Shown one piece after another: positions 1 to 64,000 of a stretch of 64,000 nt of DNA. A program made the position numbers and the translations under genes. Origin of the DNA: Planctomycetota bacterium. GTDB lineage: Bacteria; Planctomycetota; Phycisphaerae; Phycisphaerales; UBA1924. The number at the start of each line of letters is the position of its first letter. Within the stretch, counting starts at the first letter, position 1. The stretch is taken from NCBI GenBank assembly GCA_033763975.1, contig JANRJM010000018.1, forward strand, positions 62,001-126,000. Direction: 5' to 3'. The notes below the pieces were generated by a model. That model was not told where the DNA came from. It was given only the letters and a program-made list of their open reading frames with translations, and did no database searches.

Positions 1-103
1 CGTGGCGGACAGCGAGTACCGCCAGGCCGTCACCGCCGCGGGCATGGGGTGCCAGGCGGCGTTGGACGCCGAGCGGTGGCTCGCGGCCGAGGGCATCCAC
101 TGA
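1..103 (+). CDS. trxB: thioredoxin reductase, C-terminal end only
   Basis: These are the last 33 codons of a gene that begins upstream of the window; the frame opens at base 2 and ends with TGA at 101-103. The readable end, [17 protein letters not shown], matches the conserved C-terminus of bacterial thioredoxin reductase, where the AAG.GC.AA.DAERYL stretch belongs to the FAD-binding lobe. The enzyme reduces thioredoxin with NADPH in the cytoplasm. Only the tail is visible, so the redox CxxC and nucleotide-binding motifs cannot be checked. The next gene starts 17 bases downstream and may be co-transcribed. Confidence 0.8.
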
Positions 104-120
104 GCACCGGGGAGAGGGCA

Positions 121-693
121 ATGGCGCACGCGTCCCAGGGCGAGCCGCTGCGGCTGCACATCGGCGGGGAACACGCCGCGCCGGGCTGGAAGATCGTCAA
201 CATCGACCCCGCCCTGCCGCACGTCGACTTCGTCGGCAGCGCGACCGACCTCTCCGCGTTCGCCGACGCCACGGTCGACGAGGTGTACGGCTCGCACATC
301 TACGAGCACCTGTCGTACAGCACCGAGCTGCTGCAGGCCTTCGGCGAGGTGCACCGCGTGCTGAAGCCGGGCGGGGTCTTCAAGCTCGGCGTGCCCGATC
401 TGTCCGTGCTGTGCGCGCTGTTCCTCGATCCATCGCTCACGCGCGAGGAGCAGTTCTACGTGATGCGGATGATCTACGGCGGGCAGACCGACGCCTTCGA
501 CTACCACAAGGGCGGGTACAGCTTCGAGCTCATGGGCGAGTTCATGCACGCCGCGGGGTTCCGGCGCATCCAGAAGGTCGACGGGTTCAACCTGTTCCCC
601 GACACGTCGAACATGACGTTCCGGGGCATGCCGATCAGCCTCAACATGCAGGGCGTCAAGCCCCGCCCGGGCGAGCCCGAGCACGCCGCCTGA
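121..693 (+). CDS. SAM-dependent methyltransferase, type 11-like
   Basis: A 190-residue protein. The N-terminal LHIGGEHAAPGWKIVNID resembles the SAM-binding opening (L.iG.g....gw.niD) of small class I methyltransferases linked to glycan or surface-polymer loci. Further motifs are GSHIYEHLSY and EVHRVLKPGGVFKLGVPD, the usual post-SAM motifs of type 11 enzymes. The substrate is not evident. The ATG at 121 was chosen over an upstream in-frame ATG at 49 because a GGGGAGAGG ribosome site lies just before it and 49 falls inside trxB. The 17-base gap to trxB suggests co-transcription. Confidence 0.75.
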   Translation: MAHASQGEPLRLHIGGEHAAPGWKIVNIDPALPHVDFVGSATDLSAFADATVDEVYGSHIYEHLSYSTELLQAFGEVHRVLKPGGVFKLGVPDLSVLCALFLDPSLTREEQFYVMRMIYGGQTDAFDYHKGGYSFELMGEFMHAAGFRRIQKVDGFNLFPDTSNMTFRGMPISLNMQGVKPRPGEPEHAA

Positions 694-763
694 CGCGCGC
701 GGGCGAACTCGCGTTCGCGGAGCAACGCCGGTAGCATGCGTCCCCGTTGGGGGAGGTGGCGTG

Positions 764-1717
764 ATGCGGCACTGGGTGGCGGCGGCGGCGTGGCTGGTGG
801 CGATCGCGTGCTTCGGCGGCGTGTCCCGGGCGGACGACGCGCCCACGCCGGTGCGCGCGGGGATCTTCATCGTGCAGTTGACCGAGCCCGACCTGCGCGC
901 GGGCACGTTCCAGAGCGTCTTCTGGCTGTGGTTCCGCTGGCGGGGCGACGAGTCGCTGAACCCCATGCAGAAGTTCGAGGTGGTGGGCGGGCAGGTCGAG
1001 TCGCTCGACAACGAGGACGCCCGCACGCACGACGGCGAGCACTACCAGATCGCGCGGGTCCGCGCGACCATCCGCCAGACCTTCGACATCGCCCGGTTCC
1101 CGCAGGACGCCCACGACCTGCGCGTCGCGGTGGAGGAGACCACCGCCTCGGTGTCGGGCATCGTCTACGTGCCCGACGAGCTCAACAGCCGGCTGGAGCC
1201 GGGCGTCACGCTCTCCGGCTGGACGATCGGCGCCCCGCGCGTCGAGGCGGGCGAGAAGCTGTACGCGAGCAACTTCGGCGATCCGGCGCTGCCCAGCGAG
1301 TCCGAGTCGTCGTACGCGATGTTCTCGATCGTCGTGCCCGTGGCGCGCCCGGGCCTGGGGTACACGCTCAAGCTCTTCTGGTCGATGTACCTCTCGGTCT
1401 TCGTCGCGCTCGTCGCGTTCTGGATCAAGCCGACCGACCTCGACCCGCGCTTCGGGCTGGGCATCGGCGCCGTGTTCGCCGCCATGGCCAGCGCGTACGT
1501 CATTTCCTCGACACTGCCCGACAGCAACCAGGTCACGATCGCCGATCGCGTGGTGATGTGGTCGATCGCGTTCATCGTGGTCTCCCTCATCGAGTCCACG
1601 ATCGCGCTGATGCTCTGTCACGCGGGCAACGAGGCACGCGCGATCCGCGTGGACAGGGCGTCGTTCGCGGTGATGGGGGCGGGCTACGCCCTCGTGAACG
1701 TCCTGCTGCTGTCGTGA
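764..1717 (+). CDS. probable pentameric ligand-gated ion channel (Cys-loop-like, bacterial)
   Basis: About 317 residues with a signal peptide (residues 1-24, ending near SRADD). A mostly beta extracellular part of about 180 residues follows, then four hydrophobic segments near 203-221, 231-251, 260-285 and 298-316. The stretch FDIARFPQDAHDLRV near 107-121 matches the FP.D loop between beta-6 and beta-7 of the pentameric channel family (as in GLIC), and a proline follows the second hydrophobic segment, as after the pore helix. It ends right after the fourth helix, as family members do. The ATG at 764 lies 7 bases after AGG; the GTG at 761 is too close to it. The ligand and ion selectivity cannot be read from sequence. 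It could be a related domain without channel function. Confidence 0.62.
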   Translation: MRHWVAAAAWLVAIACFGGVSRADDAPTPVRAGIFIVQLTEPDLRAGTFQSVFWLWFRWRGDESLNPMQKFEVVGGQVESLDNEDARTHDGEHYQIARVRATIRQTFDIARFPQDAHDLRVAVEETTASVSGIVYVPDELNSRLEPGVTLSGWTIGAPRVEAGEKLYASNFGDPALPSESESSYAMFSIVVPVARPGLGYTLKLFWSMYLSVFVALVAFWIKPTDLDPRFGLGIGAVFAAMASAYVISSTLPDSNQVTIADRVVMWSIAFIVVSLIESTIALMLCHAGNEARAIRVDRASFAVMGAGYALVNVLLLS

Positions 1718-1721
1718 CGGG

Positions 1722-2204
1722 CTACCCCTCGGCGCGGACGAGGTCGGCCTCGCCCAGCAGGCGGAACTCCTTGCGCCGCAGGATCTGCCCCGCGAGGGTG
1801 AGGTCGTCGACGGCGAGCGCGATGTTGGCGTGCCCGCTGTAGCTCTGCATGAGCGGGTAGGCGAACTGGATCGAGAGCTCCGCCGCCAGCAGCGAGAGGC
1901 ACATGCCCGACAGCGTGTGGGGCGGGGCGATCTCGACGACGAGCACCTCGCGCGAGCTGTACGGGAGTTCTTCACGCCGCAGGATCTCGGCGGCGGCGTC
2001 GGCATTGGTGGTGATCACGCGCACCACCGCGTGGTCCGACGCCTCGTGCACCGAGACGGCGCAGATCGACGATACCGACCCCTCGAAGGCCTGCACGAGG
2101 TCGAAGAGCTTGCCCACCTTGTTCGTCAGAAAGACGCTGTACTGCGTGACCGTGGGGGCGGAATAGCCGCGGGCGGTCTCGGGCGGAAGGGGCGCGTGCG
2201 TCAT
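1722..2204 (-). CDS. double ACT-domain protein
   Basis: A 160-residue protein with two ACT-like halves. The first (about 18-90) opens with TQYSVFLTNKVGKLFDLVQAF, written here without its last residue as the typical hydrophobic strand-helix pattern; the second (about 100-155) repeats a weaker form ending in RRKEFRLLGEADLV. ACT domains bind amino acids or other small ligands and regulate enzymes or transport. No catalytic domain is attached, so this is likely a stand-alone sensor. It converges on the ion-channel gene, with four bases between the stops. The start is the ATG following a promoter-like sequence at 2300-2328. The ligand is unknown. Confidence 0.65.
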   Translation of the reverse strand: MTHAPLPPETARGYSAPTVTQYSVFLTNKVGKLFDLVQAFEGSVSSICAVSVHEASDHAVVRVITTNADAAAEILRREELPYSSREVLVVEIAPPHTLSGMCLSLLAAELSIQFAYPLMQSYSGHANIALAVDDLTLAGQILRRKEFRLLGEADLVRAEG

Positions 2205-2299
2205 GGCGCAAAGTCCGAGAACGACGCGTCGGCGGGCGCCTGCCGGCCGGGCCCCACGCCCCCGCACCCCGCACCCCGCCAACCCCGGTCGTCGGGATG

Positions 2300-2328
2300 A
2301 GAGTACCCCGCACGCGGCGGAGGAACAA
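2300..2328 (-). promoter_or_regulatory. predicted sigma-70-type promoter of the ACT gene
   Basis: Read on the minus strand, TTGTTC (2328-2323) is followed after exactly 17 bases by TACTCT (2305-2300). The predicted transcript would start near 2293 and carry a leader of about 90 bases. The spacing is ideal but the boxes are only moderately matched. Confidence 0.4.
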
Positions 2329-2389
2329 CCGGGCGCCGGCACACCGCGCGGGCGGATGTGTCGCCGCGGGCGGCGTGGTCCGGGGGACG

Positions 2390-2770
2390 TCAGACCTGGA
2401 AGCTGCTGCCGCAGCCGCAGGTGCCCGAGGCGTTGGGGTTGTTGAAGACGAACCCGCGTCCCATGATCTCGTCGCGGAAGTCCACGGTGACCCCGTTGAG
2501 GTACAGCAGGCTCTTGGGGTCGCAGATGACCGTCACGCCGTGTTGGACCGACACTTCGTCGGTGTCCTTCTGGGTCTCGGTGAGGTCGAGCAGGTACTGA
2601 AAGCCCGAGCACCCCCCGCCCCGAACGCCGACGCGGAGGCGGACGGCCTCCTTGTTCAGCTCCTGTTCCTCGATGATCCGGTGGATCTCCTTCGCCGCCA
2701 ACTCCGTCAGCACGATGCCCGTCTGCTGGGTGGCGTCCTGCGTCTGCGGTTCGGTGGTGTGCGTGGCCAT
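2390..2770 (-). CDS. iscA: HesB/IscA/ErpA-family iron-sulfur carrier
   Basis: A 126-residue A-type carrier. The three conserved cysteines are present: C54 in GGGCSGFQY and C118/C120 in GTCGCGSSF. An N-terminal extension of about 18 Thr/Gln-rich residues precedes the family core. The protein accepts Fe-S clusters from the IscU scaffold and delivers them to target proteins. It lies 60 bases downstream of iscU in the same direction and completes a minimal isc set. The E. coli subtype (ErpA or IscA) cannot be assigned with certainty. Confidence 0.9.
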   Translation of the reverse strand: MATHTTEPQTQDATQQTGIVLTELAAKEIHRIIEEQELNKEAVRLRVGVRGGGCSGFQYLLDLTETQKDTDEVSVQHGVTVICDPKSLLYLNGVTVDFRDEIMGRGFVFNNPNASGTCGCGSSFQV

Positions 2771-2830
2771 GGGTTTCCCTGAGAAAAGTCGAACTGCTCA
2801 AACAAATTACGATCGGGGCGTGGCGACGGT

Positions 2831-3259
2831 TCAGGCCGAGGCGCCGGAGGGCGAGGCGGTCGTCTGGGCGTTCTTGGCCTTGTAGTCCTCGATGGCGGCC
2901 CGGATGGCGTCCTCGGCCAGGACCGAGCAGTGGATCTTGACCGGCGGGAGGCTGAGTTCCTCGACGATCATGGTGTTGCGGATCTCGGCGGCCTGGTCGA
3001 CGGTGCGGCCCTTCAGCCACTCGGTGGCGAGCGAGGACGACGCGATGGCCGACCCGCAGCCGAAGGTCTTGAACTTGGCGTCCTCGATGACGCCCTGGTC
3101 GTTGACCTTGATCTGCAGTTGCATGACGTCGCCGCACTCGGGCGCGCCGACGAGGCCGACGCCGATGTCCTTGCGCGTCTTGATCTCGGCGCTGGTGCCG
3201 AAGTTGCCGACGTTTCGCGGGCGCTCGTAGTGATCAATGATCTTGGGGCCGTACGCCAT
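2831..3259 (-). CDS. iscU: iron-sulfur cluster scaffold IscU
   Basis: A 142-residue scaffold protein on which Fe-S clusters are assembled from iron and IscS-derived sulfur. The three ligand cysteines are present (C42 in APECGDVM, C68 in FGCGSAIASS, C111 in KIHCSVLAEDAI), as is the conserved Asp44. LPPVK at 104-108 is the motif that the HscA chaperone recognises, although no hscA or hscB is seen here. The tail after residue 128 is a short low-complexity Ala/Ser/Thr stretch. The ribosome site GGAGG, 5 bases before the ATG, lies inside a perfect palindrome that abuts the octamer array. Confidence 0.95.
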   Translation of the reverse strand: MAYGPKIIDHYERPRNVGNFGTSAEIKTRKDIGVGLVGAPECGDVMQLQIKVNDQGVIEDAKFKTFGCGSAIASSSLATEWLKGRTVDQAAEIRNTMIVEELSLPPVKIHCSVLAEDAIRAAIEDYKAKNAQTTASPSGASA

Positions 3260-3263
3260 GAGA

Positions 3264-3275
3264 GCCTCCGGAGGC
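3264..3275. repeat. 12-bp perfect palindrome holding the iscU ribosome site
   Basis: GCCTCCGGAGGC reads the same on both strands. On the minus strand its GGAGG is the Shine-Dalgarno sequence of iscU. It directly abuts the octamer array that begins at 3279, so it could be an insertion target, a translation control element, or coincidence. Confidence 0.6.
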
Positions 3276-3278
3276 GAA

Positions 3279-3332
3279 TGGTCAAATGGTCAAATGGTCA
3301 AATGGTCAAATGGTCAAATGGTCAAATGGTCA
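3279..3332. repeat. octamer tandem array, left flank of the four-helix-bundle gene
   Basis: Six complete copies of TGGTCAAA run head to tail from 3279 to 3326, followed by a partial copy ending at 3332. The array ends 6 bases before the stop codon of the leftward four-helix-bundle gene. It is the inverse of the right-hand array at 3798-3825, whose unit on the opposite strand is TGGGCAAA, one base different. Confidence 0.95.
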
Positions 3333-3338
3333 CGTGGT

Positions 3339-3767
3339 TCAGGGGGCGACATCCGGGTTGGGGGTGACGGGCAGGGCGATCGATACCCGAGGAAGCCGGG
3401 ATCTTCGCCGCGGATCGGTCTTGTTCAGAATGGTCCCGAGGATGAGCTTGATCTCCGCGAGTTCGAGGAGCAACGGTTGGAGGCGTGAGTCGGGGATCCA
3501 GGCGCGCCGAACGACGAGGCGCAGCCAGAATCGGGTTTCGGCGAGTTCTTTCGCGGCGATCGCGAGGCACTTGCGGAAGTCCTTGTCGCTCATTGCCTGG
3601 TCCGCTTCGGCGCAGTTCGCGCCCACCGAGCAGGCGGCCGCGGCGAGCTGTTCGGCGAGTCGCGCGAAGCGACCTTCGGCCGCGAGCTGCTCCGCGACCG
3701 CCACGGCGCGATCCGCGAACGCTTCGGTTCGCTCGAGAAACTCCGCTCTCAGCCGACCCTTGCTCAC
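3339..3767 (-). CDS. four-helix-bundle protein (23S rRNA intervening-sequence / S23 family)
   Basis: A 142-residue helical protein of the family first found inside 23S rRNA intervening sequences; the fold is also that of the Avd accessory protein of diversity-generating retroelements. Family marks are AEQLAAAACSVGANCAEA, then SDKDFRKCLAIAAKELAE and TRFWLRLV. The start is a GTG at 3767 with only a weak ribosome site. The stop falls at the edge of the left octamer array, and the last 28 residues (Arg/Pro-rich) are not part of the family core. No reverse transcriptase or rRNA lies nearby. The gene sits between iscS and iscU, where it has no expected metabolic role. Its molecular function is not known. 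Confidence 0.8.
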   Translation of the reverse strand: MSKGRLRAEFLERTEAFADRAVAVAEQLAAEGRFARLAEQLAAAACSVGANCAEADQAMSDKDFRKCLAIAAKELAETRFWLRLVVRRAWIPDSRLQPLLLELAEIKLILGTILNKTDPRRRSRLPRVSIALPVTPNPDVAP

Positions 3768-3797
3768 CCCGCGTGCACTCCCGTCTCATTCTGCCGC

Positions 3798-3825
3798 ATT
3801 TGCCCATTTGCCCATTTGCCCATTT
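3798..3825. repeat. octamer tandem array, right flank of the four-helix-bundle gene
   Basis: Three copies of ATTTGCCC from 3798 to 3821 plus a partial ATTT. On the minus strand the unit is TGGGCAAA, so this array faces the one at 3279-3332 in inverted orientation with one mismatch per octamer. It lies just downstream of the iscS stop codon. Confidence 0.9.
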
Positions 3826-3827
3826 TT

Positions 3828-5066
3828 CTAATGGTGCCCCCACTCGACCTTGCTCAGGTCGATGCCTTCCTTGTGCATGTCGTAGAGGGGCGACATCTCG
3901 CGGAGCCTGCGGACGGCCGCGATGATGAGCTCGGCCGCGGTGTCGACCTGCTCGCGCGTGGTCCACTTGCCCATGCTGAGGCGCAGCGACGAGTGCGCGA
4001 GTTCGTCCGACAGGTCGAGGGCCTTGAGGACGTAGCTGGGCTCCAGGCTGGCGCTGGTGCAGGCCGAGCCCGACGAGCACGCGATCTCCTTGACGGCCAT
4101 CATGAGGCCCTCGCCCTCGACGAAGCCGAAGGAGATGTTCGCGAGGTGGGGGAGGCGCTTCGTGGGGTGCCCGTTCACCTGGCACGAGTCGAGCGCGCCG
4201 GTGACGAGGCGCTCGAGGTGCGTGCGGAGTTCGAGCAGGCGGGTGGCGTCGCGGTCCATCTCGGCGCGGGCGATCTCGCAGGCCTTGCCCATGCCGACGA
4301 TGCCGGTGACGTTGAGGGTGCCGGAGCGGAAGCCGCGTTCCTGCCCGCCGCCGTCGACGAGCGGGGTGAGGCGCACGCGGGGCTTGCGACGCCGGACGTA
4401 GAGCACGCCCACGCCCTTGGGCCCGTAGATCTTGTGCCCGCTGAAGGAGAGCAGGTCGACGTTGTCGCGCTCGACATCAACGGGCATCTTGCCGGCCCAC
4501 TGCGTCGCGTCGGTGTGGAGAAGCACGCCCTTCTCGTGGCAGAGCGCCCCGATCTGCGGGATCTCGTTGATCGTGCCGATCTCGTTGTTCGCCCACATCA
4601 CGGAGACCAGGATCGTGTCCGGGCGCAGGGCGGCGCGGACGGCGTCGGCGGTGATGATGCCGTCGGGCCCGGGCTCCAGGAACGTGACCTCGTACCCCTC
4701 GCGCTGCAGGCGCTTGCAGGGGTCGAGGACCGCCTTGTGCTCGATCAGCCCGGTGACGATGTGCCCGCGTCCGGTCGAGCCCGCGGGCGCCCGCTCGTAC
4801 ATCTGGGCGACGCCGCGGATGGCGAGGTTGTTGGACTCGGTCGCGCCGGAGGTGAAGAGGATCTCTTTCTCGTCGGCGCCGAGCAAGGCGGCCACCTGGG
4901 CGCGGGCCATGTCCACGCCCTCTTCCGCCTCCCAGCCGAACTGATGATTGCGGCTTCCGGGGTTGCCGAACTTCGCGGTGAAGTAGGGCAGCATGGCCTC
5001 GACCACGCGCGGATCGCACGGTGTGGTCGCGGCGTGGTCCAAGTAGATTCGGGGGGACGTCGCCAT
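3828..5066 (-). CDS. iscS: cysteine desulfurase IscS
   Basis: A 412-residue PLP enzyme that removes sulfur from cysteine and hands it to IscU and other acceptors. It aligns end to end with E. coli-type Isc[10 protein letters not shown] at the N-terminus, catalytic His110 in LIEHKAV, PLP lysine K212 in [11 protein letters not shown], the mobile sulfur-carrying cysteine C336 in [14 protein letters not shown], and a C-terminus close to [13 protein letters not shown]...EWGHH. The ATG at 5066 is preferred over a GTG at 5072 because that GTG is part of the GAGGTG ribosome site. iscU and iscA lie downstream but are separated from it by the repeat-flanked four-helix-bundle gene. Confidence 0.95.
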
Positions 5067-5082
5067 AAGCACCTCGCCTCTG

Positions 5083-5100
5083 AGTCTTAGTCTCAGTCTA
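5083..5100. repeat. short hexamer repeat AGTCTN x3 before iscS
   Basis: AGTCT occurs at 5083, 5089 and 5095, spaced exactly six bases apart, in the 38-base gap between the ATPase gene and iscS. On the minus strand the unit is NAGACT. It could be a protein-binding site or a chance simple repeat. Confidence 0.55.
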
Positions 5101-5104
5101 GGCT

Positions 5105-5584
5105 TTAGATGCTCGGCGAGTTCGAGATTCCGCCGACATCGGCGGGGCGTTGGTAGACCATCCGCAGGGCGTTGCCCTTCGCGTTGTACTCCGCGCTGGC
5201 CATGTACGCCCGGATAAGCAGCAGCCCGCGGCCTGACCCGCGTTCCAGGTTCTCATCGGCGGTGGGATCGGGCACGGCGCCGGGGTCAAAGCCGGGGCCC
5301 TGGTCTTCGACGAGGATCTCCACGCGTTCGGCGGAGACGTCGTAACGGAGGCTGATGGGCGTGTGGGGTGGGAGGTTGCGGTGCCCGTGGCGGAAGGCGT
5401 TGCTGATCGCCTCGTGCAGGCACAGGCGGACGGCGAAGACAGATGCCTTGGGGAACGAGAAGGCGGCGAGGGCGTCCAGAACGCGTTCCTCGGCCTTGCC
5501 GATCGCGCCGGGATCGTGCGGCACGTCAAGCGCCGCCCGGAGGTGCTGTCCGCCCGAGGGGGGAGTCATGGCGTGGGTGATCAC
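5105..5584 (-). CDS. anti-sigma-factor-type serine kinase (RsbW/SpoIIAB-like ATPase)
   Basis: A 159-residue GHKL ATPase of the single-domain anti-sigma type. The N box is [13 protein letters not shown], the G1 box [10 protein letters not shown], and the G2 box [13 protein letters not shown]. In the known switch, such kinases phosphorylate a STAS-domain antagonist and bind a sigma factor or other partner. Here the STAS partner is encoded immediately upstream and the start GTG overlaps its stop (GTGA), which implies coupling; an ATG at 5569 is the alternative. No sigma factor or PP2C phosphatase lies next to it, so the output is unknown. Confidence 0.85.
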
Positions 5585-5943
5585 GCGAAGCTGCGCATGG
5601 CGTCGCTGATGGTGGGGTGGATCTGGAACAGCTTGTTGAGGCGGGTGATGGCGAAGACCTCGTAGATCTGCGGGTCGATGTCCGAGAGTCGGAGTTGCCC
5701 GGAGCGGCCCCGGACGCGGTTGTTGATGGTGATGAGGGTGCCGAGCGCCGCAGAGGACAGGTGCTCGACGTTGGCGAACGAGATGAGCAGCTTGGGCGTG
5801 GCGTCTTCGGCGTCTACCAGGGAGCTGATCTCCTCGCCGATGGCCTGGATGTTGCTCTCGTCGAGGATGTTCCGGTCGACGAACTCAACCTGGATGACGC
5901 CGTCGATCCGCTTGACACGGACGCGGGACTCTTGGCCTGGCAT
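5581..5943 (-). CDS. STAS-domain anti-anti-sigma factor (RsbV/SpoIIAA-like)
   Basis: A 120-residue STAS protein. The phosphorylation region FANVEHLSSAALGTLI holds two candidate serines, with S63 corresponding to the usual phospho-acceptor. It should bind the adjacent anti-sigma-type ATPase when unphosphorylated and release that kinase's target. The ATG at 5943 is preceded by a strong AGGAGG ribosome site, and a well-spaced promoter lies at 5972-6000. It is the first gene of a leftward run that continues into the isc genes with gaps short enough for one transcript. Confidence 0.88.
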   Translation of the reverse strand: MPGQESRVRVKRIDGVIQVEFVDRNILDESNIQAIGEEISSLVDAEDATPKLLISFANVEHLSSAALGTLITINNRVRGRSGQLRLSDIDPQIYEVFAITRLNKLFQIHPTISDAMRSFA

Positions 5944-5971
5944 CGACTGCCTCCTGTGGAAACTTCACGCG

Positions 5972-6000
5972 ATGATAGCGAAGTTCCGGGTTGCCTCCAA
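5972..6000 (-). promoter_or_regulatory. predicted sigma-70-type promoter of the STAS-isc run
   Basis: On the minus strand TTGGAG (6000-5995) and TATCAT (5977-5972) are separated by exactly 17 bases. The start point would be near 5965, giving a leader of about 22 bases that contains the AGGAGG ribosome site of the STAS gene. Confidence 0.55.
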
Positions 6001-6017
6001 CGCGCGCGGGAGACGGG

Positions 6018-6058
6018 GCAAAAAAGAAGCGGCCTCGGGACGGTGGGCGCCCGAGGCC
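6018..6058 (-). terminator. intrinsic terminator of the secretin gene
   Basis: On the minus strand GCGGCCTCGGG pairs with CCCGAGGCCGC (11 bp, 10-base loop) and is followed by TTCTTTTTT. It lies 20 bases beyond the secretin stop codon. Confidence 0.88.
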
Positions 6059-6077
6059 GCCGGATCGCTCGGCTTCG

Positions 6078-9000
6078 TCAGTTGCCGAAGGGCATGCGGA
6101 TGGAATCGGCAAGGCCGGGGTAGCTGCGTTCTTCTTCCTCGGCCTGGATGAGGATGGTGGGCTTGAGGAGGATGAGCAGGGTCTGCTCTTCCTTGGACAT
6201 CACGCGGTTCGAGAAGAACCGGTTGATGATCGGGATCTTGGAGAGCACGGGCACGCCCGACTCGACCTCGGACTCCGTGACCAGGCGCTGCCCGCCCAGC
6301 AGGATGGTGCCCTGGTCGGGCACGGTGACGGTGGTCTGCACCCGCGTGACCGTCAGCGTCGGGTTCTGGATGAACGACTGAGTGGCCGCGGAGTTCACGA
6401 GCTGCCCGCCCGCGACGGCCGTGACGGGGACGGCGGTGAAGCCCTCGATGCGGGAGACGGCGGCGTCGACGTTCAGCGTGACGTAGCGACGGTCGGCGGA
6501 GATCGTGCCGTCGACGAGCAGCACCACGCCCTCGCTGATGACGCCCTGGTCGGGGTCGAAGCCGACGGCCGACTCCGACACGATGGGCGTGAGGTCGGAC
6601 ACGAAGGAGACCTGGGTCGCGACGTAGATGTTCGAGGTCTGCCCGTTGGTGAACGTGAGGCGCGGGGCGGTGAGGCTGACGGTGCGCCGGTCGGCCTGGG
6701 TCGCCTTCACGAGGAAGTCGACCTGGAGATCGTCGAGGAACTGCCCGGCGACGCCCAGGGCGGGCGCCCCGGCGATGATGCCCGAGCCGAAGTCGCTCTG
6801 CAGGAGGCTCTCGGCGATGCCGAGGCTGTTCTGCCCGGCGCCGACGACCGAGAGGGGCGAGGGGAGCGGGGTGCGGTTGGCGTTGGCGCCCGGGCCGGCG
6901 GTGGGGAAGGTCGGGCTGATGCGTCCCGTGACGGGGTCGAAGAGTTCGGAGGGGCGGAGGGTGGGGATGGTGCCGCGGGCGGTGCGGACCTGGTTGTTGC
7001 GCCCGTTGAAGTAGACGTCGATGTCGACGCCGACCTGCTCGAAGAAGTCCTGCGAGACGAGGAGGAAGCGGGTCTCGACGTTGATCTGCATGGCGCGGGA
7101 TTCACGGAGCTTGGCGAGCAGGCCGTGGATCGCGCGGTGGTTCGCGGGGGTCTGGGTGATGATGAGGTTGCCCTGGAGCTGCTGGATGAAGCCGACGTCG
7201 CCGCCGTTCTCCTGCCAGCCCTGGGGGTCGACGTTGGTGGTGATGATGTTGATGAGGTCGTTGGTGCGTTCTTCGAGGGTGCGGCGCTGGACGTCTTCCT
7301 CGTTGTTCTCCTGGAAGGGGGACCGCCCGCCGCCCCCGCCGCCCTGCCCGGTGTTCTGGAGGACGGACTGGAGGTCGAAGTCGGGGACGCCGGTGTAGTC
7401 GGGGACCTCGATGAGCAGGTCGCGGATGTCGTAGATGACGAGGTTCTTGGTGCGGTTGATGACGTCCTGCGAGGCGATGACGAGGATGCCGTCGTTCACG
7501 GACCAGGCGGCGCCGCTGCTGGAATCGGTGCTCACCTTCTCGAGCACGCGGTCGAGGACCGTGCGGACCGAGGCGTTGGAGAGCTTGAGCGTCACCAGCG
7601 ACTCGCGGTCGATGCCGACCGACTCGAGGCTCTGGTAGTCGACGTCCACGTTGAGGTTCGTGACGGCCTGGACGAAGCCCAGCACGCTCGAGAGCGGGGT
7701 GTCGGTGAAGTCCACCGGGATGCGCTTGGACTCGAGCACCGAGAGCGCGCGACGGTTGTCCTCGGAATCGGCGAAGGCGATCGGCTCGCCCCGGCGCTCG
7801 GAGATGGCCGGCCAGTCCTCGGGGAAGTCGAGGATGTCGGCCGGGGGCACGGTGGCGCCCAGGTTGTCCGTCGACTGCAGGGCGACGTTGCGGGCGCGCT
7901 GCTCGATGTACCCGCGGGCGCGGAGCGTCAGGATCACGTCCTGCAGCACGTCGCGCAGCACCAGGGCCGACGGGTTGATCGGGTCGAGGAAGAGCACCTG
8001 GTCGACGACCTGCAGGGCCTCCTCGTACTTCATCTCACGCTGCAGGGCGCGGACGCGCTGCAGGGCCTGGTCGATGCGCTCTTCCTTGTTGCGGGCGACC
8101 TCGGTCTCGCGCAGGCGCGCCTCGGCCGCCAGACGCTCTTCCTGCATGCGGGCCTGCTCGGCCCGGATCCGCTCCTCGTTCTGGTCGATCGTCGTGCGGA
8201 GCTGGTCCACACGCGCCTTGTTCTCCTCGAACTCCGCGGCGGACAGGTACTGGCGCCCGGCGCTCAGGCGCAGATTGGCGGCGGCGGCCAGATCACGGGC
8301 GCGGCCGGGGTCGCCCGCCTCCAGCGCCCGCGAGGCCTGCTCGACGTCGTTGTTGAACTCGGCCAGCGTCTGCTCGCGGGCGATCTGGTTCGCCCGCAGC
8401 GCGCCGCTCAGGATGTCCCCGCCCTGGCCGGGGTTGATGTTCAGGCGGGCGTTGGTCTCCGCCAGACGCTGCTCGGCCCGGGTCCGCTGCTCCGCGGAGA
8501 TGACCCCCGCGTACGCCGCCAGCACCCGGCGGTACCCGGTCGCGGCGTCGGTGTAGCGCCCCTGGTCGAACGCGAAGTCGGCGTCGGCGAGGATCGAGGC
8601 GGCCTCGAACTGCTGGGCCTGCTGGATCACGTCGGGCTGCGCCTGCGGGGCCGGTTCGGGCTGGGGCGCGGGCTGCGGCGCCGGCTCGGGCTGGGGGGCC
8701 GGCTGTCCCTGCGGCGCGGGCTGGTTCTCCGGGGCCGGCTGGGGCTGCGGAGAAGGCTGGGGCTGCGGAGAAGGCTGCGCGTCTTCGCTTCCGCGTTCAC
8801 GACGACGAATGATCCCCGGCTGCTGCATGGCGCCGGCGTTCGCGTCCATCGCCCCAAAGCCCAGCACGCGCCCGCGGAGCGTGTCGAGCTCGGCCGCCTG
8901 CTGCTCGGGCAGGGCGATCCCCAGCTTCACCACGCGGTCGAGCGTGTCGCGCGCCTCGGCGGGGCGGCCCTCTTCGAGCGCCCGGGCGGCCTGGGACAGC

Positions 9001-9488
9001 GTGTCGGGCACCGTGTGCGCCACGGCGAGGCGACGGGCGGCGGCCTCGTCCTTCACGCGCCGGGCACGCCCGACCTGCTCGTTCGTCGCGCGGGGCGCGT
9101 CGATGACGGCGGCCGCGTGCCGGTCGGCCTCGACCAGGTCGTCGTGCAGGAGGGCGTCCTCGGCGAGCTGGGTGCTGGCCTCGACGGGTCCCAGGGCCTT
9201 CACGCGGGCGGTCGCGTTCGCCAGGAGGGAGTACAGCCGGGTGCTCTCCGCGCCGGTGAGCGAGATGTTGCTCTTGGCCGTGAGGGGCACGAGCAGCGCC
9301 CGCGCCCGGACGGGCTGGTTGTTCGCGAGCAGGTCGGCGGCTCGATCGAGCACCTCGCGTGCGGTCGCCGCCTGTGCGGCGGGCACGCTGTCCCCGTCGG
9401 CGAACGCGGGGGAGGCCAGGCTCATGGAAGCGGCGAGCCCCGCGGCGGCGAGGAGGATTCGGATCGAAGCGCGGTCGCGAGTCAACAT
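6078..9488 (-). CDS. gspD: secretin with N-terminal TPR/coiled-coil region (type II secretion or type IV pilus outer-membrane channel)
   Basis: About 1136 residues: a signal peptide (to about residue 31), a helical repeat region, a Gln/Pro-rich linker (about 230-290) made of QPQP/QPAP/QPEP units, a second helical part rich in Arg/Glu, then N-domains and a C-terminal secretin domain. Diagnostic motifs are TRFLLVSQDFFEQVGVDIDV and, near the end, GTILLGGQRLV...VPVLSKIPIINRFFSN. Secretins form the multimeric outer-membrane gate of type II secretion or type IV pili. At over 1100 residues it is much longer than most. The ATG at 9488 follows GGAG by 5 bases; the ATG at 9494 abuts GGAG and is less likely. 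The matching ATPase (19609) is 10 kb away. Confidence 0.88.
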   Translation of the reverse strand: MLTRDRASIRILLAAAGLAASMSLASPAFADGDSVPAAQAATAREVLDRAADLLANNQPVRARALLVPLTAKSNISLTGAESTRLYSLLANATARVKALGPVEASTQLAEDALLHDDLVEADRHAAAVIDAPRATNEQVGRARRVKDEAAARRLAVAHTVPDTLSQAARALEEGRPAEARDTLDRVVKLGIALPEQQAAELDTLRGRVLGFGAMDANAGAMQQPGIIRRRERGSEDAQPSPQPQPSPQPQPAPENQPAPQGQPAPQPEPAPQPAPQPEPAPQAQPDVIQQAQQFEAASILADADFAFDQGRYTDAATGYRRVLAAYAGVISAEQRTRAEQRLAETNARLNINPGQGGDILSGALRANQIAREQTLAEFNNDVEQASRALEAGDPGRARDLAAAANLRLSAGRQYLSAAEFEENKARVDQLRTTIDQNEERIRAEQARMQEERLAAEARLRETEVARNKEERIDQALQRVRALQREMKYEEALQVVDQVLFLDPINPSALVLRDVLQDVILTLRARGYIEQRARNVALQSTDNLGATVPPADILDFPEDWPAISERRGEPIAFADSEDNRRALSVLESKRIPVDFTDTPLSSVLGFVQAVTNLNVDVDYQSLESVGIDRESLVTLKLSNASVRTVLDRVLEKVSTDSSSGAAWSVNDGILVIASQDVINRTKNLVIYDIRDLLIEVPDYTGVPDFDLQSVLQNTGQGGGGGGRSPFQENNEEDVQRRTLEERTNDLINIITTNVDPQGWQENGGDVGFIQQLQGNLIITQTPANHRAIHGLLAKLRESRAMQINVETRFLLVSQDFFEQVGVDIDVYFNGRNNQVRTARGTIPTLRPSELFDPVTGRISPTFPTAGPGANANRTPLPSPLSVVGAGQNSLGIAESLLQSDFGSGIIAGAPALGVAGQFLDDLQVDFLVKATQADRRTVSLTAPRLTFTNGQTSNIYVATQVSFVSDLTPIVSESAVGFDPDQGVISEGVVLLVDGTISADRRYVTLNVDAAVSRIEGFTAVPVTAVAGGQLVNSAATQSFIQNPTLTVTRVQTTVTVPDQGTILLGGQRLVTESEVESGVPVLSKIPIINRFFSNRVMSKEEQTLLILLKPTILIQAEEEERSYPGLADSIRMPFGN

Positions 9489-9736
9489 GTGCATCTCCGT
9501 TCGTTCGGCGGGAACTCCACGTCCCGCCCCCCTGGAAGGTCCAGTCCGGTCGGCGCCTCTCGTCGATCAGACACGCGTGCTGTCCGACGCCGCAGGCCCG
9601 ATGGTCCGAGCGTGCTCCCCGCGCTCCGCGGCGCGGGCGTGTCGATCAGCGGTGTGGGCGTGACGCGGGTGATTGCTCACCGCGTCGCCCCCGGTGTCAC
9701 CTCATGCGCATGCCTGAGGGTCCGGGTTCCGACCGA
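9489..9736 (-). promoter_or_regulatory. long structured leader upstream of the secretin
   Basis: The 293 bases between the secretin and the next gene hold no convincing ORF. The predicted promoter at 9743-9771 would give a leader of about 248 bases. On the minus strand it contains a strong hairpin, GACGCGGTGA pairing with TCACCCGCGTC with one bulged base (about 9664-9690), and several weaker stems including one just before the GGAG ribosome site. No known riboswitch was recognised. Confidence 0.35.
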
Positions 9737-9742
9737 GCGGGG

Positions 9743-9771
9743 AAGATACACGCCCCGTCCGCCGGATGCAA
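9743..9771 (-). promoter_or_regulatory. predicted sigma-70-type promoter of the secretin gene
   Basis: On the minus strand TTGCAT (9771-9766) and TATCTT (9748-9743) are 17 bases apart. This is one of the best-matched promoters in the window. Confidence 0.6.
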
Positions 9772-9787
9772 ACCCCCCTCCTCGGAG

Positions 9788-10777
9788 TTATTCACCAAGC
9801 CAGCGCGCCGACACCACGTGCCCGCCCGATTCGGGCTGCGACGGGAGCTTGCGGAGCCCTTTCAGTTCCCGAACCTGTTCGGGTTTCAGACGGTTCGACG
9901 ACACGATCACCACGTCGTCCCACGCCGTCGCGTCTTCCGACAGCAGGTCGATCGCGTCGAACGCCGTCTCCTCGGCGTGGCGAAGGTCCGGGGCACGCAG
10001 GATGATCTCGGCGTACGCGGGGTTCGCGGCGTCGGCGTGGCAGCGCGCGATGCACCGCCAGTGGGTATCGCCGAGGGGCTGGGCGTCGTCGTCCACGTTC
10101 GAATCGGGATCAATGTTCAGCACGAGCTGCCAGTCGTCGCGCAGGCGCTCGACGATCTGGTCGGGGTCCAGCAGGTCGGGCTGGTCCTCGGGGGCGAGGA
10201 GCGCGGTGCGGTGCTCGTGGGCGGCCGAGTCGGCGCCGGCGGGTTCCTCGACGTTCTCGAGGTCGAACGCGTGCAGGATCTTCTCGACGCGGTCCTTGTA
10301 CTCGGGCTGCACGCGGACGGTGAGGATCTTGTGCTCGTCGACGAAGACGTAGACGAAGGGCTCCTCGCTCATGGCGCCGAAGCCGACGAGCCCGTCCTCG
10401 AGCAGGAAGTCGCGGTAGCGGCGCACGCCGTCGAGGAATCGCTCGAGCGAGACCAGGTCGTACGCGATGTACGGGTCGATCTCGCGGTAGGCGTCGTGCC
10501 CGAGGACGTCGAGGATGGGGTAGACGCGCGGGGGCAGGAGCGCGAAGAGCATGCGGCAGAGGGGCTCGACGCGCTCGGCGGAGATGACGATGTCGAAGAC
10601 GTAGCGGTCGGGCCACTCTTCCCAGTCGGCGTCGTCTTCCCCGCCGTCGGCGGGCTCGAACTGCAGGGCGTAGCCGGGTCGGGGCGTCATGGGCTCGACC
10701 GGGTACGCGCCGAGCGGGAACCGGAAATCGCCGAACTGTGTCCGCGCGAGCGCGGGATCCACCTTGCACGCCTCCAT
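9788..10777 (-). CDS. conserved-looking acidic protein of unknown function
   Basis: A 329-residue soluble, acidic protein with no signal peptide, membrane segment or motif I recognise. The N-terminal half mentions aromatic-rich beta stretches (EEWPDRYVFDIVISAERVEPL, cut here; then EEPFVYVFVDEHKILTVRV), and the C-terminal half has a Cys/His pair in WRCIARCHADAANP. The ATG at 10777 is preferred over one at 10786 because a TACAGT -10-like element (10790-10785) sits 7 bases before it and overlaps the upstream codon. It is divergent from coaX. I cannot assign a function. Confidence 0.7.
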   Translation of the reverse strand: MEACKVDPALARTQFGDFRFPLGAYPVEPMTPRPGYALQFEPADGGEDDADWEEWPDRYVFDIVISAERVEPLCRMLFALLPPRVYPILDVLGHDAYREIDPYIAYDLVSLERFLDGVRRYRDFLLEDGLVGFGAMSEEPFVYVFVDEHKILTVRVQPEYKDRVEKILHAFDLENVEEPAGADSAAHEHRTALLAPEDQPDLLDPDQIVERLRDDWQLVLNIDPDSNVDDDAQPLGDTHWRCIARCHADAANPAYAEIILRAPDLRHAEETAFDAIDLLSEDATAWDDVVIVSSNRLKPEQVRELKGLRKLPSQPESGGHVVSARWLGE

Positions 10778-10784
10778 CGCGGGC

Positions 10785-10790
10785 ACTGTA
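10785..10790 (-). promoter_or_regulatory. -10 element, leaderless-type, for the unknown gene
   Basis: TACAGT on the minus strand lies 7 bases before the ATG at 10777, and no Shine-Dalgarno sequence intervenes. Confidence 0.45.
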
Positions 10791-10844
10791 GCCGCCGGGC
10801 GCGGTCGGGCCGGACGCGCTCGGGCCGGGCGAAGCCGCGCCGTC

Positions 10845-10850
10845 TACGCT
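10845..10850 (+). promoter_or_regulatory. -10 element, leaderless-type, for coaX
   Basis: TACGCT lies 6 bases before the coaX ATG. Transcription would start at or next to the start codon. No -35 box is visible. Confidence 0.5.
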
Positions 10851-10856
10851 CGACGC

Positions 10857-11645
10857 ATGAGCGACACGGCGCACGAAGATCCGGTCATCGGTGTGGCGAT
10901 CGGCAACACCCGTGCCCGCTGGGGGCTGCTGCGGGGCGATGAACTCGACGACGTCGGCAGCGCGCCCGCCGGGCGGCCCGACGAGATCGCCGCCGGCGTC
11001 CTCGCCCTCTCCGACGCCTCGCCCGAACTGGCCATTCTCGTCGCGGGCGTCAACCCGCCCGCCGCGGATGCGCTGGTGGCGGCGATCGAGGACGCCTCCC
11101 CGCCGCGCGTCGTGCTGCTCGTCGGCGAGGACATCGGCATCCCGCTGCGCCACGCCCTCGACGACGCGTCCACGCTCGGGCAGGACCGGGCGCTGTGCGC
11201 GCTGGCGGCCCACTCCCGCGCGGGTCAGGCGTGCGTCGTCGTCGACGCCGGCACCGCCATCACCGTGGACTTTGTCGACGGCGAGGGGGTCTTTCAGGGC
11301 GGGGTCATCGCGCCGGGGCTCAACATGATGCTCCGCGCGATGCACGAGCACACCGCCGCCCTGCCCCTCATCGACTTCGAACTCCCCGACGAAGCGCGCG
11401 GGCCCTTCGGGCGCGACACCCGCCACGCGATGCTGCTGGGCGTGCGCGACGCGGCCCGTGGCCTGGTCCGCCACGTCGTCGAGCGCTACGCCGACCACTA
11501 CGGCGCGTACCCGCAGGTCATCGCGACCGGGGGCGACGCGCCGGCGCTCTTCGAGGGCGACGGCCTGGTCGAGCACATCGTGCCAGACCTCCAGTTGCTC
11601 GGCGTGGCCAAGGTGTGGGCTTCTCGCGCCGACGGGGAGGAATAG
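10857..11645 (+). CDS. coaX: type III pantothenate kinase
   Basis: A 262-residue kinase for the first step of coenzyme A synthesis. Family motifs are in order: IGNTRARWG (the phosphate loop, normally DxGNT), GQDRALCALAA (GxDR motif), VVDAGTAITVDFV (second nucleotide-binding motif) and FQGGVIAPGL. The first motif has AIGNT where most members have DIGNT or DVGNT, a small departure near the active site. The stop codon overlaps the GTG of the next gene by one base (TAGTG). Confidence 0.88.
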   Translation: MSDTAHEDPVIGVAIGNTRARWGLLRGDELDDVGSAPAGRPDEIAAGVLALSDASPELAILVAGVNPPAADALVAAIEDASPPRVVLLVGEDIGIPLRHALDDASTLGQDRALCALAAHSRAGQACVVVDAGTAITVDFVDGEGVFQGGVIAPGLNMMLRAMHEHTAALPLIDFELPDEARGPFGRDTRHAMLLGVRDAARGLVRHVVERYADHYGAYPQVIATGGDAPALFEGDGLVEHIVPDLQLLGVAKVWASRADGEE

Positions 11646-12667
11646 TGGACCGCGCGCCGAGCCCGCCCATCGGGGTGCGCTGGCGGCTGGCGACGCCGGC
11701 GGGCGTGCCGGGCGGGGTCGCGATCTTCGAGCTGAGCGCCGCGGACCCGGGCACGATGGACCGTGCGCTCGCAACGCTCGGGCTGGGACGAATCGCGGCG
11801 GGGGCGCTCGTCGTGCGCGATCTCGCGGGCGTTGATCGCGGGGTCGTCGCGCGCTGGACGCCGACGAGCGTGCACCTGATGCCCCACGGCGGGGCCGCGG
11901 TCACCCGGGCGCTCGCGCGCGAACTCGCGTGCGTTCTGGGCGGGCCGGCGGCGCGAGGGGACGACCTCGACCCGCGTGCGGCGTACCCCGAGGCCACGAC
12001 GCTCCTCGAAGCGCGGATGCTGGACGCGCTCGCGCGGGCGGCGTCGCCTCTGGCCGTGGATCTGCTGCTCGCCCAGCCGGCGCGCTGGGCGGCGTACGAG
12101 CGGGCGCCGGAGGCGGCGGCGGCCGTGGAGCGTCGCTCGCGCGTGCTGGCCCGGCTGATCGACCCCGCGCTGGTCGTCGCGGTGGGGGGCACGAACATCG
12201 GCAAGTCCACGCTGCTGAACACGCTCGCGGGGCGCGGCGTGTCGATCGTCGCCGACGAGCCCGGCACCACGCGCGACCACGTGGGCGTCATGCTCGACCT
12301 GGCCGGGCTGGTGGTGCGATATGTCGATGCGCCCGGCGTTCGGCCCGACGCCCCGCAAGTCGAGCGCGAGGCGGCGGAGATGGCCGGCGAGCTCGCGTCC
12401 CGCTGCGACCTGCTGCTGCTGTGCGAGGACGCGACGACGCCCGCGCCGCCGGGGCCGGGCGAACAGGCGGACGCCCCGCGCGTGCTGCGTGTGGGGCTGC
12501 GCTCGGACCTTGGCCCCGCGCGGGGGCCGGTCGACGTCCGCGTGCACGCGCCGACGGGCGCGGGGGTCGAGGAACTGGTCGCGTTGATCCGCGAGCGGCT
12601 GGTGCCGCGCGAGGTGCTGGAAGACCCCGGTCCGTGGCGGTTCTGGGACGACGGGCTGGCGGGGTAG
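11645..12667 (+). CDS. MnmE-like GTPase without the C-terminal cysteine motif
   Basis: A 340-residue protein with two parts. The first 100 residues resemble the MnmE tetrahydrofolate-binding domain (ATPAGVPGGVAIFELS and SVHLMPHGG). After about 170 comes a GTPase: P-loop GGTNIGKST (181-189), switch PGTTRD (206-211), DAPG (228-231). The N/TKxD guanine motif is not recognisable (the position reads RSDL), and the FCIGK-type cysteine end of MnmE is absent; the protein is about 110 residues shorter than MnmE. It may be an MnmE paralogue with a changed role. The GTG start overlaps the coaX stop, indicating translational coupling. Confidence 0.65.
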   Translation: MDRAPSPPIGVRWRLATPAGVPGGVAIFELSAADPGTMDRALATLGLGRIAAGALVVRDLAGVDRGVVARWTPTSVHLMPHGGAAVTRALARELACVLGGPAARGDDLDPRAAYPEATTLLEARMLDALARAASPLAVDLLLAQPARWAAYERAPEAAAAVERRSRVLARLIDPALVVAVGGTNIGKSTLLNTLAGRGVSIVADEPGTTRDHVGVMLDLAGLVVRYVDAPGVRPDAPQVEREAAEMAGELASRCDLLLLCEDATTPAPPGPGEQADAPRVLRVGLRSDLGPARGPVDVRVHAPTGAGVEELVALIRERLVPREVLEDPGPWRFWDDGLAG

Positions 12668-12774
12668 CAGGGCGGGGCGTCGGGGCGCACGGTGCCCGGG
12701 CGACATCGGGCGCTCCCTACTATCCCCCTCTTGGGGCGCATCGCCGGGCCGGCGAGACGCCGATCGGAGCGGAC

Positions 12775-13620
12775 ATGGACGAACGTCAGGCACAGATTCG
12801 CGAGCGGGCAGGACTTGAAGAGTCGCGGCTGAACGTCGAGTTCATCGACTGGCTGCGCAAGTGGGGCACGCCCCTGCTCTTCCTCGCGGCGGCGGCGTCG
12901 GCGGTCGTCTGGGCGAAGAACTACTTCGAGCGCTCGGGCAAGGAGAAGGTCGACCGCGCGTTCATCGAGCTGCACCAGGCGTCGGGCCAGGGGAACCCCA
13001 ACCCCGACGCGCTCGCGGCGGTGGCGGCCGAGTACGACGGCGTGCGCGCCGTCGGGCTGCTGGCGCGCCTGGAGGCGGCGGACGCGTACCTGCGTGCCGT
13101 GGCGCGCGGGCTCAAGGTCGGGGCGGTGATCACGCTCGACGCGCAGGGCAACCCGACGGGCGAGCTCCAGAACGCCGACGACGTGCTGACGGACGCGGAC
13201 CGCGAGCAGTACCTGGCGCGCGCGGGCACGCTCTACGCCGAGGTGTACGAGCGCGCGAAGAACGAGCCGGCACGCGTGCTGCTCGCGCTCAACGCGATGT
13301 ACGGGATGGCGGCGGTGCACGAGTCGCGGGGCGAGCTCGAGGACGCCCGGCGCTGGTACGAGCAGATCGCGGACCTGACGAAGGACGGGACGTACTCGAT
13401 GCACGCGGCGGTGGCGCTGCGGCGCATCACGTCGATGGATCGTCTGAAGGAGCCGCTGGTGCTGCCGACGCGGGCGCAGGTGCCCACGCCCCCGCAGCCG
13501 CAGGCCGTGACCCCACCGGTGCCGGTGACCGTGCCGCCCCCGGTGCTGCCCGCGCCGAGCGAGCCGGCGCCAACGGAGCCCGCGCCGTCGCCGACCGAAC
13601 CCGGGCCCGCGCCGAAGTGA
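12775..13620 (+). CDS. membrane-anchored TPR-like protein (YfgM-type)
   Basis: A 281-residue protein: a short cytoplasmic N-terminus, one membrane segment (about 31-48), helical repeats to about residue 225, and a Pro-rich tail of about 55 residues (PAPSEPAPTEPAPSPTEP and similar). The repeat EARRWYEQIADLTKDGTY-like pattern, here EDARRWYEQIADLTKDG, is a TPR helix pair. The arrangement resembles YfgM, an inner-membrane protein of the Sec translocon area, but the similarity is general. GGAG lies 6 bases before the ATG. rluA-family follows after 18 bases. Confidence 0.65.
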   Translation: MDERQAQIRERAGLEESRLNVEFIDWLRKWGTPLLFLAAAASAVVWAKNYFERSGKEKVDRAFIELHQASGQGNPNPDALAAVAAEYDGVRAVGLLARLEAADAYLRAVARGLKVGAVITLDAQGNPTGELQNADDVLTDADREQYLARAGTLYAEVYERAKNEPARVLLALNAMYGMAAVHESRGELEDARRWYEQIADLTKDGTYSMHAAVALRRITSMDRLKEPLVLPTRAQVPTPPQPQAVTPPVPVTVPPPVLPAPSEPAPTEPAPSPTEPGPAPK

Positions 13621-13638
13621 TCGCGGGAGGGGCGGGTC

Positions 13639-14907
13639 ATGGCACGCGAAACGCGCGGCCCGGTCGGCGAAGGCGAGGGTGCGGACGACGAGGCCTCGGC
13701 CGCGGGGCTGGTGCTGCCGGGCGGGAAGGTCGACGCCGAGGCGGTTCGCCGCGCGGTGGAGAAGGCCGAGGAACTCGGGCTGGATGACGACAGCGCGCTG
13801 CGAACGGTGGTGTTCCACATCCGCCGGGATCTGGGCAAGCGTCTGGACAAGTACCTGACGGACCGGATCGGATTCCTGAGCCGCAACCAGTTGCAGCGGC
13901 TGATCGACGAGGGGGGCGTTCGGGTGAACGACCGCGCACCCAAGGCCTCGACGAAGATCGGCGCGGGCGACGTGGTGGAGGTGGTGATCCCCGCGCCGCC
14001 GCCCTCGAACATCCAGCCCGAGGACATCCCGCTGGACGTGCTGTTCGAGGACGAGCACATCATCGTGCTCAACAAGCAGCCCGACATCATCGTGCACCCC
14101 GCGCGGAGCCACCTGAAGGGCACGCTGCTGTCGGCGCTGACGTACCACTTTCTGCACCGGTCGAAGGCGGGGGGCGGGCTGTCGGCGGTGGGGGAGGAGT
14201 TCGCCCGCCCGGGCGTGGTGCACCGGCTCGACCGGCACACGAGCGGGTGCATCGCCTTCGCGAAGACCGAGGAGGCGCACTGGAAGCTCGCGCACCACTT
14301 CGAGCACCGGCGCGTCGACAAGCGGTACCTGGCGATCGCGCACGGGGCGATCGAGCCGGACGTGCAGGTGATCGAGCTGCCCATCGGCCCGCACCCGTCG
14401 CGCGAGAAGGGGTACCGCGAGAAGTACGTCGTACGCCACGACGAGCTGGGCAAGCACGCGGTGACCATCGCGCGGGTGCGCGAGCGGTACGAGGTGCCCG
14501 CGGCGTCGGGCGTCGAGAAGTTCTCGCTGGTGGAGCTGGAACTCAAGACCGGGCGCACCCACCAGATCCGCGTGCACCTGTCGTACAACCAGTGGCCGAT
14601 CGTCGGCGACGACATGTACGCCGGGAAGGGCGTGGGGCTGCGCGATGGCGTGCTCGAGCTCTTCGCGGCGGGCGACCACGAGACGCCCGAGGGCGTGCGG
14701 GCGATCCTCCGCCGTCAGGCGCTGCACGCGTGCACGCTGGGGTTCCGCCATCCCGTGACGGAGGCGCCGATGGAGTTCACCGCGCCGCTGCGGGGCGACA
14801 TCGGGCGCCTGGTGCACGTGCTGCGGGGCGGGAAGACGACCGGTGTGGACGCGCCCGGCGCGACGGTGGACCTGGCGAAGGCCGTGCCCGAGCGCGACGC
14901 GATGTGA
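13639..14907 (+). CDS. RluA-family RNA pseudouridine synthase
   Basis: A 422-residue enzyme that isomerises uridine in rRNA or tRNA. It has an N-terminal extension of about 60 residues, an S4 RNA-binding domain (LGKRLDKYLTDRIGFLSRNQ onward, 65-120), and the catalytic domain with VVHRLDRHTSG (catalytic Asp198) and GRTHQIRVHL near the C-terminus. The combination of S4 and RluA domains is typical of RluC/RluD, but the target site cannot be read from sequence. GGAGG precedes the ATG. Confidence 0.9.
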   Translation: MARETRGPVGEGEGADDEASAAGLVLPGGKVDAEAVRRAVEKAEELGLDDDSALRTVVFHIRRDLGKRLDKYLTDRIGFLSRNQLQRLIDEGGVRVNDRAPKASTKIGAGDVVEVVIPAPPPSNIQPEDIPLDVLFEDEHIIVLNKQPDIIVHPARSHLKGTLLSALTYHFLHRSKAGGGLSAVGEEFARPGVVHRLDRHTSGCIAFAKTEEAHWKLAHHFEHRRVDKRYLAIAHGAIEPDVQVIELPIGPHPSREKGYREKYVVRHDELGKHAVTIARVRERYEVPAASGVEKFSLVELELKTGRTHQIRVHLSYNQWPIVGDDMYAGKGVGLRDGVLELFAAGDHETPEGVRAILRRQALHACTLGFRHPVTEAPMEFTAPLRGDIGRLVHVLRGGKTTGVDAPGATVDLAKAVPERDAM

Positions 14908-14923
14908 ACGAGTCGCGCCGCGG

Positions 14924-16165
14924 CTACCGCTTCGCGGGCTTCTTCTTGGGTCTGACCTCGGGCGTGCCGGGCATGATGAGCACGTCCTTGGCGGGGCGCC
15001 GGGGCGTGTGCGAGAGCTTGGGCCCGAAGCCCATGCGCAGCAGGATCTGGGGCCAGCCGGCCTCGGGCACCATGTGCTTGAAGTGCCCGCGCAGTTCCGC
15101 GACCTCGATGGGCTGGTTGAGGTACGACGCGGTGACGCCCGCGCCGGCGGCCCGCACGAGCACCGCCGCGAGCGCGCGCCCGGCGTTCACCCAGTCCGCG
15201 GGCGTATCGCGCGCGGTGCCCAGGCAGGCCAGCAGGGGCGAGTGCAGCAGGAGGTCTTCGTCGCGGGCGCCGCGGTTCTCGCCCAGGTCGAACGTGCGCA
15301 CGACCAGCGGCGCCACGAGCGAGGTCATCTCGTCCATGCCCTGCGCGTAGCCGGGGATGCCGTCGAGCGCGTGCGAGCGGTTGTGGTGCAGCCACATCGC
15401 CAGTTCACGGCGGAACGAGCGGTTGCCGAACTGCACGACGTCGGCCTCGTGCACCAGCTTCGCGACGCGGAAGCGCGTGGAAGCGTCGGTGATGGGGAAG
15501 AACGTCGCGTGCCGGGCGGCGGCGAGGGCCACCATCTCCTTCAGCGCCATCTCCGGGACCGGCGTGTCCTCGAAGGGCGTGCGCGTCGTGCGCCGGCGCA
15601 GCATCGCGTCGAACAGGCGCCGAGCGTCCGACGTCGCCTCGCGCTCCGCGCCCGTCCGCACCACCGCGAGCAGGTCGCGCTCGTCGGCGTGCGGGAGTTC
15701 GACGGTGTGCTCCACGCCGAAGCGGTGCAGCGCGATCGACAGGCACTCCACCGCGCAGCCGACGGAGATCGTGAGTTCGCGGTCGTTCGGGTCCGCGACG
15801 GGCAGCGCGCGCGTGCGATCGGCGTAGACGAACACCGCGTCGTCGTCGACGCGGAACTTCCACGGCTGGCTGTTGTGGCTCGAGGGCGCCAGCGTCGCGT
15901 ACGCCACGCAGAATCGCAGTTGCTCGCCCCGCGGGCCCGTCCGCGGGAAGCGGACGGGATCGGTGAACCACGGGCTGTCGGCGCCGAGAAAGTTCTGCAC
16001 GCCCGCGCCGCCGGGCGCCGCCTTGGTCGTCGGGGCGATCGCCCGCTTCTTCCCCGTGCCGCGCTCGGCGGACGTGCTGGTCGCCTGGCTGGCGAGCTTC
16101 TCGAGGTCGATGCGGCCCTTGCGTTTTTCCGGGAGTGGGGTGTCCTGCTGCTTGCGTCCGAACAT
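14924..16165 (-). CDS. nitroreductase-family protein
   Basis: A 413-residue protein of the flavin-dependent nitroreductase superfamily, closest in layout to the Acg-like group with two half-domains. Supporting motifs are APSSHNSQPWKF (about 104-115) and TLGVGC-like ISVGCAVECL. The first 60 residues are a basic, low-complexity extension beginning MFGRKQQ, and the last 20 are Lys/Pro-rich. The substrate is unknown. GGAGGAG lies 4 bases before the ATG. It converges on the RluA-family gene. Confidence 0.75.
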   Translation of the reverse strand: MFGRKQQDTPLPEKRKGRIDLEKLASQATSTSAERGTGKKRAIAPTTKAAPGGAGVQNFLGADSPWFTDPVRFPRTGPRGEQLRFCVAYATLAPSSHNSQPWKFRVDDDAVFVYADRTRALPVADPNDRELTISVGCAVECLSIALHRFGVEHTVELPHADERDLLAVVRTGAEREATSDARRLFDAMLRRRTTRTPFEDTPVPEMALKEMVALAAARHATFFPITDASTRFRVAKLVHEADVVQFGNRSFRRELAMWLHHNRSHALDGIPGYAQGMDEMTSLVAPLVVRTFDLGENRGARDEDLLLHSPLLACLGTARDTPADWVNAGRALAAVLVRAAGAGVTASYLNQPIEVAELRGHFKHMVPEAGWPQILLRMGFGPKLSHTPRRPAKDVLIMPGTPEVRPKKKPAKR

Positions 16166-16268
16166 CGGCTCCTCCGCGACGAAGCGCCGATGGTACAAGG
16201 CCCGCGCGGACGTGTCTGTCCGAACGGGCCTGTACATCGCCGTCTGTATGTCAAGATCGCGCGAGGAT

Positions 16269-17123
16269 TCAGATCTCTTCGCCCGGGCCGCCCCGAGAGG
16301 GCATCGGGCGCGGGCCCTGTCCACGCCCGCGCGGGGGCTGGCCGCGGCCGCGGGGCGCGTCGAAGTCGTGCGGGGCGTCCTGGGGACCGCCCGAACCGCG
16401 GGGTCCGAACTCGCCGCGGGGCGCGCGATCGTCCGGACGGTGCGTGCGCGCCTCGGGGAAGTGCGGCCCGCGTCGCGCGTCGGGTCCGTCGCCGCGCCCG
16501 CGGGGCGCGTCGAAGTGCGGCGGCATCGGGCGCTGCGGCGGGCCGGCGCGATCGCCTTCACGCCCGCGGGGCGGCCCGCCCAATCCGGGCTCCATTCCGC
16601 GGCCGCCCATGCCGCGGCGATCCATGGCAGGGCGGTCCATGTCGCGCGGGCCGTGCTGTGCGCGCCCGCCCTGTCCGTCACGCGGCGGGGCGAAGTCGTT
16701 TCGCCCGCCGCGCCCCGGCCGCGGCCCGTCCCCTTGCGGGCCGCGACCGCCGGGCGCCATCTTCTCGCCCTGACGGCGGCGTTCTCCGCCGCGTGCGTTC
16801 GGACCATCCTGACGTTGTGCGTCCGGGCCCGCGTGCCGCGGCCCGCGACGCTCCTTCTGCCCGCGATCCATCTGCTTCCCGCCCATCTGCCCGCGTTCGG
16901 GCCTGCCTCGATCGGCCTCGCGCCGCTGCGGCCCGCGCTCGCGATCGGGCCCGCGTTCACGACCCGGCCCGCGCTCGCGATCCGGTCCGCGCTCGCGATC
17001 CGGGGCCTGCTCTTCCATCGGGGGCTGCTCGCCGAGTTCGGGCTGGGCCCACGCGGGCGCGCCGAAGACGCCGATGATGCCCAGCAAACCGCCGATGACG
17101 TTCCATGCTCGATTCCGCGCCAT
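16269..17123 (-). CDS. exported Arg/Gly/Pro/Asp-rich low-complexity protein
   Basis: A 284-residue protein with a clear signal peptide (cleavage near PAWAQ, residue 26) followed entirely by disordered sequence. It contains DRERGP/GRERGP tandem units (about 42-65), many GRG, RGG and DAPRGRG elements, and almost no hydrophobic or aromatic residues. Such a composition suggests binding to acidic polymers (nucleic acid, polysaccharide, lipid headgroups) outside the cytoplasm, but this is inference. GGAG lies 8 bases before the ATG. Codon bias alone does not make the reading frame: the signal peptide and ribosome site support it. Confidence 0.65.
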   Translation of the reverse strand: MARNRAWNVIGGLLGIIGVFGAPAWAQPELGEQPPMEEQAPDRERGPDRERGPGRERGPDRERGPQRREADRGRPERGQMGGKQMDRGQKERRGPRHAGPDAQRQDGPNARGGERRRQGEKMAPGGRGPQGDGPRPGRGGRNDFAPPRDGQGGRAQHGPRDMDRPAMDRRGMGGRGMEPGLGGPPRGREGDRAGPPQRPMPPHFDAPRGRGDGPDARRGPHFPEARTHRPDDRAPRGEFGPRGSGGPQDAPHDFDAPRGRGQPPRGRGQGPRPMPSRGGPGEEI

Positions 17124-17276
17124 GCGTTTACTCCACGCCGACGAGCATTACCCCCTCGCGGCGACGGGCATAACGCCCGGGAACGGGCGGCATTGCCGAA
17201 CGGGCTCGGGGGCGTTCCGGCGGACCTCGCCGGCGTCACCCCGGCACTCTGGCACCCCGGCACACGGAGTCGCGCG

Positions 17277-18092
17277 TTACAGCACCTCGCGGGCGCGCCG
17301 GATGATGTCGGCTTCGTCGCTCCGCGCGTAGACGCGGCTGGATTCCACCCAGCCGACGACCTGGTACGAGCCGCGGGCCACCAGCGCGTCGAGCGCGGGG
17401 TTGTTGCCGAAGGTGCTGTCCTCGATGAGCATCAGGCGCGGGCGCCAGCGGGCGAGGTCGAAGCCCGCGAGCAGTTCGAGCTCCGCGCCCTCCACGTCGA
17501 TCGTCACGAGGTCGATCGGCCGGTTGTGCCCTTCCAGCAGACGGTCGAGCGTCGTCACCGGCACGCGGACCGAGACCTTGCGGACGTTCGCGGCGTGCAC
17601 CTGCTCGACGTGGTGCCCCTGGCTCAGGCCCTCGGCGTACGAGAGCATCCCGCCGTACTCGTCCTCGAGCACGTGGAACGTCGCCTCGGCGGGGGCGGTG
17701 GGGCCGGCGAGCGCGCTGTGCACGACGCGCGAGTGCGGGCGGTTCGCGCGGCAGGCCTCCGCGCGGGCGGGCGTGGGCTCGACGAGCAGGCCCGTCCAGC
17801 CCATGGCCTCGAGGGCGTAGGTGGTGGAGTAGGACACGCCGTCGAACGCGCCGACCTCGATGAAGAACCCCGACAGGGGCTTGCCGAGCAGCTCCCAGGA
17901 GGTGATGTCCTCGCCGAACTGCGACTTGAAGTCGAGGGCGAGGTGGGGCGTCTGGCCGGCGCGCGCGAGGCGGTCGAGCGCGTCGAGCCGGGCGACGGTG
18001 CGCCGCACGCCGAGGAACTGGCGCCACACCTGGAGCAGCCCGCCGTGCACCTGGTTGAGCCGGGCGTCGAGTTGGGCGAGATGGTCGTTCAT
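17277..18092 (-). CDS. FkbM-family methyltransferase
   Basis: A 271-residue SAM-dependent O-methyltransferase of the FkbM family. The core begins near residue 58 with SQFGEDI, followed by GFFIEVGAFDGVSYSTTYAL (the SAM loop), LLVEPTPARAEAC, and IDLVTIDVEGAELELLAGF. The first 50 residues are helical and may mediate oligomerisation. FkbM enzymes modify small molecules, glycans or lipids; no sugar-pathway genes are adjacent. It begins four bases after the serS stop, so it is probably co-transcribed with serS. Confidence 0.85.
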   Translation of the reverse strand: MNDHLAQLDARLNQVHGGLLQVWRQFLGVRRTVARLDALDRLARAGQTPHLALDFKSQFGEDITSWELLGKPLSGFFIEVGAFDGVSYSTTYALEAMGWTGLLVEPTPARAEACRANRPHSRVVHSALAGPTAPAEATFHVLEDEYGGMLSYAEGLSQGHHVEQVHAANVRKVSVRVPVTTLDRLLEGHNRPIDLVTIDVEGAELELLAGFDLARWRPRLMLIEDSTFGNNPALDALVARGSYQVVGWVESSRVYARSDEADIIRRAREVL

Positions 18093-18096
18093 CGCG

Positions 18097-19527
18097 TCAC
18101 CCGATGCGCTCGCGTCCGCCCATGTACGGGCGCAGGGGGGCGGGGATGCGCACGCTCCCGTCGGGCTGCTGGTGGATCTCCAGCAGCGGGATCAGGATGC
18201 GCGGGGACGCGAGCACCGTGTTGTTGAGCGAGTGGCAGAAGAACGTCTCGCCCTTGCCCGCGGCGCCGCCCGGGCGATAGCGCATGTTCAGACGTCGGCA
18301 CTGGAAGTCGTACAGGCGGCTTGCCGAGTGCGTCTCGCCGAACGCGCCCGTCGGCACGCCGTCGATCCCGGCTTCGCCCCGCCCGGGCATCCAGCACTCG
18401 ATGTCGATCATGTCGGCGTTCTTGACGCCCAGGTCGCCCGTGCAGCATTGCAGCAGGCGGTGGGGGAGCTCGAGCGACTTCAAGAGCGCCTCGACGTAGC
18501 GGATCATCGCGCGGTGCCAGTCGCGGCTTTCGCTCTCGCTGGAGCGCGAGATCACCACCTGCTCGACCTTGTCGAACTGGTGGATGCGGTACAGCCCGGC
18601 GGTGTCCTTGCCCGCCGCCCCGGCCTCGCGCCGGTAGCAGGTGGAGACCGTGACGTACTTCAGCGGGAGGGCCGCCTCGTCGAGGATCTCGTCGGCGTGC
18701 AGGCCCATGAGCCCGACCTCGCCGGTGCCCGTGAGGTACAGGTCGTACCCGCCGCCCCGCGTGCTCTCGGGGATGTGGTACGCCTGCTCGCGTCCAGCGG
18801 GGAAGAACCCCGTGCCGATCATCGTCTCTTCGCGCACCACCGTCGGCACGCTGATGGGCGTGAAGCCATGGTGCTCGGTCATGAAGTCCACCGCGTAGCG
18901 GAGGACGGCCTGGTGCAGGCGCATCCCGTCGCCGGTCAGGATGTACGAGCGCGAGCCCGCGATCTTCACGCCGCGCTCAAAGTCGCACAGGCGCAGGTCG
19001 CGCACGAGATCCATGTGCCCCTTGGGCCTGAACCCCTTGTTCGCCTCGAAGGTCTTTCCCGGGTCGAAGCCCTGCGGGAGCAGGTCGCTGGGCGGGGCGG
19101 CCCAGCGGCGCAGTTCGACGTTGTCGTCGCTCGAGGTTCCCACCGGCACGTCCGCGTCGGGCGGGAGGGGCACCTGGAGCAGCAGCGCGTGCAGTTCCGG
19201 ATCGATGCGCGCTACCTCGGCCTCGATCGCCTGCAGCGTCGCCTTCAGTTCCGTCGGCTTGGCGCTCAGCGCGTCGATCTCGCGCTGCAGGGCGGCGGCC
19301 TCCTCGGGCGGCTTGGACTTGAGCTGCCCCTTGAGCTTGCCGATCTGCGGGCCGACCTCCTTGGCCAGCCGGTTCTGCTCGGCCCGCAGCCGGTCGCTCT
19401 CCCCCTGCAACTGGCGGCGCTGGGCGTCGAGCGCCACGAGCCGTTCGATGTCGACGTGGACGCCCTTGGCCTTGGCCCCGAGGGCGAAGTGGGCGGGGTT
19501 CTCGCGCAGGGCCTTCAGGTCGATCAT
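18097..19527 (-). CDS. serS: seryl-tRNA synthetase
   Basis: A 476-residue class II aminoacyl-tRNA synthetase that charges tRNA-Ser. The N-terminal MIDLKALRENP and the long coiled-coil arm (about 30-110) are typical, as are the class II motifs around PTVVREETMIGTGFFP, TCYRREAGAAGKDT (motif 2) and the C-terminal catalytic part. At 476 residues it is about 45 longer than the E. coli enzyme. The start ATG has no ribosome site but a TACACT element lies 8 bases before it. Confidence 0.95.
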   Translation of the reverse strand: MIDLKALRENPAHFALGAKAKGVHVDIERLVALDAQRRQLQGESDRLRAEQNRLAKEVGPQIGKLKGQLKSKPPEEAAALQREIDALSAKPTELKATLQAIEAEVARIDPELHALLLQVPLPPDADVPVGTSSDDNVELRRWAAPPSDLLPQGFDPGKTFEANKGFRPKGHMDLVRDLRLCDFERGVKIAGSRSYILTGDGMRLHQAVLRYAVDFMTEHHGFTPISVPTVVREETMIGTGFFPAGREQAYHIPESTRGGGYDLYLTGTGEVGLMGLHADEILDEAALPLKYVTVSTCYRREAGAAGKDTAGLYRIHQFDKVEQVVISRSSESESRDWHRAMIRYVEALLKSLELPHRLLQCCTGDLGVKNADMIDIECWMPGRGEAGIDGVPTGAFGETHSASRLYDFQCRRLNMRYRPGGAAGKGETFFCHSLNNTVLASPRILIPLLEIHQQPDGSVRIPAPLRPYMGGRERIG

Positions 19528-19535
19528 GGGGCGTC

Positions 19536-19541
19536 AGTGTA
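19536..19541 (-). promoter_or_regulatory. -10 element, leaderless-type, for serS
   Basis: TACACT on the minus strand lies 8 bases before the serS ATG at 19527. Confidence 0.45.
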
Positions 19542-19594
19542 GGAAACCGGGGGCGCCGCGCCCCGCCGGCTGCATCCAGCCCCGACGCGTCCGG

Positions 19595-19600
19595 TACCAT
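19595..19600 (+). promoter_or_regulatory. -10 element, leaderless-type, for the GspE gene
   Basis: TACCAT lies 8 bases before the ATG at 19609, divergent from the serS element. Confidence 0.45.
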
Positions 19601-19608
19601 GGGCTCTT

Positions 19609-21288
19609 ATGCCGGAGTTCAAGCTCACCCCCATCCGCGGATCGGCGAAGCCCGTGACGCTCAGCGGCGGGCGCGTCGTGATCGGTCGCAGCCCCGACTG
19701 CGCGGTGCCCATCATCGACGAGCGCGCGAGCCGCCAGCACTGCGTCCTCCAGCCCGACGGCAAGGGCGGGTGGGTCGTGCGCGACCTGGGCTCGCGCAAT
19801 GGCACGAAGCTGAACGAGGTCAAGATCACCGAGTCGCCGATTTCGCCCGGCGACGTCCTGAAGGTCGGGTCGCACGAGTTCCTGGTGGAGCGGGAGCGCG
19901 CGGCGGGGGCCTCGCCCGACGAAACGGACGCGGAAGGGGCGTTCCACGTCGGGGCGGCGTTGCGCGAGCTGCCGGCGGAGGTGGCAAACGCCTCGCCGGT
20001 GCAGAGCCGCGAGATCGGGTGGATGTTCGAGTTATCGGAGCTGATCCAGGCCGTCCCGCCCAAGGACACGGACCCCGAGACGGTGCGGGTGATCGACGCG
20101 AACGGGCGTCCGACGGACGTGCTGCTGGGGCAGAGCGACGGGCCCAACGCGCTGCGCCTGCTGATCCAGTTGGCGAGCAAAGCGCGGGCGACGGACGTGC
20201 ACATCGAGCCCAAGGCCGAGGCCGGGCACGTGCGGATGCGCGTGGACGGCGACATGGTGCACATCGTGGACCTGCCCAAGCGGGTGGCGGAGCTGGTGTT
20301 CGGCGTGATCAAGGCGGCGTGCCACATGATGGTCGCGGGGCGCGACGCGATGCAGGACGGGCACTTCTCGGTGGTCTTCCCCGACCGGCGGGTGGAGTAC
20401 CGCGTGTCGTTCACCCCGACGGTGCAGGGGCAGAAGCTGGTGCTCCGCGTGCTCGATCAGAAGTGGCAGCCCACGAGCATGAGCGACCTGGGCCTGCTGC
20501 CCTACATGTTCGACCGCGTGCAGCGTCTGTGCCAGCAGGAGAGCGGGATGCTCATGGCCTGCGGCCCGACCGGCAGCGGGAAGACGACGACGCTCTACAA
20601 CGCGATCCGGACGATCGACCGGACAAGCCGCAACGTCGTGACGATCGAGGACCCGGTCGAGTACCAGTTGGACAACGTGACGCAGATCCCCGTGGACGAG
20701 GCGAAGGGGAACACGTTCGGGGGGCTGCTGCGGAGCGTGCTGCGCCAGGACCCGGACGTGATCCTGGTGGGCGAGGTGCGCGACGACGAGACGGCGCGGA
20801 CGGCGATGCAGGCCGCCCTGACCGGGCACCTGGTCTTCTCGAGCGTGCACGCGAAGGAATCGATCTCGGCGGTGTTCCGCCTGCTGGACCTCAAGGTCGA
20901 GCCGTACCTGGTGGCGAACTCGCTGGACCTGATCGTGGCGCAGCGCCTGGTGCGGGTGCTGTGCGACAACTGCAAGCGCGAGACGCCGGTGCTGCCGGGG
21001 CAGTCGTCGCGCCTGGGCAAGTGGCTGGGCGGGAAGAACTACATCTACCACGCCGTCGGGTGCGCGCGGTGCCTGCGCACGGGGTACCGCGGGCGGCGGG
21101 CGCTGTTCGAGCTGCTGGACTTCACCGACGAGCTGCGCGACATCGTGCTGGGCGAGCCGAGCATCGGCGCGATGAAGAAGGTGATCGACTCGGGGCACTT
21201 CACCACGCTCGCGCAGTTCGGCTGGCGGATGGTCGCGGAGGGCGCGACGAGCCTGGACGAGGTCGATCGCGTCGCGGGGCTGGGGTGA
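19609..21288 (+). CDS. gspE: FHA-domain GspE/PilB-type secretion ATPase
   Basis: A 559-residue traffic ATPase that powers type II secretion or pilus assembly. Residues 1-100 form an FHA domain (GRS at 26-28, SRQH at 41-44, NG at 64-65), a phosphothreonine-binding module that stands where the usual N-terminal domain is expected. The ATPase core has Walker A GPTGSGKTT (319-327), the Asp box EDPVEYQLDNV, Walker B with the following His box (DPDVILVGEVRDDETA, HLVFSSVHA), and the tetracysteine zinc motif C452/C455...C485/C488. The FHA fusion suggests control by Ser/Thr kinases, which are abundant in planctomycetes. Confidence 0.9.
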   Translation: MPEFKLTPIRGSAKPVTLSGGRVVIGRSPDCAVPIIDERASRQHCVLQPDGKGGWVVRDLGSRNGTKLNEVKITESPISPGDVLKVGSHEFLVERERAAGASPDETDAEGAFHVGAALRELPAEVANASPVQSREIGWMFELSELIQAVPPKDTDPETVRVIDANGRPTDVLLGQSDGPNALRLLIQLASKARATDVHIEPKAEAGHVRMRVDGDMVHIVDLPKRVAELVFGVIKAACHMMVAGRDAMQDGHFSVVFPDRRVEYRVSFTPTVQGQKLVLRVLDQKWQPTSMSDLGLLPYMFDRVQRLCQQESGMLMACGPTGSGKTTTLYNAIRTIDRTSRNVVTIEDPVEYQLDNVTQIPVDEAKGNTFGGLLRSVLRQDPDVILVGEVRDDETARTAMQAALTGHLVFSSVHAKESISAVFRLLDLKVEPYLVANSLDLIVAQRLVRVLCDNCKRETPVLPGQSSRLGKWLGGKNYIYHAVGCARCLRTGYRGRRALFELLDFTDELRDIVLGEPSIGAMKKVIDSGHFTTLAQFGWRMVAEGATSLDEVDRVAGLG

Positions 21289-21291
21289 AGA

Positions 21292-22128
21292 TCACGCGCG
21301 GGTCGGGGCGTCGCCGGGCGGGATAGGCGGCACGGCCCGCCACGCCGGGAATGCGTCGCGCCACGCGCGCAGGCGGGCGGCGTCGATCGGCACGCTCAGC
21401 ACGCCCGCGCGGTCGCCGAGCTCGCCCAGCACCTCGCCGGTGGGGTCGATGGCGATGGAGCCCCCGGCGTACTCCCAGCCGGCGCTGGGCGCGTGCGCGG
21501 GATCTTTGCCGACGCGATTCACGCCCAGCACGAACGCCTGGTTCTCGATCGCGCGCGCGAGCAGCAGCGCCCGCCAGTGGTGCGCGCGCTGGCGGGGCCA
21601 GCAGGCGCCGATCGCGTACAGCTCGGCCCCGCGCGCCAGCCCGGCGCGGAAGAGCTCCGGGAACCGCAGGTCGTAGCAGATCGCCGGGCAGACGCGCAGC
21701 CCCGCGGCCTCCCACCCGTACGTCACGATCGCGCCTCCGGGTTCGAGGTGGGCCGCCTCGTTGGGAAAGAGATGAACTTTGGCGTATTCGGCCAGATGCG
21801 TCGCATGGGGTTCTGCGGGCCCGAGCGCGCTCATGACGTTCCTGGCGGCGCACCGCCGGCAGGGCGCGCTCGTCCGTCCGCCCTGGACGGTTGCATGAAA
21901 CTCCTGGGCCAGTTCACCGAGAAACCCCAGCGTCCGGGCGTCGACGTCGGCCGTCGCCTCGGTGCTGAAGGAAAACCCGGTATCGAACATCTCTCCGAGG
22001 AGTATGAAATCACCCCGCGCGACCCGGGCGTCGTCGAGCAGCGTACGAACCTGCTCCATGTTCGCCTCGTGGTCCTCCCACGCGGTGTCCAACTGCACGA
22101 GGTGGGCCCTGGGAAGCGCGGAGGTCAT
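21292..22128 (-). CDS. carbon-nitrogen hydrolase (nitrilase superfamily, omega-amidase/YafV-like)
   Basis: A 278-residue hydrolase with the nitrilase catalytic triad: Glu46 in LLGEMFDTGF, Lys117 in EYAKVHLFP and Cys151 in PAICYDLRFPELF. The last two motifs are close to those of omega-amidases, which hydrolyse alpha-ketoglutaramate or deaminated glutathione, so a metabolite-repair role is likely but not certain. It converges on gspE with three bases between the stops. Confidence 0.82.
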   Translation of the reverse strand: MTSALPRAHLVQLDTAWEDHEANMEQVRTLLDDARVARGDFILLGEMFDTGFSFSTEATADVDARTLGFLGELAQEFHATVQGGRTSAPCRRCAARNVMSALGPAEPHATHLAEYAKVHLFPNEAAHLEPGGAIVTYGWEAAGLRVCPAICYDLRFPELFRAGLARGAELYAIGACWPRQRAHHWRALLLARAIENQAFVLGVNRVGKDPAHAPSAGWEYAGGSIAIDPTGEVLGELGDRAGVLSVPIDAARLRAWRDAFPAWRAVPPIPPGDAPTRA

Positions 22129-22136
22129 CGGATTTC

Positions 22137-22142
22137 ACGGTA
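22137..22142 (-). promoter_or_regulatory. -10 element, leaderless-type, for the nitrilase gene
   Basis: TACCGT on the minus strand lies 8 bases before the ATG at 22128. Confidence 0.4.
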
Positions 22143-22170
22143 GGACCGAGCGCTGACCGAAGGGACCGGC

Positions 22171-22830
22171 ATGATCTGCGAACTGCAACCGGCGGAGGCT
22201 TTCGACGTGCACGACGGACCCGCGAACGTGCCGAGCGTGCTGCTGGCGAGCCGCTCTCCCCGGCGGCGTGAACTCCTGGAACGCGCGGGTGTTGCGCATG
22301 TCTCCGAACACCCCGGGTTCGACGACGCGATCCTGCAGCCGGGCAACGTCTCGCCCGATGAATGGGTGATGGCGTTGGCGTACCTGAAAGCCTGGGCCCG
22401 CGCGCTCGAGGCGCCCGCGGGGCGCGTCGTGATCGGGGCCGACACCACGTGCCTGGTCGACGGGCGCCTCATCGGCACGCCCACCTGCGGGGACGAGGCT
22501 CGCCGCATCATCCAGTCGTTCGTCGGGCGTGCGCACGAGGTCATCACCGGCGTGGCGCTGGTCGAGAGCGGGACGGGGCGCCGGCGCCTGTTCGCCGAGC
22601 GGGCCGAGGTGCGGTTCGGCGCGCTCGCCGACGACGAGGTCGACCGGTACGTCGCGTCGGGCGGCTGGGCGGGCAAGGCGGGGGCGTACAACCTGTCGGA
22701 GCGGCTCGACGCGGGCTGGCCGATCGAGTTCGACGGGGACGACTCGACGATCATGGGCCTGCCCATGCCGCGCCTGCGCGAGGAACTCGCGCAGTTCTGC
22801 GGCGCGGGCGGGCGGGGGACCGCGGCGTGA
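22171..22830 (+). CDS. maf: Maf-family nucleoside triphosphate pyrophosphatase
   Basis: A 219-residue housecleaning enzyme that hydrolyses non-canonical or excess nucleoside triphosphates. Motifs are LLASRSPRRRELL (22-36), the catalytic IGADTTCLVDG, and GWAGKAGAYNL near the C-terminus. The N-terminus carries about 20 extra residues before the core. The ATG has a GAAGGGA ribosome site. Its stop overlaps the GTG of the next gene (GTGA). Confidence 0.9.
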   Translation: MICELQPAEAFDVHDGPANVPSVLLASRSPRRRELLERAGVAHVSEHPGFDDAILQPGNVSPDEWVMALAYLKAWARALEAPAGRVVIGADTTCLVDGRLIGTPTCGDEARRIIQSFVGRAHEVITGVALVESGTGRRRLFAERAEVRFGALADDEVDRYVASGGWAGKAGAYNLSERLDAGWPIEFDGDDSTIMGLPMPRLREELAQFCGAGGRGTAA

Positions 22831-23255
22831 CGGATCTGCCGGGCATGCTGGTGCCGCTGGGGCAGGGGCCGGTCGCGCACGCGTTCCTCGTGCTGCCGAT
22901 CATGGGGCTGTCGCTGATCATCGTGGCGGCGCACGCGTTGTCGCTGGCGAAGGCGGAGATGCCCGCGAGCCGCCGGCGGATCCGCCTGGCGAGCGCGATG
23001 GTGATGATGCTCATGCTGCCGATCGGCTCGTACGCGCTGTCGCTGGCCGACCCGGTGCGCGACCAGCGAGCGTTCGTGCTGGCGTGGATGCTGACGACGG
23101 GGCTGGTGGTGATGCTGCTGGCGCTGGCGGGGCTGGACCTGCTGAACACCTGGCGTCTGCACCGGCGCGACCTGCGGACCCTGCGGCGGACGCTGCGCGA
23201 ATCGCTGCGCGACGCCCGCGACGAGGCCGCCTCGCGTACGCTGCCGGGCCGATGA
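22827..23255 (+). CDS. small membrane protein, three predicted helices
   Basis: A 142-residue protein with hydrophobic segments near 20-40, 55-72 and 85-107, followed by a basic, helical cytoplasmic tail (RRDLRTLRRTLRESLRDARD). No family is recognised. The GTG overlaps the maf stop and its own stop overlaps the lpxK start (ATGA), so all three are translationally coupled. The context suggests a role in envelope biogenesis, which is inference only. Confidence 0.75.
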   Translation: MTDLPGMLVPLGQGPVAHAFLVLPIMGLSLIIVAAHALSLAKAEMPASRRRIRLASAMVMMLMLPIGSYALSLADPVRDQRAFVLAWMLTTGLVVMLLALAGLDLLNTWRLHRRDLRTLRRTLRESLRDARDEAASRTLPGR

Positions 23256-24454
23256 CCGTCGCGGATTTTGCCGCCCAGCCCACCGCCTCGCCGCCGACGC
23301 GGCGTCCGCCGCTCGCCGGCCCGCTGGGGCGCCTTGCGTCGCGCGTCTACGCCCGCGTCATCGCCCGGCGCAACCGCGCCTGGGACCGGGGCGAGGGCGT
23401 CATCACCTTCGACCGCCCGGTGATCAGCGTCGGGAATCTCTCGGTGGGCGGCACGGGCAAGACGCCCGCCGTGCTCCGCCTGATCCGCGCGCTGCTCGAC
23501 GACCAGCGCCGCCCCTGCGTCGCCATGCGGGGCTACGCCTCGCCCACCGGGCGGGGTGAAGATTCCGACGAGGCCCGCCTGTACGCGGCGGCGTTCCCCG
23601 GCGTGCCGATCGTGGCCCAGCCCAACCGGGTCGAGGGGCTGCTCGACCTGTTCGCGGCCGAGCGCGGGCGCGCGGTGGATTGCGTGCTGCTCGACGACGG
23701 CTTCCAGCACCGGCGCGTCGCGCGCCAGTGCGACATCGTGCTCATCGACGCGACGCGCAGCCCGTTCGACGACGCGCTCCTGCCCGCCGGGTGGCTGCGC
23801 GAGCCGGTGGCGTCGCTCGCGCGCGCGCACGCCGTGCTGCTCACCCACGCCGATCGCGCGGGGCGCGAGCGCGTGGCGGCGCTCGCGCGCCGGGTGCGTG
23901 AGGTGCTGCCGCCCCGCGCGGTCGTGGCGGCGTGTGCGCACGCGTGGGGCGGGTTCACGCGGCACGACCCGGGCACCGATGATCGCAACGCCGCGGGCGC
24001 GCCGGTCGCGGCCCCGGTGGGCGCCCTGCGCGGGCGTCGTGTGTTCGCGGCGTGCGCGATCGGCAACCCGGACCCGTTCCTGGACGCCGCCCGGGGCGCG
24101 TGTGCTGGGCCGCTGGCCGGGGCGTTGATCCTGCGAGACCACGACCCGTACGCGCCGCCGACGCTCGCGCGCCTGGTCGAGGCGCTGCAGCGCACCCGCG
24201 CCGAGGCGCTGCTCGTCACGCCCAAGGACTGGACCAAGCTCGACGCGGTGCACCCCGCCCGCTGGCCGTGCCCCGTGTACGTGCCCACCCTCGACCTGCG
24301 GTTCGAATCCGGCGAGCACGAACTGCTGGGGCTCGTGCGCGAGGCGGCGGGGCTCGATCTGTCGGAGCCCAGAGCGCACGACGAGGAAGGTTCCGGCGGC
24401 GAGTCCGACCGAGATGTTGAACCCGATGCGCCTACTCGCCCGACGGCGGGCTGA
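23252..24454 (+). CDS. lpxK: tetraacyldisaccharide 4'-kinase
   Basis: A 400-residue inner-membrane-associated kinase that phosphorylates the lipid A precursor. Motifs: Walker A ISVGNLSVGGTGKTP, the cluster DDGFQHRR, and TPKDWTKL near the C-terminus. The first 25 residues are Pro/Thr-rich and precede the usual single membrane helix region, which is poorly hydrophobic here. The last 35 residues are acidic. Its presence implies that the organism makes lipid A. It overlaps the convergent DUF971 gene by 23 bases. Confidence 0.9.
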   Translation: MTVADFAAQPTASPPTRRPPLAGPLGRLASRVYARVIARRNRAWDRGEGVITFDRPVISVGNLSVGGTGKTPAVLRLIRALLDDQRRPCVAMRGYASPTGRGEDSDEARLYAAAFPGVPIVAQPNRVEGLLDLFAAERGRAVDCVLLDDGFQHRRVARQCDIVLIDATRSPFDDALLPAGWLREPVASLARAHAVLLTHADRAGRERVAALARRVREVLPPRAVVAACAHAWGGFTRHDPGTDDRNAAGAPVAAPVGALRGRRVFAACAIGNPDPFLDAARGACAGPLAGALILRDHDPYAPPTLARLVEALQRTRAEALLVTPKDWTKLDAVHPARWPCPVYVPTLDLRFESGEHELLGLVREAAGLDLSEPRAHDEEGSGGESDRDVEPDAPTRPTAG

Positions 24455-24755
24455 TGTCGCGCAGGTACTGCCACGAGTAGATGCCCGTCGAGTGCCCGTC
24501 GGAGAACCTGAACCAGATGGCGTAGTTGCCCCGCAGTTCGGCCTCGAGGATGGTGAGCGGGCCGCTCGCGGCGCCCGCGGGCAGCACCGTCAGCGGGTTG
24601 CTCGCCATCTCGTCGCGGAGCGACTTCATGTCGGCGCTGGGCGACATGCGACGCAGGTACGCGACGGAGTAGAACGACGTCGAGCCGTCGGCCCATTCGA
24701 TGGTGAGCCCGCGATCCTTGCGGACGTCGAGTGTTCGGGGTGCGTCGGGCGCCAC
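24432..24755 (-). CDS. DUF971-domain protein
   Basis: A 107-residue protein that is essentially one DUF971 domain (also called the gamma-butyrobetaine hydroxylase N-terminal-like domain). Recognisable are LTIEWADGSTSFYSVAYLRRM and ELRGNYAIWFRFSDGHSTGIYSW, each quoted here only as the conserved segment. Such single-domain proteins have been linked to Fe-S cluster handling, but the role is not established. The GTG at 24755 is chosen because a TACGCT element lies 6 bases before it; the longer reading frame upstream overlaps pyrF and lacks similarity. Confidence 0.78.
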   Translation of the reverse strand: MAPDAPRTLDVRKDRGLTIEWADGSTSFYSVAYLRRMSPSADMKSLRDEMASNPLTVLPAGAASGPLTILEAELRGNYAIWFRFSDGHSTGIYSWQYLRDISPPSGE

Positions 24756-24761
24756 GGCGCA

Positions 24762-24767
24762 AGCGTA
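24762..24767 (-). promoter_or_regulatory. -10 element, leaderless-type, for the DUF971 gene
   Basis: TACGCT on the minus strand lies exactly 6 bases before the GTG at 24755, the same arrangement as at coaX. Confidence 0.5.
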
Positions 24768-24777
24768 GACGCGGGTG

Positions 24778-24783
24778 TACGCT
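24778..24783 (+). promoter_or_regulatory. -10 element for pyrF
   Basis: TACGCT lies 36 bases before the chosen GTG at 24820. It is divergent from the DUF971 element 11 bases away, so the two promoters share a short control region. Confidence 0.4.
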
Positions 24784-24819
24784 GCGCCGGGGCGCCGGTG
24801 CCCCGTGGAGAGCCGAGGC

Positions 24820-25683
24820 GTGAACCACCCGACCGACCTCCTTCTCGCGTGCGTCGAGCGCTGCGCCGGGTCGCCCGTGTGCATGGGCATCGACCCCGTG
24901 CTCGAGCACCTGCACGCGGACGTGCGCGCCCGGCACCACGACGCGCTGGGCGCGATCCGCGAGTTCGGGCACGCGCTGCTCCGGGCCGCCGCGGGCGTCG
25001 TGCCCGCGGTGAAGTTCCAGTCGGCGTGCTACGAGCGGTACGGCTCGCGGGGCGTGGGCGTGCTCGAAGAGCACATGTCCGACGCGCGGGGGCAGGGGTA
25101 CTGGGTCGTGCTCGACGCGAAGCGCGGGGACATCGGGATCTCGGCGAGCCACTACGCCGCCGGGGCCGCTCGGGCGGGTGCGCACGCGATCACCGTGAGC
25201 GGGTACCTCGGGCCCAGCGGGGTGGAGCCGTTCCTCGACGCGGGGCTGGGCGTCTTCGTGCTTGTGCGGACGAGCAACCCCGACAGCGACGTGGTGCAGG
25301 GGGCGCCCCTGGCCGACGGGCGCACCGTGGCGGCGATGATGGCGGACGCCGTCCGCGCGCTGGGCGCCGGGCGCCTGGGCGCGTCGGGGCTCTCGGGCGT
25401 CGGCGCGGTGGTGGGGGCGACCAAGTCCGGCGAAGGGGCGGCGTTGCGGGCGCGCATGCCCGAGCAGGTCTTTCTCGTGCCCGGGTACGGCGCGCAGGGG
25501 GGCACGGCGGACGATGTCCGCGCGCTGCTGCGCCCGGACGGTCGGGGCGTGCTCGTGACGGCGAGCCGCTCGATCATCTACGAGCCGATGGGCGCGGGCG
25601 ACGCCGATTGGACGCAGGGCGTGCGCCGAGCGGCCGAGCGCCTGCGCGACGAGATCGGCGCGGTGGTCCGGGCCTCGGCGTAG
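24820..25683 (+). CDS. pyrF: orotidine 5'-phosphate decarboxylase (type 2)
   Basis: A 287-residue enzyme for the last step of UMP synthesis. The signature VVLDAKRGDIG carries the catalytic Asp99/Lys101/Asp104 set. The length and the early PVCMGIDPVLEHL pattern fit the longer type 2 subfamily found in actinobacteria, deltaproteobacteria and planctomycetes. The GTG at 24820 is preferred because GGAG lies 9 bases upstream; GTGs at 24805 and 24775 are in frame. Confidence 0.9.
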   Translation: MNHPTDLLLACVERCAGSPVCMGIDPVLEHLHADVRARHHDALGAIREFGHALLRAAAGVVPAVKFQSACYERYGSRGVGVLEEHMSDARGQGYWVVLDAKRGDIGISASHYAAGAARAGAHAITVSGYLGPSGVEPFLDAGLGVFVLVRTSNPDSDVVQGAPLADGRTVAAMMADAVRALGAGRLGASGLSGVGAVVGATKSGEGAALRARMPEQVFLVPGYGAQGGTADDVRALLRPDGRGVLVTASRSIIYEPMGAGDADWTQGVRRAAERLRDEIGAVVRASA

Positions 25684-25686
25684 CGG

Positions 25687-26430
25687 TCAGATCCGGCGCC
25701 GGCGCGCCACGAGCCCGGCGCCGGCGAGGAGCAGTGCCGTCGCGCCGGGTGCGGGCACCCAGTACGCGCCGCCCGAGAACGAGCCTTCCGACCACCACTG
25801 CTGCGTCGGCAGCCGGGTCTGCTGGTCGATGGCGACGCCCCGGGGCAGATTGCCCAGCGGGCGGCGGCCCGACGTGTTGATCTCAGTGAGGGTGAAGGCG
25901 AAATCGTCGGGCCCGACCGAGTTGCCGGCGAAGATGCCATACGCGGCGTCGGTGTTCGCGGCGAACCACGTCACCGACCCGCCGTTCGCGTTGTCCGCCC
26001 CTTGAATCGTGGCGGTGGAGCCCCACGCGAACTCGGTGCCGAGGACGGTCATGACGGCGTTGAAGTACGTCACGCGGAACTCGGTGTTGCCGAGGATGTC
26101 GTCGAACTGGAAGGCGCCGACATCCATCGCATAGATGTGGACGAACGCGCCGCCGGTGGTGGGGGTGCTGGAGACCCAGCGGATACCCATGTTTGCGTTG
26201 AAGTCGAGGAATGGTCCCGAGGGCGGGAGCGGGCCGTTGTCGTCGTCGCGGAACAGTGCGAGCAGATCGGTGACGGGCACGGCGTCGCGGATCGTCGCGG
26301 CGCTGGGCGTGCCCGCGCCGGTGAACGTCCAGCTCGTGTCGGCGGCGAAGTCCGACGCGAAGCTGAAGGTGGTGGCGTGGGCGGCGCCGGCGCTCAGCGC
26401 GAGGGTCGCGGCGATGGCGATGTTCTTCAT
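25687..26430 (-). CDS. PEP-CTERM-like exported protein, family member 1 of 3
   Basis: A 247-residue exported protein: signal peptide (to about HAT, residue 20), a beta-rich domain, and a C-terminal sorting signal WVPAPGATALLLAGAGLVARRRR. In such proteins the tripartite tail (VPxPG, hydrophobic helix, Arg cluster) is recognised by exosortase or a related machinery. It shares the mature N-terminus FSFASDF and the pre-tail SEGSFSGG with the two neighbouring paralogues. A GGAG ribosome site lies upstream of the ATG. The function is unknown. Confidence 0.85.
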   Translation of the reverse strand: MKNIAIAATLALSAGAAHATTFSFASDFAADTSWTFTGAGTPSAATIRDAVPVTDLLALFRDDDNGPLPPSGPFLDFNANMGIRWVSSTPTTGGAFVHIYAMDVGAFQFDDILGNTEFRVTYFNAVMTVLGTEFAWGSTATIQGADNANGGSVTWFAANTDAAYGIFAGNSVGPDDFAFTLTEINTSGRRPLGNLPRGVAIDQQTRLPTQQWWSEGSFSGGAYWVPAPGATALLLAGAGLVARRRRI

Positions 26431-26478
26431 CTCTCGAATCTCCGTGGAAGTCGTCTGACAGGGTGAAGCGCGGGGCGT

Positions 26479-27198
26479 TCAGGCGCGACGGCGGCGGGCG
26501 AACACGCCCAGGCCGGCCAGCGCGAGCGCGAGACCGGCGGGCGCGGGCACGGCGTGCCCGGACCACGATCCCTCGCTCAGCCACTCGGTGGTGACCGCGC
26601 CGTTCTGGAGCACGGGGACGTTCCCGCCGCCCATCGCGCGGAGCGCGGTGAGCGTGAACGCGAAGCCCTCGTTGTCGGTGAGCGAGCGGCCGGCGAGCGG
26701 GCCGGTCGCGCCCGGGATGTACGCGAGCGCCGCATCGGTGCCGGCGTTCGCCTGGATCGTGCCGGTGCTGCCCCAGGTCAATGCGCTGGCGGAAAACGTC
26801 GAGAAGATCGCGTTCGAGAACTCGACCCGCAGGAAGGACGCGAGCGTGGTGGGATCCTGGAACTCGAAGGAGCCCGAGCCGGCGTAGGAGTGGAGGAACC
26901 CGCCGCTGACCGGCGCGGGGCTGTAGGAGTTGAGCGACATCTGCATGACGAAGTTCGACGTGATGGGGACGGCGGGTCCGGGCCCGTCCTCGTCGGCGTC
27001 CCAGAGCAGGCTGACGCGCACCGTGTGGTCGATGTTCATGTGCGCGCCGTCGGTGATGGTGCCCAGCCCCGGGGGCAGGAAGGGCGCCCCGGCGAACGTC
27101 GGACCGTCGGTGTTCATGTCAGACGCGAAGCTGAAGAAGTCGGCCTTCGCCACCCCAGCGCCCGCGAGCACACACAGTGAGACGGCAATAGCGCGCAT
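26479..27198 (-). CDS. PEP-CTERM-like exported protein, family member 2 of 3
   Basis: A 239-residue paralogue of the preceding protein: signal peptide ending near AKA (residue 19), mature start DFFSFASDMNTDGPTF, beta-rich domain with an SGGFLHSYAGSGSFEFQD segment, and tail AVPAPAGLALALAGLGVFARRRR. The ribosome site GGGAGG lies before the ATG. It is 49 bases from member 1 in the same direction, so the two may be co-transcribed. The function is unknown. Confidence 0.85.
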   Translation of the reverse strand: MRAIAVSLCVLAGAGVAKADFFSFASDMNTDGPTFAGAPFLPPGLGTITDGAHMNIDHTVRVSLLWDADEDGPGPAVPITSNFVMQMSLNSYSPAPVSGGFLHSYAGSGSFEFQDPTTLASFLRVEFSNAIFSTFSASALTWGSTGTIQANAGTDAALAYIPGATGPLAGRSLTDNEGFAFTLTALRAMGGGNVPVLQNGAVTTEWLSEGSWSGHAVPAPAGLALALAGLGVFARRRRA

Positions 27199-27558
27199 CG
27201 ACGCCCTCCCTGATCTTCAGGCTTCGTTCGGGACGCGCGGCGCTCCCACGCAGCGCGGGCCCGATCACCCAATGGGAAGGTGCAACACGTCGCGCCGGTG
27301 ACAACCGAACTGTCGATAAATTCGATGCGGGTTGCCTCCTTTCACATGCGATTCACATCGCCCGCGTTCGGTGGAAGGTCGGACTTGCCATGGTCCGTCC
27401 CAGGGCGACTGGCAATCCGGGCGAGATTTTCCGCCAGATCGGTGGCCAACGCCGGAAGCCGTGTCACGGTGGAGCATGAAGAGATCCCCCGCGGAGGCGG
27501 GGGCTATGCGTCCACCGCGCGCCCGGGAGGCGAGCGGCGGTCTGAGAGGAGATTTCCC
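27199..27558. other. 360-base intergenic control region between divergent PEP-CTERM genes
   Basis: No convincing gene is seen here. The region contains an AT-richer patch near 27305-27325, a perfect 7-bp hairpin at 27486-27503 (CCCCCGC, GGAG loop, GCGGGGG), and the ribosome site of the rightward gene. It must carry the promoters of both divergent units. No sigma-54 or other promoter could be identified with confidence. Confidence 0.6.
27486..27503. other. hairpin in the leader of PEP-CTERM member 3
   Basis: CCCCCGC pairs perfectly with GCGGGGG across a GGAG tetraloop, 56 bases upstream of the ATG at 27559. There is no T tract after it, so it is not a classical terminator. It might stabilise the leader or present the loop GGAG. 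Confidence 0.45.
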
Positions 27559-28242
27559 ATGCGTCCCGCAGTTCTTGCCTCGCTCGCGACGCTGGCCGCG
27601 TCGGGCCTTGCCCAGGCGGCCTTCGTTTCGTTCGCGTCCGATACCAACCCGGCCGGCCCCACGTTCCGCGGCTTCCCCGTCGGCGCCGCCCTCGGGCGCC
27701 TGCAGGACGACGCCCCGGTGTCGGTGAACTTCCTCGTCGATCTTGACGAGCAGGGCCCGGGCGGCCCTGTGAGCATCCCGGCGACGTTCGACTTCGACGC
27801 CACGCTCAACTCCTATGCCTACGCGGGCGGCGTGCACGTCTACAACACGAGCGGGTACTTCCAGTTCAACGAAGCGGCCGGCGGCGGGCTGATCCTCCGC
27901 GTGGAATGGCAGAACGGCGCGTTCACGTCGCTCGGCCCCGGCCCCAACGCGCTGGGCCCCTCCGGCTCGGTGCTCTCCAACTCCGCCGCGGACCCCAGCA
28001 TGGTGATCACCACCGGCGGCATCCTCGGCGGGATCATCGCCTCGGGGCGCGACAACAGCTTCGCGTTCACCCTCACCGACCTGTTCGACCTCGCCCGCAA
28101 CCCGGTCCCGGTTCAGAACGGCGGCAACATCGGCGCCGAGTTCACGGCCGAGGGCAGCTTCTCTGGCCGCGTCGTCCCCACCCCCGGCGCCCTGGTGCTC
28201 CTCGGGCTGGGCGGGCTGGCGATCGTCCGCCGCCGGCGCTGA
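27559..28242 (+). CDS. PEP-CTERM-like exported protein, family member 3 of 3
   Basis: A 227-residue paralogue transcribed away from members 1 and 2: signal peptide ending near AQA (residue 20), mature start FVSFASDTNPAGPTF, pre-tail AEGSFSGRV and tail VPTPGALVLLGLGGLAIVRRRR. AGGAG lies 8 bases before the ATG. It is followed by a strong terminator at 28302-28335. The function is unknown; similarity to members 1 and 2 covers the whole length. Confidence 0.87.
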   Translation: MRPAVLASLATLAASGLAQAAFVSFASDTNPAGPTFRGFPVGAALGRLQDDAPVSVNFLVDLDEQGPGGPVSIPATFDFDATLNSYAYAGGVHVYNTSGYFQFNEAAGGGLILRVEWQNGAFTSLGPGPNALGPSGSVLSNSAADPSMVITTGGILGGIIASGRDNSFAFTLTDLFDLARNPVPVQNGGNIGAEFTAEGSFSGRVVPTPGALVLLGLGGLAIVRRRR

Positions 28243-28301
28243 GCACGCGTGACCCGCCCTTCGAGCGGGTCGGTCGCGAGCACGACCTCCAAAGACACCG
28301 A

Positions 28302-28335
28302 CGCCCGTCCAAGCCTGGACGGGCGTTCTTCTTTT
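28302..28335 (+). terminator. intrinsic terminator after PEP-CTERM member 3
   Basis: CGCCCGTCC (28302-28310) pairs with GGACGGGCG (28317-28325) across a 6-base loop and is followed by TTCTTCTTTT. A weaker hairpin, GACCCGC/GCGGGTC, precedes it. Confidence 0.9.
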
Positions 28336-28368
28336 CCGCTGTCTTGCTGCCTCGCTGCCCCGCCCCTG

Positions 28369-28914
28369 CTACATCGGCTTGCGGCCGATCGTGACGTCGT
28401 AGACGTGCAGGAGCTTCTCCTTGTCGAAGATCATCTCCTGACGGGACGACCCGACCACGTCGTACTCGGGGGTGAGTTCGATGGCGTCGACGGGGCAGGC
28501 CTCTTCGCACATGCCGCAGAAGATGCAGCGGAGTTCGTCGATCTCGAACTTCGCGGGGTACTTCTCGCGGTCCTCCCACGGGCTCTCGGCGGCGGTGATG
28601 TGGATGCACCGGGCCGGGCAGATCGTCGGGCACATCATGCACGCGACGCACTTGACGCGTCCCTGCTCGTCGCGGTTCAGGCGGTGCACGCCCCGGAAGT
28701 TCGACGCGTTCTGCCCGCCCTCGAGCACGGGCAGGTCCTCGCGGCGCACCTCGGGGTACTGCATGGTGCGGCTGGTCTTGCCGTGCCCGAAACTGGTGAT
28801 CATGTGGCGCAGCGTGGTGCCGAAGCCCTTCACGATCTCGGGGATGTAGACCGCCTCCAGCCGGCTCATCGGGCGGGGAGTCAGTCGCACTACGTCCTGT
28901 TCGCTGATTGCCAT
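28369..28914 (-). CDS. nuoI: NADH-quinone oxidoreductase subunit I-like 8Fe-8S protein, isolated
   Basis: A 181-residue protein with two 4Fe-4S motifs in the NuoI arrangement: CVACMMCPTICP and CIFCGMCEEACP. The region between and after them (FEIDELRCIF, ACPVDAIELTPEYD) also fits complex I subunit I, which passes electrons toward quinone. No other nuo gene lies in the window, so it is a detached subunit or belongs to a dispersed complex. The ATG at 28914 lies 10 bases after a TATACT box. Confidence 0.87.
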   Translation of the reverse strand: MAISEQDVVRLTPRPMSRLEAVYIPEIVKGFGTTLRHMITSFGHGKTSRTMQYPEVRREDLPVLEGGQNASNFRGVHRLNRDEQGRVKCVACMMCPTICPARCIHITAAESPWEDREKYPAKFEIDELRCIFCGMCEEACPVDAIELTPEYDVVGSSRQEMIFDKEKLLHVYDVTIGRKPM

Positions 28915-28924
28915 TCGCGGGTGG

Positions 28925-28930
28925 AGTATA
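28925..28930 (-). promoter_or_regulatory. -10 element for nuoI
   Basis: TATACT on the minus strand lies 10 bases before the nuoI ATG. It is the closest match to the consensus among the start-proximal hexamers of this window. Confidence 0.5.
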
Positions 28931-28950
28931 CCCGAGCCGTTCCGCCGATG

Positions 28951-28956
28951 TACCAT
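28951..28956 (+). promoter_or_regulatory. -10 element, leaderless-type, for the gene at 28962
   Basis: TACCAT lies 5 bases before the ATG at 28962, back to back with the nuoI element. Confidence 0.45.
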
Positions 28957-28961
28957 GCGTC

Positions 28962-29765
28962 ATGGCCGGCGGGCGCTCCACCACTCCCCTGTTCGATCTG
29001 CTCTCCCGAGGCGGGCCCGCGGCGGCGCGCGTCAGCGCCCCGGCCCGCCCGCGTCCGGTGCGAGAGCCGGTGCGGCCGGCCCCGGGCGTGCGTCCCGAGC
29101 CCCCCGAGGCCGAGGACGTGCACGAGCCGACGTTCCTGCGCCTGCCGATGAACACGGTGTACATCGCCGTCGCGGTGGTGCTGGTGCTGCTGCTGGGGGC
29201 GTGGATCGGCGGAGTGAAGTGGGGGTCGGCGCGAGAGGCCGCCCGGGTGGAGCGAGAGCTCGGCGACGTGCTGGCGCGTCCCGCGGTGAACGAGCCCGGG
29301 ACGGTCGAGCGACCGGCCTCGCCGGCGCCCGCGCAGCCGGAGCGGCGCGAGGCGGCACGCCCCGCGCCGGGCCCCGGAGCGACGCCCCCGCGGGCGATCC
29401 CCGCGGGGCGGGTGCTGGGGGCGACGGGCGACATCGCCGACCCGCGGGAATCGGGGCTGAACTACCTTGCGCTGGCGGTCTTGCCGCGCGAGGACGCCGT
29501 CTCGGCGATGGCGTTCCTGTCCGAGAACAATGTGGGGTCGTTCGCGGTGCCGGTGGACGCGAAGGGGGCGGAAGTCAATAATCCGGGCCCGGTCGCGCGG
29601 TACCGCCTGTACGCGCTCCCGGGGGTCACGCGGGACGAACTCCGAAGCAACCAGACCGTCGTCACGAATCTGGAGGCGAGGATCGCGCAGGTGGGCCCGG
29701 CGTGGCAGAAGGAACGGCGGGGCTCGTCGAACTTCGCGAAGCCCGGGTGGATGAAGCATCAGTAG
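28962..29765 (+). CDS. single-pass membrane protein with SPOR-like C-terminal domain
   Basis: A 267-residue protein: Pro/Arg-rich cytoplasmic part (1-62), one membrane helix (about 64-84), a Pro/Ala-rich periplasmic linker, and a folded C-terminal domain (about 160-267) beginning GLNYLALAVLPREDAVSAMAF. The pattern of this domain, with a first strand, a helix ending in FLSENNVGSF and a later strand VARYRLYALPG, is reminiscent of SPOR domains that bind denuded peptidoglycan. That match is only by eye. The small basic protein gene follows after 32 bases. Confidence 0.65.
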   Translation: MAGGRSTTPLFDLLSRGGPAAARVSAPARPRPVREPVRPAPGVRPEPPEAEDVHEPTFLRLPMNTVYIAVAVVLVLLLGAWIGGVKWGSAREAARVERELGDVLARPAVNEPGTVERPASPAPAQPERREAARPAPGPGATPPRAIPAGRVLGATGDIADPRESGLNYLALAVLPREDAVSAMAFLSENNVGSFAVPVDAKGAEVNNPGPVARYRLYALPGVTRDELRSNQTVVTNLEARIAQVGPAWQKERRGSSNFAKPGWMKHQ

Positions 29766-29797
29766 GATCCCGCGCGGCGTCGCGCAAGGAAGAAGCC

Positions 29798-29959
29798 ATG
29801 AGTCTCGACCGCTCCCTCAAGATCTCCGCGAACATGTCCGGCAAGCGCAGCGTGCTGACCCGCACGGAGCGCATCAACAAGCTGGTCGCCGACAAGAAGT
29901 TCGACGCCAAGAAGGACAAGGCCCTGGGCCTGGCGAAGACCCTCGCCGGCAAGGGCTGA
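29798..29959 (+). CDS. small basic protein of the Planctomycetes-Verrucomicrobia-Chlamydiae family
   Basis: A 53-residue Lys/Arg-rich protein starting MSLDRSLKI and containing KRSVLTRTERINKL. It matches the short basic family found almost only in the PVC superphylum, so it is a useful taxonomic marker. Its role is unknown; a ribosome- or nucleic-acid-associated function has been supposed from charge and size. AAGGA lies 8 bases before the ATG, and a terminator follows at 30034. Confidence 0.88.
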   Translation: MSLDRSLKISANMSGKRSVLTRTERINKLVADKKFDAKKDKALGLAKTLAGKG

Positions 29960-30033
29960 TCCGCGGCGCGCCCTCGTGCCGGGCGCCCCGCCCCGCGGGC
30001 CGCGGGCCCGATCGATTCTCTGAGCAATCGTCC

Positions 30034-30067
30034 GCACGCCCCGCCTCCCGCGCGGGGCGTGCGTGTT
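30034..30067 (+). terminator. terminator after the small basic protein gene
   Basis: GCACGCCCCGC (30034-30044) pairs with GCGGGGCGTGC (30052-30062) across a 7-base loop, followed by the short GTGTTTG tract. The stem is strong and the T tract is weak. Confidence 0.7.
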
Positions 30068-30132
30068 TGTAGCCTCGCCCGCGCGCGCCGCTACGCTTGC
30101 TCCCCGCCCCTCGGGCGGACCTGGAGGCACGC

Positions 30133-31428
30133 ATGGGCGCAGCGGGGTTCAAGAAGTACGCGCGGTTCTTCGAGCGTCAGCCGTCCATCGTCGTGGAATG
30201 GCACGACGACCGCACCGACGCGGTCGGCTGGCTGTGCATCGACACGCTGCGGGGCGGGGCGGCGGGCGGGGGCACGCGCATGCGTGCCGAGGGTTCGCGG
30301 GAAGAGGCCGTCTTCCTCGCGAAGACCATGGGCGTGAAGTTCCAGGTGTGCGGGCCGGACATCGGCGGGGGCAAGAGCGTCATCCGCTTTGATCCGCTCA
30401 CGCACCCCAAGGAGAAGCGGGGCGTGCTGGAGCGCTGGTACCGCCACGTGGGCCCGTACCTCAAGGACTGCTACGGGACGGGGGGCGACGTCAACGTCGA
30501 CGAGGTCTCGGAGGCCAGCGCGATCACCGCCGCCGTCGTCGGCATCGGGCACCCGCAGCAGGGAATCTGCGCCGGGCACATGTCGCCCGCGGACGGGGAG
30601 GCGGTGGCGGCGAAGGTCGCTCGCCTGACGAGCGGGTGCGAGGCGATGGTGAAGCTCGACGATCTTCCCGGCCCGCGCGACGGGGCGTGGATGGTCGCCG
30701 ACGTCGTGACGGGGCTGGGCGTGGCGCGCGCGGTCGAGACGTACTACGCCGCCCGGGGCATGAAGCTCGAGGGCGAGCGCGTGAGCGTGGAGGGCTTCGG
30801 GGCGGTGGGGGCGTTCGCGGCGTACTACCTGGAGCAGCGGGGGTGCCGGCTGGTCGCCGCGTCGACGCGCGACGCGCGCGGGTTCCGCGTCGCGATCGAC
30901 GAGGAGGGGTTCGACGTGCGGGCGCTCATCGCGTCGCGCGAAGGGACGTCGCTGCCCAAGCCCAAGGCCCGCAAGAGCGCGATCTTCTCGAGCGACGACG
31001 CCGACGAGCTGTTCGAGGTGGAGGCCGACATCTTCATCCCCGCCGCGGCGTCGCACACGATCGACGGCGCCCGCCTGAAGCAGCTGCGCCGCTCGGGGGT
31101 CAAGGTGTGGAGCTGCGGGGCGAACAACCCGTTCGCGCGCCGGACGAAGAAGCACGACCTGGTCAAGTGGGTCGCCGACATGCTGGACCTGCAGCGCAAG
31201 GCCGACGAGCACTTCGAGATCATCCCGGACTTCGTCGCGAACTGCGGGATGGCGCGGGCATTCGCGTACCTCATGGGCACGGGGGCGAGCACGAAGGGCG
31301 AGGACATCCTGGCCGATGCCGCCCGCTGCGTGGACGACGGTGTGAGGCGCCTGCTGAAGGGGCACCGCGGGCGCACGGGCCTGCTGTCGCGCGGGTACGA
31401 GGTGTTCATCCCCGACGACGAGGCGTAG
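30133..31428 (+). CDS. Glu/Leu/Phe/Val dehydrogenase-family protein
   Basis: A 431-residue NAD(P)-dependent amino acid dehydrogenase. Conserved parts are GGAAGGGTRMR (41-51), KFQVCGPDIGGGKSVI (69-84, with the two catalytic-site lysines K69 and K81), GTGGDVNVDE and the Rossmann loop VEGFGAVGAFAAYYL. The GGGKSVI form is closer to leucine/phenylalanine dehydrogenases than to glutamate dehydrogenase, which has GGAKGGI. The substrate is therefore left open. GGAGG precedes the ATG and a TACGCT element lies at about 30090. Confidence 0.85.
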   Translation: MGAAGFKKYARFFERQPSIVVEWHDDRTDAVGWLCIDTLRGGAAGGGTRMRAEGSREEAVFLAKTMGVKFQVCGPDIGGGKSVIRFDPLTHPKEKRGVLERWYRHVGPYLKDCYGTGGDVNVDEVSEASAITAAVVGIGHPQQGICAGHMSPADGEAVAAKVARLTSGCEAMVKLDDLPGPRDGAWMVADVVTGLGVARAVETYYAARGMKLEGERVSVEGFGAVGAFAAYYLEQRGCRLVAASTRDARGFRVAIDEEGFDVRALIASREGTSLPKPKARKSAIFSSDDADELFEVEADIFIPAAASHTIDGARLKQLRRSGVKVWSCGANNPFARRTKKHDLVKWVADMLDLQRKADEHFEIIPDFVANCGMARAFAYLMGTGASTKGEDILADAARCVDDGVRRLLKGHRGRTGLLSRGYEVFIPDDEA

Positions 31429-31485
31429 GACGCGCGGGGGCGACCGGGGGAAGTGCGTCCCGGGGCGGGCGAGGGGGCGTGGGTC

Positions 31486-32490
31486 TTAGAACCCCGCGCC
31501 GCCGTAGTCGGTCGCGTTGAGCTCCCCGCCCGCGAGGACGTAGAGCCCCACGAGCCAGTCGCCCACGACGTAGGGCTTGACGCCGAAGACCCCGTGCACC
31601 GACCCGGCGGTGGCGAAGAGCGTGTTGCCCTCGACCGCGCGGGTGAGCTCCACCTCGATCGCGTCGTAGGGCGTGGGCGGGACGCCGATGCAGCACCCGT
31701 CCCACTGGTTGAGCATGACGAGCAGTTCGCGGGGCTGCTTCACCATCATGGGGAACGCGACGTACCCGGTGATGCGCACGTGCTTCTCGTGCAGCATGGC
31801 GACGCGCCCCGGGATGCTGCGCTTGCCGGCGCGAGGATCGAACGCCGTCGCGACCGACGTGAGCATCTCCCACGTCACGACGTACGGGTCGGCCTGCGTT
31901 CCCGACCCCTTCACGACGTACTTGCCGTCGACGACCAGCGTGTCGCCGCGGGCCTCGATCACATCGGGAGAGACGTTGAACGCGCCGATCTTCTCGGGCA
32001 GGGCCGGGAGCGTGGCCGGGGCGCCCTGGGGAAGTTCGTCGCTGCGGGCGTCCGCGTCCGGCGCGGGCGTGACCGTCACCGACACGCCCGGCAGCCGCTC
32101 GCGGAGCGCGCGCTCCTGCGCGTCGGCGATCGATCCGCCGGGGGCCTTCTCATCGCGGGGCGCGGCGGTCTCGATGCTGCTGTCGGCGTTGCTGGCCGCA
32201 CCGGAGGGCGGCGGCGTCGCGTCGGGCGCTGCAGGCGTCGCCCCCGTCGCGCCGGGTGCGGCCCCCGCGTGTGGCGCGGAGGCGTCGGGTGTGGCGCCCG
32301 CCTGGGACGGCTGCGCGTTCGCGGGCGTCGAAGGCGTACCGGTCGCGGGGCCGGTGTCGGCGGCGATGGGGCCGTCGTCGCGTGCGGGCGCCGGCGTCGG
32401 CTGGGACGCCGACCCCCGCAGCAGCGGGAAGGCGAGCGCCCCGCCGGCGAGGATCACGACGAGGGCGAGGATGAGCCAGAAGATCTTCAT
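31486..32490 (-). CDS. DUF3299-domain exported protein
   Basis: A 334-residue membrane-anchored protein: one N-terminal helix (3-21), a low-complexity Ala/Pro/Thr linker to about residue 165, and a C-terminal domain with the DUF3299 features GRVAMLHEKHVRITGYVAFPMM and LNQWDGCCIGVPPTPYDAIEV, quoted as short conserved segments. DUF3299 proteins are commonly encoded beside FtsX-type ABC transporters, as here, and are thought to work in the periplasm. The CC pair could bind metal. It is the last gene of the seven-gene leftward block. Confidence 0.82.
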   Translation of the reverse strand: MKIFWLILALVVILAGGALAFPLLRGSASQPTPAPARDDGPIAADTGPATGTPSTPANAQPSQAGATPDASAPHAGAAPGATGATPAAPDATPPPSGAASNADSSIETAAPRDEKAPGGSIADAQERALRERLPGVSVTVTPAPDADARSDELPQGAPATLPALPEKIGAFNVSPDVIEARGDTLVVDGKYVVKGSGTQADPYVVTWEMLTSVATAFDPRAGKRSIPGRVAMLHEKHVRITGYVAFPMMVKQPRELLVMLNQWDGCCIGVPPTPYDAIEVELTRAVEGNTLFATAGSVHGVFGVKPYVVGDWLVGLYVLAGGELNATDYGGAGF

Positions 32491-32531
32491 GCGAACGACT
32501 CCCGAGCCCCCAACCGTTGCCACCCCGCCGC

Positions 32532-33854
32532 CTACGCCGCCGGCCGGAGATTCTTCGCGACCCCCGTGCGGTACGCCACCACCGCGGGAACGAGCCCGGC
32601 GAGGCACGCGAGCCCGAGGGTCATGAGCAGGATGGTCGCGGGGACGTTGAGCGGCAGCGCCGGCTCGATGACCAGCCCCAGTCGCGCCCGCATGACCCCC
32701 GCCGTCAGGTGCGAGCCCGCGTACCCCAGCGCCAGCCCGAGCAGCGCGCCGCACAGCCCGATGATCGCCGATTCGGTCATGACGAGCGAGAAGATGCGCC
32801 CCGCGCTGGCGCCCAGCACCCGCAGGATCGCGATCTGCCGCCGGCGCTGCTCCATCGAGTTGTAGAGCGCGAGCAGGATGCCCACGCTGCTCACGATCAT
32901 CACCGCGGCGGCCATCGCCACCAGGATCTGGTCGATGTTCCCGACGATCGCCATGAGACGCCGGATTTCCTGCAAGGGCCCCGCGACCGTGAGGGGCGAC
33001 GCGACGAACGCGGGATCGCGCCGGATGGTCTCCATCACGACCGGCACCGACGCGGACACGTCGGACCCGGGCCGCGTGAGCACGCGGAGGTAGATGTTCG
33101 TGATGAGCCGGTCGGCGTCGGTGAGGTCCTCTTCGCCGATGGGCATGCCCGCATGGTCGTGCCCCTCGTGGTCGTGGTCGTCGTGCCCGCCCGCGCGCTC
33201 GAGCCGGTCGAACGCGTGGATGAGCCACGAACTCTGGAGGTTCGTGAAGAGCGCGCGGTCGTGGATCGTGCCGGTGGGCTCGAGCACGCCCACGACGGCG
33301 TACGCGAACTCGTCGTGCACGTGCCCCCCGGCGCGGCTGCCCCCCGTGCCGTGCGTGAGCACCACCGAGTCGCCCAGGCGCAGGCCCGTCGCCCGGGCGG
33401 CGCTGGCGCCCACGACCACCTCGAAGTCCTTGGCGAAAGCGCGACCGTCGGCGAACCGCCACGCGGCGCCCTGCGCCGGCTGGAACTTCGCGAAGAACTC
33501 GGGCGTCGTCGCGAGCACCGGGTACGCCCCGCGGTAGCTGTCGCCCAGTTGCACGGGGATCGCCCACTCGACGGGAGGGAGCGAGGCGATCTTCTCGTAC
33601 TCCGCCATCCGCAGCGGGCGCGGCGGGGAACTCGCGTAGAACAGCCCGTTGAGCACGCTCGCCAGCGGGCTCGCGTCGCGGCTCACCAGCAGGTGCACGT
33701 TGCCCGTGCCCCGCTCGAACGACGAGCGTCCCGCGTCGCGCAGCGTGAGCAGCACGACCATCAGCGCCACGCCCAGCGCCACGATGAGCACCGTCGTGCA
33801 CGTCGAGAACAGGCGCACGCGCAGGCTGCGCGCCACGATCGTCCAGTCGGTCAT
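32532..33854 (-). CDS. FtsX/MacB-type ABC permease with His-rich loop
   Basis: A 440-residue permease with one N-terminal membrane segment (about 20-37), a large periplasmic domain, and three C-terminal segments (about 318-345, 368-395, 405-430), the FtsX layout. The periplasmic part carries GHDDHDHEGHDHAG (223-236), a strong candidate metal-binding loop, plus HVHDE at 178-182. It should pair with the ATPase encoded just upstream, whose stop overlaps this ATG (ATGA). The His loop suggests that the substrate or signal is a divalent metal, probably zinc. Confidence 0.85.
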   Translation of the reverse strand: MTDWTIVARSLRVRLFSTCTTVLIVALGVALMVVLLTLRDAGRSSFERGTGNVHLLVSRDASPLASVLNGLFYASSPPRPLRMAEYEKIASLPPVEWAIPVQLGDSYRGAYPVLATTPEFFAKFQPAQGAAWRFADGRAFAKDFEVVVGASAARATGLRLGDSVVLTHGTGGSRAGGHVHDEFAYAVVGVLEPTGTIHDRALFTNLQSSWLIHAFDRLERAGGHDDHDHEGHDHAGMPIGEEDLTDADRLITNIYLRVLTRPGSDVSASVPVVMETIRRDPAFVASPLTVAGPLQEIRRLMAIVGNIDQILVAMAAAVMIVSSVGILLALYNSMEQRRRQIAILRVLGASAGRIFSLVMTESAIIGLCGALLGLALGYAGSHLTAGVMRARLGLVIEPALPLNVPATILLMTLGLACLAGLVPAVVAYRTGVAKNLRPAA

Positions 33855-34582
33855 GCCCCGCCCCCCGCTCGCGCACGCCCGGACGCCGAGGGGCTGTCGC
33901 CCGTCGCACGACCGATGTCCTCCAGCCGCTCGTGACGCGCGAACCGCGCGGGCATCGCCGGGTCGTGGCTGACGCACAGCACCGCTGCCCCGCGTTCGCG
34001 GCAGGCGTTCAGGATCAGTTCCATCGCCGTCGCGGAGTTCTCGGGGTCGAGGCTCGCGGTCGGCTCGTCGGCCAGCACCAGCGCCGGCCCGCACGCGAGC
34101 GCCCGCGCCACCGCGACGCGCTGCTGCTGCCCCACGCTCAGTCGCTCGACGCGCCGGTCCAGGGCCGCGATGCCCAGCGAGCCGAGCAGCGCGCCCGCGC
34201 GGGCGCCGTGGTCCGCCGGGGGCACGTCGGAGAACATGAGCGCCGCCTCCACGTTCTCTCGCGCGCTGAAGCCCTGCAGCAGGTTGAACGTCTGGAAGAT
34301 CATGCCGATGCGCGAGCCCCGGAAGCGGTCCCGGGCGGCCCCGCGCAGCTCGTGCACCGCCCGCCCATCGACCAGCACGCGCCCGCGCCGGGGTTCGAGC
34401 AGCCCGGCGATGAGCGAGAGCAGCGTGCTCTTGCCGCCCCCCGAGCGCGCGGTGATGAGCACCTGCTCGCCCGGCGCGAGCGTGAACGCGGGGATGTGCA
34501 GGCGGAACGGGGCGTCGACGTCCCCGCGCGGGTACTCGAACTCAAGGTCGACGAGCTGGAGCGCGGCCGGTTGGTTCGTCAT
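33851..34582 (-). CDS. ABC transporter ATP-binding protein (LolD/MacB class)
   Basis: A 243-residue ATPase with Walker A ITARSGGGKSTLL, Q-loop MIFQTFNLLQGFSA, signature LSVGQQQRVA, Walker B ALVLADEPTASLD and switch His in CVSHD. The FQTFNLL form is typical of the LolD/MacB/FtsE class that pairs with FtsX-type permeases. The signature begins LSVGQ rather than the common LSGGQ. It is translationally coupled to the permease. A TATTCT element about 50 bases upstream might give an internal start. Confidence 0.92.
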   Translation of the reverse strand: MTNQPAALQLVDLEFEYPRGDVDAPFRLHIPAFTLAPGEQVLITARSGGGKSTLLSLIAGLLEPRRGRVLVDGRAVHELRGAARDRFRGSRIGMIFQTFNLLQGFSARENVEAALMFSDVPPADHGARAGALLGSLGIAALDRRVERLSVGQQQRVAVARALACGPALVLADEPTASLDPENSATAMELILNACRERGAAVLCVSHDPAMPARFARHERLEDIGRATGDSPSASGRARAGGGA

Positions 34583-34709
34583 GCGGTGCTCTGCGCCAAG
34601 TCGCGGACGCCCGTGCGCCGCGAGAAACCGAGAATAGCCCCGCGCGGATGTTCGCCACGCGGGGCCAGGGGACGGGCGACCGCCTGCTCAAGCGGATCGC
34701 CCATATGTC

Positions 34710-35363
34710 CTACCGCCGGCGACGCGCCAGCCCGAACCCGAGTGCGAGCAGCGGAATCGCCGCGCCCGGGGCCGGGATGTTCGCGTTCGCCCAGTCCGCC
34801 GCCGCGTCGAGCGTGGGCTCGTCGACGTTCTGGCCGAAGAGGATCCACGCCTCGTCAGACTCCGTCGCGTTGTTCGCGAAGAACGAGAGCGAGACGAGGT
34901 AGACCCCGTCGGCCGCGGGCGCGTTGAGGATCCAGAACGGGTGCTCGTGGAACTCGCCGTTGGTGTCGACGGGGAGCTGGAACCCCGGGGTGTACACGTC
35001 GGTCGCGGGGGTCAGGGCGCTCAGCGACCCGTACTCGGCCGTGAACGACCCGTCGAGCGTCGAGAAGTCAGTCCCGTTCCAGCGGCGCACGGCCCGGGTG
35101 AAGTTGAACTGCACCCACCCGTTGGGATCGAACGCGCCCACGAGCGACTGGAACCCCGGCTCGCCCCCGACGTTCGGCACGTCCGCGCCCAGTTCCGCCG
35201 TGAACACGCGCTGCCCGCGGATGATCTCCGAGCCGTCCTCGCTGATGAGCCCGATCTCGACGCGCCCGTTCACGATCTCGAGGAACACGTCGCCTTCTTC
35301 GTGCGCCAGCGCCACGCCGCTCATCGCCAGCACGCACACCATCGCCATCACATTCGTCCGCAT
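34710..35363 (-). CDS. PEP-CTERM-tailed HxH exported protein
   Basis: A 217-residue protein: signal peptide ending near ALA (about residue 18), so that the mature protein begins HEEGDVFLEI, a beta-rich domain, an HEHPFWIL motif, and the sorting tail IPAPGAAIPLLALGFGLARRRR. The N-terminal His and HEH are potential zinc ligands. It is paralogous to the dockerin protein encoded just upstream, sharing GD(I/V).L, the RVF, PGF and W.G.DF positions, and the H.H...L.AP segment. The layout recalls Zur-regulated PEP-CTERM proteins known from cyanobacteria (recalled, not verified). GGAG lies 8 bases before the ATG. Confidence 0.78.
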   Translation of the reverse strand: MRTNVMAMVCVLAMSGVALAHEEGDVFLEIVNGRVEIGLISEDGSEIIRGQRVFTAELGADVPNVGGEPGFQSLVGAFDPNGWVQFNFTRAVRRWNGTDFSTLDGSFTAEYGSLSALTPATDVYTPGFQLPVDTNGEFHEHPFWILNAPAADGVYLVSLSFFANNATESDEAWILFGQNVDEPTLDAAADWANANIPAPGAAIPLLALGFGLARRRR

Positions 35364-35461
35364 GATCTCTGCTCCTTCGGTCGAGTCGCCGGCCGATGGC
35401 CGGAGACGGTTCATGTCCACGTTCTCACGCCGCTCGCGCACGCACGCGGGCGGCACATTCC

Positions 35462-36244
35462 TCACGGGCACGCCGCGCCGGCAACGACCTGCGCGAGCGT
35501 GCTGATGTCATCCTGATCCACGTTGCCGTCACGGTTGAAGTCCGGATCGGCGTTCGAACAGGTCGGGTCGCCCCCGACCACCTGCGCCAGGCACGCCACG
35601 TCGTCCTGATCGACGTTGCCGTCCTGGTTCACATCGGGATCGCACGGCGGGGGCGGGTTCATGAACGTGTCGCGCACCCACTGCACGCCGGCGGCGAGGT
35701 CGCCCGTCGGCGCCTCGTGCGAGAACACGAGCCAGAAGGGCTCGGAGTCCTCGATCGTGCCCGCCGTGCTGAAGAGTTCGAGCGTGAGCAGGTACGTCCC
35801 GGGCGTGGCGGGCGCCAGGAGCGTGTACTCCAGGTGCCGGTGCCACGTGCCGTTGCTCCCGACGGAGAGCGTGAACCCCTCGACGACGCCGGGCGAGGCG
35901 GGCGTCGTCGCGGAGAGGGTGCTGAAGGCGACTTCCATGAGCGGGAGGGAGACCTCGTCGAAGTCCTGCCCGTCCCAGACGCGCAGCGCGTCGAGCACGC
36001 GGAAGCCGATGCGCGAGTTCAGGGGGAATGTGCCCGTCGCGCAGTCGAAGCCGGGGTCTCGCGCGTAGCCCGGATCGATGGTGCCCATGACCGACGCGAA
36101 CACGCGGTCGGGGCCGGTCGGCGCGTGCGTGGTGATCCGCGCGCCCTCGACGCGCAGCTCGATGTCTCCCTGGTGGACCTGCGCGAGGCAGGTGCCGGCG
36201 CAGGCCGCCGTGGCGAGCGCCGCAACGCGCATGGAACGATGCAT
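35462..36244 (-). CDS. dockerin-tailed HxH exported protein
   Basis: A 260-residue paralogue of the preceding protein: signal peptide ending near CLA, mature start QVHQGDIELRV, the same core (RVFASVMG, DPGFD, ALRVWDGQDF), and HRHLEYTLLAPATPGTY. In place of a PEP-CTERM tail it ends in two dockerin-type repeats, DVNQDGNVDQDDVACLAQV and DFNRDGNVDQDDISTLAQV, which should bind calcium like EF hands. Dockerins usually dock to cohesins; planctomycete versions may have another partner. An alternative start is the Met four codons later. Confidence 0.8.
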   Translation of the reverse strand: MHRSMRVAALATAACAGTCLAQVHQGDIELRVEGARITTHAPTGPDRVFASVMGTIDPGYARDPGFDCATGTFPLNSRIGFRVLDALRVWDGQDFDEVSLPLMEVAFSTLSATTPASPGVVEGFTLSVGSNGTWHRHLEYTLLAPATPGTYLLTLELFSTAGTIEDSEPFWLVFSHEAPTGDLAAGVQWVRDTFMNPPPPCDPDVNQDGNVDQDDVACLAQVVGGDPTCSNADPDFNRDGNVDQDDISTLAQVVAGAACP

Positions 36245-36279
36245 GGTGATGTCTCCGATTGTTCGAGAGCCCGCGGGCG

Positions 36280-37074
36280 CTAGGGCGCGCCGTCGGGGTA
36301 GAACGAGTTCTGAGTCTGGCCCGCGTAGAGGCGGTCGAACGCCGCCGCCGACGCGTGCCCGTCCAGGAACGAGTAGGTCGACACCGCCGAGGGTGTCCGC
36401 GCCCGCCCGCCCCACTTCGCGATGTGCGCCTCGGCCCCCGCGCGCGCCGGGGCCTGCACGGCGGTGCCCCAGTTCTCCACGTGCGGGTGGTCCGACACCG
36501 CGAACTCCGGTGCGCCCGTCGTCGGGTGCCCGGCCTCGGTCATGAGCATGAACTGCACCGTCCCCGACGGACGCTCGATCTTCGCCAGCCGATCGAACGG
36601 CTCGCGATCGGACGTCCCCGGGTTGTACGTGCGGCTCAGCCAGTTATTCATCCCATAGCTGGTCTTCCGCCACACCCCGCTCGACTGCTCCTGCTGCCCG
36701 CCCTCGCGCGAAAGCCAGAAGCGGCTCGCATCCCCCGGGCTGCGCAGCAGCTCGGGCGTGTAGTAGTCGTCCCCGGTCGACGACGGGTCGTACGCCCGGG
36801 GCAGACTCCCGACGTACTCGCTCAGCGTGTAGATGAACGACAGGCGCGGGTCGCCCGAGCCGCCGTGCGGCAGGCCGACGTCGGCGAACAGGCCCTTGTA
36901 GTCGTCGCAGTAGACGAGCTGCCCCGCCTGCAGGCTGCGCAGGTTGGCGAGGCATTTGACCTCGCGCCCGGCGAGCCGGGCCTTGCCCAGCGCCGGCAGC
37001 AGGATCCCGATGAGCAACGCGATGATCGCGATGACCACCAGCAGCTCGATGAGCGTGAACGCGCGGGTTCGCAT
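36280..37074 (-). CDS. type II secretion prepilin-like protein (DUF1559/H-X9-DG group)
   Basis: A 264-residue pseudopilin. The N-terminus [20 protein letters not shown] is a typical prepilin leader and helix; the cleavage site would be after the Ala before FTLIE (normally Gly). The C-terminal part has [15 protein letters not shown], matching the end signature of the large planctomycete prepilin family. Its place inside the metal-linked block is notable: pseudopilins of this group might assist export or display of the neighbouring proteins. The ATG at 37074 gives the usual short leader. Confidence 0.87.
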
Positions 37075-37176
37075 GCGCGAACTCCAGCCGGCGACGGCGC
37101 CGGCAACGGTGCGAGGATTGAGCACGGGGTGCGAAACGGGTGGACGCGCGAGAACACGCGCGCAGCGAACGACCGG

Positions 37177-37599
37177 CTACGCCCGCGCCGGCGGCCCGCG
37201 CGGGGCGGCCACGAGCGAGCGGCGTTCCGGCGGCGCGTCGCGCCCCGTTCGCGTGCACACGTACTCGCCCGCGGCCTGCGGCGCCGGCGCCCGCGGGGCC
37301 GCGCCGGCGTCCACCGCCTTGGCGAGGTACAGGTCGTGACAGGTGCTGCACGTCGCCGGGCGATCGTGCCCGCCGTCGCGGTCCGTGGGTTCGTGCGGCG
37401 CGGGCTGCCCGTGATCCTGCGTGTGCCCGGGCGCGTGCTCGTGCGCGTGCCCGGCGCAGTCTTCGGCGTGCGTGTGCGGCGCGTGTGCGTGGGTTCCCAG
37501 ACGCGGATCGGCCTCGTGCGACCAGGCGTGCAGCGATCCGGCGAGCGGGCGCGCGATCATCGCGAGCACGATGAGCAGCATCACCGCCGCCACACGCAT
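37177..37599 (-). CDS. His-rich membrane-anchored protein with CSTCH motif
   Basis: A 140-residue protein with an N-terminal membrane segment (about 3-20) and then a His-rich stretch (HAHAPHTHAEDCAGHAHEH and following, residues 37-63). Next comes CSTCH at 84-88, which may be a metal or even heme c site. The layout resembles DUF2946-type proteins. The ATG at 37599 is preferred over in-frame starts at 37635 and 37653 because those fall within the predicted promoter and operator. It is the first gene of the seven-gene leftward block and probably a metal sensor or periplasmic metal buffer. Confidence 0.65.
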   Translation of the reverse strand: MRVAAVMLLIVLAMIARPLAGSLHAWSHEADPRLGTHAHAPHTHAEDCAGHAHEHAPGHTQDHGQPAPHEPTDRDGGHDRPATCSTCHDLYLAKAVDAGAAPRAPAPQAAGEYVCTRTGRDAPPERRSLVAAPRGPPARA

Positions 37600-37616
37600 C
37601 GGGCCGCCCGTCTCAA

Positions 37617-37636
37617 GATGAGAATGCCGTCTCATC
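37617..37636. promoter_or_regulatory. candidate repressor operator (perfect inverted repeat)
   Basis: GATGAGA and TCTCATC form a perfect 7-bp inverted repeat with a 6-base spacer. It covers the predicted -10 box of the metal-linked block. The half-site TGAGAAT resembles Fur/Zur-family sites (TGAnAAT...), but no consensus exists for this phylum that I can check against. Confidence 0.5.
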
Positions 37637-37649
37637 AGAAGAAAGTAAA
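37621..37649 (-). promoter_or_regulatory. predicted promoter of the metal-linked block
   Basis: On the minus strand TTTACT (37649-37644) and CATTCT (37626-37621) are 17 bases apart. The start would be near 37614, about 15 bases before the ATG at 37599. The operator-like repeat overlaps the -10 box and spacer. Confidence 0.4.
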
Positions 37650-37693
37650 CCACCCCGCCGCCCGCGCGTCAAGCGCTTCGGGACGGGAATGGA

Positions 37694-38395
37694 TCAATCG
37701 GCCCGATCAGCGCTCGCGACGGGCTTGGCGGCGGCGCCCGGCGGGGTGGGATCAACCCCGACCAGCCCCGCCCCGATGGCGATGCGCGCCAGTTCGACGC
37801 GGTTCGACACGCCCAGTTTGTCGCCCAGGGAGACGCGGTGCCACTCGACCGTCTTGACGCTGCGCTCAAGGCGGCGGGCGATCTCGGCCGACGACAGGCC
37901 CAGCCCGATGAGCTTCAGAATCTCCATCTCGCGCGCGGTCAGCACGCCCAGCGCGCCGGGGTCATCCACGTGGGCTCGCACGGTGCCCGGGGAGGGCAGA
38001 CGGCTCAGCGGATCGCTCGGGCCGGCCAGACGGCTCACCACCAGAACACTCGCGGGCGCGCCTGCCGATCCGGGGATCGGTCTGAACGTGCTTTGCTGCA
38101 GGCGTCCGGCGATCATCCCCTCGACAGTGACGGCTCGTCCCGCGGCCAAACTCTCCTGCGCGAGACTCATGCGGTCTCTAAAAACATCAGGCGGAACAAA
38201 CTCCGCGAGCGGGTGCCCGACGCACGCCGCGCCATCCCGCAGCCCGAACATCTCGACCGCGCGCTCGTTCGCGAACTCAATAACTCCTTTGGAGTCAAGG
38301 ATCAGCACCCCGGCGTCAGAGTCCGCGATGAGGGCTTCCCAGATCACCGTCGCGTCCACCGCCGTGGGCCGAGTTGTCATGAATGAACTCTTCAT
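37694..38395 (-). CDS. PAS-domain LuxR-type transcription regulator
   Basis: About 233 residues with an N-terminal PAS domain (ADSDAGVLILDSKGVIEFAN, then MFGLRDGAACVGHPLAEFVP) and a C-terminal LuxR/GerE helix-turn-helix (LTAREMEILKLIGLGLSSAE and VKTVEWHRVSLGDKLGVSN). There is no receiver domain, so it probably senses a ligand or redox state through PAS. The start is uncertain: the ATG at 38395 follows GGAG by 9 bases; 38455, 38410 and 38380 are in frame. It lies upstream of the metal-linked block in the same direction, 94 bases away. Confidence 0.85.
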   Translation of the reverse strand: MKSSFMTTRPTAVDATVIWEALIADSDAGVLILDSKGVIEFANERAVEMFGLRDGAACVGHPLAEFVPPDVFRDRMSLAQESLAAGRAVTVEGMIAGRLQQSTFRPIPGSAGAPASVLVVSRLAGPSDPLSRLPSPGTVRAHVDDPGALGVLTAREMEILKLIGLGLSSAEIARRLERSVKTVEWHRVSLGDKLGVSNRVELARIAIGAGLVGVDPTPPGAAAKPVASADRAD

Positions 38396-38560
38396 CAATG
38401 GGCTCTCCATCCCTTCATCAGAACGTTTCGAAACTGGAAGTGAAAGAGTATTCACTCACCAAGGATTATCCCAAATCGGATGTCCCAGTCAACTTGCCCT
38501 GATTTTCACGAGTGCTGCTAGCGCTTCGCTGTAGCCGGGCGGCTGGATTCGGGCCCACCT

Positions 38561-39322
38561 ATGGAAGACACTGGAAATTTCCGCCCCGCTGGATGGTCGC
38601 CCGGGGCCGAGGAAGCGGACCAACGGGTGTTTCTCGGCGGCCCGCGGGCTCGGTTGGCCGAGGCATTCCGCGTCGTGCGGATCTCGGGAGAGTTTCTCCG
38701 CGGGTTCCGCGCGCTGCACTTTGTGGGCCCGTGCGTGACCGTCTTCGGATCGGCCCGGTTCAAGCCCGATAACCCCTACTGCATGATGGCGAGCGAGGTT
38801 GGGGCGCGGATCGCCGCGATCGGCCTGACGACGCTCACGGGCGGCGGGCCGGGGATCATGGAGGCGGCCAACCGCGGCGCGCGCGAGGCCGGGGGCCGGT
38901 CGCTGGGGTGCAACATCGAACTGCCGGAAGAGCAGGCGCCCAACCCGTACGTGGATCGGTTCATCACGTTCCGGTACTTCTTTGTCCGGAAAGTGATGCT
39001 GGTGAAGTACAGCGTGGCGTTCGTCGTGCTGCCGGGCGGATTCGGAACGCTGGACGAGCTGTTCGAGGCCGCGACGCTCGTGCAGACGAACAAGATCCTG
39101 TCGTTCCCCATCGTGCTGATGGGGCGGGACTACTGGGCCCCGCTGGTGGAGTTCATGAACACGCGGATGATCGAGGCGGGCACCATCAGCGCGCGGGATC
39201 TGGACCTGGTGCACGTGACGGACGACCCGGCGGAAGCGATCTCGTTTGTGCGGCACGGGATGGACCTGGACGTGGTGCGCCGGGCAAAGCTCGCCAAGCG
39301 GCGCTGGTGGTTGGGCGAGTAG
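38561..39322 (+). CDS. LOG-family nucleoside monophosphate phosphoribohydrolase
   Basis: A 253-residue member of the LOG (lysine decarboxylase-like) family. It shows VFGSARFKPDNPY, the GGGPGIMEAANRGA segment and the signature LPGGFGTLDELFEA. Characterised relatives cleave nucleoside 5'-monophosphates, including cytokinin precursors, to base and ribose 5-phosphate. The first 50 residues and the basic C-terminal RRAKLAKRRWWLGE extend beyond the core. The physiological substrate in bacteria is usually unknown. Confidence 0.87.
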   Translation: MEDTGNFRPAGWSPGAEEADQRVFLGGPRARLAEAFRVVRISGEFLRGFRALHFVGPCVTVFGSARFKPDNPYCMMASEVGARIAAIGLTTLTGGGPGIMEAANRGAREAGGRSLGCNIELPEEQAPNPYVDRFITFRYFFVRKVMLVKYSVAFVVLPGGFGTLDELFEAATLVQTNKILSFPIVLMGRDYWAPLVEFMNTRMIEAGTISARDLDLVHVTDDPAEAISFVRHGMDLDVVRRAKLAKRRWWLGE

Positions 39323-39324
39323 CG

Positions 39325-40170
39325 CTACTCGGGCGGGCGCGCTGGGCCGGGCGCTTCGGGATCGAAGGGCGCGGGTTCGGGGGGCTCGCCGCCGCGCGGG
39401 GTGGGCGTGGCGGGGATGGCCTGCGGCAGCACGCGGGGCCTGTCGAGCGGGGTGACCTCGTACAGGACAAGGTTGTTGACCTCGCGCCGGAAGAGGCGCA
39501 GGCCCGAGTCGGGATCGACCGACAGTCGCCGGTCGCGCTCGGCCCGGTCCATCAGCACCAGCACGTTCTGCCCCTCGACGCGGGTGAAGAGCGAGAGCGT
39601 CTGCTGCGAGATCGGGGTGCCCTTGCCGAACTCGTCGGCGTACGACCAGCCGATCACCTCGACGCCGGGCGTCGCCTGCGGCACGACCACGGCCGACCCG
39701 AGGTAGAACGCGACGGCGTCGGCGAACTCCTGGTCGTTCTCGCACTTCCAGGCGGGCTTGAACCCGGCGGCCTGGTACTGGGCGTAGAGCGCATCGGGCT
39801 CGCGGAACGTGAGCCCGGAGGGCTGGTAGAGGAACAGCGCGATCGAGGCGATGACGATGGCCGCGGCCAGGCCGGAGAGCCAGCCGAGGCGCCGGGTGAG
39901 GCGGAAGGGCCCCGGGCCCGCCTCCGTCGCAGGGGCGGGGGTCGGGGCAGGGACAGGGGCGGTCGGATTGGCGGCGGCCGATTCGGGGTAGGCGTAGAGG
40001 CGGGAGATCGCCGCGTCGAGGGCGCGCTGCTGCGCGAGAGCGTCGCGGAGCACGGGCTCGGACTGCACCCGGCGTTCGAACGCGTCGCGCTCGGGCGGGG
40101 CGAGCAGCCCGTCGACGAACTGGTCGAGGAGCAGCTGGTCGGCGGGGGAGATGGGCGGGAGGCCGGTCAT
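39325..40170 (-). CDS. membrane-bound anti-sigma factor-like protein
   Basis: A 281-residue protein with a cytoplasmic N-terminal domain (DQLLLDQFVDGLLAPPERDAF, shown as the characteristic zinc-finger-less anti-sigma start), a Pro/Ala linker, one membrane helix (about 95-114) and a periplasmic domain with a Pro-rich end. The typical HxxxCxxC of ZAS anti-sigma factors is absent. The ATG overlaps the stop of the upstream ECF sigma gene (ATGA), which is the best evidence of a sigma/anti-sigma pair. Confidence 0.8.
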   Translation of the reverse strand: MTGLPPISPADQLLLDQFVDGLLAPPERDAFERRVQSEPVLRDALAQQRALDAAISRLYAYPESAAANPTAPVPAPTPAPATEAGPGPFRLTRRLGWLSGLAAAIVIASIALFLYQPSGLTFREPDALYAQYQAAGFKPAWKCENDQEFADAVAFYLGSAVVVPQATPGVEVIGWSYADEFGKGTPISQQTLSLFTRVEGQNVLVLMDRAERDRRLSVDPDSGLRLFRREVNNLVLYEVTPLDRPRVLPQAIPATPTPRGGEPPEPAPFDPEAPGPARPPE

Positions 40171-40709
40171 GGCGACCCCCCTTCTTCGGCGTTGGAGGCG
40201 AGCCGCTCGCGGAGCACGGCGCGAGCGCGATGAACGTGGCTCATGGCCGTGCCCTCCGGGAGGTCGAGGGCTTCGGCGATCTGGGCGAAGGAGAGCCCGT
40301 GCACGGTGCGGAGCACGAGGCAGGTTCGGGCGACATCGGAGAGCGTGGCAAGTGCGGCGTCTACCCGGCGGTCGAAGGGGGAGGCTCCGTCGGCGCGGCG
40401 GGCGGGGGCGCCGTCGAGGGCGTCGGGCCCCGAGGTGGGATGCCGGCGTCGGCGGCGCGTTTCGTTGAGGGCCACAAACCGGACGATCTGCCCGAACCAC
40501 GCGGTGAAACTGGTTGCCGGGTCGAAGTCGCCCAGCTTGCCGAGCGCGATGGCGGCGGCGTCCTGGACCACGTCATCGGCCTGGCTCGAGTCGTGCAGAA
40601 TGGCGGCGGCGATGGTCCACACGACGCGGCGGGACTCCTGGAGTCGGAGTGCGAACTCCTGCGGCGACAGGCGATCTGCCGGCCCGCCGGTGCCCATGTC
40701 TTCGGACAT
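40167..40709 (-). CDS. ECF-type RNA polymerase sigma factor
   Basis: About 180 residues with region 2 (ESRRVVWTIAAAILHDSSQ, DDVVQDAAAIALGKLGDFD, FTAWFGQIVRFVALNETRRR) and region 4 (CLVLRTVHGLSFAQIAEAL, LPEGTAMSHVHRARAVLRE). This is an extracytoplasmic-function sigma factor without extra domains, controlled by the membrane anti-sigma protein encoded next. The start is not certain: ATG at 40709 and GTG at 40736 are both possible, with weak ribosome sites. It faces the glycosyltransferase gene across 343 bases. Confidence 0.87.
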   Translation of the reverse strand: MSEDMGTGGPADRLSPQEFALRLQESRRVVWTIAAAILHDSSQADDVVQDAAAIALGKLGDFDPATSFTAWFGQIVRFVALNETRRRRRHPTSGPDALDGAPARRADGASPFDRRVDAALATLSDVARTCLVLRTVHGLSFAQIAEALDLPEGTAMSHVHRARAVLRERLASNAEEGGSP

Positions 40710-40736
40710 TCCAGGTTGGACCGATTCGTCGCTCAC

Positions 40737-41052
40737 GGGTGCATGTCCGATTCCGACCCCGCCATGCGGCCAGGAGCGCCGAACGCGGCACAGAACTGGT
40801 TCCTTTCGAAGGACGCGATGGTACCACGCGCCGGCGTTGCATCCGCCCCGGGGGCGTGGCGGATGCGGGCCGCGCGCCCAATCGCGTGCGAATCTCCCCG
40901 GCCGAGCGTGCGGCGTGCAAGGACGCGGGTCTTTCCGGACATTCGAGATCGCCCGCCCGGGGGGACCGGAGGAGATTCCCCCGGGCGGCGGTGCGCTCTG
41001 CTGGCCACGGGGGGCCGTGGGGTTCGGCGCGCGCCGTACGCTTCTGACCTCC
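40737..41052. other. gene-free stretch between the sigma factor and the glycosyltransferase
   Basis: No ORF here is supported on either strand. The stretch contains the -10-like TACGCT of the glycosyltransferase gene at 41037 and, on the minus strand, a TGCAAC...TACCAT pair near 40805-40835 that could be a sigma-factor promoter. The rest holds nothing I recognise. Confidence 0.5.
41037..41042 (+). promoter_or_regulatory. -10 element for the glycosyltransferase-like gene
   Basis: TACGCT lies 10 bases before the ATG at 41053. Confidence 0.4.
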
Positions 41053-41727
41053 ATGGACATCGTGAGTTTCTACACGGGTGAGGGGGCGTACAAGGACTTC
41101 GCGACGAAGCTGCGCGCGAGTTGCGAGCGGTTCGGGATCACGCCGCACGTCGACCAGCTGGAGTCCACCGGCGTGTGGGCGCGGAACAACTCGCGCAAGC
41201 CCGGATTCATGCAGCGCAAGCTGCTGGGGCTGAAGCGTCCGATCATCTGGTGCGACGCCGACTGCGAGGTGTGCCAGTTCCCGGCGCTGCTGGACGCGCC
41301 CAAGTTCGACTTCGCCGTGTACAACTGGGCGGCGGACCCGGACCCGGGGACGAACGGTCCGGACCAGTCGTGCAAGCGTCTGCAGGCGACGAGCGGGGTG
41401 GTGTTCTTCAACTACACGCCCCCGGCGCTGCAACTGATGTACGCGTGGGTGAAGGCGGCGGAGCAGGAGCCGACGATTCCCGACGACACGGTGCTCGACA
41501 TGGTGTTCGAGCGCTGGCGGGGCGTGAAGATCCGGCACTACTGGCTGCCGCGCGAGTACAACCGGATGGACCTGCGGTGGCCCCACATCCCGCCGGTGAT
41601 CAACCACGTCTATCGCGACGGGGCGATCTTTACGGGGGCGCAGACGCTGGAGCGGGATCCGTGGCTGGGGAGGCTGCCCGACCAGCCGCTGGTGGTGAAG
41701 CCCGACGACCCGACGAAGACCGACTGA
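41053..41727 (+). CDS. glycosyltransferase-like protein (nucleotide-diphospho-sugar transferase fold)
   Basis: A 224-residue protein. RPIIWCDADCEVCQFPALL (62-80) contains a DxD motif (D68-A-D70) that binds metal and nucleotide sugar, and QATSGVVFFNYTPPALQLM fits the acceptor-side region of GT-A proteins. The overall order resembles small nucleotide-diphospho-sugar transferases annotated in many bacteria. No neighbouring polysaccharide genes help to define the product. It converges on atpC. Confidence 0.65.
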   Translation: MDIVSFYTGEGAYKDFATKLRASCERFGITPHVDQLESTGVWARNNSRKPGFMQRKLLGLKRPIIWCDADCEVCQFPALLDAPKFDFAVYNWAADPDPGTNGPDQSCKRLQATSGVVFFNYTPPALQLMYAWVKAAEQEPTIPDDTVLDMVFERWRGVKIRHYWLPREYNRMDLRWPHIPPVINHVYRDGAIFTGAQTLERDPWLGRLPDQPLVVKPDDPTKTD

Positions 41728-41752
41728 CGAGCGCGGGCGGGGGCGGGCGCGA

Positions 41753-42040
41753 TCAGGCGTTGATGGGTTCGGCCTTCTCGGCGAGGATGACGAGCTTGTC
41801 GTCGGCCATCTTGATGAAGCCGCCGTCGATGCGGTACGAGGCGGTGCCGCCCTTGAACTTCTGGGTGTCGGCGAAGTCGAGACGGAGTTCGCCCTTGCCG
41901 AGGCGGGCGAGGATGGGCGCGCGTCCCGGGAGGAAGCCCATCTGGCCGTCCCAGGCGGGGACGTTGGCGTAGAAGACCTCGCCGCTGACGAGCGAGGCGG
42001 TGGGGGTGACGACGGTGCAGACGAAGGACTTCTTGGCCAC
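41753..42040 (-). CDS. atpC: F1 ATP synthase epsilon subunit, short form
   Basis: A 95-residue protein matching the beta-sandwich domain of the F1 epsilon subunit: FVCTVVTPTASLVSGEVFYA, then GQMGFLPGRAPILARLGKGE and the final strand DGGFIKMADDKLVILAE. The usual C-terminal helical hairpin that inhibits the enzyme is absent. No other atp gene is adjacent, so the subunit is encoded apart from the rest of the synthase. The GTG at 42040 follows GGAG by 7 bases. Confidence 0.87.
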   Translation of the reverse strand: MAKKSFVCTVVTPTASLVSGEVFYANVPAWDGQMGFLPGRAPILARLGKGELRLDFADTQKFKGGTASYRIDGGFIKMADDKLVILAEKAEPINA

Positions 42041-42092
42041 GTGCTGACTCCGGCGGAGTGGTGATGGTACGCCGCGGCGGGCGTGGGGGCGA

Positions 42093-42098
42093 TAGATT
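42093..42098 (+). promoter_or_regulatory. -10 element, leaderless-type, for the FecCD permease
   Basis: TAGATT lies 5 bases before the GTG at 42104. This favours 42104 over the in-frame GTG at 42083. Confidence 0.4.
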
Positions 42099-42103
42099 GT
42101 GGC

Positions 42104-43093
42104 GTGCCCCGGCTGAAACCGGCCCCGACAGTCTTGCTGCTTGGCGCGTTGCTGCTGGGAGCGGTGGCGCTGCGCCTGGCGATCGGGCGCGCGCCGGGCG
42201 GCGGGCTGACGTGGTCGTTCGAGTCGCTGGACCTGCGCGGGGCGCGGGTCGGCGCGGGCATGGTGGTGGGAGGGTGCCTGGGCCTGGCGGGCGTGTTCCT
42301 GCAGTCGCTGCTTCGGAACGTGCTCGCCTCGCCGGACATCCTGGGGCTGGCGTCGGGGTCCGGGCTGGGCGTGATGATCGCGGCGTACGTCGGGTACCTC
42401 GGCGGGCAGGGGCTGGCGTCGGCGGACGTCCTGGGCGTGTCGACGGCCGGTGCGGCGGTCGCGGGGGCCCTGGTAGCGCTGGCGTTGGTGTACGCCCTCA
42501 GCGTGCGCCGGGGCGTGCTGGATCCCATCACGCTGGTGCTCGTGGGCGTGGGCGTGAGCATCATGGCGAGCGCCGGCACGATGATCGTGCGCCATCTGCT
42601 GCCCGACCAGGGTGAGAGTGCCGCCCGGCTGCTGCTGGGATCGATCCGCGACGCGGGGTGGTGGGAGATCGGTGCGGCGGGCCTGGCGCTGGCGGGTGGG
42701 CTGGCGGTGGGGTGCGTCGGCGCACGCGCGATGGACGTGGCGAGCCTGTCGGAAGACGAGGCGCGGAGCGCGGGGGTGCGGCTGGGGCGGCTGCGGGGCG
42801 TGCTGTTCGTGGCGTCGGGCGTGCTGACGGCGGCGTCGGTGGTGCTGGCCGGGCCGGTGGGGTTCGTGGGGCTGGTGTGCCCGCACGTGGTGCGTCTGCT
42901 GGCGGGGCCGGGGCACCGGACGCTCGTGCCGGGGTCGGTGCTGGCGGGGGCGGCGCTGGTGGTGGGGTGCGACGTGCTGGTGCGCGCGGTGGATCTGGGG
43001 GCGGGGCACCTGCCCCTGGGCGCGCTCACGAGCCTGATCGGCGCGCCGGTGCTGATCGGCATGCTGCGGTCCGCGCGCCGGGGCACGTTCTAG
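42104..43093 (+). CDS. FecCD/BtuC-family ABC permease, isolated
   Basis: A 329-residue membrane protein with about nine hydrophobic segments. Family features are RVGAGMVVGGCLGLAGVFLQ, SLLRNVLASPDILGLASGSG and GPVGFVGLVCPHVVRLLAGP. Members import iron chelates, heme or cobalamin. No binding protein or ATPase gene lies next to it, so it must use partners encoded elsewhere. Whether it belongs to the metal-linked block at 31.5-37.6 kb cannot be judged. Confidence 0.87.
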   Translation: MPRLKPAPTVLLLGALLLGAVALRLAIGRAPGGGLTWSFESLDLRGARVGAGMVVGGCLGLAGVFLQSLLRNVLASPDILGLASGSGLGVMIAAYVGYLGGQGLASADVLGVSTAGAAVAGALVALALVYALSVRRGVLDPITLVLVGVGVSIMASAGTMIVRHLLPDQGESAARLLLGSIRDAGWWEIGAAGLALAGGLAVGCVGARAMDVASLSEDEARSAGVRLGRLRGVLFVASGVLTAASVVLAGPVGFVGLVCPHVVRLLAGPGHRTLVPGSVLAGAALVVGCDVLVRAVDLGAGHLPLGALTSLIGAPVLIGMLRSARRGTF

Positions 43094-43100
43094 CGGCGTC

Positions 43101-44297
43101 TCAGCCGGGCGTGCTCGGGCGGAGGCGCTCGAGGCGGCGCACGGCCTGGGCGATCGTGTCGGCACGCTTGCAGAACGCGAAGCGCACGAGCGAGCGGCCG
43201 GCGCCGGGCGTGAGGTAGAACCCCGAGGGCGGGATCGCGGCGACTCCGACCTCGCGCGTCAGGTGCTCGCAGAATGCGCGGTCGGAGGCGAAGCCCAGCG
43301 GGGTGTGGTCGGCCATCACGAAGTACGTGCCGTGCGACGGGAAGACGGTGAGCCCGCAGCGCGAGAGGGCGGCGGCGAGCGTGTCGCGGTTGGCGGTGAA
43401 GAGCTCGCGCACGCACGCGGCGTACTCGGGGGCGCCGTCGAGGGCGGCGACCGCGCCGTGCTGCAGCGGGGTGGGGGCGCAGAACGTGATGAACTGGTGG
43501 GCCGCCCGGATCGCGCGCGTGAGGGGCTCGGGGCCGATGGCCCAGCCGACCTTCCAGCCGGTGAGGCTGAATGTCTTGCCGAGGCTGGAGAGGGTGAGCG
43601 TGCGGTCCCACATGCCCGGGAGGGTGGCGAGGCTGACGTGCGGGAGGGCGGGGTCGAAGGTGAGGTGCTCGTACACCTCGTCGGTGATGACGATCACGTT
43701 GTGCTTGGCGGCGAGCGAGGCGATGCACGCGAGTTCGTCGCGCGTGTAGACCTTGCCGGTGGGGTTGTGGGGCGTGTTGACGATGATGGCGCGCGTGCGG
43801 GGCGAAAATGCGGCGGCGAGGTCGGCCTCGTCAAACCAGAACGCCGCCCCCGGGGCGCGGGGATCGCGGGGCGGGTGCAGCATCACGGGGCGGACGGTGG
43901 CGCCGGCCATGGCGGCGCCGGTGACGTAGAAGTCGAAGAAGGGCTCGAACAGGATGACCTCGTCGCCCGGGTTCAGCAGGCCCAGCATCGAGGCGACGAT
44001 GCCCTCGGAGCACCCGCTCGTGACGGTGACGTGCTGCTCGGGGTCGATGGCGGGGCGCCCGTCGCGCTGCCACGCGCGGGCGATGGCGGCGTTCAGGGCG
44101 GGCAGCCCGGCCATCCGCGCGTACTGGGCGTGCCCGTCGCGGATGGCGTCGATGGCGGCGAGCTTGGCGATGTCCGGGCCGTCGAAGTCGGGGAAGCCCT
44201 GCGAGAGGTTGACGGCGTGGTGCGCCTGCGCGAGGGCGGTCATCTCGGCGAAGATGGAGTGGCCGAAGGGTCGGAATCGCTGCGCGACGTAGGACAT
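43101..44297 (-). CDS. PLP-dependent aminotransferase (methionine/kynurenine type)
   Basis: A 398-residue class I/II aminotransferase. The start NLSQGFPDFDGPD, AQYARMAGLPALNAA, PHNPTGKVYTRDEL and the PLP lysine K241 in LSSLGKTFSLTGWKVGW are close to the YbdL/KAT subgroup, which uses methionine, glutamine or kynurenine. It ends at the GPGRS-like GAGRSLVRFAFCKR segment. It converges on the FecCD permease. The start has TATCCT 6 bases upstream and no ribosome site. Confidence 0.9.
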   Translation of the reverse strand: MSYVAQRFRPFGHSIFAEMTALAQAHHAVNLSQGFPDFDGPDIAKLAAIDAIRDGHAQYARMAGLPALNAAIARAWQRDGRPAIDPEQHVTVTSGCSEGIVASMLGLLNPGDEVILFEPFFDFYVTGAAMAGATVRPVMLHPPRDPRAPGAAFWFDEADLAAAFSPRTRAIIVNTPHNPTGKVYTRDELACIASLAAKHNVIVITDEVYEHLTFDPALPHVSLATLPGMWDRTLTLSSLGKTFSLTGWKVGWAIGPEPLTRAIRAAHQFITFCAPTPLQHGAVAALDGAPEYAACVRELFTANRDTLAAALSRCGLTVFPSHGTYFVMADHTPLGFASDRAFCEHLTREVGVAAIPPSGFYLTPGAGRSLVRFAFCKRADTIAQAVRRLERLRPSTPG

Positions 44298-44303
44298 GCG
44301 CGG

Positions 44304-44309
44304 AGGATA
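44304..44309 (-). promoter_or_regulatory. -10 element, leaderless-type, for the aminotransferase
   Basis: TATCCT on the minus strand lies 6 bases before the ATG at 44297. Confidence 0.42.
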
Positions 44310-44414
44310 GCGGAGATTGCGTGCGGGCCCGTTGGCGAGCGAGGGTGTGCGAGCGCCACGCGCGAGCGAGGGTTCGGGTCTGTCAATCGCCGGCGCGCCC
44401 GCGGGAGCGTTCGA

Positions 44415-45149
44415 TTACGCCGTCAGTTCCATGACCCGCCCGTCGGCGACGACGTACAGGCGGTCGTGGGGCGCGGGGCGGACGGGCGCCCCGGCGGTGA
44501 AGGCGCTGAAGGCAGGGAGGACGCCGACGGCACGCGAGAGGAGGAACGCCGGGAGGGAGGTCGCGAGGCGGGGCGGGCCGAGGCGCACCGCGGGGTGGAT
44601 GTGCCCGCACCAGGCGTAGGGAGAGTGGTGCTCGCGCAGCGCCTGCGGATCGTGCGCGAAGGCGAACGGCGCCTCGTGCAGCACGTCGGGCGCGAGGCGC
44701 AGATGCCAGGCGTCGGCGACGCGGGCGAGCGCGCGGTCGTGGTTGCCGGGCACGAGCGTGACGTCGCCCGGGTACGAATCGCGCCACGCGCGGACGCGCT
44801 CGACCAGCCCCTGGGTGATTCCCAGCGGGGCGTGCAGCAGGTCGCCCAGCACGAGCACGCGCGAGGCGCCGGTGCGGACGACCGCGCGCGAGAGGCGGTC
44901 GAGCGATTCGTCGAGCACGACCCGCGGCACGCCGACGCCCAGGCGGCACATCGCCTCGCCCTTGCCCAGGTGCAGGTCCGCGACCAGCAGCGTCGTGCCC
45001 CAGAGGATCGCCCGCTCGGGCAGGAGCACGAGGCGCTGGCCCGCGATGGTGAGGCAGGCGTCGCGGGCCGCGCACGGCGCGAACGTGCCCGGCGCCAGCG
45101 CGTCGGGGGCGTCGGGCGGGGCGGTGGGCTGGGCGGGGAGGTCGAGCAC
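44415..45149 (-). CDS. pdeM: ligase-associated metallophosphoesterase PdeM
   Basis: A 244-residue calcineurin-like phosphoesterase with LLVADLHLGKGEAM, LVLGDLLHAP, LVPGNHDRAL and AWCGHIHPAV, the four metal-binding motifs in order. The DLHLGKGE form is that of the phosphoesterase encoded in the ligase-associated DNA damage response cluster, and the three other members lie immediately upstream. The start may be the GTG at 45149 or the ATG at 45191, which would overlap the helicase stop by 28 bases. Confidence 0.87.
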   Translation of the reverse strand: MLDLPAQPTAPPDAPDALAPGTFAPCAARDACLTIAGQRLVLLPERAILWGTTLLVADLHLGKGEAMCRLGVGVPRVVLDESLDRLSRAVVRTGASRVLVLGDLLHAPLGITQGLVERVRAWRDSYPGDVTLVPGNHDRALARVADAWHLRLAPDVLHEAPFAFAHDPQALREHHSPYAWCGHIHPAVRLGPPRLATSLPAFLLSRAVGVLPAFSAFTAGAPVRPAPHDRLYVVADGRVMELTA

Positions 45150-45163
45150 GCGCGAGCGTAGGG

Positions 45164-47737
45164 CTACGGGCGGGACGCGGCCTCCTGCCATTCCCGGCGC
45201 ATCGCCTCCACGCGCTGCGCGATGGTCTCGCTGGAGAGCAGCGCGCTCTGGCGCTCGATGAGCAGCGGGAACGAGAGGGGCGTCAAGCGCGCGGGGCGTG
45301 TGAGGCGCAGGGCCCCGGCGCTGAGGCGCGCGAGCGTGCGCGCGAGGCGCGAGCCCTCGAAGTGGCGCTCGAGCACCTCGCGGCGCGCCTGCTCGAGCAG
45401 CGGGTTGGCCGCGTCGTGCTCGCTGAGCACGTCGAAGAGCAGCCCGGCCGAGGCCATGGTCTGTCGCCCGGTCTTGCGCCGGCCCTGGTCGTTCTCCATC
45501 ACGAGCCCGGAAACGCGGGCGATCTCGCGGAACTGGAGGCGTGCGAGCTGCCCGCTGTTCACGCTCTCGAGCGCGTCGGCGGCGAGGTGCTCTGGCGAGA
45601 AGAGGTCGGCGGCGAGGTGGTCCTCGAACGGGAAGGCCTTGGGCGCGAGGATCTCCAGGCCGTAGTCGTTCGTCGACGTGACGAGCGTCGCGGTGCGACG
45701 GCGCGTGAGGCGCAGGGCGATGAGGGCGGCGAGCCCGGTGTGGACGAGGCGTCCCTCGAAGGGGAACAGGTACAGGTGGCGCCCTTCGCGCGTGTCGTGG
45801 ATCTCGGCGAGCGTTTCGTCGGCGTCGGGCAACGCGCTCAGGCGGCGCTGGGTCTCGATGAGCGGGCGGGCGGCGTCCATCTCGGGCGTGGCGAACTCGC
45901 CCCGCCCGCCGGCCTGGAGCGCCTCGCGGATGGCCTGCGCGAGCGATTCGGAGATGGGCAGGCGCGTGCCGCCCCAGATGGGCGTGAGCGACGTGGAGCC
46001 GCGGGCGGCGCGGACGTACGCGATCATGTCGCGCAGGAAGGCGAACTGGAGGACCTTGCCGGCGTAGACGAAGCGTTCGCCCTCGCGGAGGTTGCCGACG
46101 AAGTGCTCCTCGATGCGTCCGAGCGATCGCCCGCCGACGTAGCGGATCTCGATGGTGGAGTCTGACACGATGGTGCCGACGTTCATGCGGTGGCGCTGGG
46201 CGATACGCCGGTCGCGGACGCGGTACGACCCGTCGGGCTCGCGCACGACGCGGGTGAAGTCCGGGTAGGCGTGCAGCACCCCGCCGTTGGTGACGAGCGT
46301 GAGGGCGTGGTCGAAGTCGCGCCGGTCGAGCGCGCGGTACGACCAGGCGGTGCGGACCTCGGCGTAGAGGTCGTCGGCCTGGAACCCGCCCCCGAGCGCG
46401 CAGGTGACGAGGTGCTGCGCGAGCACGTCGATCGGGCGCTCGTGCGGGCTGCGGGGTTCGAGGTCGCCCGCGTGCAGCGCGGCCCGAGCCGCGGCGATCT
46501 CGACGAGCTCCATCGCGTGCGTGGGGACGCAGGTGATGCGGCAGGGGGCCATGGGGCGGTGTGCGGCGCGGCCCGCGCGCTGCGCGACGCGCGCGATGCC
46601 CTTGGGCGAGCCGATCTGCAGCACGCGCTCGACGGGCGCGAAGTCCACGCCCAGGTCGAGCGAGCTGGTCGCGACGACGATGCGGATGGTGCCGTCCTTG
46701 AGGCCCGCTTCCACGCGCTCGCGTTCGTCGCGATCGAGCGAGCCGTGGTGCAGCGCGAGCACGCCCTCCCACGCCGGGCGGCTCCAGGCGAGCGCGTGGA
46801 ACCAGCGCTCCGCCTGCGAGCGCGTGTTCGTGAACACGATCGTCGGCGTCGCGGGGTCGAGCGTCGCGAGCACGTCCGGGAGCATGGTGAGGCCCAGGTG
46901 CCCGGCCCACGGCAGGTGGCGCGGGTCGCTGGGCAGCACGCTGTCGACGTGGATGGGGCGCGACATCCCGCCCCGGACGAGCGCGCCCGCGCGGGGGCTG
47001 GCGTCGGCTTGGGCGCCGAGCAGCGTCGCGAGCGCGTCGTCGACGTTGGGGATCGTGGCGGACATGCCCCACACGCGCAGCGCCGGGGCGAATGTGCGCA
47101 AGCGCGCGAGCGCGAGCTCGACCTGCGTGCCGCGCTTGGTGGCGAGCAGGTCGTGCCACTCGTCAACGATGACGGCGTGCAGGCCCGCGAAGAGCGCCCG
47201 CGGCTCGTCGGAGGCGAGCAGCAGCGTGAGCGATTCGGGCGTGGTGACGAGCACCTCGGGCAGCGCGACGCGCTGGCGGGCACGCGCGGCGGTGGTGGTG
47301 TCGCCGGTGCGCCCCTCGACGCGCCAGGGCAGGCCCAGCGCCTCGACCGGCGCGCGCAGGGCCAGCTCGATGTCGCGCGCCACCGCGCGCAGGGGCGTGA
47401 GGTACAGCACGCGCAGGCTGCCCGGGCGCACCTCGCCCGGCGCGGGGGCGGGGCGAGGCGCGCCAGCGTCGTCGAGCAGGTGCGCGAGCGCGCCGCCGAA
47501 GGCGGCGTAGGTCTTGCCGGCGCCGGTGGGGACCTCGATGAGCCCGCTGCGTCCCGTGGCGTGCGCGTCCCAGGCGGCACGCTGGAATGGCCAGGGAGTC
47601 CACCCGCGCGAGGCGAACCAGCGTTCGAGGGCCGCGCGCCCGGGCTCGCCGGGCCGCCACGCGAGCGCGGGGTCTGCGTCGGGGCGGCGTGCAGCGCGGG
47701 GCGAGCGTGCGCGTCGGGGGCGGGAGGGCTCAGCCAA
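45164..47737 (-). CDS. ligase-associated DEXH-box helicase (Lhr family)
   Basis: About 857 residues: helicase motifs IEVPTGAGKTYAAFG (I), VTTPESLTLLL, VIVDEWHDLL (DEVH-type II), WGMSATIPN (III), IVFTNTRSQAERWFHAL and QRAGRAAHRP (VI), then the long Lhr-type C-terminal region. It translocates on single-stranded DNA and belongs to the four-gene ligase-associated repair set. The start is probably the TTG at 47737, just inside the ligase stop (overlap of 8 bases); the longer upstream frame overlaps ligase and is low-complexity. No ATG is close. Confidence 0.9.
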   Translation of the reverse strand: MAEPSRPRRARSPRAARRPDADPALAWRPGEPGRAALERWFASRGWTPWPFQRAAWDAHATGRSGLIEVPTGAGKTYAAFGGALAHLLDDAGAPRPAPAPGEVRPGSLRVLYLTPLRAVARDIELALRAPVEALGLPWRVEGRTGDTTTAARARQRVALPEVLVTTPESLTLLLASDEPRALFAGLHAVIVDEWHDLLATKRGTQVELALARLRTFAPALRVWGMSATIPNVDDALATLLGAQADASPRAGALVRGGMSRPIHVDSVLPSDPRHLPWAGHLGLTMLPDVLATLDPATPTIVFTNTRSQAERWFHALAWSRPAWEGVLALHHGSLDRDERERVEAGLKDGTIRIVVATSSLDLGVDFAPVERVLQIGSPKGIARVAQRAGRAAHRPMAPCRITCVPTHAMELVEIAAARAALHAGDLEPRSPHERPIDVLAQHLVTCALGGGFQADDLYAEVRTAWSYRALDRRDFDHALTLVTNGGVLHAYPDFTRVVREPDGSYRVRDRRIAQRHRMNVGTIVSDSTIEIRYVGGRSLGRIEEHFVGNLREGERFVYAGKVLQFAFLRDMIAYVRAARGSTSLTPIWGGTRLPISESLAQAIREALQAGGRGEFATPEMDAARPLIETQRRLSALPDADETLAEIHDTREGRHLYLFPFEGRLVHTGLAALIALRLTRRRTATLVTSTNDYGLEILAPKAFPFEDHLAADLFSPEHLAADALESVNSGQLARLQFREIARVSGLVMENDQGRRKTGRQTMASAGLLFDVLSEHDAANPLLEQARREVLERHFEGSRLARTLARLSAGALRLTRPARLTPLSFPLLIERQSALLSSETIAQRVEAMRREWQEAASRP

Positions 47738-49370
47738 AGAGCGTCTCCTCGCGGGGGGCGGGCGGGAGCAGCGCGAGCAGGCTCTCGATGGTGGCGGCGT
47801 CGTGCGGGCGCTTGTCGGGGCGCTGGCGGAGCATGCGGGGAAAGCGGAAGGCGATGCCCCCGCGATGGCGGGGCGAGCGCGCGATCCCCTCGAACGCGAT
47901 CTCGAACACGCGGGTCGGCTCGACACGCCGTGCGGGACCGAACGATTCCAGCGTGTGCGCGCGCAGCCAGCGGTCGAGTTCGGCGATCTCGGCGTCGGTG
48001 AGGCCCGAGTACGCCTTCGCGACGGGCACGAGCACGCCGCGATCCCACACGCCGAAGGTGTAGTCGGTGAGCAGCCCGGCGCGCCGGCCGTGCCCGGGCT
48101 CGGCGTAGAGCAGCACGGCGTCGAACGTGCGGGGGGCGATCTTCCACTTCCACCAGTCGCCCCGCACGCGGCCCGCGCTGTAGCGCGACGAGCGGCGCTT
48201 GAGCACCAGCCCCTCGACCCCGCGCTCGCGCGAGGCGGCGCGGAGCGTGCGGGCGTCGTCCCAGGTCGCGGGCGAGACGACCTCCGACAGCAGCAGGCGC
48301 GGGTGGGCGGCTCGGGCCACGACCTGCTCCAGCAGGGCGCGCCGGTCGGAGAGCGGGCGCTCGCGCAGGTCGTCGGTCCCCACGCGGAGCACGTCGAACG
48401 CGAGGAACGCGGCGGGGGCGTCGCGCAGCACGCCCCGCGAGAGCGCCCGCCGCCCGATGCGCCGCTGCAGCACGCTGAAGGGCAGCGGGCGTCCGTCGCG
48501 CCACGCGACGATCTCGCCGTCGAGGGTGACGCTCGCGGGCAGGCGTGCGGCGGCGTCGGCGATCTCGGGGAACCGCTCGGTGAGGAGTTCGTCGCCCCGC
48601 GACCAGAGCGAGAGTTCGCCCGCGCTGCGGAGCAGTTGTGCGCGGATGCCGTCCCACTTCCATTCGAGCAGCCAGTCGGAGATCGGCCCGAGCGCGTCGG
48701 GTGCGCCGGGGTGCTCCTCGACGGGCGAGGCGAGGAAGAACGGGGCGGGGCGGGGCGTGCGGTCGGGCGCGTCGGCGGGCGCGAGCAGGTGCGCCATGGC
48801 GTCGGGCCCGGGCGACCACGCGCCGGCGAGTCGCTGCGCGATCAGTTCTTCGTCGAGCGACGCGTGGCGCGCCAGCGCGCGGACGACCATGCCCTTGGCG
48901 ACGCCCGCCCGCATCGCGCCCGTCAGCAGCTTCATCAGCAGGAACCGCTCGGTCCGCGGCAGTTCGCCCAGGTAGCGCAGCACGTGCGCGCGCTGCTCGG
49001 CGGGGTCGAGCAGCGCGAGCGGCTCGAGGCGCTCGCGGATCCAGCGGTGCACCGGGAGCGACGCGTCGCCACCACCCCCGCGCGCCAGGCCCGACGCGTC
49101 GATGACGAGCGCGACGGCCTCGGCGAGGTCGCCGGTCGCGACGTAGCACTCGCGGAAGAGCCAGTCGGGCAGGCCCGCCGCGTCGCGCACCCAGCGCGCG
49201 ATCGTGCGGGGCGTCACGGTGCGCGCGATCGTCCGCCCGAGCAGCGCGTGCAGGATCCACGAGGCTTCCTCGTCGGCCCCTTCGGCGAGCATCGCGCCGA
49301 TGGCGTCGGCCTTCTCGCCCGAGGACGTGGTCGCGTCCAGGGCCTCGAACAGGCGGGCGAAGCGGTTCAC
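47730..49370 (-). CDS. ATP-dependent DNA ligase (cisplatin-type, ligase-associated cluster)
   Basis: A 546-residue ligase. The N-terminal DNA-binding domain (1-200) is followed by the adenylation domain with the active-site lysine K238 in LLEWKWDGIRAQL, then GEIVAWRDG, EGLVLKRRSSRY and the OB fold ending FRFPRMLRQRPDK. It seals nicks with ATP, unlike the NAD-dependent LigA. No Ku or primase/nuclease domain is seen, so it is not the LigD end-joining type. The GTG start overlaps the exonuclease stop (GTGA). Confidence 0.93.
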   Translation of the reverse strand: MNRFARLFEALDATTSSGEKADAIGAMLAEGADEEASWILHALLGRTIARTVTPRTIARWVRDAAGLPDWLFRECYVATGDLAEAVALVIDASGLARGGGGDASLPVHRWIRERLEPLALLDPAEQRAHVLRYLGELPRTERFLLMKLLTGAMRAGVAKGMVVRALARHASLDEELIAQRLAGAWSPGPDAMAHLLAPADAPDRTPRPAPFFLASPVEEHPGAPDALGPISDWLLEWKWDGIRAQLLRSAGELSLWSRGDELLTERFPEIADAAARLPASVTLDGEIVAWRDGRPLPFSVLQRRIGRRALSRGVLRDAPAAFLAFDVLRVGTDDLRERPLSDRRALLEQVVARAAHPRLLLSEVVSPATWDDARTLRAASRERGVEGLVLKRRSSRYSAGRVRGDWWKWKIAPRTFDAVLLYAEPGHGRRAGLLTDYTFGVWDRGVLVPVAKAYSGLTDAEIAELDRWLRAHTLESFGPARRVEPTRVFEIAFEGIARSPRHRGGIAFRFPRMLRQRPDKRPHDAATIESLLALLPPAPREETLFG

Positions 49371-50431
49371 GCGTCGTCCTCGCCGGCGGGGGCGGGCGGG
49401 CCCTGGAGGGGCGAGGCGTCGACGCCCTGCTCGCGCAGGAACCGGGCGAGCGTGGCGCCCGAGCCGTGCGTCGTGAGGACGCGCGTGGCGCCGGTCTCGC
49501 GCACGGTGCGGAGCAGATCGGGCCAGTCGGCGTGGTCGGAGATGACAAAGCCCGCGTCGAACCCGCGCCGACGACGGACGCCCCGCACGAGCATCCACCC
49601 AGACGCGAACGCGGTGCGGACCCCCGCGCCGAAGCGACGCACCCACGGGGTGCCGACGGCCGACGGCGGTGCGACGATGAGCGCCCCGGCGAACGATCCG
49701 CGGGCGCGGCGTGCGCGGGGGCGGTCGTCGTCGAGCACGGGGGCCGTGTCGATCATCGCCACCCCCGCGTCGCGGTACACGCGGGTCAGGGGCTCCATGA
49801 GCCCGTGCAGCAGCACGCGGGGCGGCCCGGCGTCTTCGCCCGCGGGCAGCGACCCCGGCGCCAGGCGCGCGAGTTCTGCGAGCAGGCGCTGCGCCTTGCC
49901 CAGGGCATAGGTGCAGACGATGCTCGCCTGGCCCCGGGCGGCGTTGTCGCGCCACCACGCGGCGAGCGCGGCGACGACGCGCTCGGTGGGGTCCCACGCG
50001 TAGATCGGCAGCGCGAAGGTGGATTCGGTGATGAACACGTCGCAGTGCACGACCTCGAATGGCGTGCATGTCGGGTCGGGCTGGCGCTTGTAGTCGCCGG
50101 AGGCGACCCAGACGCTGCCCCCGACCTCGACGCGGACCTGCGCCGAACCCCGCAAGTGCCCGGCCGGGTGGAACGAGACGCGCGCCCCGCCGAGATGAAA
50201 CGGGGCGGCGTAGTCGACGCCGACGATGCGTGCATCCGGCGGCATGCGCCGGGCGAGCAGGGTGCGTCCCTCCTCGGCGCAGTAGTACAGCGCGCTGCCG
50301 GGCCGGGCGTGGTCGGCGTGGGCGTGCGTGACGACGGCGACGGGCACGGGGACGGCGGGGTCGATGTGGAACCCCCCCGCGGGGCACCACAGCCCGCGTT
50401 CCGTCATCTGCAGCACGTCCGCGTTGGTCAC
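49367..50431 (-). CDS. ligase-associated MBL-fold exonuclease
   Basis: A 354-residue metallo-beta-lactamase/beta-CASP-like nuclease: VVTHAHADHARPG is the HxHxDH zinc motif, FHPAGHLRGSAQVRV the next His site, WVASGDYKRQPDPTC and FITESTFALPIY the following ones. This is the SNM1/Artemis-like nuclease of the ligase-associated cluster, expected to trim DNA ends. First gene of the four-gene unit. An AATAAT element lies 5 bases before the GTG, and the photolyase gene diverges from it across 79 bases. Confidence 0.9.
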   Translation of the reverse strand: MTNADVLQMTERGLWCPAGGFHIDPAVPVPVAVVTHAHADHARPGSALYYCAEEGRTLLARRMPPDARIVGVDYAAPFHLGGARVSFHPAGHLRGSAQVRVEVGGSVWVASGDYKRQPDPTCTPFEVVHCDVFITESTFALPIYAWDPTERVVAALAAWWRDNAARGQASIVCTYALGKAQRLLAELARLAPGSLPAGEDAGPPRVLLHGLMEPLTRVYRDAGVAMIDTAPVLDDDRPRARRARGSFAGALIVAPPSAVGTPWVRRFGAGVRTAFASGWMLVRGVRRRRGFDAGFVISDHADWPDLLRTVRETGATRVLTTHGSGATLARFLREQGVDASPLQGPPAPAGEDDA

Positions 50432-50510
50432 GGGCGATTATTCCCCCGCGTCGCCCCGCATCCGGGCGTCCGACGACGACGAACCCGGAGGGCAAGAGGT
50501 CGTCATCGCC

Positions 50511-51995
50511 ATGCGCACACTCGTCTGGTTCCGCAGCGATCTACGGGTCGAGGACAACACCGCGCTGTGGCACGCCGCCCGGGTGCGGGGCGGGGTGGTC
50601 GGCGTGTTCGTGGTCTCGCCCGGGGAGTGGCGGTCGCACGAGTACGCGCCGGTAAAGGTGGGTTTCATCCTGCGAACGCTGCGGGAACTGTCGGCGTCGC
50701 TGGCGGCGCTGCAGATCCCGCTGCTGGTCGCGCACGCCCCGACGCCGGCGGACATCCCGGGCGTGCTGCTGGAGGTGGCGGCGGGCCGCGGGTGCGGCGC
50801 GCTGGCGTTCAACCGCGAGTATGAACTCAACGAGCGCCGGCGCGACGAGCGCGTGCGCGAGGCGTTCGCGGCGCGTGGCCTGCGCGTGGACGCGTACGAC
50901 GACCAGGTGTTCGCGCCCCCGGGCGAGGTGCGCACCGGCGACGACCGGTACTTCAGCGTGTTCACGCCGTTCAAGAAGGCGCTGTACGCGCGGATGCAGC
51001 GCATCGGCCTGCCGGAAGTGCGGGGCACGCCCGCCCGCCAGCCCGAGATGCCCTGCCCGTCGCACGACGTGCCCGAGCGGATCGCGGGGTTTGAGTCCAC
51101 GGTCGATCCGGCGCTGTGGCCGGCGGGCGAGTCGCACGCGCGGGCGCGCCTGGCGCACTTCGCGGCGGAATCGATCCGCCCGTACAAGGACCGGCGCGAC
51201 TATCCGGGCGAAGACGGCACGAGCATCCTGTCGCCGTATCTCGCGGTCGGCGCCATCTCGTCGCGCCAGTGCCTGGCGGCGGCCATCGACGCGAACCGCG
51301 GCGCGCGCAGCCCGCTGGACAGCGGGCTGGCCGGCCCGGTGCACTGGATCAGCGAGCTGGTGTGGCGGGAGTTCTACATCCACATCATGGTCGGCTTCCC
51401 GCGCGTGTGCATGCACCGCGCGTTCCAGCCGGCGACCGAGCGGATCCGCTGGGCGGACAACCCCGCGCACCTGCACGCGTGGCAGCGCGGGCGCACGGGC
51501 GTGCCGATCGTCGACGCCGGCATGCGCCAACTGCTGACGACCGGCTGGATGCACAACCGGGTGCGCATGATCGCGGCGATGTTCTTCACGAAGAACCTGT
51601 TCCTGGACTGGCGCCTGGGCGAATCGTGGTTCATGCGTCACCTGATCGACGGATTCCTGGCGAGCAACAACGGCGGGTGGCAGTGGAGCGCGAGCACGGG
51701 GACCGACGCCGCCCCGTACTTCCGGATCTTCAACCCGGTCAGCCAGAGCCGCAAGTTCGACCCCGACGGCGCGTACATCCGGCGGTACGTGCCCGAACTG
51801 GCGGGGCTGGACGCGAAGAGCATCCACGAGCCGTGGACGATCCCCGGGCTGCTGCGCGCGGGCGTGGAGTATCCCGACCCGCTGGTGGATCTCGGCGCGT
51901 CGCGGGAGCGGGCCATCGAGGCGTTCCGGGAGATCAAGGGAACGCCGGCCTTGCGGGAAGCGCAGGGAGCACGGGAAGCGACGGACGCGGCGTGA
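50511..51995 (+). CDS. phrB: deoxyribodipyrimidine photo-lyase
   Basis: A 494-residue flavoprotein that repairs cyclobutane pyrimidine dimers with blue light. The N-terminal antenna domain opens MRTLVWFRSDLRVEDNTAL; the FAD domain has ELVWREFYIHIM, GRTGVPIVDAGMRQL, NRVRMIAAMFFTKN and GGWQWSASTGTDAAPYFRIF with the conserved Trp residues of the electron path. Length and motifs fit class I CPD photolyase. It is divergent from the ligase-associated repair genes, so the two units form a DNA repair neighbourhood. Confidence 0.95.
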   Translation: MRTLVWFRSDLRVEDNTALWHAARVRGGVVGVFVVSPGEWRSHEYAPVKVGFILRTLRELSASLAALQIPLLVAHAPTPADIPGVLLEVAAGRGCGALAFNREYELNERRRDERVREAFAARGLRVDAYDDQVFAPPGEVRTGDDRYFSVFTPFKKALYARMQRIGLPEVRGTPARQPEMPCPSHDVPERIAGFESTVDPALWPAGESHARARLAHFAAESIRPYKDRRDYPGEDGTSILSPYLAVGAISSRQCLAAAIDANRGARSPLDSGLAGPVHWISELVWREFYIHIMVGFPRVCMHRAFQPATERIRWADNPAHLHAWQRGRTGVPIVDAGMRQLLTTGWMHNRVRMIAAMFFTKNLFLDWRLGESWFMRHLIDGFLASNNGGWQWSASTGTDAAPYFRIFNPVSQSRKFDPDGAYIRRYVPELAGLDAKSIHEPWTIPGLLRAGVEYPDPLVDLGASRERAIEAFREIKGTPALREAQGAREATDAA

Positions 51996-52024
51996 CGCCT
52001 GGTCGGCGCCGGCCCGTCAGCGGG

Positions 52025-53485
52025 TCAGCGGGCGGGCGCGACGGGCGGCGGGAGCGCGATGCCGAGTTCCTCGGCCGCCTTCCATGACTCGGGCGTCCAC
52101 GGCGCACGTCGGGTGATCTCGACCAGCCCGCCGCGCCGTGCGGGCTCCTGCGGCCCGGGCAGGGCGGCCCAGCGCTCGCGGGCGGCCTGTTGCTCGGCGC
52201 GCACCGCCTGGGCGTTCGGCTCGTCGACCCATGTCATCGCCTCGAGGAACCGCTCGGAGGTGGGCATGGTGTGCGACATGTCGGGGTAGTCGAAGACGCG
52301 GACGGGGAGCTTGTCGCGCTCCATGACGATCGCCGTGCCGACGATCGGCGCGTGGTTGAAGTCGGCCCCGCCGGTGATCACGCCGATGCGATGCGTCCGC
52401 AGCAACGCGAGGCGCGCCCGGTCGCGCGGGAGCTGGTAGTCGCCCTTCCAGACCTTTCCCGGCCCGGCGGGCACGTCGATGTACGAGGCGAGGGCGACGA
52501 TCGGCAGCGCGCCGGTGAACTCGTCGGGGAAGCACGCCCACAGGTGCGTGCTGATCTTCCCTCCGCCCGACAGGCCCGACACGTACACCCGCCGGGCGTC
52601 CACGAGGTGGCGCGCCCGCGCGGTCGCGAGCGCATCGAGCGCCAGTTGAAAGCGATCGGCCGTCGGACGGTCGTTGCCCGTGGCCGCGGCCCCGATCAGC
52701 ACAAACCCCAGCCGGTCGCAGGCGTCGAACAGCGATTCGTCGAGCGCCGCCCGCGGGCGCGCGTCGATCCACACGATCACGCCCACGGGCGTGCGCGGGT
52801 CGTATGTTGCGGGCGCGCGGTACAGGAACGGCTCGGGGGCCCGCCGCACGGCCCCGGCGATCGAGGTCGGCCGCCCGTTCAGGAATCGCTCGCCGAGCGA
52901 GCGCTTGTCCATCGTGTCGAGCGCGCGCGTGTGCTGTCCGGCCAGCGCGCCCGCGACGCCCGGGCGCACCGGGTGGGCGGGCGGGCGGCGCGGGTCGAAT
53001 CGCGCCCACGTGCGTGCGAGATCCAGGACTTTGTCGCGGTCGAGTTCGGTGCCCTTGCCGGCGCCCTGCTCGCGGGCAACGAGGCGCCCGTCGGAGAGGT
53101 GGTGCAGTTCGATGATCTTCCCGCCGCGATCGCCCGAGGCGTGCGCGAACCACGTGGGGGGCGGCGCGTCGAGAGGAACCTCGGCCGCCCGCGCGCCGGC
53201 GCCCGCGCCGGCCCCGCGCAGACGCCGAATCTCATCGGGCGCGAGCTCCGAAACCACTCCGCGGAGCAGGTCGAGCATCGGCGAGCGTGCGTCGTCGAGG
53301 GTCGGGGCTTCGGCGGAGAAAGTGATGACGACCTGCGTCGGGGCCTTGCCGCCGACATCGAACACGTTGGCCGCTATCGCGGTGTGCGCGAGCAAGCAGG
53401 CGATCAGCACGCCGAGCGTGCCGAGCGGGTGGTCGGGGGGACGAGTGTTCGGCAGCACCCGGGGTACCACGTTGCGCACGCGCAT
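52025..53485 (-). CDS. exported alpha/beta hydrolase-like protein
   Basis: A 486-residue protein with a signal-anchor or signal peptide (hydrophobic 22-38, ending near AIAA) and a C-terminal alpha/beta hydrolase-like domain: [49 protein letters not shown] (nucleophile elbow GLSGG) and a late His in [11 protein letters not shown]. The layout recalls polyhydroxybutyrate depolymerase-like or PHB-esterase proteins, but the substrate is not known. The N-terminal 190 residues match nothing I recognise. TACGCT lies 5 bases before the ATG. It converges on the photolyase. Confidence 0.72.
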
Positions 53486-53490
53486 ACGAC

Positions 53491-53496
53491 AGCGTA
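53491..53496 (-). promoter_or_regulatory. -10 element, leaderless-type, for the hydrolase gene
   Basis: TACGCT on the minus strand lies exactly 5 bases before the ATG at 53485. Confidence 0.45.
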
Positions 53497-53572
53497 CCGA
53501 CCCGAGCCGCGAACCGTTCCCGAACCCGGGGGGTGGGGGTCGAGTACCGATGGGTACGGTTGTGGGAGGATC

Positions 53573-54997
53573 ATGATGAGCGCGACGCGTCCGTCCACGC
53601 TTGGGGCCTTGAAGTCCGCCGGGTATCGCTCGCGCCCGGTGAAGGCCGAGGTCCGCGAGAACCTGACGCGGGCGTTGCGCGCGGGCGAGCCGCTGTTCCC
53701 GGGCATTGTCGGGTACGACGAGACGGTGATCCCCGAGGTGGTGAACGCGGTGCTCGCGGGGCACGACATGCTGTTCCTGGGCGAGAAGGGGCAGGGCAAG
53801 AGCCGCCTGATGCGTCGTCTGGCCGATTTTCTCGACCCGGAGGTGCCGTACCTCGACGTGCCGGGCAGCCCGGTGCACGAGGACCCGTTCCGCCCGATCA
53901 CGCGGGCGGGGCGCGAGATGGTCGAGATGCAGGGCGACGCCTCGCCGATCGCGTGGTGGCCCCGGGCGAAGCGGTACGCCGAGCGTCTGGCGCCGGGCAC
54001 GAAGTTCGCCGACCTGATCGGCGAGATCGACCCGGCGAAGATGCTCTCGGGCACGAGCATGAGCGCGGAGGAGGCGCTGCACTTCGGGCTCGTGCCGCGC
54101 ATGCACCGGGGCATCTTCGCGATGAACGAGCTGCCGGACCTGGACGACCTGGTGCAGACCGGGCTGTTCAACATCCTCGAAGAGCGCGACGTGCAGATCC
54201 GCGGGTACCCGATCTCGTTCGATCTCGACGTGCTGGTGCTCTTCAGCGCGAACCCGACGACGTACAACCGCTCGGGCAAGGTGATCCCGCAGCTCAAGGA
54301 CCGCATCGGCGCGACGATCCAGACGCACTACCCGCGCACGCGCGACCTGGGCATCGAGATCATGGAGCGCGAGGCGCTCGCGGGCGACGAGTTCGCCCTC
54401 GACGGCGAGTACCCGCTGCTGGTCCCGCGCTTCATGAAGGAGATCTGCGAGCAGATCTCGGTCGTGGCGCGTGCGAGCAAGTACATCGACCATCAGTCCG
54501 GCGTCAGCGCCCGCCTCTCGATCGCGAACTACCGCACCATGCTCGCGAACGCGCGGCGTCGGGGGATCATGCTGGGAGAAAAGCCCAGCGTCCCGCGGAT
54601 CAGCGACCTGGCGCATTTCACGTCGTCGAGCCTGGGCAAGGTCGAGCTCGACCTGATGGGCAGCCACCAAATGACCGAGTCGCAGGCGCTCGAGGCGATC
54701 TGCGCGCAGGCGATCCGCGACGTGTTCCAGGAGTATGTGACAGACTACGGGCTGGACGAGATCGGGGGCGTGTTCGCGAAGGGCGTGAAGATCGAGGTGG
54801 GGGACCTGCTCGAGAGCCGCGCGTACGAGGCGGTCGTGAAGCGCGTGCCCGCGGTGTGGGAGAAGGCGTTCGAGGTGAACGCGGCGGGCGACCCGGGCGT
54901 GCGGGCGTCGTGCGTGGAGTTCGTGCTCGCGGGGTTGTACGCGAGCGACAAGATCAGCCGCGCGACGCGCCACGGACGCGTGCGGTACGAGACGTGA
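53573..54997 (+). CDS. AAA+ ATPase of the magnesium-chelatase/MoxR group
   Basis: A 474-residue ATPase with Walker [36 protein letters not shown] (Walker B with the downstream sensor region), [14 protein letters not shown] and arginine-rich [11 protein letters not shown]. The order and the GIFAMNELP segment resemble ChlI/MoxR-type ATPases that act with VWA partners. The following gene encodes such a VWA protein, 86 bases downstream. Both ATG 53573 and ATG 53576 follow GGAGG; 53576 has the better spacing. Confidence 0.85.
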
Positions 54998-55083
54998 GCG
55001 CCCGCCCCGCGCGGCATCGGGCGCGACAGGGCGCCGCGTAGGGCGCCGCGAGAGGGTTGAGAAAAGGAAGGACGCGCAGGCCC

Positions 55084-56811
55084 ATGGACACGCCCGGCAC
55101 GCCCCGCCCCGCCACGCCCCCCGGAGCGCTCGGCGGCATCGTGCACTCGTACCAGCGCTACGACCCGACGAGCTTCCCGTCGCCGACGCAGCCGCCGCCC
55201 GACATGGCGTCTGCGGCGTTCGAACACCTGCTGACGTACGGCTCGCTGCGCCACCTGACGGACGAGGAACTCGCGAACGCCGTGCGCCTGGACCCGTCGA
55301 TGATCCCGACGCTGGGCCCGAGCCTGGAGTCGATCCGCGCGATGCTGGAAGAGCGCAAGCGCAAGATCCTGGCGCGGTACGACCCCGCGCCGGCGCGCGA
55401 CGAGGCGCGCGCCGGCGCGCGCGACGCCTCGGAGGGCGCCGACCCGCCCGCGAAGTTCCGCGACGCGTTCCGGCGCGCGGTGCGCGAGGAGCAGCTCGGC
55501 GATCTGGAGCGCCTGTGGTACGCGCAGAAGGACGAACGCTCGCCCTTCGCGCTCGACCTGCTGCGCACGATGGAGCGTCTGGCGGAGGTCTACCAGATCG
55601 AGGAGATGATCGCGAAGCACGCGTTCACGGGGCGCGAGGCGCTCGACGTGCCCGGCGCGCTGCGCGTGAAGGAGGAACTCGACGCGATCGACACGCTGCT
55701 GGAGCAGATCCGCCAGGCCGAGAAGAACGCGCAGGTAGGGATCATCGACGCCGAGGACCTCGCGGAGTTCCTCGACCCCGGGCAGATGGAGCAGTTCAAC
55801 CAGCTCGCGGAGATGGTGCGCGACGCGATCCGCGAGCGGGCGCGGGCGCAGGGGCTGGAGTTCACGCGCGAGGGGTACCAGCTGACGCCCCGCGCGTACT
55901 CGATCTTCCAGAAGAAGCTGCTGCGCGAGATCTTCGCGGATCTCCAGGCCGCCCGCAGCGGGCGCCACGGCGCGGTCGCCCAGGGCGAGGGCGTGGTGGA
56001 GCTGGAGCGGACGCGCGCGTACGAGTTCGGCGATCCGGTGTCGGCGCTGGACGTGCCCCGCACGATCGCCAACGCCGCCGCACGCCATCGCCCGGGGCGG
56101 GCGTTCCGCCCGAACCTCGACGATGTCGAGATCCACATCACGCGCAACTCGCCCAAGTGCGCGACGGCGGTGCTGCTGGATATGTCGGGCTCGATGCGCT
56201 ATGCCGGGCAGTACGTGAACGCCAAGCGCATGGCGCTGGCGCTCGACGGGCTGATCCGCACGGAATACCCGGGTGACTTTCTCGCGTTCTTCGAGATGTA
56301 CAGCATCGCGAAGCGGCGTCCGGTCGCCGAACTGCCGACGCTGATGCCCAAGCCCGTCTCGATCGGCGCGCCGGTCGTGCGTCTCAAGGCCGACCTCTCG
56401 GACCCGGGCACGAGCGAACGCTCGCTCCCCCAGCACTTCACGAACATCCAGCACGCGCTTCGCCTTGCGCGCCAGACCCTGGCGGTGCAGGACACGCCCA
56501 ACCGGCAGATCGTGCTCATCACCGACGGGCTGCCCACCGCGCACTTCGAGGACTCGATCCTGTACCTCCTGTACCCGCCGGACCCGCGCACCGAGCAGGC
56601 GACGATGCGCGAGGCGGCCCAGTGCGCCCGCGAGGGGATCACCATCAACATCTTCCTGCTGCCGAGCTGGAGCCAGGATTCAGACGACGTGCAGTTCGCG
56701 CACCGGCTGGTGGAATCGACCTCGGGGCGGGTCTTCTTCACCGGCGGCACAGACCTCGATCGGTTCGTGCTGTGGGACTACGTGGCGCGGCGGCGGCGGA
56801 TCATCGGCTAG
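55084..56811 (+). CDS. VWA-domain protein, partner of the AAA+ ATPase
   Basis: A 575-residue protein with a helical N-terminal part (about 40-330; many Arg/Glu helices), then a von Willebrand A domain whose MIDAS begins LLDMSGSM (364-371), followed by LITDGLPTAHF and the end FFTGGTDLDRFVLWDYVARRRR. MoxR-type ATPases and VWA proteins act as chaperone-like or metal-inserting pairs. The substrate is unknown. There is no signal peptide or membrane segment, so it should be cytoplasmic. Confidence 0.85.
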   Translation: MDTPGTPRPATPPGALGGIVHSYQRYDPTSFPSPTQPPPDMASAAFEHLLTYGSLRHLTDEELANAVRLDPSMIPTLGPSLESIRAMLEERKRKILARYDPAPARDEARAGARDASEGADPPAKFRDAFRRAVREEQLGDLERLWYAQKDERSPFALDLLRTMERLAEVYQIEEMIAKHAFTGREALDVPGALRVKEELDAIDTLLEQIRQAEKNAQVGIIDAEDLAEFLDPGQMEQFNQLAEMVRDAIRERARAQGLEFTREGYQLTPRAYSIFQKKLLREIFADLQAARSGRHGAVAQGEGVVELERTRAYEFGDPVSALDVPRTIANAAARHRPGRAFRPNLDDVEIHITRNSPKCATAVLLDMSGSMRYAGQYVNAKRMALALDGLIRTEYPGDFLAFFEMYSIAKRRPVAELPTLMPKPVSIGAPVVRLKADLSDPGTSERSLPQHFTNIQHALRLARQTLAVQDTPNRQIVLITDGLPTAHFEDSILYLLYPPDPRTEQATMREAAQCAREGITINIFLLPSWSQDSDDVQFAHRLVESTSGRVFFTGGTDLDRFVLWDYVARRRRIIG

Positions 56812-57029
56812 CCGGACCGGGGCGGCGCTCTCACCGAACGGAAACCTATCTTCGGGCGTTCTCGGAGCGCGGGCGGGTGTTCGTAACCCTTGGGACGGAC
56901 GCGGAGTAGCCGTAACAGGCAGCAAAAACAGCACTTTGGCGCGCCATTTTGGTCGCCACGAGCGATTCTTGTTGCACGTTGTCATCGGGTGGGATCCACC
57001 GGCGGAGCGGCCGGAGAGGAGAACTTTCG

Positions 57030-57674
57030 ATGAAGTGCGTCATTCTTGCAGGAGCGGTGTGCGGCCTCGCCGGGACGGCGATGGCGGGCATGGTCGGCCC
57101 CAGCCTTTACAGCAGCGTGGCGAGCAGCCCGCTGACGCAGATCGGGCCCCAGGTCTACGTGGAGAACTTCGAGGACGGCCAGCTGAACACCCCGGGTGTC
57201 ACGGCGTCGACCGGTCAGGTGCTGACCGGGTCGTTCTGGGTTGATTCGGTGGACGGCGACGACGGCTTCGTCGACGGCACCTGCGCGGGCGGGCACTCCT
57301 GGTTCGTCGCGAACGGCGCGACCGGCGTGTCGTTCACGTTCTCGCCGATCTTCGGCGGGGCGCTGCCCAACTGGGCCGGCATCGTCTGGACCGACGGGCA
57401 CAACCCCATCTTTTTCGAGGCGTTCGATGCGAACGGCGTCTCGCTGGGTGTGGTCGAGGGCGCCCACGCCGATGAGCTCTTCACCGGCTCGACCGAGGAA
57501 GACCACTTCTACGGCGCGTACTACGAGTCCGGGATCTCCCGGATCACGATCCGCGGGACGATGGGCGGCCTGGAACTGGACCACCTCCAGTACGGGTTCC
57601 AGCCGGTGCCCACCCCGGGTGCCCTGGCGCTGCTCGGCCTCGCCGGCACGCTTGTGCGCATCCGTCGGCGCTGA
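57030..57674 (+). CDS. PEP-CTERM-like exported protein, single
   Basis: A 214-residue exported protein: signal peptide ending near AMA (residue 19), a beta-rich domain with NFEDGQLNTPGVTAS and GAYYESGISRITIRG, and the tail QPVPTPGALALLGLAGTLVRIRRR. The core resembles extracellular lectin-like or choice-of-anchor domains but is not assigned. AGGAG lies upstream of the ATG, in a context very like that of the PEP-CTERM gene at 27559 (GAGAGGAGA in both). It is followed by a very strong terminator. Confidence 0.83.
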   Translation: MKCVILAGAVCGLAGTAMAGMVGPSLYSSVASSPLTQIGPQVYVENFEDGQLNTPGVTASTGQVLTGSFWVDSVDGDDGFVDGTCAGGHSWFVANGATGVSFTFSPIFGGALPNWAGIVWTDGHNPIFFEAFDANGVSLGVVEGAHADELFTGSTEEDHFYGAYYESGISRITIRGTMGGLELDHLQYGFQPVPTPGALALLGLAGTLVRIRRR

Positions 57675-57680
57675 TATACT
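57652..57680 (+). promoter_or_regulatory. predicted sigma-70-type promoter inside the 3' end of the PEP-CTERM gene
   Basis: TTGTGC (57652-57657) and TATACT (57675-57680) are separated by exactly 17 bases. The -10 box starts immediately after the TGA stop codon. Its only product before the terminator at 57713-57776 would be a short RNA. Confidence 0.5.
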
Positions 57681-57685
57681 CTGGT

Positions 57686-57776
57686 TGTCGGATAAGGACT
57701 GTACCGACACCCGAACCCGAGCCTCGACGGAGCGTGAATAGCCGCTCGCCCGTCGAGGCCGGGTTCGTCTTTTTTT
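57686..57776 (+). ncRNA. candidate small RNA of about 90 bases
   Basis: A transcript from the promoter at 57652-57680 would begin near 57686 and end at the terminator T tract. It would contain a 6-bp hairpin (TGTCGG/CCGACA, 57686-57709, 12-base loop) followed by the 17-bp terminator stem. No known RNA family is recognised. The alternative is that this is simply the 3' untranslated region of the PEP-CTERM mRNA. Confidence 0.35.
57713..57776 (+). terminator. strong intrinsic terminator
   Basis: GAACCCG and GCCTCGACGG (57713-57730, one A bulge) pair with CCGTCGAGGC and GGGTTC (57750-57766), followed by a run of T residues to 57776. The stem is about 16-17 bp. It separates the PEP-CTERM gene from truD. 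Confidence 0.93.
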
Positions 57777-57802
57777 GCCCGCCTCATTCTGGCCCTGGGG
57801 CG

Positions 57803-57808
57803 TAGCCT
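57803..57808 (+). promoter_or_regulatory. -10 element, leaderless-type, for truD
   Basis: TAGCCT lies 9 bases before the truD ATG. Confidence 0.35.
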
Positions 57809-57817
57809 GCACGCGTC

Positions 57818-59002
57818 ATGACCATCCGGCGCACACCGGGCGATTTCGTCGTCACGGAAGAGATGGATCCCGCGGCGCGCGCGTCGGTCCGGTCGCAGCG
57901 CCGGGCAGGCGACCGTGCGCTGTACCTGCTGCGCAAGGAATCGCTCACAACGCCCGAGGCGGTGGCGCGGCTGCGTGCGGCGGCGGGAAATGTCGGGGCG
58001 GTCTCGCACGCGGGGCTCAAGGACAAGCACGCGGTGACGAGCCAGGTCGTGTCGCTCGTGTGGCGCGCGCGCGACGAGCCGGCGCCGCTGCTCGAAGGGC
58101 CCGGGTGGAGCGCGGCGTTCGTCGGGTGGCTCGGACGCGATGTGCGTGCCGCGGATATCGCGGGCAACCGCTTCACCATCGTGGTGCGCGATCTGTCCGC
58201 GGCGGCGTCCGCGGAGATGGACCGGCGGGCGCACCTGCTCGTGGATGGCGATGCGCTCGCGATCGTGAACTACTTCGGTGCGCAGCGCTTCGGGTCGGCG
58301 CGGCATGGCGGGGGCTTCGCCGGGGCGGCGCTCGTGCGGGGTGATTTCGAGGGCGCGCTGCGCCTGCTCATCGGCACGCCCGCGCGGAAGGACAGCGGCG
58401 CGCGTCGAACGCTCACGCGCGCGCTCGCGTCGCGCTGGGGCGAATGGGCGGCGTTGGCGGCGGAACTGCCCCGCTCGCCCGAGCGACGGCCCGTCGAGGT
58501 GCTCGCGTCGGGGGGCACCTTCGCGCAGGCGTTCGAGGCGCTGCCGGCGATCGTGCGCGAGATGAGCGTGGACGCGTTCCAGTCGCACCTGTGGAACACG
58601 GCGGCGCGCACGCTCGCCCGCGCGAGCGCGGGGGACCGCGCCCTCGTGACGGCCGACGAGTTCGGCGAGATGGTGTTTGCGCCGGCCGATCGGCTGCGTG
58701 CGCTGGCGGGCGTGCACATGCCCATGCCCGCGCCGGGCGTGGAGGCGCGCGATGCGTGGGGCGGGGCGCTGACGCGCAGCGTGGCGGAGGCGGGGCTGAC
58801 AATGAGCGAGCTGCGTATCCCGGGGATGCGGCGTCCGGCGTTCGGGGGCGTTGATCGCGCGCTCGTGGCCCGCGCGGCGGGGTTCGCGATGAGCGAGCCT
58901 ACGCCCGACGACCTGACGCCCCGGAGGCTCAAGCGGACGCTGTCGTTCACGCTGCCGCGTGCGGCGTACGCGACGGTCGTGCTGCGGGCGCTGGGGCAGT
59001 GA
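57818..59002 (+). CDS. truD: tRNA pseudouridine synthase D
   Basis: A 394-residue synthase that makes pseudouridine 13 in tRNA. Motif I is VSHAGLKDKHAVTSQ with the catalytic Asp; motif II is AIVNYFGAQRFGS. The TRUD insertion domain covers roughly residues 160-330. The start MTIRRTPGDFVVTEEMD is a typical family opening. It converges on the HerA-like ATPase with 56 bases between stops. Confidence 0.9.
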   Translation: MTIRRTPGDFVVTEEMDPAARASVRSQRRAGDRALYLLRKESLTTPEAVARLRAAAGNVGAVSHAGLKDKHAVTSQVVSLVWRARDEPAPLLEGPGWSAAFVGWLGRDVRAADIAGNRFTIVVRDLSAAASAEMDRRAHLLVDGDALAIVNYFGAQRFGSARHGGGFAGAALVRGDFEGALRLLIGTPARKDSGARRTLTRALASRWGEWAALAAELPRSPERRPVEVLASGGTFAQAFEALPAIVREMSVDAFQSHLWNTAARTLARASAGDRALVTADEFGEMVFAPADRLRALAGVHMPMPAPGVEARDAWGGALTRSVAEAGLTMSELRIPGMRRPAFGGVDRALVARAAGFAMSEPTPDDLTPRRLKRTLSFTLPRAAYATVVLRALGQ

Positions 59003-59058
59003 GCGCCGCGTTGGGCGCTGATCGCGATCCTCGGGCACGGGCTGCCCGGCGGGCGGCG

Positions 59059-61542
59059 TTACTGCCGCGGCGCGAACGCCGGGGTGCGAGCGCCGGCCGA
59101 TTCCCAGTACGGCGCCCACGCGAGCACGAGCGACCGCACCTGCACGCCGGCCTTCTTCGGGCGGATGGTCACGGTCTCGAGTGGCTCGGCGTCCGGCGAG
59201 AAGCGCGCGGCGGAGGCGTCGAGTTCGCCCGCGAGTTCCTGCTCGAGCGCGACGATCCGGGCCTGCACCGCCTCGACGGTTTCCTCGGCACGCTCGACAT
59301 CGGCGCGCTCGCGCGCCGAGCGGCCCACGCCCCGCATCGCGCCGGCGGCGCGCCCGATGTTCGCCTGGCTCAGGGTCTTTCGCCCCAGGAGTGCGCCCAG
59401 GAGCACGCTGCCGAACGACACGGCGGCGCCCGCGCGGGCCTCGCGCGCCTGGTGCTGCTGCGCGTCGACCTGCTGGCGGGCGCGCCGGAGGCGATCCTGC
59501 AGCGTCGCGAGTTTCGGCGCGTACTTCGCGCGCAGTTTCTCGGCGAGCGCGTCGCGCCGCTCGCGCGCGGCGATCGTCACCCGAAGGCGGAACTCGCGCT
59601 CCGGTTCGTCGGGGCGCGAGAGCAGCCCCACCGGCGCCGCCCGCAGCAGGTCGAGGCGGCATGATCGGGCGGCGAAGTCGACGAATTCCTTCCGCCACGC
59701 GTCGTACGCGCGCGGCTTGGCGGCGTCGGCGGGCAGCGGATCGAACACGCCGCCCGCGATGGGATGGGCGTCGAGTTCGACGGGCGGCTGGGTGTACGGC
59801 GCGGCCTTGTCCCAGAGCACGGCGGCGGGCCCGGCGCCCAAGGGCACGAGGAACGCGTGCGCCCGTGCGGTGTCGACCTGGGCCTTGGCATCGGTGAACG
59901 AGACGGTGGCGCTCGCGAGCAGCATCGGCGTGTAGACCAGGCGCGCGCCGGGCGGGCCGTCGGCGCGCGCCGGCAGGAAGAACTGCGCGATGGCGGGGTC
60001 CAGCACGGGTCGTGGGGCGGGCGGCGCACTCGCGCCCGGCGACGCCGGGGTGGGCGCCACGGCGGGGTTCGTCGGCGTTGACGCCGGCGGCGGGGCGGGC
60101 GCGCCGGGGGTGACAGGGGTGGGTTCTGGGCGGGGAGCGCGGGCGTCGCGGAGTGCGCGGAGTTGCGAGCGCGTGAGCGGGCCGCGGAGGTAGGACATCG
60201 CCCAGCGCGTCTCGAAGACGACGGGGTGGTCCTCGTGGACGTTGTTCATGAGGAAGACGCGCGCGCCCAACTGGGAGAGCGTGCGGTCGACCGCGGCGCG
60301 GTCGAAGGCCCCGCCGCCCGCGCCGACGGCCCCCTCGAGCCCGTCGAGCACGCGGGCCTTGTCGCGCTCGGTCTGGAGGCGGCCGATGAACCATGTGCCG
60401 GCGTTGGAGAGCCCTTTGTAGTCGAGATCGACGGGGTTCTGGGTGGCGAGCACGACGCCGACGCCGTAGGCGCGGGCCTGCTTCATGAGGGTGAGGAGCG
60501 GGCGCTTGCTGGGGGGCTCGGCGACGGGCGGGACGTAGCCGGCGATCTCGTCCATGTAGAGGATGGCGCGCAGGCTGGTGGTGCCGCTCTGCGCGCGCGT
60601 CCACGAGAGGACGTGCGAGAGCAGGAGCGTGACGAAGAACATGCGTTCTGGGTCGGAGAGATGGGCGATGGAGAAGATCGCGACGCGGGGCTTGCCGCTG
60701 GGGGTCCAGAGGATCTTGGAGATGTCGAGCGGGTCGCCCTCCATCCACGAGGCGAACCCGGGAGAGGCGAGCAGGGCGTTGAGCGCCATCGCGAGCGCGA
60801 AGCGGTCGGCGCCCGGGTAGAAGGCCTCGAGCTCCATCACGCCCACGCGCGTCACCGGCGGGTGCTGGATGTGCCCGATGAGCGTCGGCAGGTCGAGCGA
60901 GCGCCCGTGCGCCCACGCGTGCTGGATGATCGTCGAGAGCAGGATGTGCTCGCGGCTGGTGATCGGGTCGGCGGTGATGCCCACGAGCGCGAGCAGGCTG
61001 GTGGCGGTGGCACCGATGCGTTCGCGCAGCAGTTCAGGCTCGACCTCGCCCTCGGGCGGATCGAGCGTGCGCAGCACCGAGACCGGGAGCCCGGCCGAGC
61101 TGCCGGGCGTGTAGACGGCGAACTCGGCGGCGGCGCGGAGACGGGCGATGCGGTCGGGCCCCTGTCCCCACGCCGCCAGCCCGGTGCGCCACAGGTCGGC
61201 CTGTGCCGCGGCGTAGGCATCGGGCGAGAGGCCCTTGCGGGCGGCGTCGTCCTCGTTGATCCAGGGGCGGAAGTCCTCGGGGCGAAGCTCGGGGAAGGCG
61301 AGCAGGAGGTTCGCGAGGTCGCCCTTGGGGTCGATGGCGATGACGGGCACGCCGTCGATGGCGGCTTCTTCGATGAGGTTGATGCACAGCCCGGTCTTGC
61401 CGCTGCCGGTCATGCCGACGACGACCGCGTGCGTCACGAGGTCTTTGGCGTCGTAGAGGACGAGATCGTCGGAACGACGTCGCGCCTCGAGGTCGAATGT
61501 GCGCCCCAGGTAGAACGTGCCGAGCTGTTCGAAGGACTGCAT
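59059..61542 (-). CDS. HerA-like/DUF87 ATPase with coiled-coil C-terminal region
   Basis: An 827-residue ATPase. The FtsK/HerA-type core has Walker A HAVVVGMTGSGKTGL (K49), VIAIDPKGDLANLL, Walker B RAILYMDEIAGYVPP and VGVVLATQNPVDLDYKGLSN. Residues about 490-560 are a Pro/Thr-rich linker, followed by a separate domain and a coiled coil (about 640-770) rich in Arg/Glu. Such ATPases pump or load DNA or protein; no NurA nuclease is encoded beside it. The ATG at 61542 has GAGG upstream. A TACCGT element lies about 45 bases before it. Confidence 0.85.
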   Translation of the reverse strand: MQSFEQLGTFYLGRTFDLEARRRSDDLVLYDAKDLVTHAVVVGMTGSGKTGLCINLIEEAAIDGVPVIAIDPKGDLANLLLAFPELRPEDFRPWINEDDAARKGLSPDAYAAAQADLWRTGLAAWGQGPDRIARLRAAAEFAVYTPGSSAGLPVSVLRTLDPPEGEVEPELLRERIGATATSLLALVGITADPITSREHILLSTIIQHAWAHGRSLDLPTLIGHIQHPPVTRVGVMELEAFYPGADRFALAMALNALLASPGFASWMEGDPLDISKILWTPSGKPRVAIFSIAHLSDPERMFFVTLLLSHVLSWTRAQSGTTSLRAILYMDEIAGYVPPVAEPPSKRPLLTLMKQARAYGVGVVLATQNPVDLDYKGLSNAGTWFIGRLQTERDKARVLDGLEGAVGAGGGAFDRAAVDRTLSQLGARVFLMNNVHEDHPVVFETRWAMSYLRGPLTRSQLRALRDARAPRPEPTPVTPGAPAPPPASTPTNPAVAPTPASPGASAPPAPRPVLDPAIAQFFLPARADGPPGARLVYTPMLLASATVSFTDAKAQVDTARAHAFLVPLGAGPAAVLWDKAAPYTQPPVELDAHPIAGGVFDPLPADAAKPRAYDAWRKEFVDFAARSCRLDLLRAAPVGLLSRPDEPEREFRLRVTIAARERRDALAEKLRAKYAPKLATLQDRLRRARQQVDAQQHQAREARAGAAVSFGSVLLGALLGRKTLSQANIGRAAGAMRGVGRSARERADVERAEETVEAVQARIVALEQELAGELDASAARFSPDAEPLETVTIRPKKAGVQVRSLVLAWAPYWESAGARTPAFAPRQ

Positions 61543-61770
61543 GCAGGCCTCGCGAGGAGTGGGGGCCGGGCGGGTGATGAGCCAGACGGTAGTGCGCGCG
61601 GGCGTGCGCGGGGTGTTGTGGCGGCGCGGCGTGCAAGTGTCATGGGTACAGTCCTTTGCGGGTCGTTCGGCGCGGATTTGTCGCCGAGGCCCGCAACCGG
61701 CGGCGTGGTCGCGGGTACACGGAAGACTGGTCGTCCGGGTACGGGGAGAACAACCAGGGGCTTGAGCGGC

Positions 61771-62796
61771 ATGGTTGGTCGAACGGCGGGTGTCATCATG
61801 CTGCTGTTCGTGGCGGGCGCCGCGCTCGTCGCGTGCGTGGGGGCGCGGCGTGAGGCCCGCGCGGCGCGCGACGCGCCGGGGGTGCACGCGGGGGCCGTCG
61901 AGGTTCCGACGCTTTCGGACACCACGCCGCGCGACTACGCGGGGCTGCACAACGTCGTTGCGTACCACGAGGGGTACTACAGCGGGAGCGTGCCCGAGGG
62001 CGACGCGGGGTTCGAGTCGCTGCGCGCGATGGGCGTGCGCACGATCATCAGCGTGGACGGCGCCGAGCCGGAGGTGGAGCGCGCCCGCGCGAAGGGCCTG
62101 CGGTACATCCACCTGCCGATCGGGTACGACGGCTTCGAAGAAGACCGGAAGCGCGAGTTGGCCCGGGCGACGCGCGACGCCCTGCGCGAGGGGCCGGTGT
62201 ACGTGCACTGCCACCACGGCAAGCACCGCAGCGCGGGGGCGGCGGGTGCGGCGGCGGTGTCGCTCGGCTGGGCCACGCCCGAGGAGATGGTCGCGCGGAT
62301 GAGGGTCTCGGGCACGGCGCCGGAGTACAAGGGGCTGTACTTCTGCGTATCGAGCGCGGACGTGATACCCGAGGCGGAGATCGACCTGATCGATCCGAAC
62401 TTCCCGGAAGTCTCCCCCCCGCCGAGCTTCGTGCGGGGCATGGTCGAGATCGACACGGTGTTCGAGCACCTGAAGGCGATCGAGAAGGCCGGGTGGCGGG
62501 CGCCGACGAACCACCCGGACCTGGTGCCGGCGGCGGAGGCCGGGCGGCTGGCGGATCTCTTCCGCGTGCTGGCGGCCGATCCCGAGTCGACGAAGCACGG
62601 GGCGGAGTTCGTGGCGTGGATGCAGGCCGATTCGCGGCGTGCGATGCGCGTCGAGGACATGCTGGCGAAGGTCACGGCGTCGCGCGCGGGCGGGCGCCCG
62701 GCGCCGGTCGGCGCGGAGGCGGGCGCGGCGATCTCGGCCGAGTTCAAGTTCATCGCGGCCTCGTGCCGCGACTGTCACCAGCGCTACCGCGACTGA
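61771..62796 (+). CDS. lipoprotein with CX5R phosphatase-like domain and C-terminal CXXCH tail
   Basis: A 341-residue protein. The signal sequence ends in the lipobox ALVAC (Cys22), so it is probably a periplasm-facing lipoprotein. Residues 50-190 form a dual-specificity-phosphatase-like domain: YIHLPIGYDGFEEDR, then VYVHCHHGKHRSAGAAG with the catalytic CX5R (Cys147, Arg153). Residues about 225-341 are helical and end in CRDCHQRYRD, where CRDCH (332-336) is a c-type heme site at the position used by cytochrome c'. A phosphatase joined to a heme domain in one lipoprotein is unusual. The family limits are judged by eye. Confidence 0.7.
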   Translation: MVGRTAGVIMLLFVAGAALVACVGARREARAARDAPGVHAGAVEVPTLSDTTPRDYAGLHNVVAYHEGYYSGSVPEGDAGFESLRAMGVRTIISVDGAEPEVERARAKGLRYIHLPIGYDGFEEDRKRELARATRDALREGPVYVHCHHGKHRSAGAAGAAAVSLGWATPEEMVARMRVSGTAPEYKGLYFCVSSADVIPEAEIDLIDPNFPEVSPPPSFVRGMVEIDTVFEHLKAIEKAGWRAPTNHPDLVPAAEAGRLADLFRVLAADPESTKHGAEFVAWMQADSRRAMRVEDMLAKVTASRAGGRPAPVGAEAGAAISAEFKFIAASCRDCHQRYRD

Positions 62797-63515
62797 CCGG
62801 CGGGCGTCGCCCGGGTGGGCGCGGTGGCCGGCGTCGCGCGCGGGGACGTTCGGCGCGCGGCCGGGGTGATGAGCCACAGCGCGATGAGCACGGGCAGCGC
62901 GAGGCCGATCGCGGCGCTCCACAGGGCCATGCTGAGCGAGGCCCATGTCTGACCGGCCGCGGGAAGGTCGCTGCGCGTGGCGAAGTGCGCGCTGGCCTGG
63001 GCGTACATGAGCACGGCGTTGAGCACTTCGAGCGCGATCTTGGCGAGGCACCAGCGCAGCGCGGCCCGGGGTGCGCCGGGCGTGTGCTTCCACAGGCGAC
63101 GCCCGAGCACGATCGCCCATGCCCCCAGCCCCAGCGCGCCGAGTTCGCAGATGGTGTCGAGTCCGCGGAGGTGTCGAAGGGACCCGGCGAGGTCGTCGCG
63201 CCCGCCGGGCGGAAGGTTCGGCTCGATCCACACGGCCAGCGGCACGTACGCGAGCGCGATCAGCGCGAAGAGCACGCCAGCAACGCCGAGAACGAACAGC
63301 AGCACGCCCACGAGCACCGGCCACGCCGGCTTGCGGGGTGCGGATGAGAGCGGCCCCGGTGTGGTGGGGGGCGTGAGGCCGGCGACGAAGCGCGGCGTCG
63401 GCGGTTCGGTACGCGGCGTCGCGGGTGATTCTGCGGGCGGGCCGGGGTGCGACTCGGGCCGCGATGCTGTGGGCGGGCCGGGGAGTGGGCCGGGGAGTGG
63501 TGGTTCGGACGTCAC
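62784..63515 (-). CDS. multi-pass membrane protein of unknown function
   Basis: A 243-residue protein with a Pro/Thr-rich N-terminal third and four predicted membrane segments (about 65-92, 115-135, 150-170, 188-212). The C-terminal tail is Arg/Thr/Pro-rich. No family is recognised. The GTG at 63515 lies 7 bases after TAGACT (63528-63523) and has no ribosome site. Its stop overlaps the end of the convergent lipoprotein gene by 13 bases. Confidence 0.65.
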   Translation of the reverse strand: MTSEPPLPGPLPGPPTASRPESHPGPPAESPATPRTEPPTPRFVAGLTPPTTPGPLSSAPRKPAWPVLVGVLLFVLGVAGVLFALIALAYVPLAVWIEPNLPPGGRDDLAGSLRHLRGLDTICELGALGLGAWAIVLGRRLWKHTPGAPRAALRWCLAKIALEVLNAVLMYAQASAHFATRSDLPAAGQTWASLSMALWSAAIGLALPVLIALWLITPAARRTSPRATPATAPTRATPAGQSR

Positions 63516-63522
63516 GCGACCG

Positions 63523-63528
63523 AGTCTA
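63523..63528 (-). promoter_or_regulatory. -10 element, leaderless-type, for the membrane protein
   Basis: TAGACT on the minus strand lies 7 bases before the GTG at 63515. Confidence 0.38.
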
Positions 63529-63571
63529 CGGCGGTGCGGCGGGCGGGCGCAGCGCTGCGCTCGGCGAGCGA

Positions 63572-64000
63572 CTACTGCCCCTGCGCCAGGCTGTACCCCT
63601 TCACGCCGTCGAAGGTCCGGAGGAGTTCGTACGAACAGACTGTGAAACTCTCGGCGATGCGGTCGAGGAGTGCGATGGCGCGGCTCTGGCCGAAGGTGCC
63701 GGGCGTGACGGTTTCCTTCAGTTCGAAGCGGACGCGGTAGTAATCGACGCACTCGGTGAAGACGCTGCCGGTGGGCCACACTTGTGTGCCGCGGTTGGAG
63801 ATGAGCGTGAGTTTGAACGGCGTGTCGGTGCAGGCGCGTTGCATTTCTTCCGCGAGGCTCATGGGGGCGAGGGGCGAGTCCAGGTAGATGTCGCAGCCGA
63901 CGACCTGCGTCACGACGTTCTTGAAGGTGCGGATGACCTGCTGGCCCGTGGGGCGCGCCGGGCGGACGAAGCACGTGTCGCTGACGTCGGGGACGGGCAC
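63572..64000 (-). CDS. icd: NADP-dependent isocitrate dehydrogenase (Thermus-type), C-terminal part
   Basis: The window edge cuts this gene; the last 142 residues are visible. The segment GCDIYLDSPLAPMSLAEEM, then TPFKLTLISNRGTQVWPTG and CVDYYRVRFELK, fits the C-terminal extension of the long isocitrate dehydrogenases known from Thermus and some Alphaproteobacteria (about 480-500 residues). That extension follows the catalytic domain. The active-site residues lie beyond the edge, so the enzyme assignment rests on the tail alone. Confidence 0.6.
   Translation of the reverse strand: MPVPDVSDTCFVRPARPTGQQVIRTFKNVVTQVVGCDIYLDSPLAPMSLAEEMQRACTDTPFKLTLISNRGTQVWPTGSVFTECVDYYRVRFELKETVTPGTFGQSRAIALLDRIAESFTVCSYELLRTFDGVKGYSLAQGQ

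Follow-up and report, generated by a model that had tools for sequence, protein, structure and literature searches.

Genes of the S23p/IVP family lie between inverted arrays of 7- or 8-nt repeats, in the iscS-iscU spacer of a planctomycete and elsewhere

In the samples that we took, most genes of the S23p/IVP family (IVP genes) are bracketed by inverted arrays of short tandem units, 7 or 8 nt long and of constant strand polarity. Computation established this architecture, its generality in those samples, its operon sense and the different states, with gene, gene-less and empty, in which the iscS-iscU site occurs among relatives of one planctomycete. Our reading, to which we assign a probability of about 70%, is that gene and arrays form a long-lived intercistronic element of the kind known from 23S rRNA intervening sequences (IVSs), whose arms fold in the mRNA and are probably recognised by the element's own ring-forming protein.

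The window, by which we mean the whole 64,000-nt stretch of DNA analysed, belongs to a genome (G000) of 3.27 Mb in 19 contigs that is about 97% complete. The sequence-only reading had described a gene of S23/IVP type between inverted octamer arrays in the iscS-iscU spacer, and this locus is real, as judged from profile matches, array coordinates and shuffled sequences. Its features are the following:

2831..3259, minus strand: iscU, the downstream host gene (TIGR01999, 202.3 bits, cut-off 192.4)
3260..3269, minus strand: probable Shine-Dalgarno stretch of iscU, adjoining the 3' arm (by eye)
3279..3332, plus strand: 3' arm, inverted, with TGGTCAAA six times in full (3279-3326) and then part of a seventh copy (sequence, pattern search, fold)
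3339..3767, minus strand: IVP gene of the S23-type four-helix-bundle kind, 142 aa, GTG start (PF05635, TIGR02436, 2rld, AlphaFold, Foldseek, pN/pS)
3799..3822, minus strand: 5' arm as read in the sense of the gene, with TGGGCAAA three times (sequence, pattern search)
3828..5072, minus strand: iscS, the upstream host gene (NF010611, 602.5 bits, cut-off 548)

The order is thus iscS, IVP gene, iscU, all on the minus strand in one operon sense, and the aligned 5' arm starts 5 nt past the first base of the iscS stop codon. The unit TGGNCAAATGGNCAAA, with at most one mismatch, had 7 matches in the 64-kb window and 0 in 100 shuffles, and a thresholded scan for arrays of period 7 or 8 found in the window only the two arms and a low-complexity stretch at 2251-2279, with 0 arrays in 5 Markov simulations. 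The latter stretch, short, C-rich and of period 7, adjoins a gene of the IscA/ErpA type. When the 578-nt element stretch was folded as RNA, the arms paired in the MFE structure and also in the centroid; the fold as a whole barely surpassed shuffled sequences (z -1.35, with 9/100 shuffles equally stable), probably because the ORF is GC-rich. An Rfam scan of 2700-5200 gave no rRNA match and two matches far below their gathering scores, which ruled out a known RNA family for the element.

The bracketed gene belongs to the family by both profiles (PF05635, 59.7 bits with a cut-off of 33.8; TIGR02436, 73.4 bits with a cut-off of 24), PF05635 being its sole Pfam match at E 0.001. The AlphaFold model (pLDDT 84) is an antiparallel bundle of four helices, a search with the protein matched 2rld at E 1.1e-11, and Foldseek gave a TMt of 0.88-0.92 for 2rld; the nearest structures, 2rld and 2gsc, are entries of 5 chains each; a Xanthomonas protein of the family is a homopentamer according to the available text of PMC4990558, in which S23p/IVP proteins figure as long known and without assigned function. 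Comparison with five orthologues gave pN of 0.20-0.22 and pS of 0.53-0.76, values that indicate that the protein evolves under purifying selection. When the consensus of its relatives was searched, the best 14 named matches were all planctomycetes, from which we take the genome to be planctomycete. A consensus IVP matched no phage record, viral contigs gave 61 pattern matches, 0 of them confirmed as relatives of the window's IVP, and phage carriage was set aside.

PF05635 is described as kin to Avd in the part of PMC10053308 available to us, and the window protein shows this kinship by profile (NF033474, E 1.2e-4, 22.4 bits, below the cut-off of 80) and by Foldseek (E 0.21 for 4dwl and 0.25 for 8ub7, a DGR complex, at a probability of 1.00 each). 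Such a likeness in fold and family would suit an element that moves via RNA, with the IVP as the Avd-like partner of a reverse transcriptase. We regard this as very improbable: RVT_1, the mark of the reverse transcriptase that defines a DGR, had no match in G000, and it had none in 59 of the 74 IVP-bearing genomes, with no association between the two (p 0.81), a count to be read knowing that RVT_1 may miss some reverse transcriptases. Mobility dependent on a reverse transcriptase, of the Avd/DGR type, was rejected on this absence of association.

Next, we asked how general the arms are. The IVP samples consisted of the best matches by score (30 loci per search; among 538 named relatives, the best 80) together with another 80 family loci picked by hand from the score-ranked list, so that weaker IVPs are under-represented. 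From 238 located loci, 231 with distinct DNA, we retained 226 with usable flanks, having left out 7 with identical DNA and 5 with flanks shorter than 120 nt; the family and named sets may include one organism twice where its DNA differs slightly. Inverted arms with an IR score of at least 30 were present at 166/226 IVP genes, compared with 11/226 in the direct-orientation control, and 60/226 had no arm above the threshold. The excess appeared in the family sample (99/126 inverted, 1/126 direct), the phylum sample (18/28 and 5/28) and the named genomes (49/72 and 5/72), while control windows elsewhere in the named loci reached this score in 2/432 cases. A separate count, with the 95th percentile of mismatched upstream/downstream pairs as threshold, agreed (35/43, 22/27 and 55/79 inverted versus 2, 5 and 5 direct in three sets, with 2, 3 and 1 loci omitted for short flanks). 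The combination of gene and inverted arrays is wider than first noted, and its named hosts include Planctomycetota, Bacteroidota, Desulfobacterota, Verrucomicrobiota, Clostridia and Patescibacteria, the phylum being assigned by record title or, for some, by genus.

The arms share a strict organization. Among the 158 elements with an IR score of at least 30 and arms of at least 20 nt, 133 had a clear period, of 7 nt in 76, 8 nt in 56 and 9 nt in 1, with a median of 4.5 units per arm, and shuffled arms had no preference for a 7- or 8-nt period. The 5' arm contained more G than C in 147/158 elements and the reverse in 6. Both neighbours lay on the same strand in 36 of the 40 evaluable named IVP loci (other adjacent ORF pairs, 82/109), a count for which 42 of the 80 named loci were tried, mostly of AT-rich hosts, with GC-rich planctomycete and some other loci left out.

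The 23S rRNA IVSs with an S23p/IVP ORF (Coxiella, Leptospira and others) are the nearest known relatives, as the sequence-only reading had proposed, and the parallel is well supported: a common protein family, complementary ends around the ORF, a sense-oriented place in a transcript spacer, empty and gene-less versions of the site and, as far as the accessible text of PMC4990558 goes, tandem heptamers ahead of S23p in the Coxiella IVS, which has complementary ends and is cut by RNase III. The window element shares the complementary ends and differs in location, since it lies in an mRNA spacer (iscS-iscU) and not in 23S rRNA, and in its unit of 8 nt. The same text holds that the Coxiella S23p is probably not made and is expendable, which argues against the protein being of general importance to such elements.

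RAYT/REPIN systems also comprise a gene bracketed by inverted cognate repeats together with gene-less copies. The likeness ends there: the gene bracketed in the window is not a transposase, the repeats are arrays of units and not one palindrome, and the Y1_Tnp genes of the same genomes mostly carry other repeats. A non-autonomous DNA element on whose hairpin a Y1 transposase (IS200/IS605 or RAYT-like) acts in trans, with the IVP as an accessory, would accord with the presence of Y1_Tnp in 93 of 120 family genomes with IVP being found in 65/93 genomes that have it versus 9/27 that do not (p 0.0013; with one genome per genus, p 0.0019), and with the 8-nt array stretches near one (L367) of 20 inspected Y1_Tnp loci. 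We nevertheless judge it improbable. That association may mirror no more than genomes rich in elements, Y1_Tnp has no match in 9 of the genomes with IVP, and 16 of the 20 inspected loci had inverted ends scoring at least 30 (direct, 6/20) that by eye were mostly GC-rich and REP-like and not 7/8-nt arrays. A RAYT origin of the arrays was discarded because the Y1_Tnp genes mostly have REP-like ends of their own. In these planctomycete loci (L366-L385) the GC-rich REP-like inverted ends often carry GTAGCCACGGGTGGAGC.

The iscS-iscU spacer could be followed through the family. IscU was found in 131/150 family genomes, and 110 of the 131 iscS-iscU spacers were examined: an IVP element occupies 8, an array hairpin lacking a gene 24 and another gene pair 4, with no array hairpin detected in the remainder. 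Of the 98 spacers with neither IVP nor gene pair, the hairpin test covered the 72 that reach 50 nt (the other 26 are shorter). Shuffles peaked at 23 in that test; 25 spacers scored at least 26, all of them array hairpins except G021, a plain GC hairpin without arrays. Five further spacers (G026, G045, G091, G095, G126) have array-like units by eye and no partner above threshold. The comparison with empty sites proposed from the sequence alone showed gene-less and empty versions at the same site. The IVP matches at isc (G000, G001, G004, G055, G067, G037, G090, G039) are all in operon sense, those of G090 and G039 look decayed, and the gene-less hairpin of G054 has intact arms around what by eye is an apparent remnant of the IVP C-terminus. 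The other gene pair, a HEPN-like one, is a different insert of about 700 bp that occupies the spacer at four loci (L141, L052, L163, L129, in G015, G129, G077 and G088) and has no repeat arms that we could see; in G077 its HEPN-like gene matches PF05168 at 18.7 bits, short of the 22-bit cut-off, while its other small gene matches no Pfam profile.

We used a larger IVP tree, because the tree of isc-type IVPs alone is poorly resolved. On it, the six isc-site IVPs form one clade (85/95), and because they do, the simplest history suggested by the sequences is one old gain followed by many losses and not recent hopping. The proposed mobility of the element accordingly finds support on the evolutionary time scale only. 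No recent insertion with clean edges, such as would reveal a target-site duplication, came to light.

The idea that the arrays pair and loop out the gene fared well in part. In 30 array hairpins of this site (24 gene-less, 6 with IVP), the distance from stop to start outside the hairpin is 8-45 nt (median 23.5) in spacers of 92-585 bp; the 73 remaining iscS-iscU spacers have a median of 63 nt. Arms paired better with their own partner than with that of a sister genome in 13 CAAA hairpins (37 versus 26, p 9e-5) and in the 6 isc IVP elements (44.5 versus 26, p 0.014). Together with the fold of the window element, these two groups speak for looping-out, and the third group, 9 GGCACTA hairpins, speaks against it, as their own arms pair no better than sister-genome arms (38 versus 36, p 0.19). 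Gene-less isc hairpins strongly resemble the arms of their own genome's IVP in 3/12 genomes only (combined p 0.035).

We then compared arms with proteins. Arm similarity tracks IVP similarity (Mantel r 0.33 across 164 elements, against at most 0.11 in 2000 permutations), a correlation that is in part shared descent; between elements of one genome it was 0.35 (77 pairs). Covariation beyond shared descent is supported by three results. Units of the CAAA-N4-5-AAA form occur in 8/11 isc-type elements with arms and in 6/153 others, and the isc-type clade has CAAA-type arms at several loci; a wider HMM definition of the clade (21 members) takes in a four-member side branch with other arms (L295, L303, L304, L321). 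The nearest IVP of at most 65% identity predicts the unit length in 75% of cases versus 51% when shuffled, and in 70% at or below 60% identity, the signal being lost at or below 55% (54%, p 0.25). Finally, at the dcd-nrdJ site within one genus, the IVPs of G000, G001 and G004 belong to one clade and have CGGCATT-type arms, and that of G006 belongs to a second clade and has AAGGCATC-type arms, so that each of the two clades retains its own arm type, a comparison that rests on the IVP arms and the nrdJ neighbourhood. This spacer is a second recurrent home of IVP genes (L001 and 25 other family loci), 26 of the 128 family IVPs adjoining nrdJ. They require at least 6 changes on the tree, but its starred branches would also be compatible with one origin.

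Arrays also occur apart from the gene. G000 has four IVP genes, each with its own kind of inverted ends by eye, the weakest being those on contig C6 (L002), where in one test the direct score was 38 and the inverted 32. The octamer arrays of the window recur at four further G000 sites at which no IVP gene was seen, and seven stretches of period 7 or 8, two pairs of them adjacent, lie in 400 kb of G000 with no inverted partner scoring above 25 within 700 nt (G000:C1:51401-51493, 76944-76990, 76993-77053, 96980-97034 and 150044-150075; G000:C13:363339-363368 and 363382-363421). Arrays unrelated to the gene elsewhere in the genome had been named as evidence against the element, and this objection is in part borne out by the octamer sites without IVP and the partnerless stretches. 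The array at G000:C1:51401-51493 is about 400 bp from a Y1_Tnp gene. Slippage, which would make the arrays its products with an incidental link to IVP, draws on such gene-free stretches; we give it hardly any credence in view of the inverted partner, the fixed polarity, the covariation with the protein and the orientation and window controls for inverted arms.

Across the family, arrays of the CAAATGGC type (at most 2 mismatches) were found in 38/120 genomes, with 0 control matches. IVP was present in 32/38 of these genomes and in 42/82 others (p 0.0005) and, when kinship was handled by taking one genome per genus, in 17/19 and 30/55 (p 0.006); a PF05635 match was absent in 6/38, including G103 with its 57 array matches. 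At one of the G000 sites (G000:C9:31698-31761, L008), a same-orientation run of TGGTCAAA/TGGGCAAA, that is, a CAAATGG array in which no inverted partner was seen, abuts the apparent RBS of a groEL-like gene (named by eye). This arrangement, the enrichment of IVP in array genomes, purifying selection on the protein and the presence of IVP in several genera at both iscS-iscU and dcd-nrdJ could also be understood if a domesticated RNA-binding IVP were a host regulator, its arrays being binding sites in an autoregulatory leader and the gene-less arrays near start codons its targets in trans. We consider such a role unlikely, but less so than the other alternatives, given the patchy distribution (8/110 iscS-iscU spacers), host genes that are functionally unrelated (isc, nrd, cas, plasmid genes) and an arm sequence that varies widely among genomes at one site.

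Under the reading that we prefer, that of a long-lived intercistronic element, the IVP gene and the inverted arrays of short units around it (8 nt here, 7 or 8 nt generally), which sit in sense orientation in the iscS-iscU spacer, make up the element, and its arms of about 30-40 nt, whose pairing is computed, would in the cell pair within the isc mRNA and loop the gene out. By calculated distance, the hairpin would leave no more than about 30 nt from the iscS stop to the iscU start, and iscU translation should hence suffer little from the insert. The IVP, of which a solved relative forms a five-membered ring, most likely recognises the repeat units in the arms of its own element, as we infer from the covariation of arms with clades, the constant polarity and the strict unit length. 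By analogy with 23S rRNA IVSs, cleavage of the hairpin by RNase III is a likely processing step. Such elements would be rarely acquired, would persist long in certain operon spacers and would decay by loss of the gene to array hairpins, the gene-less hairpins being presumably relics or copies mobilised in trans.

Repeats of this kind have been described before. The available sections of PMC2670836 report cyanobacterial hairpins of STRRs (short tandemly repeated repetitive sequences) between hupS and hupL, usually of 7-bp repeats, for which transcript stability or translational coupling was suggested, and those of PMC4679880 report TAACTGA heptamers of Beggiatoaceae near start codons, with the binding protein left unidentified; in 7006 prokaryotic genomes surveyed, tandem heptamers were most abundant in intergenic regions, with no clear functional clue in the text available (PMC6344855). 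STRR and TAACTGA repeats resemble our elements in the tandem 7-nt units (present in 76 of the 133 elements with a clear period), in the hairpins between operon genes, predicted ones here, and in the proposed translational coupling; the window element differs in its octamer unit and in bearing a gene. The accessible text of PMC2670836 and PMC4679880 makes no tie to IVP/S23p genes, and in the open-access literature that we searched we met no report of inverted 7/8-nt arms at IVP genes.

Inverted heptamers like those of STRRs bracket cyanobacterial IVP genes. Of the 46 plasmid records with an IVP match (40 cyanobacterial by count of the listing), we fetched 15, among which H1 and H2 are near-identical sister plasmids. 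Inverted arms scoring at least 30 flank the gene at 10/15 of these loci and consist of STRR-kind heptamers such as CAGGGAA and TTAGCTT, with a direct-orientation score that is high too in two of the ten (L441, L450); the other five had no arm over the threshold. Both sides were on the same strand in 11/14 annotated loci, the cas6-cas4 and cas10-cmr3 settings among them.

TRAP reads triplets. In a similar manner, and as a tentative proposal that we would not yet back as the likelier outcome, IVP/S23p could be the missing partner of the STRR heptamers, a five-membered ring that would place one 7- or 8-nt unit of single-stranded RNA or DNA on each subunit, with different clades reading different units; gene-less STRR hairpins would then be non-autonomous or decayed kin, and the 23S rRNA IVS a branch that entered rRNA. 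Two old puzzles, proteins of the S23p/IVP family without a function and scattered 7- and 8-nt repeats, may in this way be joined and such repeats perhaps explained. The link of IVP and arms across phyla pairs a candidate protein with a candidate nucleic-acid site, a prediction that is testable in the laboratory, and it would widen the 23S rRNA IVSs to a class of elements living in operon spacers, in some cases next to CRISPR or plasmid TraM-domain genes. Three plasmid IVP genes (L440, L441, L445) lie among CRISPR genes, twice between cas6 and cas4 and once between cas10 and a Cmr3-family gene, and one plasmid IVP element adjoins a TraM-domain gene.
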